Assembly: GCA_014825775.1 (NCBI GenBank)
Contig: MVAQ01000033.1
Location: forward strand, 1-64,000
Direction of reading: 5' to 3'
From: Krasilnikovozyma curviuscula
Lineage: Eukaryota; Basidiomycota; Tremellomycetes; Cystofilobasidiales; Mrakiaceae
Length of the DNA: 64,000 nucleotides
The position numbers and the translations under genes are program-made. Each line of letters begins with the position of its first letter. The stretch's first letter is position 1. Positions 1-64,000 of this stretch are shown here, piece by piece. The notes under the pieces were generated by a model. It had not been told where the DNA came from. It worked only from the letters and a program-made list of their open reading frames with translations, and did no database searches.

Positions 1-102
1 AAAAAAAGCCAAAAAAAAAAAAAAAAAAAAAAGACTGTTAAACCTTCTCAATATCCTTCAAAATGCTTCTTTGTCTCAAGAAGACGAATAAAGCGCAATT
101 AC

Positions 103-799
103 CTCGCGACCCCCAACAACAAATTTGCGCTCAATCTCAGACTTATTCCCTCTCTTGGGGTACTCTTGACCTTCTTACCCCCCTTAAAAATGCTCTTTCT
201 CTTTCTCTTGCGACCGTGCTCTTCACCATCACTGTCGTCGTCATCGTCAATGGTCTCATCTATCTCGTTGCGGGTGACAGTCAAATGAAGGGTTTCAGCG
301 GCGATGACGGTGCATGCTTCTGACACTGAGATGGTTGTAATTGATTTCTGAGAGATATGTTTATCCTATATGAAGAAAATGAGTAGAATGCGAGTGGTTG
401 GTGGACACACTTGGTTTGACCGTTGACCAAAAAGGAAAGGAAGACATACAGACGCTCCGACGGTCGCTGCCAACCTGGAGACGATTCATCAGAAAGATAA
501 TTTTCCTCATAAAATATTCCAATCCGGCTTACCAGACAATGCCAAACCTATGTGGAAGGTGGAGAATGAGGCAGGGATCGAATCAGCCCTAACGGGCCGC
601 AACCAAACAACTTTGATGGAAAGCTGACACTCACTTTCCTTTCCTACCCAAGCTTCCAAGAGCCTATCTCAGTTTATTTAAAAGTATCAAATGGTCAGTG
701 GAAGAACAAGAGGGGACCACAAAGGGAAAAAAGGGCAAGAGATGTTAACCTGACGGGAAGGGTGATCGCATAGCTTACCTCTGGAAAGAAAGACGACAT
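103..799 (-). CDS. REC8: REC8-type kleisin, N-terminal part (runs off left edge)
   Basis: Kleisin subunit of cohesin, probably the meiotic Rec8; the N-terminal domain binds the SMC3 neck. The first five exons can be chained in frame: 799-779, 663-635, 547-533, 474-450 and 347-103, all with GT...AG introns of 58-115 nt. The product starts MSSFFPE and contains GKFGIVWLAATVG, then SEACTVIA, an acidic/basic insert (IDDDDDSDGEEHGRKRKRK) and the diagnostic LRLSANLLLGVAR. The order WLAATxG, then xEAC, then LRLS/NLLxGVxR is that of Rec8/Rad21 N-terminal domains, and WLAATxG favours Rec8 over Rad21. The last donor is at 102-101, and the intron contains the long T tract (A run on the plus strand) at the window edge. 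The C-terminal winged helix and separase sites lie outside. Frame agreement across four introns makes the model strong; Rec8 versus Rad21 is inference. Confidence 0.75.
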
Positions 800-1121
800 G
801 CTATGTTGACCTGGAATAGATATAACAGGTTCTGTGAGAGATTACGATTCAGAGATTGTGAAAAAAATTTCGAGTGATTTTGGTTGGAGAGCAAAACAAG
901 CTGAGCATGCCTAACCTAGCTGTTTCGCAACGACGCTTGGACCGCCGTCGCAATATCGGGGAATGCGCGTCCTCTGGTTTGCATCGAAAGCCGTTCTACT
1001 TAATGAATCAAGGAAAACAAATTCTACGATATCAGATGTTACAATTTCAAGAAGATACGACGGAGGGAACTAATGCGCCAGCTCATTCGTGTTTGTTGTC
1101 CCGAAAGCTAAGAAGCTGTAT
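800..1121. other. intergenic, REC8 upstream region
   Basis: Gene-free stretch between the start of the kleisin gene and the end of the next minus-strand gene. It should hold the kleisin promoter. I see no clear TATA box or repeat. Confidence 0.5.
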
Positions 1122-2063
1122 CTAGTGCAGATCCTTATGAGAATGAGATGGTGATCTGAAGTGCTCAAAAGCAGACTTCAGAGAGGGAAGGGAGATCACT
1201 CTGTTCCTCCTTCGCATATGGGTCGGAAGCCTGAGAGCGGATAAAGCATGAGATACACGGCGCAAGTGGACAGAAATGGGAGGACTCACTGTGGGAGGGG
1301 TTTTCTCCCGGGAGAAGGAGGAGGTAGTGGGTTGAATGTTTTCTGTGGAACCACTGTGAGGGGTATAATCTGGCTAAAGCCCACAAAGTGCGATGGTGAA
1401 CTATGGATTTGTGACAGGTTTGAAAAAAGCTTGTTAAAAGGGAGCGCCTGACACACGACGCAAGTAGACTCACCGATCGTAGCAGAACTCGTATCCTTCA
1501 TCCGTCCCCAATACCCCACAGCTCCTGAACTTCTTCAACCTGGTCCGACTCCTGCTGAGCTCATCGGCCTGTCTGGACGGAGTCACAGTCGGTGAGAGGA
1601 GGTAAACCAGCTTAGCGCTCTCGAGAGCTGGAAGTCTGACTATCCTAGCATGCTCCACTGTCGATACCAAATTATCTTCTTCTCCAAGGTCTGACAGCAT
1701 CGAGCAAGAGAAGGAATTGGAAGGGCTGTGTTGTGAGTCCAGCGACGAGAAGGTACCGTCTTCTGTCGTCACCGCCTCGTCGTCTTCATCTTCCGACTCT
1801 GAGACCACAAAGTCAACATCATAAGGCCAAGAGTCCTGTCTTCCTTCAGTAGGCGTCAAGTCCCTGTAGTCTGAGATGATGGAGGCTGGGTAGTCGTACA
1901 CGGAGGAAGTGATGCGATGAGCTGGTTCTTCAGGTGGTGGAGAGTTGGTTTGCCTTGATGATGAGAGCGGAAACTTGTATGAAGAAAAATTTTCGGGCTC
2001 TATTTGAGTGGTAGTCGAGTGATAGTAAGGGGTTGTGATAGAGAGGTAGCACCTATTGGGCAT
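1122..2063 (-). CDS. hypothetical acidic/Ser-rich protein (3 exons)
   Basis: I do not recognise this gene. The proposed exons are 2063-1474, 1400-1290 and 1230-1122, joined by introns of 73 and 59 nt with GTGAGT donors and TAG/CAG acceptors, giving a continuous frame of 269 aa. The start is the ATG at 2063; the GTG directly upstream is not used. The protein has a Ser/Pro-rich N-terminal half, an acidic stretch (SESEDEDDEAVTTEDGT) near residue 90, and a short basic C-terminal tail. No signal peptide, transmembrane segment or known motif is visible. A shorter version ending at the stop just inside the second intron (about 1286) is also possible. The first exon is convincing by length and composition; the last two are supported only by splice signals and frame. 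Confidence 0.45.
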
Positions 2064-2554
2064 CACTTAGATAAGAGGTTTGGAAGAAGAGAGATTTCTA
2101 TCGCATTCAACCACCACCATACCTTTTTATTCTAACCGACCCTAGATGAAACCGAGCTAGAAGACTTGAATGACACAAGGTCATTCAAAATGAGGGCGCT
2201 CGACAGGAATGCGCTTTTTTTTTTTCCTGTCCCAGTTTGCGCTGAAGTGCTACTCCTGTTTGCGAATTCTATGGGGGACAACACTGGAGCGACAGAGAAT
2301 TTTAAAACTCAGCGAGAACCTTGGTGTACTCTTCAACTTGATTGGGGCGATATGGCCTTTGTTTACATCTTGTAATCTCTATATCATCATGGAGCGTCAG
2401 CGCCCGGTGTCTATGGATAGCCACTGCCGACCAATTCTCAATCGCCGCCGAAAAAAGCGTGTTGGAACTGTCCCTCACTCTACTCCATTTCCAACCTTAT
2501 AAAGCAGAGGAAAATCTTCGCCTTCAAACTTTCTTCTAGACAATCACGAAAACA
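2064..2554. other. divergent intergenic region
   Basis: Shared upstream region between the minus-strand hypothetical gene and the plus-strand oxidoreductase. It contains a T tract near 2217-2224 and a TATA-like element close to the oxidoreductase start, listed separately. Confidence 0.5.
2498..2503 (+). promoter_or_regulatory. TATA-box-like element (TATAAA)
   Basis: A TATAAA hexamer lies about 55 bases before the ATG of the MDR oxidoreductase gene. The position suits a short 5' leader. Function is inferred from sequence and position only. Confidence 0.4.
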
Positions 2555-3941
2555 ATGTCTTCTTTACCTACAAGCACCAAAGTATGGATCGTCAGTAACC
2601 CGCCAGCCGAAGAGATCCAAAAGGACACTTTCACCCTTGAGGAACGCCACCTTGAACCTCTGAAGGATGGTGAAGTCCTTGTCAAGCTTCTCTACCTCTC
2701 AAACGACCCAGCCCAGGTAATTTTTTTCAACGAGCGTCTGAAAGGGCTATTCAAATCATCGCTGGCGAACCGCTCTGACCTCTTTGTCCCTTCCAACAGA
2801 GAGGATGGATCCAGAAAGACATTCCAGCAGAACGTTTGTATATGAAACCAATCCGCAAGGGTGAGAAGATGGGCTCAGGAGGTCTTGTTGAGGTCATCGA
2901 CTCGAAATCATCCAAATGGGCCGTTGGACAGAAGGCCATGGCTAGTCCTGGCTGGACCGAGTTTGCTGTGTTGAAAGAAGATGCTTTGAGACCAGCTGTG
3001 TGAGTGCTTTCTGTTGATATCTACACCTACAGTTTGTTTAAGAATACTCAAGCCCGTATCGTTTTCTTATTCGCCGACGTGCAGATCCGTCCCAGGTTAC
3101 TCTGAGACGATCGCAATTTCATACTGTGGCATGACGTCCATCACAGCCTGGGTAGGACTCCACGATATTGGACACATCAACAAGGACTCGATCGTCTGCG
3201 TTTCTGGAGCGGCTGGCGCGACAGGCTCAATGGTCGTGCAGATCGCCAAGAAGCTCGTCGGGTGCAAAAAAGTTATTGGAATTGCTGGAGGAGCTAAAAA
3301 ATGTGATTGGTGAGTTCTAGTCGAATTAGTCTTTTTACCACAAATTTAGTCTAATCCATTAGTGTGGTATAGGGTCAAGTCGCTGGGCGCTGACGAGTGT
3401 ATCGACTACAAGTCTGATTTCTTCGACGCTGATCTCGCCAAAGCATGCAACGGAGAAGTCTCTATCTACTTCGATAACGTCGGTGGATCTATCTTGGATG
3501 CGATGTTGATGCAGATGGCACACTCTGGTACCATCGTTGCGTGCGGAAGTATCTCAAACTACAACGGAGGTGGGCACCTTACTTTCTCTTTTCTCTTGAA
3601 AATTCAGAATATTGATCAGGTATTCTCAACAGGTAACACTGTATTGAAAAACTGGTTCCAAGTCATTGCGATGGGACTAGGTATCAAAGGCTTCATAGTG
3701 TTTTGGTACCCAGACAGCGTCACCAAGGCGGTTGCCAAGGTAACTGAAGGCGTCAAGAGTGGGAAGATTATCGCTGAGGGAGGAGAAACGATCATTGAGT
3801 CGACGTTTGAGGAAATTCCTGAGACGTGGCAGCACCTCTTCACGGGTCGTAACCAAGGCGAGTTCTTCCTTCTCGTGTCGCTTTGTCCCATCCACTGACA
3901 CAATCTGGGACCTAGGCAAACTGATAACGAAGCTGAAGTAA
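2555..3941 (+). CDS. NADP-dependent zinc-less MDR oxidoreductase (alkenal/prostaglandin reductase-like)
   Basis: Medium-chain dehydrogenase/reductase without zinc, of the alkenal / leukotriene B4 12-hydroxydehydrogenase (PTGR1, plant DBR) type. This family reduces the C=C bond of reactive enals and enones with NADPH in the cytosol. Exons are 2555-2716, 2800-2999, 3085-3309, 3373-3569, 3633-3857 and 3916-3941, giving 344 aa, the usual family length. The N-terminal half holds LSNDPAQ and RGWIQ, followed by an SYCGMTSITAW segment. The Rossmann dinucleotide motif is SGAAGATGSMVVQIAK, followed by SLGADECIDYK and YFDNVGG. The last intron starts with GC (AAG|GCGAGT); splicing it restores the expected C-terminal ending NQGKLITKLK, whereas read-through ends at 3898 with an atypical tail. 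A TATA box lies just upstream. Substrate is not determinable here. Confidence 0.9.
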
Positions 3942-4684
3942 AAAGTATCTTATCCCTTCTTTCATAGACTATTATAGAGAAAAAATAAATGCGCAGTTGA
4001 TTCTTTAGAGACGATATCTTCTTCAAACCGAAAGATTCTCAACGTTAAAAACCTGAGTCTCTGAGGAAGATTCATCGATGCTGGCTGGGGATGCAGAGCG
4101 TCAGGAGACTGTCGTCTAACGCAAAGTCGACCTCGAGGCTTTGAATGCGTCGGAATTCTTCAGCGTAGAGAAGGAGTAACCAGAAACGATGTTGACAATC
4201 AAATTGTTTAGAGGAAACCCGTTTTTTCTATAGCCGACTCGGGCCATAATTAGTGACTGTTGCGCCAGCTGAAATATTAGGCGAAGAAGAGTGCTTGGCA
4301 CGCGATTGATTTTTATATGTTGGACGCCTACGATGATCTGCGAATGAAGGGCTTCCGTGTCATTACTTCGTCATGAGATTTAACATGGAGAGGGCAGGAG
4401 CTCACTGAGAGAAACGGAAGACCGACACGAGATGAACGATGTTTTGATTATGCAGTGAGGTACGAATCAGCCTTGCTGACGTGTTATCGTACCATATGAA
4501 GGGCATAAAGGCAGTTTGCCTTTTTTTTTCTTCTAGAAACAGAGACACATGATCTGAAACCAGTGCAACGGTAGAGATTTTGTACAGTTTTGTGCCCCTG
4601 TGTGACTTCGAAACGTCGCATCCCTCCTCGACGGCTGCGTCGCGGCCACCTCAATCCCTCTCCAAACCGTAGTTTGATATCAAC
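3942..4684. other. intergenic region
   Basis: Between the oxidoreductase stop and the next plus-strand start. No convincing coding segment or RNA gene was seen on either strand. It should hold the oxidoreductase 3' UTR and the next promoter. Confidence 0.45.
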
Positions 4685-5448
4685 ATGTTCTCCCAAAACG
4701 GACCTTCTGGTGAAGATTCCACCATTCTCCATCTAGCTGCAGCATTGGATCAAGCGGGTTACACTAGCTCATTCGTCGAAGGTCTCTTTCATCCTAGTTC
4801 CAACACTAGCAGCATCAGAACTCGACTCTCACCTCAGAAACCCTTACCAATTTCCCATAGATCTGCACAACAGTTAGTATCCTGTCCTATCAGTAAGCTA
4901 CCCAGGTTAGCTAAGAGAAGCTCTATGAAGTCGGGCTCTGAGAAGACTGTCAAAGATGAGAATAGGAGTGATGAAATTGAGTGGGACTTGATTAGCATGC
5001 AAGAAGTAGTCGAATGCAGGAAGATTGAAAATGATAGTAGTATTGATCTGGGGTCCCCCTTAGCTGGACGCTTGAAGATATCGTCGATTGGAGAAAGAGT
5101 ATCGATCAGAGGTGAGACCTCGCTTTATTTCCTTTTGACATGACCACTAGATCACACTATTAAGTTCTGTTCCCATAGATCGAAGCCCTCTCCGAGACCA
5201 AAACCAACGAAATCATCCGCATCCCTCCCTCCAGCCCCGTTCGCAGTGCGACAAGTCCAACCAACCTCCTGGCTCTCTTTCTCCCAAGCATCTATCACAA
5301 TCTTCATGGACACCAACCAAGTAGCCTTAGCAACCTCATCGAACTCTCCTGGAGAAACTTGGTGCATATCACCGGCAAAACCCCCTTGCACTCTCACATC
5401 GACAGCGTCATGTCAAACCAGAAACAGAGATCACATCCGCACACATAG
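4685..5448 (+). CDS. hypothetical protein, 3' end uncertain
   Basis: Unrecognised gene. Exon 1 starts at a well-placed ATG (context CAACATG). If the intron is taken as 5099-5178 (GTATCG...CATAG) the frame continues through a second exon with good codon usage to a TAG at 5446-5448, giving 227 aa. The stronger-looking donor at 5112 (GTGAGA) would put the second exon in another frame and stop it near 5320, so I prefer 5099. The N-terminal part reads like a folded segment (TILHLAAALDQAGYTSSFVE); the middle is Ser/Pro-rich. Open frames downstream to 5701 (for example one rich in Glu/Arg ending at 5701) could belong to further exons. No domain, signal peptide or transmembrane segment is recognised. 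Existence is likely; the exact 3' structure is unresolved. Confidence 0.4.
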
Positions 5449-6091
5449 CAGCTCGCTCTCGCTCGATCTCAGCAAGAACCTTCTGCCGCATCCGTATAAT
5501 AGCTGCACAACCTGGGCCACGAGCTACGAGCTGAGGATGGAGGACGTTTGGGAGAGCGCCAACGAGGTCAGCACCTTTGTTCGGGAGCGCAACGAGGTGG
5601 AGATAAGGCTGGATGAAAATGTTGAGGAAAATGGCTTCGAAAGGGTTCGGGAATGGAGTAGAGATCAATGGGAAATAAGGAGGAATGAGATGGTCTATTG
5701 AGCATCTTCTTGAGATGAAGGAGGTGTCGCAGGAGGTAGTTGAACAAATTAACCAGGAGAGTGGAAAGGAGTTTTGTTAAATATTGTTTTTGTCCGTCAA
5801 GTGTCCATCAGGTAGTTATCATTCGCTCTTCTCTTGTGTTTTTACACCTCAGAGTCTAAGGGTACTTTTGTAAGTCGTCGATTTTGAGAGGAAAGTGATC
5901 GTATTTATTCCAGAAACTAACATCTCCCTGCGCTCGTCTGTCTACCGCGCCCTTCTTAGCTTGTCATTATGTTATACATGCAGTACATGCATTTACGAGA
6001 GACACGGCCCGTATAAAATACAAGAGAGAAGATTGAGAAAGACTTGAAAAACTGGAAGAGAGGGGAGAAAATAGACCGCTGGCCTTTTCGC
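5449..6091. other. convergent intergenic region (possible extra coding 5500-5701)
   Basis: Lies between the tail of the plus-strand hypothetical gene and the end of CUL3. A frame rich in charged residues is open up to 5701 and may be an unresolved extension of the upstream gene. The remainder to 6091 looks like 3' UTR sequence of both genes. Confidence 0.35.
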
Positions 6092-9000
6092 TCATGCCTA
6101 CAAAAGAAACCTCATTAGTAAATAGATCTTCAAAGGCAAAGAGGAGAGAGCGGCGCACTAAGTAGTTGTAGGACCTCATATCGCCTGTCCCACGTTCAAG
6201 ATATTCTCGCTAAAGGATGACGAACGTTTTTGATTAAAACTCGAGCAAGCCACAAAAGGGAGAGAGACAGAGAGTTCTTTTACCTCTATTAAAGCTTCAA
6301 TTCTTTTCTTGATCATTGTCGGACTAGGCGCGAAACGGGATGCAAGTTGTTGGGCGACTTCGTTCATTAAGTTGGTGTGCGTCATGGTTTTCGAGTTCTT
6401 CATGATTCGAACAATACATGCCTGTCACAGTGAAACATTACATAAGGTTAGAAAAAGCAAAAGCGCCATGCAGATGAAAAATAAAAAATAACAAATACCT
6501 CGGTGATGTGTCTTCTCTCCTCCTCAACCCTCTCGACTGTCTCGTTCCTTTGTTCAACAGTCTCCACTTTATTTGCAACAGTTGCGATCTTGATTTTCCC
6601 AAGGTTGGCAGTGAATCCAGAGTTGAAGGTGAATGTATCTGATTGACTGATGTCTTTGGACTTAGGGGTTTTCGTCAATATTCGATATTTTCCACAAGCA
6701 AGAGATTGGAGTGTTCGAGCTAGTTCAGGGTCGGGGATGTTGGTTGTCGCAGAGATATCCTACAAGGAAGGTACGACGTTCAAACGGAGAAGCAGAAAGA
6801 GAAAGCAGATTGAAACTGACTTTAAAGCTGAGCTCTTCATCTTCGGCTAGCTCTTCGAACAGCAACAAGACCATCATTGCGAATGTCGAAACATTCAGCT
6901 CATGTGTCCTTGAATTGAACCTAACTTTGACATCTGCTGATCCCATATGATGTTGCCAAGTCAATCGCCTCCCAGAGTGTCGACTTAGGTAGAATTTCTC
7001 GAAAAGTGTACAAACTTTGGCGAGTTCTTGAGGAAGAACCGCCGTTGATTTTGGAATCACGCCTGGCCAGAAGGGTGCAGTGAGAACCAAAACAGAGAGT
7101 TCGGTTGAGGGGCGCTGCAAAACAAGTCAAAGATCAGGCTTTGGTAAAGTGAGTGACTTTTTGCAGGAGACGCACCTCGTCGTCCCTCATGTTTGAAACC
7201 TTCGTACGATATGCCGCCATCGTGTCTGTTGAAGTGACCATATCATTGAACATTCCGTCAAGTTTATGGGTGAACTGATATCCGCACTCTAACTAAAGAA
7301 GCGTAATTAAAGGTCAGCAGAAGGTACGCCATCAGGAATATGAGGTGACTTACTCGTAACTTCGCAACCATACCCTTTTCGGCATCATCCGACACACTCC
7401 TAGCACTGACTAACCTCTTCGCTAGATGGTTTTTGTAGTAGCGCTCAAAGACATCCTTGTCAGTGAGATACCTGAACAAAGTCATGGCTTTGTCCAATAC
7501 GATGTCAACTTCTTCCTCAGTTTTCTGCAGAAAGGGTTCATATCAGCGGAGGTTAATCCCAGCGGTGGGATGTCAGATACTCACTCCTTTGAGACCCTTT
7601 TTAAGATTCTCATCAATGAACAGTGAGATATATTCCGCCGCCTTCTTGTTTTCAGCAATGAAAGCCTCAAATGCCTGGCAATAGAGGGACTGAGCGCCAA
7701 GACAACCAGTGTGACGTGTTCAACAGCTCACCTCATTAATGCAACTCTCGACGCCAAGGTCATTCCCAAAAGCATCCTTCAAGATTCTGTCAAATTTGTC
7801 TTTCAAATCCAACGTCTCCTGAACCCATCGTAGTGCCGCGTTCAACGCAGCAACAGCACCACCACTCGAGCCAGCAACAGCTTTGGCCTTTCCCTTTCCT
7901 TTTTGATCAGCACCATCAGCTGCCAACGTCGTATCCTTCGACACTGCATCTTCTCTTTCCTGTATTGAGCCTTCTTCAGCTTCATTGATCTTCCTTCCTC
8001 GTGCGCAGATGTTGTCCTTGAGACTTCGTTTCAGCTCCTTAGGACCTAATGGAACTCGGTTGTAGATTCGATAAAGAAGGGCCAAGTCTTTCATTCGTTC
8101 GTCGTCGAGCATGGGAATTAGGCCTGAGCCTGGCTTGTTAATGATGGTCGGGAGGTGCGAGGCGATAAGTTTCTCGTCGACAATGGCGAGTATACCTGGC
8201 GAGGTTCTAGTTGAGAGATAGTGCTGAGTTCGAGATATTTCTTCGTTGATACGGCGGTCCACCTGAGCAAAAACAATATGCATCAGCAACCACATAAAGC
8301 ATTGAGCGAGAAAAAGACGACGGACTTTACGAAGGTAGGCCGCGGAATCAAGCTCCTCAACTAAAAAGTCTCCTTCATTTTGATAGAACTGGGCGCTAGT
8401 TGAGAAATAGAGTGGTTCAAAGTCGGATTCGTACACTGTTTGGCCAGCGCCGTCCTTGTCGCGTAGAGTGAGCAAAATGATGACTGCTTCACTGACGACA
8501 GATCTGTTAATTGTTTCACCGTCTCGTTCAAGTCTGATCTGATGGAGAAGAGTTGTAAGGAGCTGATCATGAATTTGATAGGTGCTGGAAGGGCTGAGGA
8601 GGGTGAGTCTGAATAACGTCAGGCCAGCTTCGTACATGAGAGGAACTCCAGCTGTTGGAGAATACACCAAATCCTAGAGGAAGCACTGGTCAGTAAAAAT
8701 AAGTCAAGGATATGGTTAGCAGCATGACCTACCATGTATTTAAGGAGACCTTTGAGTTTAGTCAAGATTGCAACTTGATCCGACCACACCTCCCATAGCG
8801 ATTTCAAGAATTCTTCACCTTCAGCACCCTGTTCGACGGAGGACATAGCATCTGTTCTACTAGTGCCTGAGCTTGACACCTGTAGACGAGGGAAGACTGG
8901 CACAATTTTCTGTAGAGCTTGGTCCAATAGGTGTTCCTTGATGAGAGACTTCACTCCATTATACAGAACATCCCCCTACAGCAACGAAATAAAACGAGCT

Positions 9001-9301
9001 CAACACATCATCCCAGAACAATGAAAATCTATCGTTGAGTCCAAATAGCTAACCTGTTTGGCAAGGACGAGATTATAAGCATATCTATAAGTCTCTTCGA
9101 AGCTGAGGCTCGCGGCGTTGCGGTTTTGGATTTCCTTGACTGCCTCTGCAACCTTTCCCCAGTAATCAGACTTTGATGATTGGGCAGTCTGATAGATAAA
9201 TGGAAAATCCTCAGATCAATGACCAACTCAGGGAAGCAAAAAAAAAGAAGAGCAAGCGAGCATACCTTGGGAGGAGGACGCTTGATTTTGGGCAAACACA
9301 T
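6092..9301 (-). CDS. CUL3: cullin-3 (CUL3), scaffold of BTB ubiquitin ligases
   Basis: Scaffold of cullin-RING E3 ubiquitin ligases: the N-terminal cullin repeats bind BTB adaptors and the C-terminal domain binds RBX1. Thirteen exons join in frame to 806 aa: 9301-9266, 9188-9054, 8975-8733, 8673-8326, 8262-7732, 7674-7585, 7524-7354, 7292-7176, 7114-6821, 6759-6499, 6421-6284, 6209-6159 and 6097-6092. Seen: the N-terminal KIKRPPPK and [20 protein letters not shown] (typical of CUL3), [34 protein letters not shown], the cullin-homology domain, and the neddylation site with acceptor lysine near residue 750 in ACIVRIMK. The C-terminus is [17 protein letters not shown] plus a final exon encoding only A-stop, restoring the universal YxYLA end. 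An internal linker near residues 310-375 is Lys/Gly/Ala-rich. Identity is very secure. Confidence 0.95.
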
Positions 9302-9907
9302 AGTCAGCAAAACGACCAACGTCAACTTCAGAGTGGGTCAAACTAACAATCTTTTTGGTGGGTGGCCTCCTGCTACCCAGACCAGCTGATTCAAAGGTGG
9401 AAACCACGTAGGGTCAGCAAACAAACAATAGAAATGATCTACAGTGCGAGCTGACGACGTGACTGAGAAACAGGAACTGAAGGGAAGAGAGCCTACAGGT
9501 AGACATGCTTGACTGCCCTGTCGTGATCTCTTGGATCAACTAAAACAGTTATTGACGAGAGAAAACCAGAGGCGTGGGTAGCATTCACCAAGCGGAGAAG
9601 CTGCTCTCGGACTTTCGACGATGCTCGCCAATTTTATTTTATTTTTGCATTTACTGGGTCGTTGTTTTAAAGACATAAACATGAAGGTACCAACAAAACA
9701 GTAGCACGAGTGAAAAACGCAAATTGATACAAACAAAAGAGAAAGACAAAAGGCAGAATCAGAAAATACAAGGTAGATGCCGCACCGTTAAGCGTCAGCT
9801 TTTTTGGGAGAGGAGGCGGGTGTGATGTTATATGTATACAATGCTGAAGTAGTAGATGGGATGAGATAAGAAAAGAGAGGAAAATGCATTAAATGTTCGT
9901 GGTTGAT
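9302..9907. other. intergenic region upstream of CUL3
   Basis: Holds the CUL3 promoter and the 3' UTR of the next minus-strand gene. T/A-rich segments occur at 9628-9650 and 9670-9760. No coding frame is convincing. Confidence 0.45.
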
Positions 9908-12900
9908 TTAGACTGTCGCCAGGTACGAAACACATTGTCAGCTCCAGAGCGAAAAAGAGACAGAGAAGCAATATTTTACTTACAGCCTAAGGTTCTGTAA
10001 TCAGCATCCCATCCGTGGTCCATATCAGCCAAATCAGAGAGTTTACCATCATGAGTGGCTCTCCTCTTCATTGGCGCCGTCGATCCCCGTCCCTGCCTCG
10101 AGATATCATCGAGTGCCGATTCGGGACGACCGCTGTTGGCTTTGAGAGTAGATTGGGTGGGCAAGTTGGCATGCGCAGAAGTCATTGGTTTCAAGGTGTT
10201 AGAAAGGACGCCGCCCCGTCGTGAGTTATGCCAGTGTGATGGCCCTGCCGAGGCGGATGAAGCGTTGCCAGCTCGGTTAGTAAGATCGGGTAGGCCTTCA
10301 CTCGTTGAGCTTCTCTTGATACTGTCTGATTCATCACCAGAGTTCGGGTTGCTGTGGCTACCTTGAGAGCTGGGTGGTCTGGAAGATTTTGCACCGCCCA
10401 ACATCCTCTTATTTGACATACGTTCCCAGAGTAGCTGTTTGCGTAAGTCTTCAGGGAGTTCAGCAGCAAGCATCTGACGTCGAGTAGTTCGAGGAGTTTG
10501 AGGTGCTGCTGGAGCTGGAATGTGACCGCCATACATCGCGAGAGGAAGAGGTTGTGCTTGAAGGGGAGCGGGTTGAGAGATGACTGAATCGTGGACTGAT
10601 GGCATGCTCTCTGGTCGTGGTGGGAGAGGTCGATCAACTTGTGGTTGAGGAGCAGGAGCGATGGCCGTCAAACTGGTAAGACCATGCATTTGAGGACGAG
10701 ACACGTTGTTGGATGACTTCTGCCTAGTCAGCGAAGCAAGTCGTCTCTGAGCTTCAGAGGTACACATTGTGATCTTAGAGTCCTGTTAGAAATGAAAATT
10801 TCAGTTTTTGCAATGGTGAAAGAATCAAATGAGGAGATCCAACTAACCTCGTCGTCAGTGTCGCTTTCAAGCTCTTCTCCGTTCTTTCCTTTCAGGGTCT
10901 CTCTCGTAACACTGAACCCACTCGTTTCTGGAAGTGCAGCCGAGCTCTTACTCCTACTGACTCCCATCGGTGCCGAGCCTTGCGACGAGCCAGGGCGAGG
11001 GTGAGAGTGAGCCCAGAGATTGAGATCCGTACCACTCTGCAGCAAGGAATCAATTGAGACATCAAGTCAGCGAAGGCGCCAACTCAAGATGAAAAAAAAA
11101 TCAGAACCCACGTGATGGCCGTAATTCGATAACCCAATTTGACTACCAGACTCCTTCATCTCCCTCTCGCCCCTGAACATATCACTCAATAGTCCACTCT
11201 TCTGCCTCTGGTCCGCCCTGAGTCCACCACTACCACTTTCATCCTGATTGTGATCCGCTAAAGAAACACTGCTCGAATTCCTCGGGACTTCCACTTTCCT
11301 GAACATCATCCTCTGCCTCTGAACTTCAAGCGCAGCCTGACGTGCGAGCCCGCCTTTTCTGGCGGCATCGCTCAAGTCAATTCTGTTGGTAGTGTTGGCG
11401 GTTGCGTTCGGGGGTGAGTCTTCTTCGGATGCCCAATCATCGTCGTCATCATCATCTTCCTCCTCATCAGCAGCCTCCTCTTCCTCATCATCATTTTCAT
11501 CCTCCCACTCCCCAGAATCCGCACTTCCATGTTTCACAGCAGCAGCGGCTGCAGAATCGCGAGCTGCCCTCGCTTTCTGTTCCTTAAGCGCCAGCTGCTG
11601 CTTGGCCTTGATAGCCTGAGCAGCCCTCGCTTTCTCCTGGGGGAACCTTCCGGCGAGGTTATGTGGAGCCGGTGCGGTGGTGGTCGTAGGCTGGACGATG
11701 GGTGCTGCAGCGGACGACGTTAATGGCGTGAGGGGGATCCTACCAAACACGGCGCTCGGTGAACGAGGCGACTTGCTGCCCTTGGATCCGGCTGACGAGC
11801 GACGCGCCTGGGTTTTAGTGGGAGGTGCGATGGTGAAGGGTACATGGTGGTATGGTGGCAATGCAGCGGCAGCGGCAGGTGTAGACAGAACTGGGGAAGA
11901 AGTAACATGTGGGATTTTGGGTGGAGGCGGAGGCTCGACTGGCGGTGAGACAACGGTGGACAGAACTGACCGCGCCAGTGGAGATGTTGCAGTCAGTTGA
12001 GTTCTGCTAAAATTGGTTGGGCTTCGTTTGGGTGATACAATTGGTCCTCCAACTGCTGAGGGTATCGTAGGAGCGCTTTCAATTTCACGTCCCTTTCCCT
12101 TAGCAACACTTGGAATTGCAGCTCTTTTATCATCTGGATCCACTTTCTCGTCTTCCAAGCTCTTCTCTGTTCCAGTGTAGCTGCTGCTGCCTCCGACTGA
12201 CGAACCGTCATGGTCGCCAGGCGACTGGATGAAGAACATTCGTTTGGTAGACTCCTTCGGAATATCAAACCCTTGAACATGTGTTGCAGAGGCAGTTGAG
12301 CTGGTGGATGGGGAAGATAGATGTTCAGAAGCAGAAGTAAGAGCTAGAGAGTTTGATGAGGTGATATTGTGAACTTCTTCTGGAAGATCAGAAGGCGAGG
12401 TGAGTTGCCTGATGGCTGGGGAAGACGGTTGGGTGGAGAATGGAGTTGGGTCTGTGACTATGACTTCTGGGCTTGGTCCCTCTGGGCTTGGATTCGCTGA
12501 GAGCGCTGAAAGTTGTGTTTTTGAAAGCGTTGTATTTGTTGTTGAGTCTGCTGAAGCGGCAGCATCAACGAGCGACTTTTGAGACCTCTCCAGCTCACGA
12601 GCCATTGTCCTAGCCCTTCCGCCGGTAGCATCCATTCCTTCCCTGAATACCTCTCCTAAGACTCTTCCAAAGCTGATAACGTCTTGAGAAGGGGAGCCCT
12701 GTCTTCTGTCGAGCCGCTGCGTGTTACGCTGAGACGATTTCGAACGACCCAACGGTGGGCGGGCGTTAGTTGCTTCGTCGTCATTGCACGGTCGATGTTG
12801 CCCTGAATCTGAGTGGTCTTCACAGGGATGCCGGCTAGACGTCGAAGTGGGAACTGATTGAAAGGATGAGTAATGGTCGCCGTCGCTCGTCGAGCAGACC

Positions 12901-13474
12901 GACAGGTCGGAATGGGAATGTATTGGTGACAGCGGCTCCTCGTCATACGAATGGACTTCACGATGGAGATGTCGATACCATAATCTAGATTATGAAGCAA
13001 GAATGGAATGGGCACAGTAACTATGAGTCAGCTTCAAAAGTCGTAAACTCGAACGTTCAGAACATGCCAAAAGTTTTCCTCCGTCTGCCGTGTGAGCCTG
13101 ACTGTATCAGGACGCTGATTCGACGGTAATCATACATCCAACAGCAAGAGCTTGTCATCTGTACGATCCTCAAGAGTACCAGGAACCTTGTTTGATGACA
13201 AGGTTATCCTGTTGTCTCTGCACGAGGCGGCGAGGGGTATAACAGAATCACACGCCAATCGACCGGGCAGGCGAATCCTGCTTGGTTTGGGGAACGACTT
13301 GAAAGGAAAGAGCTGTACTAACCTCCAACTGATATTCTCCAGCCTGGGACCATCCTGCAGGGAGCCCTTCACCTTTGAAAACACACTCCAGAGGCCGTAC
13401 AGCTGGTCCTGCCCTCGCAGCTCGTCGACGACGGGGAACGACAGCGAGAGGACGGGTTGGGGGAGTCGATTCAT
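9908..13474 (-). CDS. AreA GATA-like domain plus DUF3295-like protein
   Basis: Large, mostly disordered fungal regulator-like protein of 1005 aa from exons 13474-13323, 12984-11112, 11036-10848, 10782-9984 and 9912-9908. The N-terminal 60 residues hold the 'nitrogen regulatory protein AreA, GATA-like' domain (formerly DUF1752): YGLWSVFSKVKGSLQDG, then RLENISWRLWYRHLHRE, split by a 338-nt intron. The middle is Ser/Thr/Pro-rich with an acidic block (about 15 D/E before DWASEEDSPP). The C-terminal half has RRQMLAAELPEDLRKQLLWER and an ending near DHGWDADYRTLG, as in DUF3295 proteins. No zinc finger of the C-X2-C GATA type is present in the model, so direct GATA binding is not supported. The last exon supplies only two coding bases and the stop. 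Start chosen at MNRLPQPVLSLSFPVV; in-frame upstream codons exist. Confidence 0.8.
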
Positions 13475-14950
13475 GGGTGGTAGTGGTGCTGCTACGGCTG
13501 AGCAGCCTGGTGCTTGCGTCGAATGCAGTTGAATTGTGATTCTCCTGAAGAATCTGTCGTGGGTTTGGGGAAACCAATACGGCAGTTGAGGAAGCAAGGA
13601 GGCCCAGTCAGTTCAGCAAGTCGAGGCTCTGCGCTCGGAAGATCTTCTCCAGCAAGGCGGGGAGTTTCGCTCACCTTTTTTTTTTTCTGGTTCAATGATA
13701 TCTCTGTCTCTGTAGTGGTTTAAAGGGTGTTCGTATCGAAAACCTGGGGGGCGACTCCAAGGTGTTTTTCCCGCGACTCGGAAACCTCGTGATAGTCCTA
13801 CCGGGGCGATATTTTTTTGCGCCCACCTGATTTCCCTCTCTTTCACCCAAAGCAAAAGGTTGACTAAAGCCACAGCAGACTATTAAACTAAGTGAGAACA
13901 TAGTGTAACCTCTCGTCAGCTTACTTTTGAGGCTGAGGTGCCGACGAGAAGCGCCTCGCTTGTCCAAACCGGTCCGCCCTCTAGCAAGAGCAAAACAAAA
14001 CAACCCCTTTAGGGAAAAAATATCAAACACAGGGTCTAAGTTGTTCGGACAAGAGATTCTTCTCTCTTAAGTCTGATCGGAACAGAGCATCGTGACATGG
14101 TCCCTAGGTGCGAATGTTTTGGGCAGCAAGCAAAGGACTTAGGGAGGATATCGTTATTTGGATATCACGATTGCCCACAATAATCAATCACCTGTAGTTC
14201 TATTGACGTAAGAATCTTCTTCCTTTTGTCCTACAGTACCTCACCACAATTTTCCTGGGAGAAAAGAAAACCAGAGAGGAGCGTAGAATGATTCCCTTCT
14301 TATCCCCACTTCCAATTCCTTGTTTACATCCGCTGTTCAGCTGATGAATTTTGACACCATTTGCGAGAACGTTGAGTGCAACCAAAAAAAAGGCACCAAA
14401 TACTCCGAATTAGAGAGGTTATATCACGCCGTGATATCAGAACTTCTTAGTACCACCGATGGTCAACGCCAGTCACAAAAGGCGAATCGGAATTGAGTTC
14501 GGCTTTAGAGACTGAGATCTGAGAGAGTAACTTGCACATGAGGGTATAGTTGTGAATGAGCACAATATCTGTCCCATTGTTCGTCTTTTAATGAGATCTG
14601 TTGCCGAGACACTAAAACTATCCTGTTCTTCACTTCCTTCCTCAACAGACTAATTCCGTTTCCGCTCACTCAGGCCTTGAATAGCTCCAATGAATGAAGT
14701 ATCGTCAGTTCCAAAAAGGAGTAGGGGGTAATTAAGCGATTAAGCGTTTTTTTTTTATACCCTTAGGACTTGCGTTGTTGTGTTCGATCGGTCGCGTGAG
14801 ACAACGAGTATTAAAGACCAGCAAAGTGCATAAGGGTATCAAAACAAGCAGGTATCTTCTTCACTTTACGACATTACGAGACTAAACAACGTAAGAGATG
14901 ACTGTGCGTTCGAGTTGGACGGGGGACCCCAGAGCCAGACAGCTTCCTGT
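13475..14950. other. intergenic region, 1.5 kb
   Basis: Upstream of the AreA-like gene and downstream of the exchanger. It contains homopolymer T/A runs (13678-13687, 14747-14756) and several short random frames. No tRNA, repeat family or convincing gene was seen. Its length would suit a long regulated promoter with a long 5' leader. Confidence 0.45.
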
Positions 14951-17900
14951 TCAGAAGGACGTATTCGGTCGATAGAACGTTTCCACACAGATGTTGACAA
15001 TCATTGTCATGAAGTAGCCTGTGTGATTGAGTCAGTAAATGACTCTGGGATGAAGTCGAAGAGCTGGAGATATTGGAACGTACCTCCTATGAGCATCAAT
15101 CCCCACGTTCGTGTGATTGTGTACTGAGATTCCATTAAGTTAGTTCAATACTCAAAACGAACCAGATGAGAAGGAGGGACACTAACATTGTTCAACGGAA
15201 CGACCAGTAACGTCAGTGCAAGGATGCAGATAAGTCCACCAGCTGAAACCCAAAGCGTCGCATCGAAATCGATGGGGTAGGATTTCCCAGAAGAAAGAGT
15301 CATGGTTGTTCCACTGATTCCTATTCCTAATAGACTATGTTGTCACGAAGCGAAGTCAGTGGGCAATCGAAGATGTCATCACGATGCCGAAGGTGCCACT
15401 TACATATTAACTGAAAATGAATGGGATGGGTTGGACCCAAGTCAGTAATGAGAATATCACTAGAATTTTTTAGAACATGAAAATATGGGCACTTACGCAT
15501 CGGTCCACCAAAACATGCCGAAAACGCCATCACTGGCAGCCCTAGCGCAGCGATGGACAGATTGGCGACTAAGTCGGCTACACTATTGCCTATCGCAAAG
15601 ATTGTAACTCCAATGATGGCATGGCTACAATTTAAAACGAAGAAAAGTTCAGAACTAAGTGGGTGCGAGAAATGGAAGGTTAAAAGGTGCACAAGAGCTC
15701 ACCTTAGCCCAGCTAATTCTCCGAACACCGTCAGAGTTGCAACGACACAATCCGCTGCATGAACATCACATCAGCTGCCTATCTTTTGCAGTCAAGTGTA
15801 GAAGAAAATTAACGAAAATTCCTCACCAATTGTCATGATCCAGACCATTGCACTCAAAAACCCGAGACAGCACCGCGCAAACCTCCACGTCCCGTTTGAA
15901 CCCAAGATGTTAAACCAGATGACAGTGACAGCGACAAAAACCCCCGGGACTGTGAAGAGAATAAGGTAGAAAAGGGCTGAATCTTCGTGGACTTGATGAT
16001 CAAAGGAAAGAACGGTCAGTAGTGAGCAGGCCAGAGTGATGCGACAGAAGAAAGAGAAGCGCACAGAAGAAGACTTGGGAGATGAAGGCAGGCGCCACTG
16101 ATTAAAAGAAGAGGATCAGCAATCTTCAAAAAGGGCGTGCGGGATTTGCTGGAGGACGCACAGACACACTGCGTAGCAGTTAGCCACTTGTTGTACTTCA
16201 ACGAGTATAGTTCTTCAGTCTCTTCAGTCTCATAATCTAGTACATCTTCCTGTGATGACACTTGAGTCTGGTGTGATGGGGTACTCCATTCTCCTTCAGC
16301 TGGAGTGGCGGGAGCTGTCGCTGGATTCTCACCCAGATCAATCAGCCTCTCGTGCATACGATGACCGACGTCATTCGCATTCGGATGATGATGTTTAGGA
16401 TCTCCTGTCTTGGTCGTTGCTGGCACCTTCCCACTAGGAGCATCCACACTATCTCTACCTTCAGCCTCGCTTTCTTCATCATTCCACTCCTTCACCTCAT
16501 CGTTATCGCAACATCCATCCAACATATCAGCTCTTTTATCCACTACCGGTAGCGTCAAAGTTAACGCCAAAATAGCGGGTGCAGCAAGCACAGCGAGCAC
16601 CTTCCCAACGACAGATTTGTGATGGAGTGATTGAAGAGAAGGACAAAGCGTATGGTATATCCGTCGAAGGGATTTCCACGCTTTCTTTCGCTTATAACCA
16701 GTAGAAGATGGTGGGGGTAAAGAAGGCGAGTTGGTTTCGATGATAGAGTGGAGCTGCTGGGCAGTTGATGTCGGCGCTTGGACGAGAAGGAATGGTGGGG
16801 CTGGTGAAGCTTCTTGTTCTATCCGAGAACTCATTGAGGCTTTTCTTGGTTTTCGTAAGAGGTCTGGAGGTAGGGCATTAGCCACCGTGTGGATCTCAGT
16901 TGATGATGATGGCTGTTGGTTTTGCCGTATAGTCGCATCTGAACCTTGTGACACTGATAGAGGGCTATCATCATTTCCTGGACCTGTGGGAAAGTACGAC
17001 GTTACTGAATCTTTGAACCTATTAGTAGGTGTGGATGATACTGATTGAGGTTGATGCGCTGATCTTCCAGCATCTGCTTCTTGATTCAACACATTCAAAC
17101 TCTTATGACTGGCCCTCCGCTCCAGCTGCCTACGACCTCCTGGAGTCGATGCCGTGCGAGCACAAGAGCTAGAATCATGCTGGTGGTTTTCTTCGTGATG
17201 ATGATGATGTGGATGATAGTGGCCAGACGAGAAAGGAGAGTTCAGCACCGCCTCCCAATCGCTATCAGTATTATCCCCCTCTTCTTTCTTGAGATTGTTG
17301 ACGATATCACGAAACTCTACAGCGCCAAGAAGAGAGAATCTGGGCGGCATGCCGTCCATTGGACTGCTTGTGTAGTCCGCTGAGTGTTGAGATCTGTGGT
17401 GATGAGGGTGAGGGCCAGCTGACGCGATACTACGATTGGCCTTTTTCTGACTAGGTATTCTGGATGGAAGATGAGGTCTGCTTTGTTCAGGATGGAGAAT
17501 GGCTGGTGTTGTGACTTCTAACAGACTGATTGAGTCTGGGCTTGAGGCACGAGGAAGTCGAGTTGTCGGGGAAGGAGGAGAGTGACGACTGACGCTTGAA
17601 AGCCTTCTGGAGCGACCAGATGAAACTTGTGAGAGAGCAGTCGTAATAATTCGTAGTTTCTTTTGAGAGCTCTGGTGGTCTGGAGTTGGGTTATTTCCTA
17701 TGGAAACGGGTAAAGGATGTTACCGGCTTGTGGTGAGTCAATTAAAACACACAATCCTCACCTTCGAGGTCGAGTTCTTCAGGTTCATCTTGAAACACCC
17801 TCTCATTCTCTTCTCCCGTTAATCTTACTCCACCAATGTCAAATCTGTCGGCAATCACCGGCGCAAGGACGACAACCAGCACATACAGCACGTAGAGAGC

Positions 17901-18758
17901 TACCATGAGACAACACTCCTTCCAATCGAGCTTCCCGTCCTCCAGAACTACCGTCAAGCATACTACCGCTGCCAGCGCAAATCCTACGTCCCTGAAGAAG
18001 GGAGCTTTTCGTACTTGAAACGGTGAGACAAGGGCCATGCTGCCGACGACGACGCTGGTGATAAAAGTTGCTGCTCCCACTAGTTCACCGATCGCTAAAG
18101 ACGCTGTTGATGCTTTGAAAGAAGAATATGTAGAAAAGACTGGTGATTGGAGATTGAGAGGTGCGATAGTGGAAGCGGTGCATGACGACGTGGGAATAGA
18201 CTTCAGACGCTTGGCGTAAAGGGGAAGTAAGAAAACGATAAGACGGGACGACTCACCATCTGGACTGCCATTTCCCAAAGCCAGTAGAGTCACTCCAGCA
18301 GTGCTCTCACTCAGTCCAAAGACATCTGAGATCGTCGCAAGGTTGGGGACCAGGAAGTCGCCCGAGCATATACCCAGGAAGGCCAGCAGGAAGGTAATGT
18401 ACAGCAGCAGAACAGGAATCAGTGCTATCCTAGCCCCCTTTTCCTCTGGTTCTGGTGGAGAGGGGAATGGGAACATGTTTATCGGTGGGAAAAAGGAGAA
18501 GTCGAAGGTCGTAGCGGTGGGGTTGGAGCTGCCGGGACTCAGGTCGCCCAACGTATCATTGGATGGAATCACACTCCTCCGTATATTACCGCTGCGTGCT
18601 GAGATCGCTGATGTTCCCGCATGGTGAGTAGATAGTCTCCTGTTGCTATAGTACTGAGCAGAAGTCGAAGGGGCGAAGCGCTCAGAGGAACGCAGCAGGA
18701 ATATATGGCTTGTAAGGGTGATAGCGAGGAGCAGTAAGACGGAAGGAGTTCTTCCCAT
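14951..18758 (-). CDS. Na+/Ca2+ exchanger, NCLX / K+-independent type
   Basis: Cation/Ca2+ exchanger of the NCX superfamily (NCLX/SLC8B1 and yeast YDL206W type), expected in an internal membrane, driving Ca2+ against Na+ or H+. Eleven exons give 1018 aa: 18758-18257, 18139-17762, 17697-16162, 16097-16065, 15991-15827, 15754-15703, 15624-15497, 15410-15404 (7 nt), 15334-15187, 15123-15084 and 15018-14951. Seen: an N-terminal hydrophobic signal-like segment; alpha-1 repeat with ALGNGSPD (about residue 162-168) and ELVGAATFITSVVVGSMAL; a ~510-residue cytosolic loop, Ser/Pro-rich with a His cluster; alpha-2 repeat IGVTIFAIGNSVADLVANL (about 893-910) and GLPVMAFSACFGGPM; then further helices. Alpha-2 has GNSVAD where K+-dependent exchangers have a different motif. 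Localisation is not shown by sequence. Confidence 0.9.
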
Positions 18759-19913
18759 TCTCTTCTTGATTCTGCTGCAGCTATTCCAGGCAGAAATTCA
18801 TGGTTTGCTGGATCTCTTCGCGGTTTTGGTTTGGTTTGGGGGAAAGGCAGCACATGCAGCGCGAGAGCGAAAGCACGGCTGTGCGCTCGTGGCACCGGTT
18901 TGTTTTGTGAATGTATTGCAGCAGTTATGTGGGGAAAGAGTAACTGGAATATATGACAGGCCGAACGAGCGAGGTGACGCTTTCTCCGACAACTTTGGAA
19001 ACGACAGCCTGGCGCACCGAGTAGCCAGACAATAGAAGGAGGGAGGGAGGCCCCAGTCCAGGTGTGAACGTTGGTATACTATAAGCAGGAATATATTAAG
19101 TCATCAGGAGGATGAAAACGAGGACAGATCCAGAGCCCAGCTCAATTGCAGCGATACATGCGCACAAACATACATCCGATGAAGACGATTGTTGATTCGT
19201 AAAGTAAGTTGATTCTCAACATAATGACCTGCGCTGTATAGGTTCTGTATAAGGAATAGTCACTCACTCCGGTAGAACCCGACAGCCGAACCGCTAAGGC
19301 GCTCTCAGTTGCATGGGATCAGAGAACGTGAATGGTCTGTGTTTCACTCAGTGTCTGGTGGACATCCCCCATGAATGTAACTCTGCCTCAAACATCAAAG
19401 GAGATTTAAAATAATTGAGTTGATGATCGGTGGGGGGGAAAGGTGAATGGAGGAACAGAGAGCGAGAAAAGATGAGTGTTTGTTTACATCTTCACCTATG
19501 AGTTGCGTTCATGGCGCTCCATAGTACCAGCTCATATATTACCATTTCTCGATTTATTGATTAAAAATCTATAGGTTATCTAGACCCAGGGAGCGAAGAA
19601 GCACACCAGCAGAATGATCCAATGCAGGCCAGCTACCGTCTATATCCTTCAGCGTCCATATCCCTGGCACTCTTCTCATCACCCCACTCTGCAGAAGAAG
19701 CTTGCTTTCTTTCTCTAGTAGGTTCCAGCAGGAACGTACATCCTGCCTGAGGAGATAGAGACGGTTTGTGACGTAGCCAAGCAACTCCACCCGTATGACG
19801 CGTCATCACGCCTCTTGAAAACCCTTGCGACCACAAAAACGTTTGAGCAAGCCATCGCTGGGTTTTTTTTCTTTTCTTCAAACATCCAACGACAATCTTG
19901 TTCTACCACAAAT
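18759..19913. other. divergent intergenic region, exchanger / Ish1-like gene
   Basis: Shared 1.15-kb upstream region of two divergent genes. A G run occurs at 19431-19437 and a T run at 19863-19870 close to the Ish1-like start. Short frames here (for example minus strand 19569-19790) lack an ATG and splice support. Confidence 0.45.
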
Positions 19914-22501
19914 ATGAGATTCTCAAAACCAGCTTCGATACTTCTTCTCGCCAGCGTAGCGTCAGCCAGCTGGTGGAAGTCTGAACCTGGTGAGATCGAT
20001 TACCCCGCATCGTTCCTGTTACCAATGGTACCAGAATAATGATCTGACCATCCAACTTTGGCCTCTAGACTCTTCAAAATGGTCTCTTTCCCAGGTGAAA
20101 GAATACTTGGATGGTCATCAGATCCCATATCCAGCTTCGTACTCCACCAAAGACTTGTACGTCGACTTTTGGAGTTTTTTTACTCCATCTCCAAGTCGTT
20201 TCGTTTAGCCCATGATTCAGTACTGACCACTGTCAATTTAGGCAAGCTCTTGCTGACAAGGCACTTCATGGATCTGCTGGTTATGTTGGACAGGCAGCTG
20301 GAGCAGGCCAAGCTGCCTATGAAGTAGTTTCTGACAAGCTCTTCGATGCGTAAGTCCTCATTGCCCATTTGATATTGGATCAAAACTAAATTTGAAAATG
20401 TTTGGATCTTAACAGATGGTCTGAAAGTGATTTAAGATCTTACCTCCTCGGAAAAGGCGTGGTCAAGCCAGCAGGACCGGTAGAGGCTCTCCGAGCTGAG
20501 GCCAAGAAGGTCTACAACTCTGCTTCAACCGCTGTCTACGGTGATAGCTTCCACCAGGCTACTGAATCAGCTGGAACGGCTTATGCCCAGGTCACCGACG
20601 CCGCCGCATCCAACTACCACGCCGGCACCAAGACGGCTTCTTCAGCGTACTCTGTTGCCAGTGATTATGCCACAGATGGTCAGTCAATCAAGATCTGTTT
20701 TGTTCGTAACAGTCGGTCACTAATCGATCGCTGACTCAGTTGCGTCATCCATCTCTTCTGTTGGATCTGTAGCTTCATCCGTCGCCTCCTCTGTCGCCTC
20801 TGCTGCTTCTTCCAAGGTTTCATACGCCTCTGGAGCTGCATATACACAAGCTGTCACCGCTCAAGACTACATCTATCATACCTGGGATGACAATACGCTC
20901 CGCTCGTATCTGGAATCCAAAGGTCTCATTAAGACCAAGACGCAGCTCAAGAGAGAAGAATATATCAACATCTTGAAGTCTTATACTGTCGACCCAGTGT
21001 ACGATCTCTGGACGGATAACTACATCAAGAACTGGCTGATTGCACACGGTGTCATCAAGAGCGATTACGAGGCCAAGCGAGACGAGTACTTGCACTTAAT
21101 GAAGAAGAACTACTTTGATGTCAAGGGCACCGTTTGGGATAGCTGGAGCGTCGCTGATATGAAGTCTTGGTTAGTTAAGCATAACGTCATTAAGAGTGAT
21201 GCAGAACTTACAAAGGAAAAGTGGGTCATATTAAAGCTCACGTTTCTGCACCTATGGAGAAACATGCTTACCACATTGTTCTTACTCGCTTCACCCGCTT
21301 AAGGTACGAGTCCCTGATCGCGTCTAACTTTGGGAAGGCCAAAGATGAGACTTGGGCTGCTTGGAAGGACTCTGAGATGCGTGATTGGCTCATTGAGCAC
21401 GGCTACGTCAAGTCTGATTTCCAGGCCACCAGGGACCAAATTATCGACACCATCTCTTCGAAGTACAACGACGTGAAAACTCCTACTTATTTAACTTGGC
21501 CAGACGCGAGACTACGTGCTTACTTGAGAGTGAGCAGAAGTTGTCCTTTTTTCCTAGAGATGGAAACTGACCGTGTTTGTTTCTGTAGGATCACGGAGTG
21601 GACGACACTAAGTACACAGACAGACCATCACTTTTGCACGAAGTCAGAATTCGCTACGTCCAGGCTACAAACAAAATTGAAAACTGTGAGTATATCCACG
21701 TTCCCAGACCCTGCCTCGAAGTGTACTGATGGAATTTGTCCCAAGTGATCGGCTCCATCCAATCGACCCTCTCAGACCTGTCAGGCTACGCTGAGGATCA
21801 ACTCGCCACTATCCTCTCCACTCTCACTGGCCTTGCTCACCAGCACAAGGTACCTACCACTTGGGAGGAAGCTAAGTCACAGGCTGCTTCTGTTGCATCG
21901 GCTGCTTCCTCCAAGGCTAGTGTTGCTTCTGTCTCATACATTAGCGGCGCTGATGTGGCTTCCAAGAGCGCCTCTAGTGCTGCCAGTGCTGCCAGGTCAG
22001 TCACGTGGTTGATCTTATGAAGGTGCACTATAGACTGAACCATTTTTTTTATGTCATAGCTCTTCTGCTTCCTCAGTCATCTCATCGTATTCTGTCTTCT
22101 ACCCACAAGCTCTCTCCACCGCCTCCAAAAGTGCTGTTTCCGCCGCCTCTGTCGCTTCAGCTTCAGCCATTTCTGCCGCTTCAGTGAATATTTCTTTGTC
22201 TTCTTTATGTCATCCAAACAACCTCTTACTCTATTCTTTCTCCACAGGTTGCTTCTGTTTCCGCCAAGAGTGCCGCGAGCGCCGCCATCTCCTCTGCTTC
22301 TTCAGTCTCGAAGAGTGCTGAGAGCTCAGCGTCCTCAATTTCAAAATGGCTTGCTTCTTCCAGCTCTTCATTGAGCAGTGTCTCTAGCGTCGAGAGCGCC
22401 AAGGTGCGTCGCATCCTCTCATCACCTCTCCGAAACCTTCCTGTCTGAGCATTCTTCGTCTTTCCCTACAGGCTTCTAAGAAGGCTCACCAAGAGCTCTA
22501 A
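19914..22501 (+). CDS. Ish1/Msc1-type stress repeat protein, secretory
   Basis: Stress-responsive envelope protein with Ish1/Msc1 repeats; S. pombe Ish1 sits at the nuclear envelope with Bis1 and S. cerevisiae Msc1 affects meiotic recombination. Eleven exons give 632 aa: 19914-19989, 20069-20156, 20242-20349, 20416-20678, 20740-21220, 21304-21529, 21589-21685, 21746-21995, 22060-22183, 22248-22403 and 22472-22501. An N-terminal signal peptide (ILLLASVASA) precedes about seven W-x-D/S-x-x-[LM]-x-x-[WY]-L repeats, for example WSVADMKSWLVKHNVIKSD and WKDSEMRDWLIEHGYVKSD, each followed by a Lys-rich helix. Between and after the repeats lie long Ala/Ser-rich stretches (SVASAASSKASVASVS) resembling LEA-type or low-complexity helices. 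The C-terminus SKKAHQEL is not HDEL. Family assignment is strong; localisation is inferred. Confidence 0.9.
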
Positions 22502-22870
22502 GTTGGTTTAAGGACTGATGACTTCTTGTTGTGTTTCTCCTTACCTTCTCTCATCTAAATCATGCCTTCTTTTACGCCATCTGATTCCATCCTAACGCCA
22601 AATGACGGGAATACTTCTTATTTCATGTATCCATTATAAAAGCATATTGAGTGTATACTATATCAAACTCAAATCTCAAACCTTGCATTGCAGACGTCTA
22701 GACATAGCGCCAGCCGATGGAGAGGGAAAGGTGAACAAGCGCATTTCAACCAGTTATGAGGAAAAGGCTTGCGATCGCTGAGCACAGCATGACATTAGAA
22801 TTCTGTTGTCAGAGCGCAAAATTCATCTAAGGGAAGAGTTTCAGGGAAATAAATAACAAACTACAGACCT
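22502..22870. other. convergent intergenic region
   Basis: 3' flanks of the Ish1-like gene and the P-type ATPase. No gene is seen. Confidence 0.45.
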
Positions 22871-25800
22871 CTACCAAGCAACGCGGGCCAAGAAACCTCC
22901 AGGATACTTTCTGACACAGTACTTCCTTGCTTCATCAATGAGGATCAAGCAGACCGCAAAGGCAAGGGGAATGAAAAAGTACTCGACTTCAATGCCTCGG
23001 GTCAAGAAGACGGTTTGACTGACGAGATAATGCTGTAAGATTGACAGAGCAGAGTGAAAGATCGAAAAAGGACCGACTCACATAGCGGGGACGTAAGAGA
23101 AGAAGAAAGCAAACGCGACGGCTATTATCATTGCTGGAATGGTGTAGTAGTTCTCACAGCCCTTCTTGAAGAGTGGTGGTTGTTGGAAGAGGGATAGCCT
23201 TCTCGTACGAGTTGCCAAGAGAGATCCCCATTGCATGACGACGAGAGTGAAGAAGCTGAGAAAAAGAATGAAGAGTGAAAATTGGTTCGACCCTGAGGAT
23301 GAAACAGATTCCAACTCACTAGACGGATTGCGCTCTGTTGATCTGCTCCGCCAGGTATTCAGAGTCGATCGATGATGGGTAGCCACCGTAGGCCAGAGCC
23401 AGGTCGCTAAACGGAATTCCTTTGCGTTGCAAGTGCCAGAATGCCATAGACATGGCGCAAAGCGACTCGAGAACACCAAGGAATCCATAAGCATGAAGGA
23501 GGAGCTAGTGTAATCATTCGCGAAATGATCAATATAGTGTATGTTGCAAAGGTATCAGGAAGGAAACGGTCTTAAAGCATCACTTACCTTAGCGTCAACC
23601 AAACGATCCTTTTTGATATTCCTTGGCTTTCTAGTCATAATACCGACTTCCGCTTTCTCAAAACACATAGAGATGGCTGGAGCAACATCAGTAATTACAC
23701 AACTTTAAGAGGACAGATTTACGTCATCAGTACAAATAATAGGCGACTAGAGAGTAGAGTGGAGTGGAACTTACATGAGAATCATTTGAAGAGAAGAGAG
23801 GGCTTGAGGAACACCGATCAACACGTTGAGAAGAACGGGCATCAATTCGGAGAAAGAACCAGCTGGTAAGAGATAGAGAATAGACTTCTTGAGGTTGTCG
23901 AATACCAATCGACCATGTTCAACAGCAGCCAGGATGGACGAGAAGCTTTCGAGTAGGACCAAATCCGCAGCTTCACAGGCAACAGCGGATGCACCAGAAC
24001 CAACAGCAATACCGATATCTGCATGTTTCAAAGCTGGACTGTCGTTCACACCATCACCGGTCATACCAACGACGTTAGAGCGTGCTTGGTAGTTCCTTAC
24101 AATCAACAGCTTCTGCTCTGGGGATGTTCGAGCAAAGACAACTTCCTCATACTGGCAGACCTGTTCCCATTGGCTCTCGTTCATTTTGACTACAAAGAAA
24201 ACCGTTTCATGTCAGTTGTGATGGACTGATAGAGACGATTGGTAGAGAGGTGGGCAGCAACTAGGAAGAAGAGATGGACCACTCACGCAAATCATTTCCA
24301 GTCAGAACGATAGCCTGCTTGTACTGATTCAAATTGTCCATATCGTATTGCACAATCTGGCTCATTTCCATATCTCTGTCCAAGTGAGCTAAGGTGTGTA
24401 TGGTTTCTGGGTTGGTGACAATTCCACAAGCATGTCCGATTGCGACAGCAGCTACAGCGAGAATGGAAATCAGTTTTCGACTCGCAGAGGGAAGAAAGGT
24501 CAAGATTGACTTACTAGTTGGGAAATCGCCTGTCACAATGAAAACACGGATGAAAGCACGGCGAAGAGCAGTGATCGTGGATGCAGTGTCGGGGCGAGGA
24601 GGATCCATGAGACCGACCATGCCAATAATCTCTAGGGCAGTGTTTACCTCGTTGTAGCGGTTGTTGTATTCGTCGGTCCCAAGAGTGAATCCGGCGAATG
24701 TGGAAGGACTTACAATCCTCCTGGCGAGGAGAAGAATTCTCTGGCCTTGTTTCGCGAGCGATTCTTGTATGGCGTTGAACTTGGCTAAGGCGTCAGGAGT
24801 GAGCGAGTGGATGCTTCCCTCAGCAGCAATGAAAGAGGAGCAACGCTGGTAAAGGACATCAGGAGCGCTTCATAACAAACTGGTTAGTTGAAGAATCATG
24901 GAGATCATAATGGAAGCACCTACCCCTTGGTGAGCAGAACTAAATCATCTGGGTGATACACATCGCTGTCAAGGAGAGCGGAAGCACCCTTTCCGCTCTC
25001 GACAGTGGGAGAAAGCAGAGTGGACATGAACTTGGACTTGGAGTTGAAGTTGAGCTATAAAGAGGAGCACTAGATGAACTAATGACGTTTCAAGCAAAAT
25101 TGCTACACCACTAACCTTGAAGACCTCGGTCCATCTTTTCTTTCCCTCGGCAGTAGAGGTGATACCTTCTGCGAACTTCAAGATTGCAGAGTCTGTAGCA
25201 TCACCATTAACCAGTCGAAGAGGGATAGCTTCATTGATGGTAGATGGGTCGAACCTGGCACTATTACACTGACCAGCAACGAATGCAAGTTGATCCAGAC
25301 GTTCCACAGAGAGCTTTCCATCGGCGATCAGTTGCTTCGCTTGGTGAGGCAAGTATGTCTCGAAACCAAGGACGATTGACGACACTACCATCTTGTTTTC
25401 GGTGAGCGTACCAGTCTTGTCACTGCATATGACACTAACGGCTCCCAGAGTCTCCACTGTAGAGAGAGATTTAGCAAGCACTTTCTTGTTAGCCAGGGCA
25501 GCGGCGACGACAGCGAGGGAGATGGTGACAGCCATGGGGAGACCTTCAGGAATGAAAGCAACGGCAACTGAAACTACATCGATGACCAAAACGGGAACGC
25601 TGATAAAGTCAGGGTAATCTCGCCTCTACACAACAGCAGCAACAAGGTTGGTGGTGAAGGACGCATCATTCGACATAGGGAACTACTGACAAGCCAAGCG
25701 CTCCAGAGGATCACAATGAGAAGAGCTGTGCAGAAAGCAAGTGAAGCTAGACCATGATTTAAATGAGTAAAATGACTGAGGAGTTGTGGAGGAATGAAAC

Positions 25801-27329
25801 CGACAGATGATCAAGACGAATCTGAAGATTTCCTTTTGCAGAGTTGTCATACCAGGTTTTGAAATACTGGAAGAATATTTGGTTAGAAAGGAAATCAATC
25901 AGAATTAGAAGATCATGCATGCAAGGATTGAACCCACGACGAAAGCCTCGCAATGGTTCCAAAAACAGTATTATCACCGGTTGAAATGACAACACCTAAA
26001 CCTGACCCAGACACACACATCGTTCCAGCAAGGCAAATGTTCTTGGTTTCCAGGTAATTGTCATCGGTTGCTGCAAGTTTCCCGGAGATAGCATCAGATT
26101 CACCAGTCAACACGGATCTGTCGAGCTTGAGATCAGAGCTGACTTCCAAGAGCCGAAGATCGGCTGGGATCTTGTTTCCGAGAGCAATGTAGACAAGGTC
26201 ACCAGAGACGAGGCTAAAAGAATCTACTGGTCAGTGAGTTGAAGGTATGTCAGGCAGGAGTAAAGAGATGACAACTCACTCAGGGGCCGGAACACGGACT
26301 TGTTTACCATCACGCAGAACTAGAACTTCAGCAGGCAACATATTGGTAATAGATGCCATGACTCGGGAGGTCGAGAAATCTGATAACGCAATTGCGTAAG
26401 CATTGAGACAAGACTGTTCAGTGAAAGGGTCTTACCCTGGTATCCGTTGAAGACACCTTGAATCACCACTACAGCCAAAAGAACGATAGCAAGGGCCAAA
26501 TTGGCGACTGATGGGTTTGGTTCACCCAAAGGCTTCCAGGCGATGAAACACAAGATGGAAGCAACAATCAACAGTGGAGCAAAGCCACCCAGGACGTAGC
26601 TAAGGCACCTACAAAGACGCGAAAATTACAGAAGAACAAAAGCTTAGAAGAATAAGCACAAGTTGGAGAAATGGCTGTAAACACTCACTTCTTAACCCAA
26701 TTTGAAGGAGGAGGACTGATAACGTTCTTCCCGTTCGAGGACAACCTTCGCTTGACCTGATCTGAGTCAAGTCCAGTAATAGGAGAGACAGAGAGTATTT
26801 GAAGAACATCGTCTATATGTTTCGTGTGCCAGTCAACTTTAGCAATCTCGAAGGCTTTAAAATCAAAAATAACTTGAGCAACGCGAGACAAGCGGCGAGG
26901 CAAAATAACAAACACGACTTACCTTTGTTAGCATTCTTCTTGTTTCTCTCCTGATCAGCCTTGTTCTTGGTTTCGTGTACCTCAATCGACAGAGTTCTGA
27001 AGGCAGTAACCACTCTTGGTCGGACGTCAGTTTCAGAGGTTCTTGACGCTATGCTGTAAGTTCTTCTCAGAGTTTGGTCGCTTCTGTCTAAATCGCTTGT
27101 GGAGATCTCTTTAGGTAGTTGAATTGTTCTAAACAAGAATAAACAGAGAAAAATGAGAGATGGTTAGTCCTTTGTGGAGGCCGGCGGTGGAAGAGTGAAG
27201 TAAGTCGGCACAACAAATTGCTCACCTCAACATCCTCTTGTGCTCCAGCTTGGTAGGTACTTTGGTGAGGATATCCATAGCAGAATCATCGTCCTGAGCC
27301 TCAAAATCTTTCTCTTTGTCGTAAGTCAT
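22871..27329 (-). CDS. P-type IIC cation ATPase (Na+,K+-ATPase alpha-like)
   Basis: ATP-driven cation pump of the P2C group (animal Na+,K+- and H+,K+-ATPase alpha; fungal members occur in basidiomycetes), at plasma or internal membranes. Seventeen exons give 1105 aa (27329-27226, 27128-26923, 26854-26689, 26608-26436, 26379-26280, 26213-25938, 25866-25805, 25725-25691, 25625-25116, 25054-24924, 24867-24515, 24451-24287, 24189-23775, 23702-23588, 23504-23320, 23255-23082, 23018-22871). Seen: cation_ATPase_N segment ending ISPPPSNWVKK, SVLTGESDA, M4 AFIPEGLPMAV, catalytic ICSDKTGTLT (Asp about 443), LTKGAPDVL, MGLMDPPRP-like GLMDPPRP, TGDGVNDSPALKHADIGIAVG, M6 ITDVAPAISMCFEKAE, and FFFSYVPAIQTVF. 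The N-terminal extension is ~100 residues, basic and Ser-rich. No beta-subunit gene is nearby. ENA (P2D) is excluded by M6. Confidence 0.92.
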
Positions 27330-27922
27330 CCCGACGCGTTTGTTGTGATGGGATGGATTCTGTGGCTGAAACTGCTGAAAAGGAAACGACAAGGAAGTGA
27401 ACTAGTCCAACAGGCTCCAACAGGAAGGCAAGTGGAAGCTGTTCGAAGGAGAGTTTTGCAGTCCTTTGATTACATTCTTTTATAGCTCTGAGAGAATTTG
27501 CTGTGCGTTTTGTTTTAGTTTATTGTAATTTGCAAGGCCAATATCGCTCAGAGGGCAAAAAAAAAGTCTCCATGCTCTGCACGGCTTACCTACCGCATGC
27601 TGGTGAGGTAATTTATCTGTAATGAGGAATATCCTAAAGAAAGCAGTTTCATCGTGGTTAACTCGTCAAATGGACGCTAAGCACTGGAAGGATGTGGGAC
27701 TTCAAACGACTCACGAGCGTGGGCGGCAGCGCAACAACCAAGGGCGACGATTTATCAAGGCTTTGAGAGAAATTGCCTTTCGGAAAGCAAAATATAATTG
27801 TGAAAACGATGAACATTGCATGACTGTAGCATTCTTCCAAGCAGGTTAAGGAAACCCGACTCTTCGACCTCAACGATCGGGGGGAGGGGCTTGGCTGCGC
27901 GCTCCGTGTCACTCATATGGCC
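27330..27922. other. intergenic region upstream of the P-type ATPase
   Basis: Between the ATPase start and the stop of the UBX gene, both on the minus strand. It likely holds the ATPase promoter. No gene is seen. Confidence 0.45.
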
Positions 27923-29948
27923 TCAGGAGCTAGCTCCCGACTGTCCATTCTCAGCGCCTTCATCATCCTCGTCATCTTCACTGTCATCATCAGCTTGATC
28001 CTCGCCGTCGCTTTTACCAATCTGTTCTATCCTCTCGACTATCAGCACCCCTCCGCCCTTCTTGAGTTCCTCACTCTCATCAACCGACTGACCAGAACTC
28101 GCGACGACCATTCTCGGGTAAGTCGTAACCAGCCTAAAGCTAAACTGGTGATTGTACAGGATATTCTTGGTGGAAGTCGGTGGATCAGTTGGGTCGTTGG
28201 CTGTCGGGAGATCAGATGGAATGGACAGGGTATCAGCCCAGAGGTAGAGGACTTCGAGCGGTGTATCTGATGGGAAGACTCTTCTGACTGGAATCCTACC
28301 CGGTGGAATTCGAAGGGTGATGATGGTGCCTTCACGAGGTTCAGCTGGTAGAAGATTCTTCCTCGCAAATCGAAGATACTCGAGTCGGACGCGTTCATGT
28401 TCTTCTTTGATGATGGATTGGGCTCGAAGAGCTTCAATCTCAGCTTGACGTGCTACTGCTGCCGTTTGAGCTGCTGTTTGAGCGTCACTCTGGGCTTTCC
28501 GCGTTGCAAGGATACGTGCCAAATCTTTCGCTGATGACTCCCTGAAGACAACAAACATAAATCAGGTCGAAACCAACAACAGTGCAGCTCAAGTGAAAAG
28601 AAATGATGAGAAATTCACTTACTGAAACGCACGATCCTGCTCTTCTCTCAGCCGCCTCTCCTCCTCTCTCAACCTCTTTTCTCTCCTAACTCTGTCCAAA
28701 ACCGCTGCCGTCCTTGGAACGATCGACTGCTCAATTGTCATCACAATTTCAGCAGCATCTACACTGACACCTTCCAACCTACTCAACACCGCTAGCTTAG
28801 CTTCAGATAGCGGCATCGTTGCACCACCGTTTTGACCCACTCGACTCGGCGGGGTGAGGAGCGAGATGAACGAGATCGATGGGTACGTCATTGGTGGTAA
28901 CAACCTGGCCACTTGTACCGTTTCTTTTTCTTTAATGTCTGCGGCCCATAAAATGACGTCGTGTCGCTTCAGAGATTCTTGTAGAGTCGGGTCTGGCAAG
29001 ACAGTCTTCTTCCAGTTTTCGTCGCCAAGGTGCTCGCTAGAGCAGATCATGACCATAAGAATCCTACCTTCTGACTTAGCCTTTTCAATAGCACTCTTGT
29101 ATGTTCCGATATAAAACTCAGGGAGCATCTGGGTAAGGCCAAGTTCCTCCATTGGTGTTGCAGATGGTAAAGACGATGGAGAGATCAAGCCCGTCATGTG
29201 TTCGAGTGCTTGAACGAATCCAAGCGATGGGTTTCTTGAGAAGGTTGGGGTTGATGAGGTTGGTGAGGAAGAGGTTGCGTCAGATCGGATCAAGTTGGGT
29301 CGAATGGCCGGAGGGAGCAGTTGAATGAACGACGCTGGCAACAATCTCGCTGCAGAAGGTAAAATGGGGAAGTTAGAAACACTTAAGAGCGAACAGCAAC
29401 AGTATTGTATCTCACCTATCCAAACAAACCCGCCGCCCAGTAACAAACCGAGAATCCGTATAGGGAAGTAGAGGATGTGCCACAGGGTGAAGCCGATTCC
29501 AACTCCAACTCTTGTCACACCTCTCACACCACGTGGAAATCTCATTCCAGCTGGACCAAGCCTTGTAGGACCGGAGTACGACGGCAGCGATTGGTTTGAA
29601 TCGTCAAGGGAGAATTGATGCGAGGCGGGTGCTGCTGGAGGTGGTGGTGACGGGGGAACCTCATAGGGATCAGACGATGACGACGCCATAGGTTGCTGGG
29701 GTGCTTGTTGGGCAGAGAATATCACTTCTAATGCGGCCTGTAGTGCAGCGATGATACCATAAGTTCAAGTTCTGGTCAGCAAGGCACCCGAGTGACGAAC
29801 GATGAGTTCAACATACCTGGATGTTCCAGCCAACGTCTCTAAGGACTTGGAGGTCTCGAGATCGATCCAACTCCGTTTCTGAGGATGTGATAGCTAGCAG
29901 GCTGTCTAATACATCCTGCTGAGCTGTTGAAAGGTCCTGGTACGACAT
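27923..29948 (-). CDS. UBA-UAS-UBX protein, FAF2/UBXD8-like ERAD factor
   Basis: p97/Cdc48 adaptor of the FAF2 (UBXD8) type, which sits in the ER or lipid-droplet membrane by a hairpin and recruits Cdc48 to ubiquitinated clients. Four exons (29948-29817, 29737-29416, 29349-28623, 28541-27923) give 599 aa. Order of parts: UBA-like N-terminus (SLLAITSSETELDRS ... LRDVGWNIQAALEVIF, residues ~15-60); Pro-rich linker; hydrophobic hairpin VGVGIGFTLWHILYFPIRIL with LLLGGGFVWI (~115-150); UAS thioredoxin-like domain (FYIGTYKSAIEKAKSEGRILMVMI); charged coiled coil rich in Arg/Glu (RREKRLREEERRLREEQ and ARQAEIEALRAQ); UBX domain (TIITLRIPPGRIPVRRVF ... TTYPRMVV, the YPR taking the place of FPR); and an acidic tail. 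The splice models are in frame throughout. Confidence 0.92.
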
Positions 29949-30238
29949 GGACCACGTCGCTCGAAGCGGTCACACAGAGACCAGAAGTGCTACAGAGGTT
30001 ACAACACTTGTGACTACCAAAAGATTTCAGCGATATCAATACAATTAATAGAAACGGCTGCAATGCTCACTGCTTTGAAAAAGGTTCTGCAGAAGCCTTG
30101 CTAGTTTGAGGTACCTCGCATTCGCACTGCTGACACCATTAGTCAACCAACTCGACTCTGAATATTATTTTCCAGTCTCAAGACAATATAATTGGTACTT
30201 TGGACTGGTTTCCCTTTGGACTTCTCGTTCTTGCATAA

Positions 30239-33200
30239 ATGGGAGGACAATGGTCAGCCGCAGCTGTTCATATTGCCCTGTCGCTGCCCAAGCTGACTTG
30301 AACTCTTCGAACCCGCAGTGAATCTCTGGGTCTCCATCAAGATCAAGAGGGTACCCTATCTCGACCTGGTATGTGACTCCAGCATTAAAAGTGTCAGCTT
30401 GGATTTCGATCTGAGCTTTTGAATTGTGTTCTAGGTCCTGGAAATCGCTCCAGCTCAAGGTCAGCAGAAAAGCCAACCCCTGTCCTATTCCATACTTTGC
30501 ACCAGCCTACTAGCTCAGCATTATCTCTCGGTAAGACTCTCTCTGATTTGTAGGTTGTCCAGCAAGGGATTGAGAAGATTTGCTGATTAGCGCTTTCTTA
30601 ACAGCTTCATCCTCACGATACGTCTTCGCAGGCTCCCAAACTTCTCAAATATATGTGTACGATGTAGACTCATTTGATTTAGTGAAAACTATAGAAGGTC
30701 ATGCTGGCTCTGTATTGGACCTGGACGTTTCAGAAGAGAGAAGTTGGTTGTTTTCGAGTGGTGGTCAGTCAATTCCTCGAATAGTAAAGAAACTCCCGGC
30801 TTGAACTAACGTTGTTTGTTGTGTTTGAAAGGTGATGGTACCGTCAGGGTGTGGTCCATCAGAGATAGCTTTGCCCCTCTGCTCACAGTCCTCCCCAGAG
30901 GCAGTTCTTCAGGGGACATTTTCTCTTTGAAATGGGTTGAAGAAACAAGTACACTCTACTTTGGAACACAATCTACTGAAATACAAGTTAGTTTGTTCAG
31001 CTCTCCTTCCGCCTTTCGCAGAATCCTAAATCTTTCTGTTTAAACCGCAGTGGATCAATCTCCCAGCGACAATCCCTGACGAATCCCTCATACGGTCTCC
31101 ACTTAAACCCATACCATCCAAGTTCTTTGACTCTGTGCCAATTACTCCTTCAATTTCTCCCTCTGTCAAACCAATCCCACTGCCACTCCAAACACTTCAT
31201 GTTCAAGAGACCTGTGTTAAATTCTCAGCCCACTACGGCTACATCCTCTCACTAGACTGGATCGGTGGTCCTGGAAAAGGCTGGTTAGTTTCCGGAGCAG
31301 GATCAGGCGACATCAAACTCTGGGAGCCTCATCCCACTGACGGCCTGAAGCTTCTGGCAACGTTCGACAATGAATCTTATGAGGCGGTCTTCTCTCTAGC
31401 AGTTTTATCAAATTCAACCTTCTGTGCCGGTATGCAGGACGGATCTATCAACGTGTTCGACCTCGAGACTTCTTCCCGCTTACGGACCCTTAAACATCAA
31501 TTCGACAACTCGGCAATCCTCAGCCTTACTGTGGTCAAACAGGAATTGTTCAGCTGCTCAGCGGATGGTAAAGTTGTCCGGTGGAACTCGTCCTTCGATG
31601 CGGTAGAATCCTGGTCCGCGACACAGGAAGGACCGATCTTGACGAGCATCTCTGTCACTTGTTCTGGTGGGACAAAGCTCGTCACTGGTGGATCTGATGT
31701 CAAGTTTTGGGCTCTTGCACCAGAGAGCAGAGTAGTCTCTCCGCATGGGACTGTTCCGCACCTCGAGGGGAGTCAGTATACATTCGACGGAGGTGAGTGG
31801 GTTCTGACACAATACTTTGATCTGACGCTGACGTTTTACTTTCCACTCTGCTAGACTGTCTTCTAGAATACCTCTCTAGATTCATCTCTTACCGAACAGT
31901 TTCTGATGGAAGACATCGTGAAGAGTTCGTATCAATACATTGATCGGGCCATCTTACACACTACTGAACTTCTGCTTGCTTGCGAACAGGTGTCGTCAAG
32001 GGGCAATCTTTCTCAAGAACACGCTCACCCAGATGGGAGCAAATTCAAGACTTCTAGTCGGCGCTGATGACCGAAACCCTCTCGTTCTTGGGGTCTTCAA
32101 AGGTAACGGCCCATCAACGAGGAAGCGACGAAGGATCTTGTTCTACGGACACTACGACGTTGTCGGTGTCAACAACGCAGCAAGTTCTTGGAAAACTTAT
32201 CCCTGGGAACTTGTGGGCGTCAATGGATATCTCTACGGCAGAGGTGTTTCTGGTAAGTGTTATCTACTATTCATCAGATAGACAACGCTGACTGCCGATA
32301 TGCCATGGTCAGACAACAAAGGTCCAATCTTGGCAGTTGCAACAGCTGCCTCAACACTCCTCTCAAGTCGTTCATTGGATATAGACCTAGTCATGATCAT
32401 CGAAGGAGAAGAAGAAGCTGGTTCAGCAGGATTCAAAAACGCCATGTTACAAAACAGAGACCTGATTGGAGATGTCGACTGTATCATCCTCAGCAACTCT
32501 TACTGGATCGGAGAAGACGTACCATGCCTGACGTATGGGCTGAGAGGTGTGGTGCACTTCTCTGTGGAGGTTAATAGTTCTCAGCCCGATCTCCACAGTG
32601 GTGTTGATGGTGGTGTCGCGCCCGAGCCGCTACTGGATATGGTTGCACTGCTATCTAAAGTGTCTCACAGAGGAAAAGTAATGATTCCTGGTTTCTGTAA
32701 GTTAGCCTTACTTTTCTTCCTTTTTTGCCTACTCTAACTTTTGTACCTGGTTGACAGACGACGACGTGCGTCAGATATCTGACGAGGAACAAAAGCTTTA
32801 CGAAAAGCTCGCTGACGCCACCGGTCAACCAGCATCAAGCTTGGCAGCTAGGTTTAATCTTCCTACCGTCTCAATATCGCATATCGACTCCGGGTCGGGC
32901 AGTGAGTCGGTTCTCTGATTCGCGCGTGACGTCTACTTTGGAACTCACGTTCCTTCTCCCACTCAGGCTCTACAATCATTCCTTCGAAATCAATTTCTTC
33001 TCTCAGTTTCCGAATAGTTCCAGATCAAGATGTGGACAAGATTGCAGACAGCATTAAGTCTTATCTTGAAACCGAGTACGCTGCTCTGCAAAGCTCAAAC
33101 TCTTTCCACGTACGTTTATTCGCCTCACTCAGTTTTATCTTCTACTGAAGTTGGTTTTCGCTTTTAGATATCTGTGCAACACCAAGCTGATTGGTGGTTG

Positions 33201-33534
33201 GGTGATCTTTCATCGCCTTACTATATCTCAATGGAGCGAGCGGTAAGGAATGTCTGGGGTATTGAGCCTTTGAGAATTAGAGAGGGTGGATCTATCCCAT
33301 CTATTCCGTTCCTCGAGAAGACACTAGGATGTCAGGCAATACACATTCCGATGGGGCAGAGCAGTGATAAGGGTGAGTGTTTATCTCAGCCCCGTCTGGT
33401 GCACTGGAGCTTACCATTTCGCTAATTGTCAAATCACAGGCCATCTGTCGAACGAACGTCTTCGGTTGACAAACCTCAGGAACGGAGTAAAGGTTTTTGA
33501 AGCCTTCTTTACCAGCTTCGGGACGACCATCTAG
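30239..33534 (+). CDS. DUG2: DUG2-like WD40-M20 peptidase of glutathione degradation
   Basis: Dug2-type subunit of the glutathione-degrading complex (Dug1-Dug2-Dug3): WD40 N-terminal half and M20A metallopeptidase C-terminal half. Thirteen exons give about 839 aa; from 30435 onward they are 30435-30530, 30605-30763, 30832-30986, 31051-31792, 31855-31924, 31990-32252, 32313-32696, 32758-32901, 32967-33109, 33168-33372 and 33440-33534. WD40 pieces: SRYVFAGSQTSQIYVYD, DGTVRVWS, GSGDIKLWEP, DGSINVFDLE and DGKVVRWN. M20 pieces: FYGHYDVVGV (His/Asp ligands), YLYGRGVSDNKGPI, EGEEEAGSAGF and GVDGGVAPEPLLD. The 5' end is uncertain: I chose ATG 30239 with exons 30239-30252 and 30319-30368; a longer first exon is also in frame. 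Divergent from the UBX gene and convergent, 130 bases away, with the phosphatase gene. Confidence 0.93.
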
Positions 33535-33664
33535 TCGTCCTTATGCCACTTGCATCAAACAATCATTCACATAGTCTAATACATCTTCTACTGTTATACT
33601 ATTAGAGTTTTTAGTGTCCTTGTGAAAATCTCATCTATCTATGAAACGAAAATAGCCCAAAAAT

Positions 33665-34853
33665 CTATGGAGACTCGTCAATCTCTAATTCCCACTCGCG
33701 CTTATCATCATTCCATTCAATTGACACCTTTGTTAAATCAGTCACACAGTAAGTTGGTTTGTATTTCATGACCTGTTCTCTATTTAGCGAAATGAAAGGT
33801 TCAGCTGGGAGTTTCAGTAGGTAATGCAGACTGCGATTGACAGACCTGGTGTGACTGGTGCAAACAGCTATTGTCTGAGCTCCAGAGGACAAACCGGCGA
33901 GAATACCAGAAGGAGCATCTTCAAACACTATGCAGTCCTCGATGGGGACACCGCACTTCTCAGCGGCAATAAGATACTGTTGCATATTTAAGGAAGTGCC
34001 GCTGTCAGTCGCCACTCGAATTTGGCGATGTGGGTCTGCAGTTCGGCAATAGACTCACAGGATCTGGGTTTGGTTTTCCTTTTGGTACCTGCTCAGCGGT
34101 GATGAACACTGGCGGGAAAGCAATGTTGGTGGTTGGAAGAGCTTCACCAGCGTCTGTTTCGAAAAAAACAGTCGAATAATCAGCAGTGGAAGATGCGGCG
34201 GAAGATCAAAGGTATGCTGACAGGCGTTCGTCGCTGAGGTAGCAATCGCCCATTTGTTGTGGTGAGCTTGGTGCTCAATCTGAATTTGACAACGGGGTGG
34301 AAAGCAAGTCCAGCCAGCAGAGACGTCAGCAGCGAGAATGCAGTCAATTAGCTTTTCATTGTGGTGAGGAACAGAATTTGGAATCATCACACACCTTGTC
34401 AAGCATATTTCTAACACCTGGAAGGACGATGAGGCCAGTTTCTCCTCTGGCGACTCTTTCCTTGGCGATTTTGGTAATCATGCTCTCGAACCTGAAAGCC
34501 TCAGTCTTGAGCTGTTCTGGGTCTGTATACCCACACCATTTCTTGAGACTGTCGACAGTTCGTACACCGTGCGACACTGAGGAAAGCAAAAACAAAATTA
34601 GCGAGGAAACGTGCGACTGGCAGTTAGATTGAGCTCACTGCGTAGAACTTCTTCAAGGTCGAGGTTGTGCTCTTTGGCAAAGATGGTCCATACAGCTTCC
34701 ACAGCAGGTGTCGAATCAATCAACGTCCCATCCATCTAAGCCAACAGAACCGAATGAGACAAAGACGAGGGAGTTCTCAACGCCTCGTTCATCCTGTCGA
34801 GAAAAACTCACGTCGAACAGGAAAGTCTTTGCTGTCGTCTTTGAAATAACCAT
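33665..34853 (-). CDS. glycerol-3-phosphatase-like HAD phosphatase (GPP1/RHR2 type)
   Basis: HAD-superfamily phosphatase most like yeast Gpp1/Gpp2 (DL-glycerol-3-phosphatase) and Dog1/2 (2-deoxyglucose-6-phosphatase). Six exons (34853-34812, 34735-34639, 34576-34395, 34279-34222, 34153-34059, 33976-33665) give 261 aa, the expected size. Motif I is TFLFD|MDGTLIDST, split by the first intron; then HGVRTVDSLKKWC; motif II is KWAIATSAT; motif III Lys is in EQVPKGKPNPDPYLIAAEKCGV; motif IV is CIVFEDAPSGILAGLSSGA. If it is a Gpp enzyme it makes glycerol for osmotic or anaerobic redox balance in the cytosol. The split between glycerol-3-P and 2-deoxyglucose-6-P specificity cannot be read from the sequence. 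Confidence 0.88.
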
Positions 34854-35216
34854 CTTGAAATGATGAGATGGATCACTGATAGGTTTGTTCTCAGTCTTGA
34901 ATCCTGAAAGAAAGCTATGGGTAGAGGCAGACAGGTCAGTCACCAACCTCGCGCGCAAGTTATTTCAGGCATCGCCGGTACTTTTACCGGCTAATTGATT
35001 CTGTCGTTTCTCCTTGAGGCTGTGTCTTTTCCAGTCTTGAAACCAGTCACTTTCAGTTCTTCAACATTATCAAACATTTTTTCTTATGACAACTCGATAC
35101 AAGTGACAAGGATAAAGACTCAGACTTCTCTCTTACCGTCAAAAGACAATTGTGGGTTTACAAGAGCATCGTATGGCATAGGGTGATTAACGAGAAAGTA
35201 CAAGGAGAGATCGGAT
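34854..35216. other. intergenic region upstream of the HAD phosphatase
   Basis: Between two minus-strand genes. It likely contains the phosphatase promoter and the RTA1 gene 3' UTR. A small perfect-looking dyad (GCCGGTACTTTTACCGGC, around 34974-34991) is visible and could form a hairpin of 7 base pairs. Confidence 0.45.
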
Positions 35217-36665
35217 CTAAACAGAAGTCTTGGGCTCGATATTCAAGGCAGAAGCAGAAGAGATGGAACCAGATTTTCCACTATTCGCATGGTAGTCTTC
35301 GCCAACTTTTGGAAGCGTCCACATAGGATGAAGTATGTTCATGGTTATCTGTGAAAGTGCAATCATGGCACCGTCTAGGAAAAGGAAGGTGATACGGTTA
35401 GTTACTTAGAAATGGTGCGATGTGACAGGTTGAGACGAACCAAGAACAGAGAACAAAGTCTGGTTGGTGTTCAAAGAGCCATTCCAGCCACCAAGAAGCT
35501 CGATTGTTCTGAAGATAGATCTACAAAATAAAGAAAAAGGTAAATGTTATGTTGGAACCAAAGGGTCATTCTGTCTGAATTATTTACCTGGTGAAAATAA
35601 ACAGTGTGGTGAGAACAAGGCTGACAGTTACCCACTTGAAGTCTCTTCCCATCATTTCTACCTCTCCCGTTTGTCCAACTCTACTACCATTCATCCATTT
35701 CTTTGGCAGCCAAGCAAAGGGATGTAGCTGTTGGACCGGCCAGTCGTTGAGAGATCGCACCACGAACTCTACGAGGAGTAAAGTGAAGAGGATCATCACC
35801 GCCATCTGCCATACAACACCTCCAACCATTATGTTTGAGCCAACGTTCGCCTGTGAGTAGGTAGTAGAAGTAGCAGCCGTAGCTCCACCTGATGGATCAA
35901 GCAGGGGTGAATAAGGAAAGATCTCTCTTGATTAGAAAGAAAAAAACTTTACCAGCAGCTTGGACGATCAAGGAGATGATATCACCGGTAATGAAGAGAG
36001 AAGTATATGTGGTTGGGTGAAGTCTACGGGAGCATCGGTTAGAATACAGCGAAGCAGGTTGGAGAAAAACAACACGTAGCACGTACCTGCAGTACTTGGA
36101 GCCAGTGTAGAAGACGAGTCTACCCAAGATGACATAGTTGGCAGCAATAGCAAATGCGGGTGCAATGATCAAGCAGCAGATTTGCATCATGAAGCTACTT
36201 GTGGAGCTGTACCAATGGCCTCCGAGATCAGGCTGCCACTGGGCGGTCTCAGCTCCAATCATCCTTCCAATCCAGCCAAGGATCTCAACAACACCACAAA
36301 TAGTGACTGTGTAGATCAGGAACCATCTCTTGGACTTGATCGCTTGGAAAAGGTGGAGGAAAGAGGAAAGGCCGAAAACGGCGAGGAATACAGAGCACGC
36401 GGCGACTGTCCCAAACAAAAGCACTGTTCAGCGTGGAACGAGAAAGGTTGAAGAATATCGTAGCGCACCCGAGATATTATAACCAAAGTTATCATAATTG
36501 ACCATGCCATAGTGTCGTGGATCTGACGAGTCTGTGTTGACCGAGCCGACATCGTAGTTGCATGGCCCGATGGTGCAAGTAGTGGAGACTGAAACTGGTA
36601 AGGAGAAAGATAAATGCAGTGAGAGTCTGATCAAAATCTCAAAAGACTTGGAGAAGCTAACCCAT
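35217..36665 (-). CDS. RTA1-family seven-helix membrane protein
   Basis: RTA1/RTM1/RSB1-type protein (RTA1-like, 7 transmembrane helices), a fungal family linked to lipid (sphingoid base) translocation and toxicant resistance at the plasma membrane. Seven exons (36665-36662, 36594-36469, 36405-36087, 36023-35953, 35888-35588, 35520-35441, 35374-35217) give 352 aa. Seen: family signatures YTVTICGVVEILGWIGRM, MMQICCLIIAPAFAIAANYV, LGRLVFYTGSKYCRL, FITGDIISLIVQAAGG, and the loop-helix FRTIELLGGWNGSL, where the conserved R-x-x-E lies. The N-terminal part (about 40 residues) is extracellular-like with two Cys. The first coding exon is only ATGG; it was chosen because the joined frame begins MVSVSTT and the intron has clean borders. 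The C-terminal tail is Ser-rich and short. Confidence 0.9.
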
Positions 36666-37335
36666 GGCGATACGGGGGTATAAGTTGAGTGAATATGATT
36701 TCGGTGAAGCGAGATTGAGTTGCTTCGAGTTGGGAGAGCTATGAACACAATAGGGAAAGGCTGCAACTCCTCGTCAGTTCTGAGGTTTTATACCGCCCCT
36801 TGAGACGGCGTTGCATGTACGGCCACCATGCCAGCTGCTATCGAAGGCTATTCCATCGTGGAGAGCGCAGAACACCGCGATGTTGATGATTCGCGGGCAG
36901 CGTTCGATCGCCGTTTCTCGATAACAAACGTCATATTTTTGCAGCGGACCAAGCTTGGATACACTTTGAAACAGTTTGCTCGCGTTGCTACAGGAAATAC
37001 TGTCTGGAATACTAAAAAGCTAAATAAGATTTGGAGTCAACTATCATCAGAACGTCATGGTTCTTCTTGTCATCGAAACGTAGGTGTGTGTGCCGCGATC
37101 ACAGAGCATGCCCGCAAGCGCTCGATGCTATGCTTCATTTGTTGCTTTTTTTTACCAATACACCGTTTCAAGTTGACAATGGAAGCCTTTTCTTTATTGT
37201 TCTTTTTTTGAAAAGTAGAATAAAATAAAAAGTTGAGATTGTCTAATGCTAAGGATACATTCAATGCCTATTCAATGCCTGATCTTCAGCAGGTCTTTTA
37301 TACATGTCGAGAAAGCTCAAACTTCGTCCTTTTAT
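36666..37335. other. intergenic region between RTA1 and GH16 genes
   Basis: Promoter of the RTA1 gene and 3' flank of the GH16 gene. T runs at 37145-37151 and 37203-37210. Plus-strand open frames here are short and lack family features. Confidence 0.45.
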
Positions 37336-39204
37336 TTAGAAGATGGCAGACAGCACCATACCAGCGCCAATGATGCCTGACCAAAGCGCGATGGAAGTAG
37401 AAGGTGTCTTCGAAACAGCTGCAGAGGTACTGGACGCAGATGTAGTCGAGTTCGAGCTGGAACTACTGTAGACTTTCAAAGACGAGATTTCGAAGTAAGC
37501 GTTATTGTAGTTTGATGAATCCTGAGAATAAGATGGGGGTGATATGATCAGCATTATACACCCAGGATAAAGGTACACTTTGAACTCACCAGCACGTAGG
37601 TGGTGTAGCACGTGTTGGTTCCACTAAGAGCAGCACATGTTTCCTCAAGAACGGAAGCCGTACCAGCCCAAGATCCACACAGAGTGACTTTATTGTGGAA
37701 TGTGATGCGAGTTAGCGGTGACAAGCGAGAAGATTTGTCTGGGCTCAATTGCAGTACTCACTGTCGAAGACTAATTTCTGAGCAGTAAAGTAGGTATCAA
37801 TGTCACAAGAAGACTTCGGCCAGGTAGCAGTTGGAGTTCCAAAAGCAGACGTGTTGATGGTAGAGGAGCCATTCGTCAAGGCAGTTGGAACAGCACTCCT
37901 TGTAAAGAACCAAATGTTGATGCCAGCTTCAGCGAATTCGGTCACCCAAACTCCTCCTGTAAATAAATTCATTCGTATCAGACCTGCTCAGAGAGTTTTG
38001 AAAACTTGGTGGAAGGCTGAAGACCTACCTCCTGCTGTCGCAAAAGCTTCACCGTAAGAAGCAGTCGTCGTATCCGTCACAGCACAACCAGTGTTGTCGT
38101 TAACTGCTTCGTCACAGTTTGTGGAGTTTGTAGTTCCAGTTTGGGTGACTCCTGACGCCTGAGTGCAACTGTCCAGATAAGGAAGTGTCAGCCTACCTGG
38201 CTCGACATCCCTTACGCGTTAGACTCACCCTGATTCAGTATGAAGAGTCATCTGGTTATGAGTGACAGAGTTGACCCCTTCGAAAGTATCGATTTCTCCC
38301 CCAGCAGGCCAGTTGTCGCCCGTGCTCCAAAAAGCTACATGTACCAGAATGTTGTCAGTCAAACCCGCACGGTCCTAAGAGTATTGACCACTCAAATCGC
38401 TCCCTGAGCAATAGCACTGTTCTGCCTGTAGCCCCTGACACGCGACAAGACAAGTTTGTGCTCTGGTCCGATTCAGCAACTGAATGCTGCGCCGCAATAC
38501 GGATTTATTTGACTGCTAGAATAGGTGGAATCACAACTCACAAGGCCATACTGAGCAGCCGTAGGGAACATGAACAGCATCGAGGATCCAGACAGACCCG
38601 ATATCTGTCAACAAGACACCCAAACGCGTCAGGCTCTAGCGCGTGTTTTTTTAGACGAGGGATTTAACAAGAAAACTCACCGACATAGAAATCAGAGGTG
38701 ATTTTTACACTGTTTCTCTTGTAGTTGTAGTCCACCGTAGATGTATTATCGACTGTGAGGTTGAAAGGAGTCAGTGCCGTAAGTGTGGTAATTCGGGTTC
38801 TCAAAACAGACCAGAAGGACTACTGTACCTTTGATAATCGCGTTGCCTGCCGAGTTAATGTACGTCAACTTTGGGCTGCCATCAGCAATGGTCTTGTTGG
38901 CAAAGATAACATCACCGCTATGGAAGGAGAGAGTCAGTCGCCTGTTTGTCTAGACGGAGAAGGAGTGCTTTACTCACTCGGTGGCTTAGATGAGCAATAG
39001 AAGATGTGAAAGTCAGCAGTATCCTTTACAATAGCGGTAACGAGATGTCTCACTGTTGTCGTATTTGCCATAGTATGTCCAGTCGTCGAAGAAAGAGCTA
39101 CCAGAGTAGGTCGAGGTCAGACTGTATGCCGCTGTCGTGAGTGCATTCGACAAGATCGGCGCTGTCGAGACGAAGGCGACGAGACTCAATGAAAGTAGTG
39201 TCAT
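37336..39204 (-). CDS. GH16 glucanase/transglycosylase-like, GPI-anchored
   Basis: Extracellular glycoside hydrolase family 16 protein, endo-1,3(4)-beta-glucanase/laminarinase-like, probably acting on the cell wall. Ten exons (39204-39054, 38984-38978, 38917-38829, 38752-38681, 38604-38542, 38334-38229, 38168-38029, 37956-37762, 37687-37590, 37521-37336) give 368 aa. Signal peptide [20 protein letters not shown] is followed by [46 protein letters not shown] (catalytic E141 and E146 with D143), [16 protein letters not shown] and a Cys pair late in the domain. The last exon is Ser/Thr-rich and ends in a hydrophobic tail ([18 protein letters not shown]), as in GPI-anchored proteins. A 7-nt second exon and a 207-nt intron are unusual here. 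Catalytic motif and overall order match secreted fungal GH16; substrate is not determined. Confidence 0.92.
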
Positions 39205-39568
39205 GGTTCTTCACAATTGTTGGGTTGTCAAGAATGTGAGTTTTGGCGAGAATGCTTTACGACTGAAGCTTTATAGGAAAATTTCAGCTGTGTTTTGGGG
39301 CTCTCGCCCGCAGTAGATGACAACGCCCTGTGCGTGGTTCGCCCGCCTGGGGTATTCAAGGCATGGATACTTGCCGGTAATGCACTGTTACGTTTCTTCT
39401 TGAAAAGTAGAGTAAGGCTTGATAGATGGCAATGATAAACTTATAAACCCCATGACTTTGATCCTTAGTATCTTTGAATAACAAGAGCGGTGGTTGTTTA
39501 CCCCGCGAATGCTCGCTGTGGAGCGCGTAAAAATACCATCACAACAATATTGCATCCATCCGACAGCA
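39205..39568. other. intergenic region upstream of GH16
   Basis: Between the GH16 start and the NOL10 stop. Likely GH16 promoter; no gene is seen. Confidence 0.45.
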
Positions 39569-42167
39569 TTACTGTATACCTCTGAAAGTGTTTCCCGACG
39601 CACTCCTCGCACCAATCCTCCTTTTCTGCCTTCCGTGCCTCTGTTCCTCCGACAGCCTCGCCGTGTCGTCCTCCCCAGTAAGTTTCTCGAACCCAGACCC
39701 GCTGAGTTTCTCAACGCCCTTGTTCTTGAGTCTCAGTGCATCTCTTGCCTCTTTACCGCTATCATTAACCAACGCATCATCTCCTTTACCCTTCTTACCT
39801 CCCGAACTAGGAATGAACGACACTTCGACACCACCGCCAGGCAAGAACTTGGAAGAGATCAGTCTATCATCTGCTGGATCCAGTTGAGATGCCGGATGTT
39901 TGCCGTTCGATTTGGAGTGCACTTGGTCCTTGATTCGTTTTCCAAACGAGTCTGATTTGTTGGATTTCGACGAGGATGAGGCTGGTGCTTCCGAGTAGGC
40001 GCCGTCTTCATCTCTAACAGAGACGAGTTTAGGTCGAGACGTTCGTTGGACTTCAGGTTCCGGTCGGTAGGACGGTCGCTCAGATTTAGCCATCGTTCTT
40101 GGATCCCAGTTGGAAAGATCTAGAGATCGCAGCAACGAAAATCAGGATCGAACACGGACAGAAGAGAAGGGGCAAAACTCACCGCCTGCAGCATCACTGT
40201 CTTCACTGTTTGCATCGCTTTCGGAATCGTCATCATCAGGATCTGATGAAACACGATCACTTTCTTCGTCTTCAAGTTCAACCGCCGTCTTGCCCTTCTT
40301 CTGTTCAGAACATACATTATCAGTCAAAAGACCAAAAGGAATTGAAGAGGATGATAGACACAAAACTCACAGAAAGTGTTGATCCAGAGGGGTTCTTGAG
40401 CATAAACTCTCTGCTGTTGGTATCAATCTCGAACGCCTTGTCCTCCCAAACTTTCTTGAATCTGGGATCCTGCAATAAGCTCTCTCCCGCGCCCAACCCA
40501 TCATCATCCCCATTCGCGTTCAAAAGCTTAGTCTTTCTCCTCTCCTCCTCTCTTCTGACCTTCTCAGCCAACGCCTTGTTGACAGAAACCTTCGGCTCGT
40601 CCCGTCTCGCACGAATCCGCGACTCAGCTTTCTCCTGTATTTTGTCTGCGATGAGACGTTCGCGGTGCTCGGCGTGCGCTTGAGGATTCGCAATGAGACG
40701 AGCTGAATCGTACAGTTTAAGCGAGATGAAGAAGCCGTGGAGGTATGGCTTGACGGTCGGTGTGCCGATGAGGTGGTCAAGTCCCAACGAAGACATTTCT
40801 GATCGTTCGACGAATTTGAAGTCTTGATATTGATTCATGCTACCGCCTTGGTGGTCCGCCATCTCTTCGGTGACGTTGTCAAGGAAGGAACACCATTTGG
40901 GCGCTGGTCCCAGTTGGGGGACGTAGAAGTTTGTCATGTGCACACCTTCGTTGGCCACCATAATCATACCGCTACCTGGTAAATGGTGGAAGTCATTCAG
41001 CTTGGTTGGTGGGTTAAGCGAAACAAAGTTGTTCGAAGGCTAAACGAACGGAAGTTAGGTAAGTTGGGGAAGTCACAAGTAGCAACACCAAGCAACGAGG
41101 GCTCACATCTTCTTTGTCCCAGATTTTCAGGATTGAGTCATCTGCAGACGCTATCAGGCCTTCCCTTGCAATCCTCTGCCCTCCCTCAATCCACTGTAGC
41201 TTCTTGATTGGTCGACTGAATCCCTGATCTTTCATCGCGAATGGTTTAGGACTTCGGAGATCGTAGAGCAGGGTATGGCCAGTCGACGTTCCAACAGCTA
41301 TTGATAGACCATCCAACTTTGACGAGAGTGCCGTCACTGCGAGTGGTGGTGGAGCGTCAATGTCATTGTAATTTCTGACCACGGGCCTGAGAGCGTCTGT
41401 TGGCATGCTGAGGACGCCGATCCTATCCCTCGACCTGGGATCCCAGAATTCGACACACCCGCCGTCTTCGCCACGCTCTGTACCAAAAGCCAGTAGGCCG
41501 TGCCGAGGATTTACATCCAGAGCATTCACACCCCCGGTACCAGGCAGCATGTCGAACGGCGTCAGGAAGCGTCCCTGTTCCAGATTGAGTCGATACACCT
41601 CTGAGCCGGTAGCACCAACCAAAGCGTCGCATGAAGGAGAGTGGTAGGTAATAGCTCGTCCTTCTTTGGGCACTCTGGTTCGATGGTGGAGCCCTCCCTG
41701 GGTGTGCAGATCTATGTGCCGCGACGTCTGCAGGTGAATTGATTTCGTCCAGTCGTCTGACAGAATCTGAGTAGAAAACAAAACATAGAGGATTCAGCAC
41801 CGACACCCTGAAAATTTATAGACCTTCGTATGAGGCTGGAGCTCACCTGGAAATCGACATTCTCAGCGTCAGTGTGTCTCTCAAATTTGAGAGTCAGTTG
41901 GTCCAAGTCGTACACCCTGATCTGGGGTTTGTAGACCCCTGTTGCAATAGCACTTCTTCCATCTGGACTGGTCTTTATCTTCAAGCTGGCTTCAGGGAAT
42001 TCAAAGTGTTGAACAAGTTCGATGGACCCGAGAGTCTTTGTAGTCGTGCGTTTGGCGTTCTTTTTGTTTCGTGAGCGCTGGACGAGCCACGCCGGGATGC
42101 TCGATTGACCTGGAGCTCCATTCACTACGTAGACTTGAGCACTTGACGAGCTCTCTGCGTTAGCCAT
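39569..42167 (-). CDS. NOL10: NOL10/ENP2 homolog, 18S rRNA processing WD40 factor
   Basis: Nucleolar small-subunit processome factor (human NOL10, yeast Enp2), needed for 18S rRNA maturation. Five exons (42167-41847, 41766-41107, 41039-40371, 40300-40183, 40119-39569) give 772 aa. Seen: N-terminal QVYVVNGAPGQSSIPAWL, WD40 blades with IATGVYKPQIRVYDLDQL, TPFDMLPGTGGVNALDVNP, FGTERGEDGGCVEFWDPRSR, and DSILKIWD; then the NUC153-like region SLLQDPRFKKVWEDKAFEIDTNSREFML; an acidic segment (SSDPDDDDSESDANSEDSD) and a basic C-terminus ending RQKRRIGARSASGNTFRG. Start MANAESSS was chosen over an upstream Met for position after a good initiation context; either keeps the frame. Length compares well with NOL10 proteins (about 690-710 aa). 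Confidence 0.95.
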
Positions 42168-42689
42168 CTTGGCTATGAGGAATTGAAAGGGGGTTGTTAG
42201 TTCGACGTCGCCGCACCCAAGAATTTTTGGCACTGGTCAAGCGGAGCGACAGGCGCACGGTCCACGACACTTTCCCTATTCATTCGAAAAGTTCCCCACG
42301 TTAGAACCAAAAGGAGAGCATTCCAAGCAGGATATGTAGAAGCTGCAGGGACCTTGGGAGGAACTTCACGTCTTTATCACGGGAGAAAGTCTCCCTTGAG
42401 AAGTCACAGACCAAATTCTAGCTTTCGAGAGCTGTAAACGTCAAGTGATTTTTAAAAGTAGACACAAATTTACGTTTCTGTAGGAAACGTAATAGGGAAT
42501 GAAACAGCAAGGAAGGTGCGAGTTTCACAAGTACTCCCCACCGCTGTGCTCTTCGCTGCAACTTGAGTTGTAGAGACCTATCCAGCTCCCACCGTTCGTT
42601 CTGTCAAGTCTTTCACCCGACGCAGGCTCCTCTCTAGCAGTTTCTTTATCACTCAGGGAATATTGATCTGATTATTCTGCAGGGGTCTT
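42168..42689. other. divergent intergenic region, NOL10 / F-box-like gene
   Basis: Shared upstream region of two divergent genes. No coding segment is seen. Confidence 0.45.
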
Positions 42690-43646
42690 ATGCTTCAGAG
42701 GCTCTCGAGAAATATCTCTCAGTATGGCGAGGACCAGAAAGATTACACGCCAGCCTGTAAGCCCAACATACCAACACATAGTGAATCAAAGGCAGCTTCA
42801 TCTTATCGATTTGACTTCCTGCGTTTCCAGCCAAAAGAATGCTGCATCCTCCGCCTCCCAACCGAACTCCTCCGCGAGGTACTCAAGCTCGTCATCCGTC
42901 CCTCGTCCAAGAAGAGTGCCGGAATCCTCAGGACCTGTAGCACCTTTCGTTCTGTTGGGTCTGATCTACTGTACCGAGTGGTAGGACCCAAGACTATCCG
43001 TGGTTTTACAGCTATCAACGCTGTCGTTGTCAAAGCTCTCGAGATGGGGGGCCAACCCTTTCTCGGGTTAGTGCTCCAGAAGTGCCTTGAATCAGTGAAG
43101 GAGTGGAAATTCAGTGCAAAAGCCGTCCCACACTGGTCCTCCTCCTTCACTCTGTCAACCTTCAAGGCGCTGCAAGCCATCCACTTTACACAGGATTGTA
43201 GCTCGAAGTTGACCTGGTCAGCAGCAGCACAGACTCTTCTCCTCACATCGCCTGCAACGAAACTCTACCTGAAGGCTCTTCCTCACGGTCTCAGGGACAT
43301 GCATCTCTCCCCCAACGACCTGCACAAGTTCCTTAGCAAAGTTATCCAATTAGAAGTCTCAACACACTTTTTCACCCACTTACCTGGCTCCCTTGAGGAC
43401 CTTGTACCCCAGCTCAACGCTATACATGTCGTTCCTACAAGGTCATGCCCGCGCAGGTCCTGGGATAGCGCGGGGGATCTGTTCGTGAAGGGGAAGTGGA
43501 AGGAGTTCGTGGAGTTTCTTCCACCTTCTGTACGTATTGTTAGGTTTATTGTTGGAGATGAATCCCTGAAAGTTCGCTTGAAGGAGCTGGCGCTGGAGGT
43601 TCCTTTTGGAGATGGGATGGAAGTCACTTACGAAGTAAAGGTATAG
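42690..43646 (+). CDS. F-box-like protein, single exon
   Basis: Intronless gene of 318 aa, in contrast to all neighbours. An F-box-like segment lies near residues 50-95: CCILRLPTELLREVLKLVI, then ILRTCSTFRSVGSDLLYRVV, matching the pattern LPxELLxxI ... LRxVCxxFRxxxxxLLY. The rest (residues 96-318) is Leu-rich with repeated SxxxLEDLVPQLNAIHVV-type segments, as in basidiomycete F-box proteins that recognise substrates for SCF ligases. It starts at the ATG at 42690 in an unremarkable context; no signal peptide or transmembrane segment is present. Absence of introns could mean a recent duplication or retro-copy, but no poly(A) tail or flanking repeats are visible. Partner Skp1 binding is inferred. 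Confidence 0.7.
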   Translation: MLQRLSRNISQYGEDQKDYTPACKPNIPTHSESKAASSYRFDFLRFQPKECCILRLPTELLREVLKLVIRPSSKKSAGILRTCSTFRSVGSDLLYRVVGPKTIRGFTAINAVVVKALEMGGQPFLGLVLQKCLESVKEWKFSAKAVPHWSSSFTLSTFKALQAIHFTQDCSSKLTWSAAAQTLLLTSPATKLYLKALPHGLRDMHLSPNDLHKFLSKVIQLEVSTHFFTHLPGSLEDLVPQLNAIHVVPTRSCPRRSWDSAGDLFVKGKWKEFVEFLPPSVRIVRFIVGDESLKVRLKELALEVPFGDGMEVTYEVKV

Positions 43647-44205
43647 CCGACTTGACTACGGTGGGTGGATCTTCCTTTTCTTTGCAGTAGTATTTTTAAC
43701 GTATATTAATTCTGTTCTAAAGCTTCGCGTTCAAACATTTTGGGTTTGATGCGATGTGATAGGGGCCGCCAACCATCACAAGATTGTATATTGAAGTGTA
43801 TGTTCATAAGCTATCTACTCTATATGAACTATTGTTAGTATATTTGAATGCAGTGAAAGGCGATTTTACAACAGTCCTGTCTTATAACCTCTCCACTGGA
43901 GCCATTGCAACGGCCTACAGAGATCGCGGGCCTTTAAAAAAAAACTCTTGCTTGTCGACACTATTCAAGCATCTTTCAGATTCATGTGGTCTCTCTGTGA
44001 ATTTCAATATATTCATTGAAGTATGGTTAAGATTGTTTTTTTTTTCGGTTCAGCGATTTCCATATATTCGAGGGGGATCGCCACCCCTCGCAAACGACTA
44101 TTGTGTCTGTACGCTCACTTTCATCCAGCTTTTCCGATAGCAGAGCGGAATACTCTCCAGAACTCTAGTTTGGGACACTGGTGAGACCTCTCGAATACCT
44201 GAGCC
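43647..44205. other. intergenic region upstream of the OPT gene
   Basis: Holds the F-box gene 3' flank and the OPT gene promoter. A T run lies at 44036-44045. No convincing gene. Confidence 0.45.
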
Positions 44206-47200
44206 ATGTTGGCCCAACGACTTGCCCACCGGACGACGTTCGAAAGGGACGTAGGCACCCAGACGAGCTTGAGCTTCGAAACAAGTTCGTCTATCCGAGA
44301 AGAAATCCTGGCCCTCATTGCTGAGGAGAACGAGATGATGGATGACAAGAGTGAATTGTATGACGATGAGGAAGATGACGATAGAAGGTATCATGATTTA
44401 CAGAGGGTGAGTCTACCAAAGCCCCATTCCTCCTCAATCCTTTCTTGCGAATTCTCTTATCGCTGGTTGGGACGAATCATAGTTCTTATCATTCCCCATT
44501 ACAAGGAGCACTAATTTGATTTTGTGTTTATATAGGATCACTATGACCACCTTCTGGATCCAAACTATGACTACCACCTATTGATTCGAGAAGAGCTTGC
44601 TCTCCAACAATGGGAGCGCACGCACGGTAACCCGTCCATCGGGCCCACGCTCGACACAGGATACACAAACTCTGAAAGTGGGAGAAGCAGTCCAGGTTAC
44701 GATGTGACGTATGAAGATCTGATTCAGGAGGAGGAGGAGGACAGCGTGTATGCTGAAGTCAGAGCGGCGGTCTCAAACACCGGTGAGCATTGTCAAGCCA
44801 AGACAAGGCTGCTATTGCTTAGAATCACTCACTGACATTCTTCTATTGTTGATGAAGATGATTCAACGTGAGTTTTCTTCTCTGAAGAGTCCTGACCAGG
44901 CTTTCTATTTTGTTAAGCCCCCGCTGACTACGATCCTACTCCTCCGCCACAGAATCCCAACAAACACATTCAGAGTATGGGTCCTGTGTTTCTTTTGGTC
45001 ACTCCTTCTCTCAGGAGTCAACCAGTTTTTCTAGTAAGTCGACGTCCCCCTAATCTCAATCTTTAATCTCAAGAAAAATTTCGGCTTTGCTTACTCGAAG
45101 TAAACGTCACTTCCCCTAGTTTCCGGTATCCGTCGGTCAGCGTTGGTTCTTTGGTCGTACAGCTGTTGTGCTACCCGATGGGGGTTTTTATGCATCAAGT
45201 TCTTCCTCCTCATCCTTGGTTCAATCCAGGTCCTTTCAACAGTATGTCCAACCAAGTCGCGCATATCTAGGTCTCTAATCACAATTCACTAATGCCGTTT
45301 TGTTCGCTGTTGATAGTCAAGGAGCACACTGTTATTGTGATTGCTGGAAATGTATCTCAGGGAACAGCCTGTGAGTGAGACTTTCGTCCCACGACTTGCT
45401 CGTCCTGGTTCCTAACATTAGCTGTTGATGCAAGACGCCACGAACATCATCACAGTGCAGCGGTTCTTTTACAACCAGCAATGGAGTTTTGGGTACCAAA
45501 TTCTCCTTGTCCTCTCGACGCAGCTAATTGGGTTCTCCGTCGGAGGGCTCAGTCGTCGCTTCCTGGTCTGGCCGGCAGCAATGATCTGGCCGGCGTCCCT
45601 CGTTAACACAGCGCTCCTGAACACGCTCCACTCGAGCCATTTGGGGTCTAGCGTCACAGGTCAGATTTCAAGGTCTCAGTTCTTCTACAGAGTCACTGGA
45701 GGCATCTTTTTGTGGCAGTGGTTCCCGAGCTACCTCTGGACAGCGCTGAGCAGCTTTGATTGGGTCACTTGGATGTGAGTTTTCAGAACACTGACAATCT
45801 TCAGCATGCTTTATAAAGATGTTGACTGTTAATCGCTCTTTTTAGTGCACCTCAAAACGTCGTCGTCAGCCAGATTTTTGGGTACAACAGTGGAATGGGA
45901 CTCTCACTGATCACCTTCGACTGGGGCCAGATCTCATCGATAGGGAACCCGTAGGCTTAACACTTTTTAGAAGCTATTTTTATGGCTGACTGTTCGCTCA
46001 ATCTCCGTAGGCTAGCAACACCTTGGTGGGCAGGCGCCAATATGACTGCAGGTTTTATCTGTTTCATCTGTATTCTCTACCCTGCTTTGTAAGTCGTTCA
46101 ACATAAGCTAAAGCTTATTGGACAAAACTGATTCTATTCTCTTCTTGACAGATACTATAATGGTGTATTCTACGGCTGGTATTTACCGATGTTCTCGTCC
46201 AGCAGTGTGAGTTACGGCGAGAATGACTTTCACCTTTTCAGGGAACTGAATTGACTCCCCTTTCCTAGTTTGATAATCAAGGGCAGACGTACAACGTCTC
46301 TAGGATTCTCACTGCAAATGCTGGGTTCAACGAGACGGCCTACAATGTAGGTTGTCGTCCTCGTGGTTCTACGAGAATTGAAACTGACTGAATTCTATGA
46401 TAACTTGTAGGAATATTCTGATATTTACGTCTCACTATCATTCGCTATGAGTTACGCACTCTCCTTTGCTTGTGTCATCTCTACGCTCGTTCACACATTT
46501 CTTTACTACCGCCAAACTGTGCGTATTATTTCCTCCATGTCGCGTCAGTAACTGAACGTGAGGTTTTTCTTTAGATCTGGAGACAGCTCAAGCGGACTCT
46601 CAAAGATGAAAATGATATCCACGCGCGGCTGATGATGAAATACACAGAAGTGCCCAGTGAGTCGTTTTTTCTGCTCTTCCATGCAGCGAACACCGACGCG
46701 TTGTGTCTATTCTAGACTGGTGGTACGCGGTGACATTCTTCGTCAATCTCGGTTTCGCCTTAGGTGTCGTTATCGGTTGGCCGACTCAGATGCCTGTCTG
46801 GGCACTGTTTTTGGCGCTCGCGGTCGCGTTCTTCTTCGCCCTGCCGGTCGGGATAGTACAAGCTGTTAGTAGTATTCTTCTTTCCAACTGTGATAAGAAC
46901 TGACTTTCACGGCTTTCTGTAGATTACTAATCAGCAAGTTGGTCTCAACGTCGTGACTGAGCTTATAATGCAAGTTTTAACTTGACAATCCCTCCCTTAG
47001 GCTCAAAACTAAGACGCAGCTCTCTTTGTATCTTTAGCGGCTACGCCAACCCAGGCCATCCAGTATCAATGATGATTTTCAAAACGTACGGCTACATTAC
47101 TCTCACCCAGGGCCTTAATTTTGCAAATGACATGAAGGTAAGTAGTAACACAGTGTTGCCGAATTCTTCTTTTTCTTACGTACAGTCACACTTACAACCA

Positions 47201-48411
47201 TCAGCTTGGTCATTACATGAAAAGTAATTTCTCTTCTTCCTTCTCGAACTGTAGTCATATGTGCTGACTTGGTTTGTTCTTGACAGTGTAAAGTCATTTA
47301 GGTGTCTCAATCACCACTTCCTTCTGCTGACCTTTTTTTAATTGTATCTAGACCTCCTCGAGTGATGTTCCTTTCTCAGATGCTCTCAAGCATATTGTGC
47401 TGCTTCGTTCAAGTTGCTGTTAGTGAATGGATGTACCACAACATTGTAAGTCAACGCCCTGACGACAATCGTCCCTGATTGTCGTGCTGATACTTTGCAT
47501 CTTATAGCCCAACATCTGCACATATCAGTCTTGTCAGTGGTATCTCTGGGTTCTGAAGTGTTTCTACTCTGACATTGCTTTCTCTTATTCGAACATTCCT
47601 TGCTCGATTATCAGCCAATTTCTGGGTGCGTTCACTGTGACTCAAAATCGCAGGTATCTTGCTAACAAACTATTGCTTATCACCTTCAGTGTCCATCAAC
47701 TCAAACTTTCGGCACCTCTAGCGTCCTTTGGGGCCTAGTGGGCCCGAAACGACAATTCAACGCTGGTCAACTCTATTCACCAACGCTATACGGCTTTTTA
47801 GCTGGTGCTGTACTTCCAGTACCATTTTACTACCTCGCCAGGAAATATCCAAAGGCTTGGTTCAAGTTTGTCAACATCCCTGTCGTTTTTTCCACTACGG
47901 GTTTGGTACCGCCTTACTTTGCCATCAACATCGCCTCGTTCTGCTACACAAACTGTAAGTAAAACAGTCATCACTTCGAGCATCAACGCCTGACGTTTAC
48001 TTTATTTTTGATAGTTATCTTCCAGTATATAATACGGCGGACCAAATTCGTGTGGTGGAGTCGATTTAGTGAGCTCCCCCTTCTTCTCGGCAACTTACCG
48101 CAATACAACTGACGGATTTTTGTTCAGACTATATCCTCAGTGCTGGACTTTCGGCAGGATATGCGATAGCGGTCATTATCATCTTTTTCACACTGCAATT
48201 CCCTCTGAACGGATCGATTGGGGCTGATTCTGTCAACTCCTGGTGGGGCAATACGTAAATATATCAAGTCAAAATCACCGAAAATCAAAACCTTCTGATT
48301 TTTATTGTTCCATTCTATTACAGAGTGTATACCAACACAGCCGACTATAATTCCTGGGCGTACAAACGGCTCCCCGAGGGAGCTAAGTTCGGTCCTGGTG
48401 GGCTCAATTAA
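44206..48411 (+). CDS. OPT-family oligopeptide transporter (about 25 exons)
   Basis: Proton-coupled oligopeptide transporter of the OPT/Isp4 family at the plasma membrane. Exons: 44206-44406, 44536-44782, 44858-44867, 44953-45033, 45120-45241, 45317-45370, 45435-45774, 45846-45950, 46011-46088, 46152-46206, 46269-46346, 46411-46518, 46575-46656, 46716-46864, 46923-46969, 47038-47137, 47205-47223, 47287 (1 nt), 47352-47445, 47508-47532, 47615-47625, 47690-47954, 48015-48068, 48128-48254, 48324-48411; 846 aa. Seen: acidic N-terminus, TIPTNTFRVWVLCFFWSLLL, NPGPFNIKEHTVIVIAGNVS, YATNIITVQRFFYNQQWSFG, GWPTQMPVWALFL, ELIIGYANPGHPVSMMIFKT, FANDMKLGHYMKIPPRVM, LWGLVGPKRQF, FSTTGLVPPYFAINI. Intron 46970-47037 begins with GC. 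The single-base exon keeps the frame and yields the expected KIPPR. About 14-16 membrane segments are implied. Confidence 0.93.
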
Positions 48412-48723
48412 AGCAGTGATAGATGAGTCGAAAGTTGTATATTAAAAACGAAGTTGTATTTTTGGGCGGAGATCATTCACGATAGGCGAAACGAGACGAA
48501 AAGCAGTTGTTGTATTCATTATATGGCGTGGATCTTGTTTTGTCCTGGCCGGCATCTCTACTTATTTTTTAAAACTGAGTGATCAATTTGGTTCCGCTTT
48601 ACTTACTAATCGCAAGTGGAAGAGCAACCGAGATCTCTAGTTGGCTTGTCAAGCGCCTCCGGCTGTTGGTTATCCGACCGTTTGAGTTCTTGGGTCCTAC
48701 GACCAAACCACAACTTAGCAGCA
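48412..48723. other. intergenic, possible PCP relic of the following gene
   Basis: Between OPT and the reductase-like gene. A short frame (about 48600-48730, including EISSWLVKRLRLLVIRPFEF) loosely resembles the end of a carrier-protein domain, but the Ser site is not seen and I do not annotate it. Confidence 0.3.
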
Positions 48724-50457
48724 ATGGCTTTGGAAGAATCTCGAGAAGAGGTGATTGTCAGAATGACTGCAGAGATGGACAGAACTGTAGATAAGTTCTC
48801 GCAGAATTTCCCAGATTCTCCAAGTCAGTTACTTCCCCACTCATAGTGTTTCGTCGTCTAACCATGAAGCTCTGTGCGATTTTCTCAATCTCACATAAAT
48901 CTTAGACCTTATAAAGAGGGCTCCAACTGCTGGGAATGCTCGAACCGGAGAAGTTGTCCTTCTTACAGGTAAGCACCCTGGATTTCTCTTTCGAAGCTGC
49001 CAGTCGACTAACTTTCAATGTGCCTCTCTAGGTTCAACGGGAAGCTTGGGCTCCTACCTCCTCCAAGATCTTGTGAACCAGCAATCAGTGTCACACATAT
49101 ATGCCTTGAATCGACCCTCCCAGAAGCAGACGTTGCTCGAACGACAGACCGAAGCACTATTGAGACGCGGACTGGACGTCAAGATTTTGGCTGACGGTGG
49201 GAAGGTTACTCTAGTAGAAAATGAGATGACCAAAGAGTATATGGGTCTAGGAAAAGAGTTTTTTGAGAAAGCGAGTCCAACACTGTTTGATATCGGTGTT
49301 TGTAGCTGACTTGTGTTATCTACCGCAGCTATCGAGATCTGTCACGATTATCATTCAGTAAGCCATTCCAAAGATCGAACTTGTAGATTATTTGACCGAT
49401 TTCTTGTCTACTCGTTTCCAGCAATGCTTGGCTGCTCAACTTCTCACTTCCACTCTCAGTCTTCCTCCCTAACATTCACGCAACCCGAAACCTTATTGAC
49501 TTCGCAATAGAATGCTCTCTTAGACCAACGTTCCTGTACACCTCGACTCAAGGAATATCAGCTGCTTGGGCCGAAGACAGAATGGTGCCTGAAGAACCGC
49601 TACCTGCTTCCGCGGCGTGCTGGACTGGGTACTCGGCGTCGAAGTGGGTCACTGAAGCTATCGTGCATAAAGCGAGTGAGAAAAGAAATCTGAGTGTCAA
49701 GATGGTAAGACTGGGGCTGTTGAGTGGAAGTTCCGTCAATGGTGCTTGGAATACGTCCGATTGGCTCCCGTGAGTGCCAACCGACTGGATGGCTTCTTCT
49801 AAACGTCATCACTGAAACCGCTCGATTGTTGGCAACTGAAGGTTGGTCGTCAAGTCAGCCCTGTCCTCGCATTGTCTACCGACAGGCAATGACGTCGTCT
49901 CCTGGCATCCAGTCGACTACACCTCCCGCATTATCATCGACATACTCACCGCACCATCTCGACAGCGGTATGAAATCTTCCACATTGTCAATCCACGCGT
50001 GTCCAAGTGGAAAGATATTGTTGCTGTGTTCGCTCAGTATCTCACCAAGAAGACAGGGAGAGAAATCCGACTGGTGTCGAACCAAGAGTACGCCTCTGAA
50101 CTTTAGTTCCCGAGTGTCCCATCTGATCCATTGTATTTTGACACGTACAGATGGACCGAAAGTCTAGGCTCAGACTTCTCCAAATCAAAATCAGACCCTA
50201 GTATAGTGATCAACAACCCTTGTATAAAGATGTATTGGATGTGGAAGACGACACCGATGGTGCGTGAGGATCCGTCGCCATGGCGTGAGGCGACGGGAAA
50301 CGCTCGGATGGACACGCATCGTACAGAGGCCGTTTCAAAGACAATGAGAGAGCTGAGGAGCATCAACAAGGATGATATCCTGAGTTGGATGCGGTTTTGG
50401 GATCAAATGGGGTTCTTTGAGCTGGTGAGCAACACTAAAGGGGCGTCGAAGCTTTAA
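48724..50457 (+). pseudogene. stand-alone thioester-reductase-like (NAD-binding_4) gene, apparently broken
   Basis: Matches the C-terminal reductase (R) domain of fungal NRPS-like/adenylate-forming reductases (male-sterility/NAD_binding_4 fold), which releases carrier-bound acyl groups as aldehyde or alcohol. Pieces: 48724-48823, 48906-48968, 49032-49295, 49329-49357, 49422-49769, and 49842 onward. Seen: EVVLLTGSTGSLGSYLLQDL (NADP loop), YALNRPSQKQTL, SVTIIIHNAWLLNFS, SLRPTFLYTSTQGISAAW, TGYSASKWVTEAI (YxxxK), NVVSW-like NDVVSWHPVDY. Breaks: the 33-base gap 49296-49328 leaves the two sides one base out of phase, and a TAG at 50104-50106 interrupts an otherwise continuous frame that resumes (LYFDTYRWTESLGSDF ... 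to 50457). No adenylation or complete carrier domain lies upstream. It could also be a truncated functional protein or contain sequencing errors. Confidence 0.65.
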
Positions 50458-50554
50458 GATGGCGTGGGTTCCGAGTGGTTTCTTCAGACCTCTCGCAGAC
50501 AGCATATTTTAGTAATGTTTGATGCATGATGCTATGATGTAAAGATACAACAAC

Positions 50555-50576
50555 GAGAGAGAGAGAGAGAGAGAGA
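50555..50576. repeat. GA dinucleotide microsatellite
   Basis: An uninterrupted run of about eleven GA units lies in the gap between two 3' ends. It is a simple repeat without further structure. Confidence 0.9.
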
Positions 50577-50701
50577 ACGAGAAAACCTTCGACAGAAACC
50601 AGCCTGCGCTTTTTTTCCGTAAACAAATAAAAACCAAAACCAAGAAAAAATAACCCAAACCACACATAGCTTTAACCTGTAACCTGATAAAGCACCGAGT
50701 A

Positions 50702-51713
50702 CTAGCCAGAAATATAAAATATTACGAAAGATGCTGGTAGGATGGAAGCGAAAGCAAGGAAGAGGATGCTGTTGATGACGGTGGCTGCGGCGGCGGGACG
50801 AAAGACAAATGCAAGTTTGGTCGTCGATTGATTCGTGATGCAGTGCTTAGCTGATGGAGGTTTGGGTGCAGATATCTAAAAGCCACGATTTGGAGTCAGC
50901 GAGGGTCGTTATCAGAAAGAAGGGATGAATCGGAAGCAAGGAAGAAGTAAACACGCACAGGCATCTCGCACTCTCTGCTCTGTTGACTGAACGGCTGTCA
51001 AGGACCTTATCTCTTCTCCGTCTATTCTCTCTCTTTCGTTTTGATCTGTGCTTCTTCTCTTCGATATCTAATAGCTTGATGTCGGCCAGCATGCCACTAG
51101 ACTCCTCCGTCGAGAGGAATGCGACGCAGTGGCTGACGATCCCGCGGTGATACACTTTGAGCAACGAGGAGGAGGGAGAGGGAAGGGAGGGTGGTGTTGA
51201 GATTGCACAATCGTAGGAGCTTCTTCGTCGCTTGAGAGAGGCAGATTGGGGTGCAGGGGGCAGTGAGAAAGTGTTTGAGGCTTTGGGTGGTGATGGATGG
51301 TCCAGAGAAGGGATGAAGATTCCCAATCCTCTCGCACTGGCTGATGACGATGAGGAGCAGCACTTAGCTGGTGGTGGTGGAGTCCACCATGCTGGTCTCA
51401 TCTCGAATTCCCCATCCTCGGGCTCGTCGACTGCACCAAAGGCGCTGGCATATTCAATATGCTGACAGCAACCGCAACCCCAGTCCTCTTTTGAACTGAT
51501 GAGGGGTTCCTCTGAGTCTCCGTCGAGCAAGGACGGCAGTTCAAGGGACCTGAGTCTGGGACCCCTTGGAGAGGCGAAGAAGTCAAAGGAAGAAGAGGCG
51601 GCGGAGGAAGAAGTGGGAGAGAAGGGGCAATCGGACGGGGTGGTGGAGTCGCTGAATGGGGAGGGCAAGGACTCGATAGAGAAATGTTGAGAGGTGAATG
51701 GCCTGACAGACAT
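50702..51713 (-). CDS. Ser-rich hypothetical protein, tail-anchored
   Basis: Unrecognised protein of 310 aa. Exon 1 is 51713-50955; exon 2 is 50875-50702, using donor GTGTTT after CLC. The N-terminal 150 residues are Ser/Pro-rich and include a CGCC pair (WGCGCCQHIEYASAFG). A basic helix follows (about residues 218-245: KKHRSKRKRENRRRRDKV). Exon 2 begins ISAPKPPSAKHC and ends in a hydrophobic segment (ATVINSILFLAFASILPASF, then VIFYISG-stop), a typical tail anchor with no signal peptide. The nearby donor at 50961 would put exon 2 in another frame and lose the hydrophobic tail; codon usage favours the chosen frame. Function unknown; could be an ER- or mitochondrial-outer-membrane protein. Confidence 0.6.
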
Positions 51714-54266
51714 TTATTTTATTTTATTAGTGTACTGAGGTAGTAGATTGTGAGGTGGTCGGAGGTATGGAGAGAAAGAACAAAAAAAGGGAAGTTTTGA
51801 AAGCGCTTTGTTATTTGCCGAGTTTTAAATGGTGGGAGAGAAAGAACCCTGTCAGTCGGCACAACTCTGTTTCTGCAGAGACATTGTCAGTTCAGGATTC
51901 TTCGCAACAACACTGGAAGCCCAGGCCAGCGAGTCCCGTTCTCGCTGGAGCTGTTCGTAAGAGGCTGCTGACCAGAGGGAGCCTGCGGTGCCAAAGCATC
52001 GCCCATCGAAGAGAACAGGGCATCGGCTTCTGTCTCACCGCGACGAGACATCACGAGATAAGCTTAATCCATGCACTTTTTTTTCGTTTAGGCGCCCCTG
52101 CCCAGGTGCTGGGGCCAAATATCTTCTGCTGGGAACATCTTGCCGGCGAGACAGCAGATGTTCGAAAGAGGCGTGATTAGAGTTGGCGCCTGGATCTGCA
52201 GGGAGGAAAAAAAGGTTCCTTCGCTGCCTTCTATGTGTGCCGTCCCAGGCTTCAGGGCCCTCGACCCACTGGTCTGGTTCTGAAGATTGACATCAGAGGC
52301 GCTCCGTGCAGAGTTCCTGCCTGCTGGTGCTGGGGTGCTTTTCTCCGAGCGTCTTCTTGTGAGTCGCACGCGGCGGACGCAGTCGGTCGGCAGACGGAGT
52401 CGCCTGCGCGCGCCGACACGGACAAGGAAAGAAAAAACAGTCGTCTTTTCCGGAGAGAAAAGACAGAGAGAGAGCTTGCCAATGAGAAGAAATCAATCAT
52501 ATAGTGAAGTGGATGAGGCCGGATAATATAAAATACATTTAAAAAAAAATCATAGAAGAATTTCAGCATTCATGCAACGCCCGAGATTGTGAGGTAGAGA
52601 GCCCAAGGGATACGGAAGCATTGAAGCGTGTGGTAAGACCCGTCCTCATCATATATATTGGGGGTGCTCTGATAGGAAAGACTGACTTGAGACCAGAGCA
52701 GTTGGAGGAGGAGGAAATGTACGTGTTCGGGCGGCCGCTTCCACTCACCTAGACACACAAACTGTGTTTAGACAGACAACCACCGTCTCGCATCGGGAAC
52801 TAAAGCTAACATCCGTGATATATACGTCCTTTCTCATGAAAAAAAGGTCCCATGCAAGGACATATATCTCCCGATCTTACAAAAACTACGCCCAACATCA
52901 TGCCGAGCACGCCCAATTTATTCTCCATGCTTTTTTTCCCCACCTTACTACAGCCCCGTGTCTGGAAGAATTGCAGCTCAAGGTGCGTCGAAAGAAATAT
53001 AGCGTCAGTAATGAACGCGGTATGTATGTATGTATGCTGGTCGACGGCGAGCTACTGGGGAAACTTTGCGTTTCGTATTTATTACGAAGAATGATACACA
53101 CACAAAAGAATCAGGTTACTTGCTCCACAACTTCTCAAAGTAGACGAGAAGTTGAAGGTCTGTCTGCTTCAGGTAGCAGGCGGCTATCTACTGGTGTTAT
53201 GCAGGTCCGCCGGTCAGATAGACACTCGCCGCATGAATCCAATACTAATTGACATCTGATTCTTTTTCACGCAGCACCAAAAAAGAAAGAAACAGAAAAA
53301 GAAAAAAAGAAGAAGACGATATGGCTTCATCACACCACAACGTAGGTCGCATGATTCTGAACTTCCAGGGCGGTGGGCGAGCTCTCGTCGCTTCACAACA
53401 CCGGCTACCGTCTCTACGCTGATAAGATATGTCTTTACTGGCAGATATATAACTAGTACTCATATGAACTCAGAGCCGAACGCTTTCGACAATCTTCCCT
53501 TCTCCTTTCCCTTCAAGTCAATTTTCGCGAAGCAGTCCACATTACAGTGCGCGCCGCATCATCTGTCGTGTCGTCGCAACGTCTTACATTCTATCAAATC
53601 AAATAACTTGCTCTCCACCATTTTTTTGCATGAGCCGAGCGAATAAGCTCAAATGGTGAGGTAAACAGAATGACAAGCTGAACAAACAGAGGGCCTCGTC
53701 ACCCAAGCCCGTGGGCCCGTAGACCCTCGGATACCGTGTAACGCGGCCACGGTCGTGTCACGCTTGAGTAACGTCACGCACACAGTTCCTGAAATGCCCA
53801 ACCAAACACACTGCTCTCTGTCTCTGCGTCTAGAGGATGGGCTGCTCCAACGAACCTCAGGAACTTCTATCCTCTGTATATACTTACTGTGTCCTCTCGC
53901 CTGGCTTGCTTGGGGATACGTGGAAGTGTTTTCTGCTGAGTCAGAAAAAACGCTGGCGCCGCTGGGGCACGCCGCAAACCCTTGTTTACGTACTCGCTTT
54001 CGGTTGACCGAATGCCCATGCAGAGGGAAACTCAAAAAATGCGGACATAAAGGCTCGACGACGTTTTTGCTGTCCAACGTCCACCTCACCTCCCCATTCC
54101 TAATCCTTATAAGAGCTGTCACGATTTAAGCTCGACGACCTCAGAAGCTTTCGGAAAAATCCAGCCAGCAGCGTCAGCCAAGCACGAGAACCACCTGAAA
54201 CGAAGCTCACAAACCCCACTCGGAAAGAGACCCATTCCTGATTCTCATCCTACATCCAACCTAGAA
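51714..54266. other. 2.5-kb gene-poor intergenic region
   Basis: Largest gap in the window, between divergent starts. Only short frames without splice support or family features are seen on either strand. It has GA/CT-rich and pyrimidine-rich segments and a TATG tetranucleotide run (see separate entry). It may be a long promoter/leader or hold unannotated RNA. Confidence 0.5.
53021..53035. repeat. TATG short tandem repeat
   Basis: Three to four TATG units in tandem within the gene-poor interval. Confidence 0.7.
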
Positions 54267-55246
54267 ATGCAGTACCAACACCAACTTGCCTCTCGGTGGT
54301 CGCCATCAGTAGCCTCCTCGTCCTTCAGCGACAGCGACGACGACGACGATGAGTCCGTGTATTACTCATCCGCGGGGCCGTCGACGAGCAGCACACTCGC
54401 AGATCACAACCAGTTCCAATTCGACACCCTCCCAGCCTCACAACACAGCGATTCCGACGACATCTCCGCCGAACACATCAAGCTCGAAGACTCGGTCGTG
54501 GCGTCGATGTCCTCCACCACCTCACAGTCATCCTCACACTCAGCATCAACAAAGGAAACGGACATCCATCACCTGCCTTACAACCACCCATCGCCAATTG
54601 CAGAGGCTGTACCTTCGTCCCCTCCCCCACCATACTCCCCACCTGCCTTCGTCGCTGCAGCGACGTCCGTCAAAGCGTACCAAGCACAGCTCGTCGCTCT
54701 GTACAGGCTCAAGCTCGCAACGGACGCCGCTCAGCGTGAACTCGAACGACTCAAGGTGCTGGACGCACAGGAGTACGTCGAGCGACATCGACCCCATTCC
54801 GACGAGGAGGACGAGGAAGATGACAACGAGAACAGAAAGGTGCCCGGCGAGTGGATTCATTACGCTCAGCCGGCGCCGAAGCTCGAAGAACCAAAGATGC
54901 TGATTGGAAAGAGGAGACGCGGGGGTGTCAGCGATATGGGAGAGGACGTGTTGAAGCCTGCGGCCGTGGTGGTTGAACAGCCCAAGAGGAAGGAGAGAAT
55001 GGAGTACAGCTTCCCGAAGTGAGTATCAGTTTCAATCCCTTTTTCTTGTGGCCTAAAAACAAATCCTGACTTTTTGTGCTCACTCTTGATGGAATTAGAC
55101 CTCAATCAACGACGTACCGTCCTCGAGCGCAGACGCTTCCCTCAGCGCTGATATCGACTTCCACCCCGACGCTGTTGGAAACAATCGACAACACCGTCGT
55201 CGTGGGTGGTGGAATCCAGTTGGAAAGCGAATATGGGCGGTGGTAA
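54267..55246 (+). CDS. acidic/Ser-rich hypothetical protein (2 exons)
   Basis: Unrecognised protein of 299 aa from exons 54267-55018 and 55099-55246 (GTGAGT...TTAG intron, frame kept). Composition: an acidic N-terminal block SDSDDDDDESVYYSS, then a Ser/Thr-rich region, a Pro-rich stretch (SSPPPPYSPPAF), a predicted helix of about 40 residues (AAATSVKAYQAQLVALYR then LKLATDAAQRELERLKVLDA, near residues 131-170), an acidic patch (HSDEEDEEDDNENRK) and a basic patch (IGKRRRGGV). The C-terminus has a short hydrophobic stretch (ETIDNTVVVGGGIQLESEYG). No DNA-binding or transmembrane motif is recognised. Upstream is the large gene-poor region. Confidence 0.7.
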
Positions 55247-55823
55247 ACGTCACCTGCTTTTCCGGACGCCTAGGTGAGTGTCGCTGGTGGTTTGTTTACA
55301 TCTCCTATGCGAGGAAGTTGATGCTGACATTTCGTCTTGGCTTTTTTTTTTAGTTCCCAACCACTACTCTCTCAGTTCTTTTTCACCGATCAAATCATAA
55401 ACCTTTCATGTTGTATCATACCACACTGATGAATTGGACGACCTCTCGTGATGACCTTACCGACACACCTAATAGACTGTCTTCACTACGAGACTTTTAC
55501 AATTTGTTTTACATGTCTCTATCTACATGGATATCCTTGTCTACATAACGAACTCATTTGTGTATAATTGGTATACTAGCAAGTAACTGCAAAACTTCAC
55601 TGCCTTTGGGGCTGTCTCTGTCAGATTGCCTTCCTTTGAGGACAAGCATTTCTTGAACAGCTGTACTCTCACATCGTCCTCGTAATATACCCCCTAGAAA
55701 CCATTGCTCGAGCAGACTGTACTGGAGCGCAATCGAAAAAATGCCAGTCGTCTGCGCCTGCCCATTTTTTTTCCTGCGCTTCGACAACCATCCCACCTTT
55801 TTCTTTACATTATCCAACCAGCC
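55247..55823. other. intergenic region upstream of eIF3j
   Basis: 3' flank of the acidic protein gene and promoter of eIF3j. No gene is seen. Confidence 0.45.
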
Positions 55824-57285
55824 ATGTCAGACTGGGGTAAGCTACTCGCCTCAGATACTTATCCGTCCATCTCATGGTCTACTGCTTCTTTGTCTGACAT
55901 CCTCATTCTTGAAATTTCTTTCTCGAACCCTCTCAGACGCCTCGGACAATGAAGCTGCTGCTCCAGCTAAGCCGACAGCGACAACTTCAGCCCCAGTGGC
56001 CTCAGTAGTGATCCCCCGTCGATCCAAGTTCGAGGGTGAAGACGAAGACTCCTCTGAATCCGAAGCCGTTCGTCCCTTTCTCAATTTTTACCATGTTCTC
56101 CTCGCTAATCGTTTTTTTCTTTCCTTTGTGGAATTCAGGACGACTGGGATGCTTCGTCAGACGATGAAGCAGCCAAGGCGGCTAAGAAGAAGGCTGCTGC
56201 TCCTGCAGCTGTCGCTCCTGCGAGGAAAAAGGGTACTTTGAAGCAGAAGCTAGCGGAGAAGGCTGAGTTGGAGAGACAGAGAGAAGCTTTGGTAAGTCCC
56301 AGCCCATTCTCTTTTTTACTCTTTCATATTACATTTCTGCGAGAAGGTTCATCCTTTGAAGTGTGCGGGCTATCTTCTGAGGAACGTTGATCTGGACTTG
56401 GTCGTGCGACTTGAAGGAGGGGTTGTGTCTAAAAGCAGAGGCTTCTCTAACTGTCAAATGCCCTGCACACATTTTGCTAACGTCCTCTTTCTCTTCCTGG
56501 CACAGATTGCTTCTGGAAACTTGGACGAAGTCGAAGAACTCACACCTCAGGAAAGGCGGAGGATTGAACGACAGAAGGAGCTCGAGAGTGATTTGGCCAA
56601 CGCCAGTGATCTATTGGGTACTTCTAGCATAGGTGGTTAGTCTTCTCCTTTCTTTTTCTTCGATATTAGAGTGCCTCCGTCTTCTTTGCTTATACTAACC
56701 CATGAGCCGCGGGGCCGCCTCTCTCCACAGACGCCTCCCTCTCCGCCGCACTGTCCATCAAGCCCAAGACAAAGGCCGACTTCGACAACCTATCTCGTGC
56801 ACTGATTGACGAGATCTACTCGAAACACACATCCAACCCGCTCTTCGCCATGTTCCTCGAGTCGCATGCAAAGGCGCTGTGCGAGTCGCTTAAGGACAGC
56901 GAGGTCAGGAAGGTCGCCAGTGGACTGAGCACGCTGGCCAATGAGAAGCAGAAGGAACAGAGGGATAAGACGAGTGGGAAGAAGAAACCAGCTGCGAAGG
57001 CGAAGCCGGCGCTCGGCGGCAACAAAGCTATCGCGCAGCACGATGTCGGCGTATATGAGGAGGCCTTGGATGAGTAAGTTATTATTCCACATTTTGACTT
57101 TGGTTTTTGCGCCGTGTTGTTACCGCGGATTGTGAACTGATATTTTTACCTCCTGTCGTCCTACTTTTCATTTGCGCTGTCCTGTCTTTGTCTTCAGTGG
57201 TGACGAGTAAGTCTTTATTTCCCTTTTCACCTACATATACTGAGCGCTTGGCTGACCAACCTTTCTCTCCAGTGATTTCATGTAA
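55824..57285 (+). CDS. HCR1: eIF3 subunit j (HCR1)
   Basis: Translation initiation factor eIF3j, loosely bound eIF3 subunit that helps 40S recruitment, ribosome recycling and 18S maturation. Seven exons (55824-55836, 55937-56067, 56139-56291, 56506-56635, 56731-57073, 57198-57206, 57273-57285) give 263 aa. Seen: N-terminal MSDWG (the family's W), acidic DDWDASSDDEAAK segment, KKGTLKQKLAEKAELERQRE, ELTPQERRRIERQKELESDL, PKTKADFDNLSRALIDEI, and the C-terminal DDFM ending that binds the 40S subunit. The 9-nt exon 57198-57206 supplies the DGDD linker; skipping it would delete three residues but keep the frame. Intron 4 (56292-56505) is 214 nt. Confidence 0.95.
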
Positions 57286-57594
57286 TCACGTTTGTCACCT
57301 TGTTTCTAGACTTAGATTTCCACTGTTGATCCTCCATTTCAACGACGTGCCTATTTGATTTTATTTTGTTCATCAAAGCCTTCAGCTCACAGTTAAGAAA
57401 TATCTGAAAATGGTTGATCGTAAAGTGCAAATTGCTGGGAAGTCATCATAAGTCGAAGTGGGGAACATTGTGTTCAAGCGTCAAGGATATGAACCTTGGC
57501 GATCATCCGCGGGGTAGTTTCTTATAGAAGCAGAAGTACGTTTGATTCAACAATAAACCGATTCGTAGGAACCAGCCCAAGATTGTGTCCAAGT
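57286..57594. other. convergent intergenic region, eIF3j / CDC11
   Basis: Two 3' ends face each other with about 309 bases between them. No gene is seen. Confidence 0.45.
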
Positions 57595-59179
57595 CTACTG
57601 TCCGAATTCAGAAACTGCGGAGGATTGGACTTGGAGACGTTCCTCGAGATGACGGAGGCTTTCTTCCTTCGCCAGCTAAATCAACCGAAGAATGAGCACT
57701 TCAGGCGACTCAAGTTAGTCATGAAAGGAGAGCTTACAAGCTCCTGTCTCTTCTCGGCAATCTCTCTTTGAACCCTCAACTCAACCTCTCTCAGTTTCTC
57801 CTCCTCTCTCTTCAATTGCTCTTCCTTTAACGTAATAGTCTGGTTTGCCATTTCGGAGGGCAAGAGGGTTGACTCTCTGTCGTAAGATGAGGAGCTGGAG
57901 AGTTTCCTGTGACGTGGTAAAGTGTTAGCATCAGGAGCCAGCGATGAATTCTAAATGGAACGTACTCGGTTCTGTACACCTCATACAAGTACTCGTGGGT
58001 CATCTCTTTGAGATCAGTTAAGTGGGTACTAGAAGAAATACCCTATCGGTCAGTGCTCCTTGCACCTACGTCGATCCACCGGACTGACCTCAACAACGTC
58101 TGTCTCAAAACAGTGAAGTCACAAACGTCCGGATTATCGACCTCAACAACCCCCCATGGATATCTCCTAACCCTGACCATCTCGCCTTGGATCTCCATCT
58201 CCTCTTCGCTTCCAATGACGGCAAAGGGCATGAGCGCGCGCAGCACCCTATTTTCTGCGATCGTCTCGGGGTCATCTTCTCCAACGTCGTATGGCATGTT
58301 GTAGATTGGGATCTGGTAGTACTCAATATCCTCCATGATGCGTTTCTTGAAGTCGACCAGCTCGGAGGGTGTCAAGGAGTCCGCCTGGGCAGTTACAGTG
58401 AAGTATGAGACAAGGTAGTCGTTCACAACAGAAGACCGAACTCACTCGACCAATGACAGGAATCACGTTGACTCTTGGTGCTAGGCGCCTCATCAAAGCT
58501 GTTAAATAACAGCCAGGTAATGCAGATTTTAGTGACTCGAGTCAGTAGTGAAGGAAAATCAACAGGGGCCCGAGCGTGCATCTAGACTCACCGATGTCGA
58601 GCTCTCTCAAGCTGTGTCCAGTAGGTGTGATGAAGTACAACAAAGCATGGACTCTGTTATCTCTGAACTTGGTCCTCCTGATCCTGCTCTCCTCAGCCAA
58701 CACATCGTCATACTGCCTCTCTAAATAGGACAGAATCTCCTGAAACGCATCGCTGTTGTCGGTGGAATCTCCAAAACCTGGCGTGTCAACGACCGTGAGA
58801 GCGATACGGACACCGTCTTCCTCGAGATCGACACTGACAGGTTTGATTGAGGTCGGCGTTTCAACATGGGCGTGGGCTGGATCGATAACTTCTCGATGTG
58901 GGAGAACGGCGGATTCGCAGAGAGTGTTGACGAAGGTGGTTCTTCCAGTCCCACTTGCACCTGTCAAAGATTAGGAGGTCAATTGGAGTAAAGTTGCAGA
59001 AAGAAGTTGAGGTGTTATACTAACCACACACCATCAGAGTGAACCTATAGCAATAATATACACCTTGTTTCAACCATAGCCATGAGATGAAAGGGAATAG
59101 AGCAGCTGGACAAACGAACTCACTGGACTCCCTTTTTGACAGACTTACGTGCTCGACTCCTGTTGGTCATGCTACTCAT
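57595..59179 (-). CDS. CDC11: septin CDC11
   Basis: GTP-binding cytoskeletal protein of the Cdc11 septin group, terminal subunit of septin rods at the bud neck. Eight exons (59179-59124, 59044-59025, 58960-58592, 58498-58446, 58384-58089, 58028-57966, 57906-57738, 57675-57595) give 368 aa. Seen: basic N-terminal RARKSVKKGVQ, P-loop GASGTGRTTFVNTLC (Arg in place of Lys, as in yeast Cdc11), VVDTPGFGDSTDNS, EESRIRRTKFRDNRVHALLY, ITPTGHSLRELDI, GRADSLTPSEL (G4), YPWGVVEVDNPDVCDF, and the C-terminal coiled coil (KEEQLKREEEKLREVELRVQ) followed by RQELLAKEESLRHLEERL. The RTKFRDNRVH, YPWG and tail agree with Cdc11 rather than Cdc3, Cdc10 or Cdc12. Convergent with eIF3j. Confidence 0.93.
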
Positions 59180-60687
59180 CTTCTGTAATGACACTTTGAA
59201 GGTGGAAAAGTAGGGAGGGACGGGGTTATCGTTGAGAAGAAATCTCGAGCTGGAGCGCTTGGACCCCCGGAATCAAAGATCTAGCTGCGCTTGGGATCGA
59301 ATTGCGCCCAATTGTTTCAGAGTGGCATATATTCTTGAATGTGTTCGAATGATACTCTTTCTACTCTGATTCAACGAGACAGCTACCGATAAGAAATAAA
59401 GCAGAAAAAAGCAGGCGCGCAGTGCTGATTCTTGCGTGTCGCGTTGGACCGCTGCTGGGTGAAAGAAGGATTGGAGGTCTGCACCTCTTCAGTCAGTCAG
59501 ATACAAGTGTTATGTAATGAGAAGTGTCCTTTTCAGGCTGTTTACCTGTCGAAGTAAAGTTGAGAAAGTAAAACGACTGGAAAGAACTCGCTATTAGCTG
59601 ACTTGAGATCTCAGCAGCTCAAGTTGAGCTGTAATAGAGCCTTGATTTTCCCATCGCTCATCACTTGAGCATACATTGTACTGTGATTAAGATCTCATAC
59701 CGATACCCACCCCCTCTATCCAAGCGCTTCCAAATTGCGCCTCGCCGGCGCAACCTTCATGAGTGCTTTCGCCATTCTTGGCAGCATCTCGTGGTCAAAT
59801 TAAGAAGAGGTCCGTATCCTTCTACTTTCAACTACGAATCCACGCTTCTCACAACACAAAAAAATGTGATTTCCTGTTTATAGTGCTAGCTGACATCAAA
59901 CACACCCGTGCACGTTTGTTTTGGTATTTTGTAAAATGGTGGTACTGGTACCTGGTAGAAGGATGACATCTGGAGAAGCACTAGTCTCACACTGTCCGGC
60001 ATAGGGTGTGTTTCACCTGCTCAGACTCGGAGAATATCTCAGGAAAGTGCGCTCGTAGTACAGCCCCCCGACGCAGTTCCTTTTTTTATGGGGGAACTAT
60101 ACTATCCATTCTCTCACACTCCTCTTTTATTCGTCAGAGCGTTGGAGCGCTTTCAAACGTCTCTGTCGATCCATTCTCTCTGCTTGCTCGGGTCAAAGAT
60201 CTGCGCCACTTCAGATTCTCTGCCCTGCAGAAAAACAATTTACTCCTTACACCGCCGACTCGCATTTTCACGACCCAACGAAACCCTCTCACCTTCCAAC
60301 TGTACATTCATTATTCAAAAACACCGAGCACCAGAGCCGACACCCAAAGGTCAGGTCGTCAAAGGTATTCCCCTTGGAGCTCAGCAGGTTGCGTGAAGTC
60401 CATTGCTGGTTTTTGCTGTGCTGTTCGTCTTTGCTTCATAATTACTTCCTTCAGAGCTTCTACAGTGAGTGTCATTACTTGTGTACTGCTACTTATTCGA
60501 GCTCTTCTGACTTTTGAACCTCAAATCTTGTCTGGCGACGTTCAGCGAGAAAAAAACACGATCCAACTACTTTACGTTCCTTAGATATACGACGATATCA
60601 AGATAAAATTGAACTGTAGAAAATTATCCAACCTGGTCTCTCTTTCTATGTCTTGGTAATTGGTAAAGCAGGAGTCAGTCATCCCCC
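59180..60687. other. divergent intergenic region, 1.5 kb
   Basis: Between the CDC11 start and the start of the right-edge gene. Plus-strand open frames around 60006-60584 begin without an ATG and show no family features. Long CT/AT-rich stretches suggest a promoter and 5' leader. Confidence 0.45.
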
Positions 60688-63600
60688 ATGTCGAAGCTCC
60701 TCAGGCGAAAATCCAAAACGTTGGGTGCAAGTTCACCTGAAGAAACCGACTCAACATCGTCTAGCTCTACCTTCCTCACCTCCTCATCACCAGTCCGTCC
60801 AAAGAAGAAGCCTCCAGCAGCACCACCATCAGCTTACCAGGGATATTCACCTCCAGAAGTTGGTGCGGGTCACCCCAAATTGGGCGACGGGAGAAGAAAC
60901 AGTAACGGTGGTGCTATGGAAGTGATGGATGTGTTCCACTCGCCGAGTCACCATTCTCCTTCTCTTGGTGGGCTTCCAGGTCAATGGGACGACGCAGATT
61001 CGCCTCGTCTGCCAGACTCGTCACCACCTAGGCGCAGGTCCAACGAATGGATGCCCAAGAGCAGGTCTCAGCTTCCCCCCGTCTCGGTACACACTACTCA
61101 ACTGCACTCTCATCAACATGAAGGAGTATACAACTCTCAGCCAAGCTCACCGTACAGGATAGCTGTCCAGTCTAGCTCCTCAGGAGGCACCTTTCCTTCC
61201 TCTTACGTCGAACCACTACCACCTCGCCAGCCTCTTCCACAGCACTACAAGCAATCACCTTCAGCTTCTTCCATAGTTGGACTCGGTCTTGCACCTTCTT
61301 CCAGTGACAGCCATGTCTCGACTTCTCGTCAAGGCCCTTTGCCAACACCACCGAGCCCCCAGCATCACCAGCAGCAGCAGCAACAGCAGCGAACTTCCTG
61401 GCAACAATCTGTCTCACCACATCGCACAAGCTCTCAAAACCAAATGACTTCACCAATATCACCAGCTAAGAGTTCTTCCAGTCGGTTCTCTAATGACTAC
61501 CAGCAGCGACCTCCCAGTCCTTCATCAAAGCCGTCAATTTTTGCCCAGCAGCGCAACTCCGTCGACGAACCACACCGCCTGCGAATAGCCTCACCCCCTT
61601 CTTCACCACTTCGTACGACTTTCACTCAATCCTATGGTCACATAGCCACCGAAGACCCGGCTCGAAGGAGTGGCAGCACCAGTCCCACCAAGTGGCAAAC
61701 CTCCCACTCGAATGACGGCTCACCACAAGGTTCACCCACGAGACAGGGTTTCAGCATGCGAACTCAACGACCCCTCTCAGCAATGATTAGCCCAACAACA
61801 CCTAAACCTCTACCGCAGACACCTGTGGCAGCACCATCGCCAACTGTAGCTGAGATTTCCCCGGTCCGCGCGCATCATCCGCAGCATGAAGAAGTCAAGC
61901 CAGCAGAAGTTCCGACCATGATGAAAGAATCTCTGTCGTTCGAGCCTACATTTTCAGACTTCTCAATACCACCACTACCCCCGCCGGACTCGACCGACTT
62001 CTTGTCTTCGTTGAGCATCCCACCGATATACAACCCAGCACTCTCGCCATCGTTTGATCAATCCCCACCGATACCGTCAAGGCCGTTTGAGCCAATGTCG
62101 CTACCGCCTCCTCCTCCAACTCTTGTGGAGATCCTCAGTCATCCCAGGATCCTCTATGGTATCCTCAAGGAGCTTCCAATCATCAGCGTCCTCAATTTCT
62201 GGGCCAGCGGTGACGAAGTGCGTTCTGCTTTTTTTTTTTGTTTACCCCTTTCCCCTCAGCTGTGAACCTTGCTGACGACCATCCTTTTTTTCAACGTAGG
62301 TCCAGGAAGTGCTGGATGACAAAGAGGGTCGAGAGCAGATTCGAATATGGGGTTTGAGTTGGTGTGGGTACCAGCGACTGCCTCGTGACTTGTTAGAGAG
62401 AGAGGACAAGTTCGTAACTGGGATCTGGAAGGATTGTGATAGTGGGAAGATTCTTGAATACCGTAAGTTTCTTCGTGACCATCATCAGTGGCTAGCTACT
62501 GTTGAATCTGACGTTTCCTTTGCTCAAACCGCAAGTTTCAACCCTATTACACCCTCCTGCACAGATCCCAACTCTGCCTTGGTACCTCCAGCACTCAACT
62601 AACATGACAGCATTCCTGCTACGAAACGCGATGGACACTCTTCCACCCAAAGTGTTACCTACTCCGTTTTTATTCGAAGAGGAGGAAGAGGGTCTGCTGG
62701 GAACAGCAACACCTCCGCCTTCCAGCCCTCGAAATGGCGGCCCTCCCCGCCGGCCTCGAGCTCTTGGTGCCAAGGAACTCGTTCTACCTACACCTCTCAG
62801 CTCTCTGGAGTACATTGATGACGGGATGGACGTTGAAATCGTTCACGACGGAAGAAGCATCAGAAGGGACAGCTTCGCTTCTCAGCGGCCTCGCTCGGTG
62901 TCTGCGTTTGGATCTAGGAATGACTTGACAAGGGTCTCCACTAGAGCTTCGACAGTCTCAGCTGCTCCTAGTGCCTTCCATCTTCCTCGAGCTGCAACAT
63001 TTGATCACTCAACTGGAATTGGGCCTATCAACAAAAGTGGACTTCCTCCCGTTCCAATCGTTCGCAATCCAGTGGCGAAGCGATATCAGTTCTCGTCGCC
63101 CACAGGAGATTCGTCTGGTTCAGCCTCATCTGTAAGGTCAGGAGCTGGAAAAACATCATCTTTCTATGCTGGTAGCGTTTATCGACCTCCCTCGACGTAC
63201 TCTCGGGGTAATGGTTCAGCATCCAACTTACCATCCACTCAATTCAGCAACTCTCCTCCCCCAGTACCTCCTCTCACCAACGAGCATAGAACCTTATATA
63301 CCAATGGCACAAGTATCAACAGTAGAGATTCAAGTCTGGGTGATCTCAGTCGGATGAGTGGTGGTGCGAGTAAGAGTCTTTTGAACTCGCCGTCAGCATC
63401 AAAATGGAGAGGAAGTGGGGCAGGAGGTACTCATACACCACCATTTTCAACATCCTCGGCAACATCGATTTCGTCAGCCAGTGCTACAGCTCTCGCAACT
63501 CTCATAGAACCCATCTTTGATTCAGCCCAGCCGCCTTACAGGTACAATCGAGCGCCGATGATCAAGGTGTACGTTAAAATGGCTGAAGGTGAATGGCCCA

Positions 63601-64000
63601 GCTCTCAGGCTCTGCAGAAAATTTATTTCGAGTTAGATCGGCTGGGGTACCTCAAGTGGATGAAGGTTGGAGATTTAGTGGAGAACCTTGCCATTGAAGG
63701 CAGGTGGGAGAGGGGCGCAATGGTGTTCAGTAAGTAGTTTGTTTCTCATGCTTCTGTCTGGGCGAAGAGTAACGTCTGTTGTGTATGTTTAATTTTAGTC
63801 CCGCCTTACTTGCAACCACTTTCATTCGTCCACTCACTAAAACACGGACATCTTCCAGCCTCGCTCTCAGCATTCTTACTTCCACCATCGTACTACACTC
63901 CACACTTCCGAACACTCTCTGCACCAATCATTGTCTACCTTTCCTTGACTCGCTTTTCATCTTCAATCCTCTCATCCTTGCGGCTGTCACGGCAGCGAAT
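60688..64000 (+). CDS. Ser/Pro-rich hypothetical protein, cut by right edge
   Basis: Unrecognised, at least 1028 aa and open at the window end. Exons: 60688-62217, 62300-62462, 62536-63729, 63799-beyond 64000; the acceptor 62535 was chosen because it alone joins to the next long frame. The first ~480 residues are disordered, Ser/Pro-rich, with a short polyglutamine run (HHQQQQQQQ, near residue 230). A conserved-looking module spans about 480-570: LVEILSHPRILYGILKELPI, ISVLNFWASGDEVQEVL, REQIRIWGLSWCGYQRLP, ILEYLSTLLHPPAQIPTLPW, with alternating helix-like spacing. A second module at about 900-960 reads IKVYVKMAEGEWPSSQALQK and GYLKWMKVGDLVENLAIEG. Neither is a family I can name. Basic start MSKLLRRKSKTLG; no signal peptide or transmembrane segment. 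Confidence 0.8.

Follow-up and report, generated by a model that had tools for sequence, protein, structure and literature searches.

A candidate one-nucleotide exon in the KIPPR motif of a fungal oligopeptide-transporter gene

A nuclear one-nucleotide exon supported by RNA reads has been described in the CYP621A P450 genes of Fusarium (PMC12940212, 2026). Two plant genes are likewise reported to contain exons of a single base, APC11 of Arabidopsis (PMC4674806) and VPS55 of land plants (PMC8831610). In mitochondria, a one-base exon has been described in placozoan cox1 (PMC5436844), and two group II introns of a fungal rnl gene are separated by a single base (PMC12308204). Small exons, down to 6 bp, are reported for P450 genes of the basidiomycete Phanerochaete (PMC1184071). 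Among the open-licence papers listed by our searches there was no one-base exon from a basidiomycete, a scope that leaves the absence of such exons unproven.

Here we describe a candidate for such an exon, the T at position 47287 of an OPT oligopeptide-transporter gene. The gene lies on the forward (+) strand of a 64,000-nucleotide stretch of Krasilnikovozyma curviuscula DNA (the window), to which all coordinates refer. Like that of Fusarium CYP621A, the candidate exon lies in a nuclear fungal gene. In both, the single base forms the middle of a codon within a conserved motif, PKG in CYP621A and KIPPR in the OPT gene, with a phase 1 intron before it and a phase 2 intron after it, and the span is that of about two short introns (139 nt in Fusarium, 128 nt in the OPT gene). 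Whereas the Fusarium base is a G, is conserved in many Fusarium orthologs and is backed by RNA, the OPT exon is a T, predicted in one genome, and belongs to a transporter of a probable basidiomycete rather than to a P450. In the APC11 account the frame also depends on the one-base exon, which has AG and GT on its flanks. However, APC11 is a plant gene, its base is an A within 422 nt of intron sequence, and the exon has been demonstrated with cDNA as well as with substituted bases in protoplasts. The VPS55 exon was overlooked by annotation and preserves the frame, as here, but it is described as conserved across plants, its donors are strong (GTRAGT), and some plants have two transcript forms. 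In placozoan cox1 the single base restores a conserved residue, in that case His, yet the introns described there are mitochondrial group I introns and thus non-spliceosomal.

The OPT gene occupies 44206–48411 and was modelled by hand from the sequence as 25 exons running from start to stop codon. The spliced model comprises 2,547 coding nt and encodes 848 amino acids without an internal stop. It matches the Pfam OPT profile PF03169 with 610.8 bits over profile positions 2–622 of 623. The OPT family is described with two motifs, NPG and KIPPR (PMC9131082, PMC8836122). Both are present in the model, as ANPGHP and MKIPPR, and together with the full-length profile match they place the gene in this family. 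The assembly that contains the window measures 22.4 Mb in 387 contigs. An Rfam search of the window gave no match at gathering scores.

A homolog search returned 2,918 proteins over threshold, and the best 120 of these were used for site counts. The first-ranked homolog among the matches listed is a plant record of 1,471 amino acids with 39% identity. Leaving this record aside, the top homolog is a Phaffia rhodozyma protein with 61% over the searched region, and 61% is also the highest identity to the OPT protein among the matches listed. Aligned end to end, the Phaffia protein and our model agree at 509 of 879 aligned positions (58%) and have the start residues MLAQRLA in common. This match, together with the density of introns, suggests that the window comes from the order Cystofilobasidiales. 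No solved structure matching the Phaffia homolog by sequence was found.

A further small exon of the gene, 10 nt long (ATGATTCAAC) at 44858–44867, found alike by the hand model and by alignment of the Phaffia protein, is required for the conserved stretch NTDDST-IPTNTFRVW. A GC-AG intron at 46970–47037 (GCAAGT...TTTAG), likewise present in the hand model and the Phaffia alignment, lies immediately upstream of the NPG motif. The structure of 47508–47689 is uncertain: the hand model places exons at 47508–47527 and 47615–47636 with two introns, the Phaffia protein favours a single intron at 47550–47689, and the frame is kept in both versions. The first intron of the gene (44407–44535), situated where the N-terminal sequence is poorly conserved, is modelled at 129 nt, roughly double the usual length, and it might conceal a further small exon.

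The NPG motif is encoded by the exon at 47038–47137, which reads GYANPGHP...NDMK. The exon that follows, at 47205–47223, is only 19 nt long; it encodes LGHYMK and ends AAA A, the last letter being the first base of an Ile codon. Intron A (47224–47286, 63 nt, phase 1) runs from GTAATT to GACAG and contains a putative branch motif, TGCTGAC, at 47262–47268 with its branch A at 47267. After the proposed one-nucleotide exon, intron B (47288–47351, 64 nt, phase 2) runs from GTAAAG to TCTAG and carries the same putative motif, TGCTGAC, at 47325–47331 with its branch A at 47330. The exon at 47352–47445 then opens with A CCT CCT CGA, where the A would supply the third base of the Ile codon ahead of PPRVMFLSQ. 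On re-reading the sequence, the positions and letters that the first-pass annotation had assigned to these exons and introns and to T47287 proved correct, as did its placing of a GCTGAC motif, the putative branch, in both introns. With this arrangement, the spliced sequence from 47038 to 47445 would be expected to contain CATTACATGAAAATACCTCCTCGA.

The reading frame and the homologs both point to T47287 as coding. With this T included, the split codon becomes A-T-A, which encodes Ile and yields HYMKIPPRVMF. When all 128 nt between the flanking exons (47224–47351) are spliced out, translation instead gives HYMKNLLE followed by a stop, which bears out the initial observation that a single 128-nt intron breaks the frame. 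Retention of either intron A or intron B singly also leads to a stop codon. Within the 128 nt there are 24 pairs of an AG with a following GT or GC that could delimit an internal exon, four of which have a length of 1 mod 3 (31, 49, 10 and 1 nt). Only the 1-nt exon is free of stops; the other three contain them. The first-pass annotation had claimed that no other insertion of such a length restores the frame without a stop. This holds for internal exons, but the claim overlooked an exon extension with a single intron at 47261–47351, which keeps both the frame and the Ile.

Conservation of the Ile site narrows the options further. Among the best 120 of the 2,918 homologs, the site is occupied by Ile in 85, by Val in 34 and by Leu in one, and none has an insertion after YMK. 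The proposed check of the site against homologs thus gave Ile or Val in 119 of the 120 listed, the Phaffia protein having Val. These counts use a motif pattern that matched all 120 listed homologs; two stricter patterns matched 116 and 117 of them. Since the first and third bases of the codon are both A, only T yields Ile, Val or Leu. The genome contains 23 OPT-like loci elsewhere (L003, L011, L014 and L032–L051). In all 23, the codon at this site is unbroken and ungapped, encoding Ile in 13, Val in seven, Leu in two and Ala in one. The motifs of L036, L037 and L039 have diverged, and the alignment of L039 is poor (score 84). Several of the 23 loci share with the window gene the intron at the DMK/LGHY boundary.

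The same conservation bears on whether the locus could be explained by another single intron, either one whose donor or acceptor is shifted so that part of the motif is lost, or one with a non-canonical junction. Between 47205 and 47445, thirteen single introns are conceivable that keep the frame and create no stop. However, all of them except 47261–47351 delete IPPR residues that every one of the 120 listed homologs keeps in some form, and a codon split directly between the two exons at non-canonical sites would encode Ser or Arg, not Ile or Val. We regard this explanation as very unlikely.

To place the two proposed introns among their kind, splice sites were scored against a training set of 164 introns. 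These came from the OPT gene described here and from its paralogs and were picked by flanking alignment only; the resulting percentiles are rough, because some of the introns are probably misplaced. The donor of intron A scores 5.77 bits (21st percentile of the 164) and its acceptor 7.92 bits (66th). The acceptor of intron B scores 8.69 bits (77th). Its donor, GTAAAG, is weak at 0.99 bits (8th percentile), or 2.25 bits once intron A has been removed (8th), and lacks G at position +5, as do only 21 of the 164 training introns. Conversely, the acceptor score of intron A drops slightly, from 7.92 to 7.28 bits, if intron B is removed first. Training introns measure 50–80 nt in 137 of 164 cases and at least 128 nt in six, and 88 of the 164 have CTRAY 12–45 nt upstream of the acceptor. 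Introns A and B are plausible at 63 and 64 nt, with good acceptors and with donors that, although weak, fall inside the range of the training set.

A bare AG-T-GT at usable spacing is common by chance: when the 3′ end was kept constant, 7,994 of 40,000 shuffles (20%) contained one. With acceptor and donor scores near those observed and a preceding CTRAY branch, the layout arose in 143 of 40,000 shuffles (0.36%). In a stricter test that shuffled the entire core, a comparable layout arose in 4 of 20,000 shuffles, and 128-nt windows slid across the 64 kb on both strands contained one in 4 of 18,216 cases.

In the alternative overlooked by the first-pass annotation, a single 91-nt intron at 47261–47351 (GTGCTG...TCTAG) would leave 47224–47260 exonic and add 12 residues, giving HYMK-SNFSSSFSNCSH-IPPR. 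The frame and the Ile are preserved in this version, without a stop, but a matching insertion is found in none of the 120 listed homologs and at none of the 23 paralogous loci. It also loses 18.1 Pfam bits, scoring 593.6 against 611.7 for the one-base exon when the N-terminal tail is left off in both. The donor of the 91-nt intron reaches −0.67 bits (4th percentile), and the GT of this donor sits next to the TGCTGAC of intron A. Within the sequence that the 91-nt intron would turn into coding sequence, 47230–47260 is intron-like: 2.6% of exon pieces score as high, compared with 22.6% of intron pieces. In-frame rivals of this type are frequent by chance (7,086 of 40,000 shuffles, 18%). Given the Pfam loss, the lack of an insert in homologs, the intron-like stretch and this chance frequency, we rate the 91-nt intron well below the one-base exon and consider it improbable.

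A custom spliced protein-to-DNA aligner provided a further view of the locus. It charges one flat cost per intron, with an extra charge for GC donors, allows frameshifts and one-base exons, and does not model splice sites. With only the Phaffia protein as query, it recovers the OPT gene together with a one-base exon at 47287. Over the whole gene this exon was chosen at intron costs of 8, 10, 12, 15, 18, 20 and 21. At a cost of 22 it ties with the 91-nt intron, which is then the one reported, and at 24 and 26 neither is used. With the 120 listed homologs aligned over 46701–47530, the one-base exon was chosen in 119 at a cost of 20, in all 120 at 12 and in none at 30. If one-base exons are forbidden, the 91-nt intron is reported instead for 114 of the 120 listed homologs (cost 20) or 119 (cost 12). 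A specificity run at cost 18 over the 23 other OPT loci, covering 13,834 codons and 321 introns, produced no one-base exon. These results show that the one-base exon fits without being forced. As the outcome depends on the intron cost, we did not accept the aligner on its own as proof.

The same specificity run included 2 frameshift steps in its 13,834 aligned codons, so that frameshifts do occur in alignments of other OPT loci, and introns of at least 128 nt do exist (6 of the 164 in the training set). Both bear on the alternative of one 128-nt intron combined with a base missing from the assembly, or with a real frameshift, in the junction codon. Such an event would have to hit one split codon in an otherwise intact gene, and lengthening the AAAA run by one A would produce Lys rather than Ile or Val. 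It would also have to be a coincidence that the right base is flanked by a good internal acceptor, a branch and a donor, an arrangement seen in the 143 of 40,000 shuffles given above. We therefore judge a lost base or frameshift to be very unlikely.

T47287 is probably a constitutive one-nucleotide nuclear exon between two ordinary short introns. Apart from this site the gene is intact over its full length, the Ile is conserved, the introns have typical lengths, good acceptors and the same putative branch motif, and nearly the same anatomy has been confirmed by RNA in Fusarium CYP621A (PMC12940212). The interpretation of the first-pass annotation is thus supported as the best account of the DNA and protein evidence.

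On this one-base-exon reading, introns A and B, in phase 1 and phase 2, would split a single A-T-A codon for Ile within KIPPR. Each is short, with its own donor, branch and acceptor, and would be recognised across the intron; as each carries a full set of signals, exon definition would not be needed. A single base separates the acceptor AG of intron A from the donor GT of intron B, so splicing factors could not occupy both together and removal would be stepwise. Removal of A before B appears likelier, because the score of donor B rises as its context changes from AGT/GTAAAG to AAT/GTAAAG, whereas acceptor A falls if B goes first. Skipping of T47287, or retention of either intron, would lead to an early stop.

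The exon may have arisen when a second intron was gained beside an existing one. Alternatively, as proposed for Fusarium (PMC12940212), a base may have been lost and a cryptic exon then adopted. Introns A and B resemble each other no more than random intron pairs do (their global score is reached by 30.1% of such pairs, their local score by 36.0%), and searching both against the genome gave no second match at E values up to 10, very common words being skipped. An origin by tandem duplication or from a mobile intron was rejected on these grounds.

A more speculative proposal, which we consider doubtful, is that the one-base exon serves as a checkpoint in splicing and that such exons recur in the intron-saturated Cystofilobasidiales. 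Since transcripts that skip the exon or retain either intron would meet an early stop, the amount of transporter might be set by how efficiently the weak donor GTAAAG is used. Extreme intron density might let new introns land next to old ones within one codon.

T47287 probably joins the one-base exons already established, for which there is precedent even in fungi. If confirmed by RNA, it would add to the nuclear one-base exons of fungi and, within the literature searched, would be the first from Basidiomycota, in what is apparently the most intron-dense fungal order, the Cystofilobasidiales. It would lie in a signature motif of a large transporter family. If the prediction is true, gene finders with a minimum exon length would break such genes, and one more lineage would have short-intron recognition that tolerates exons too small to hold exonic signals.
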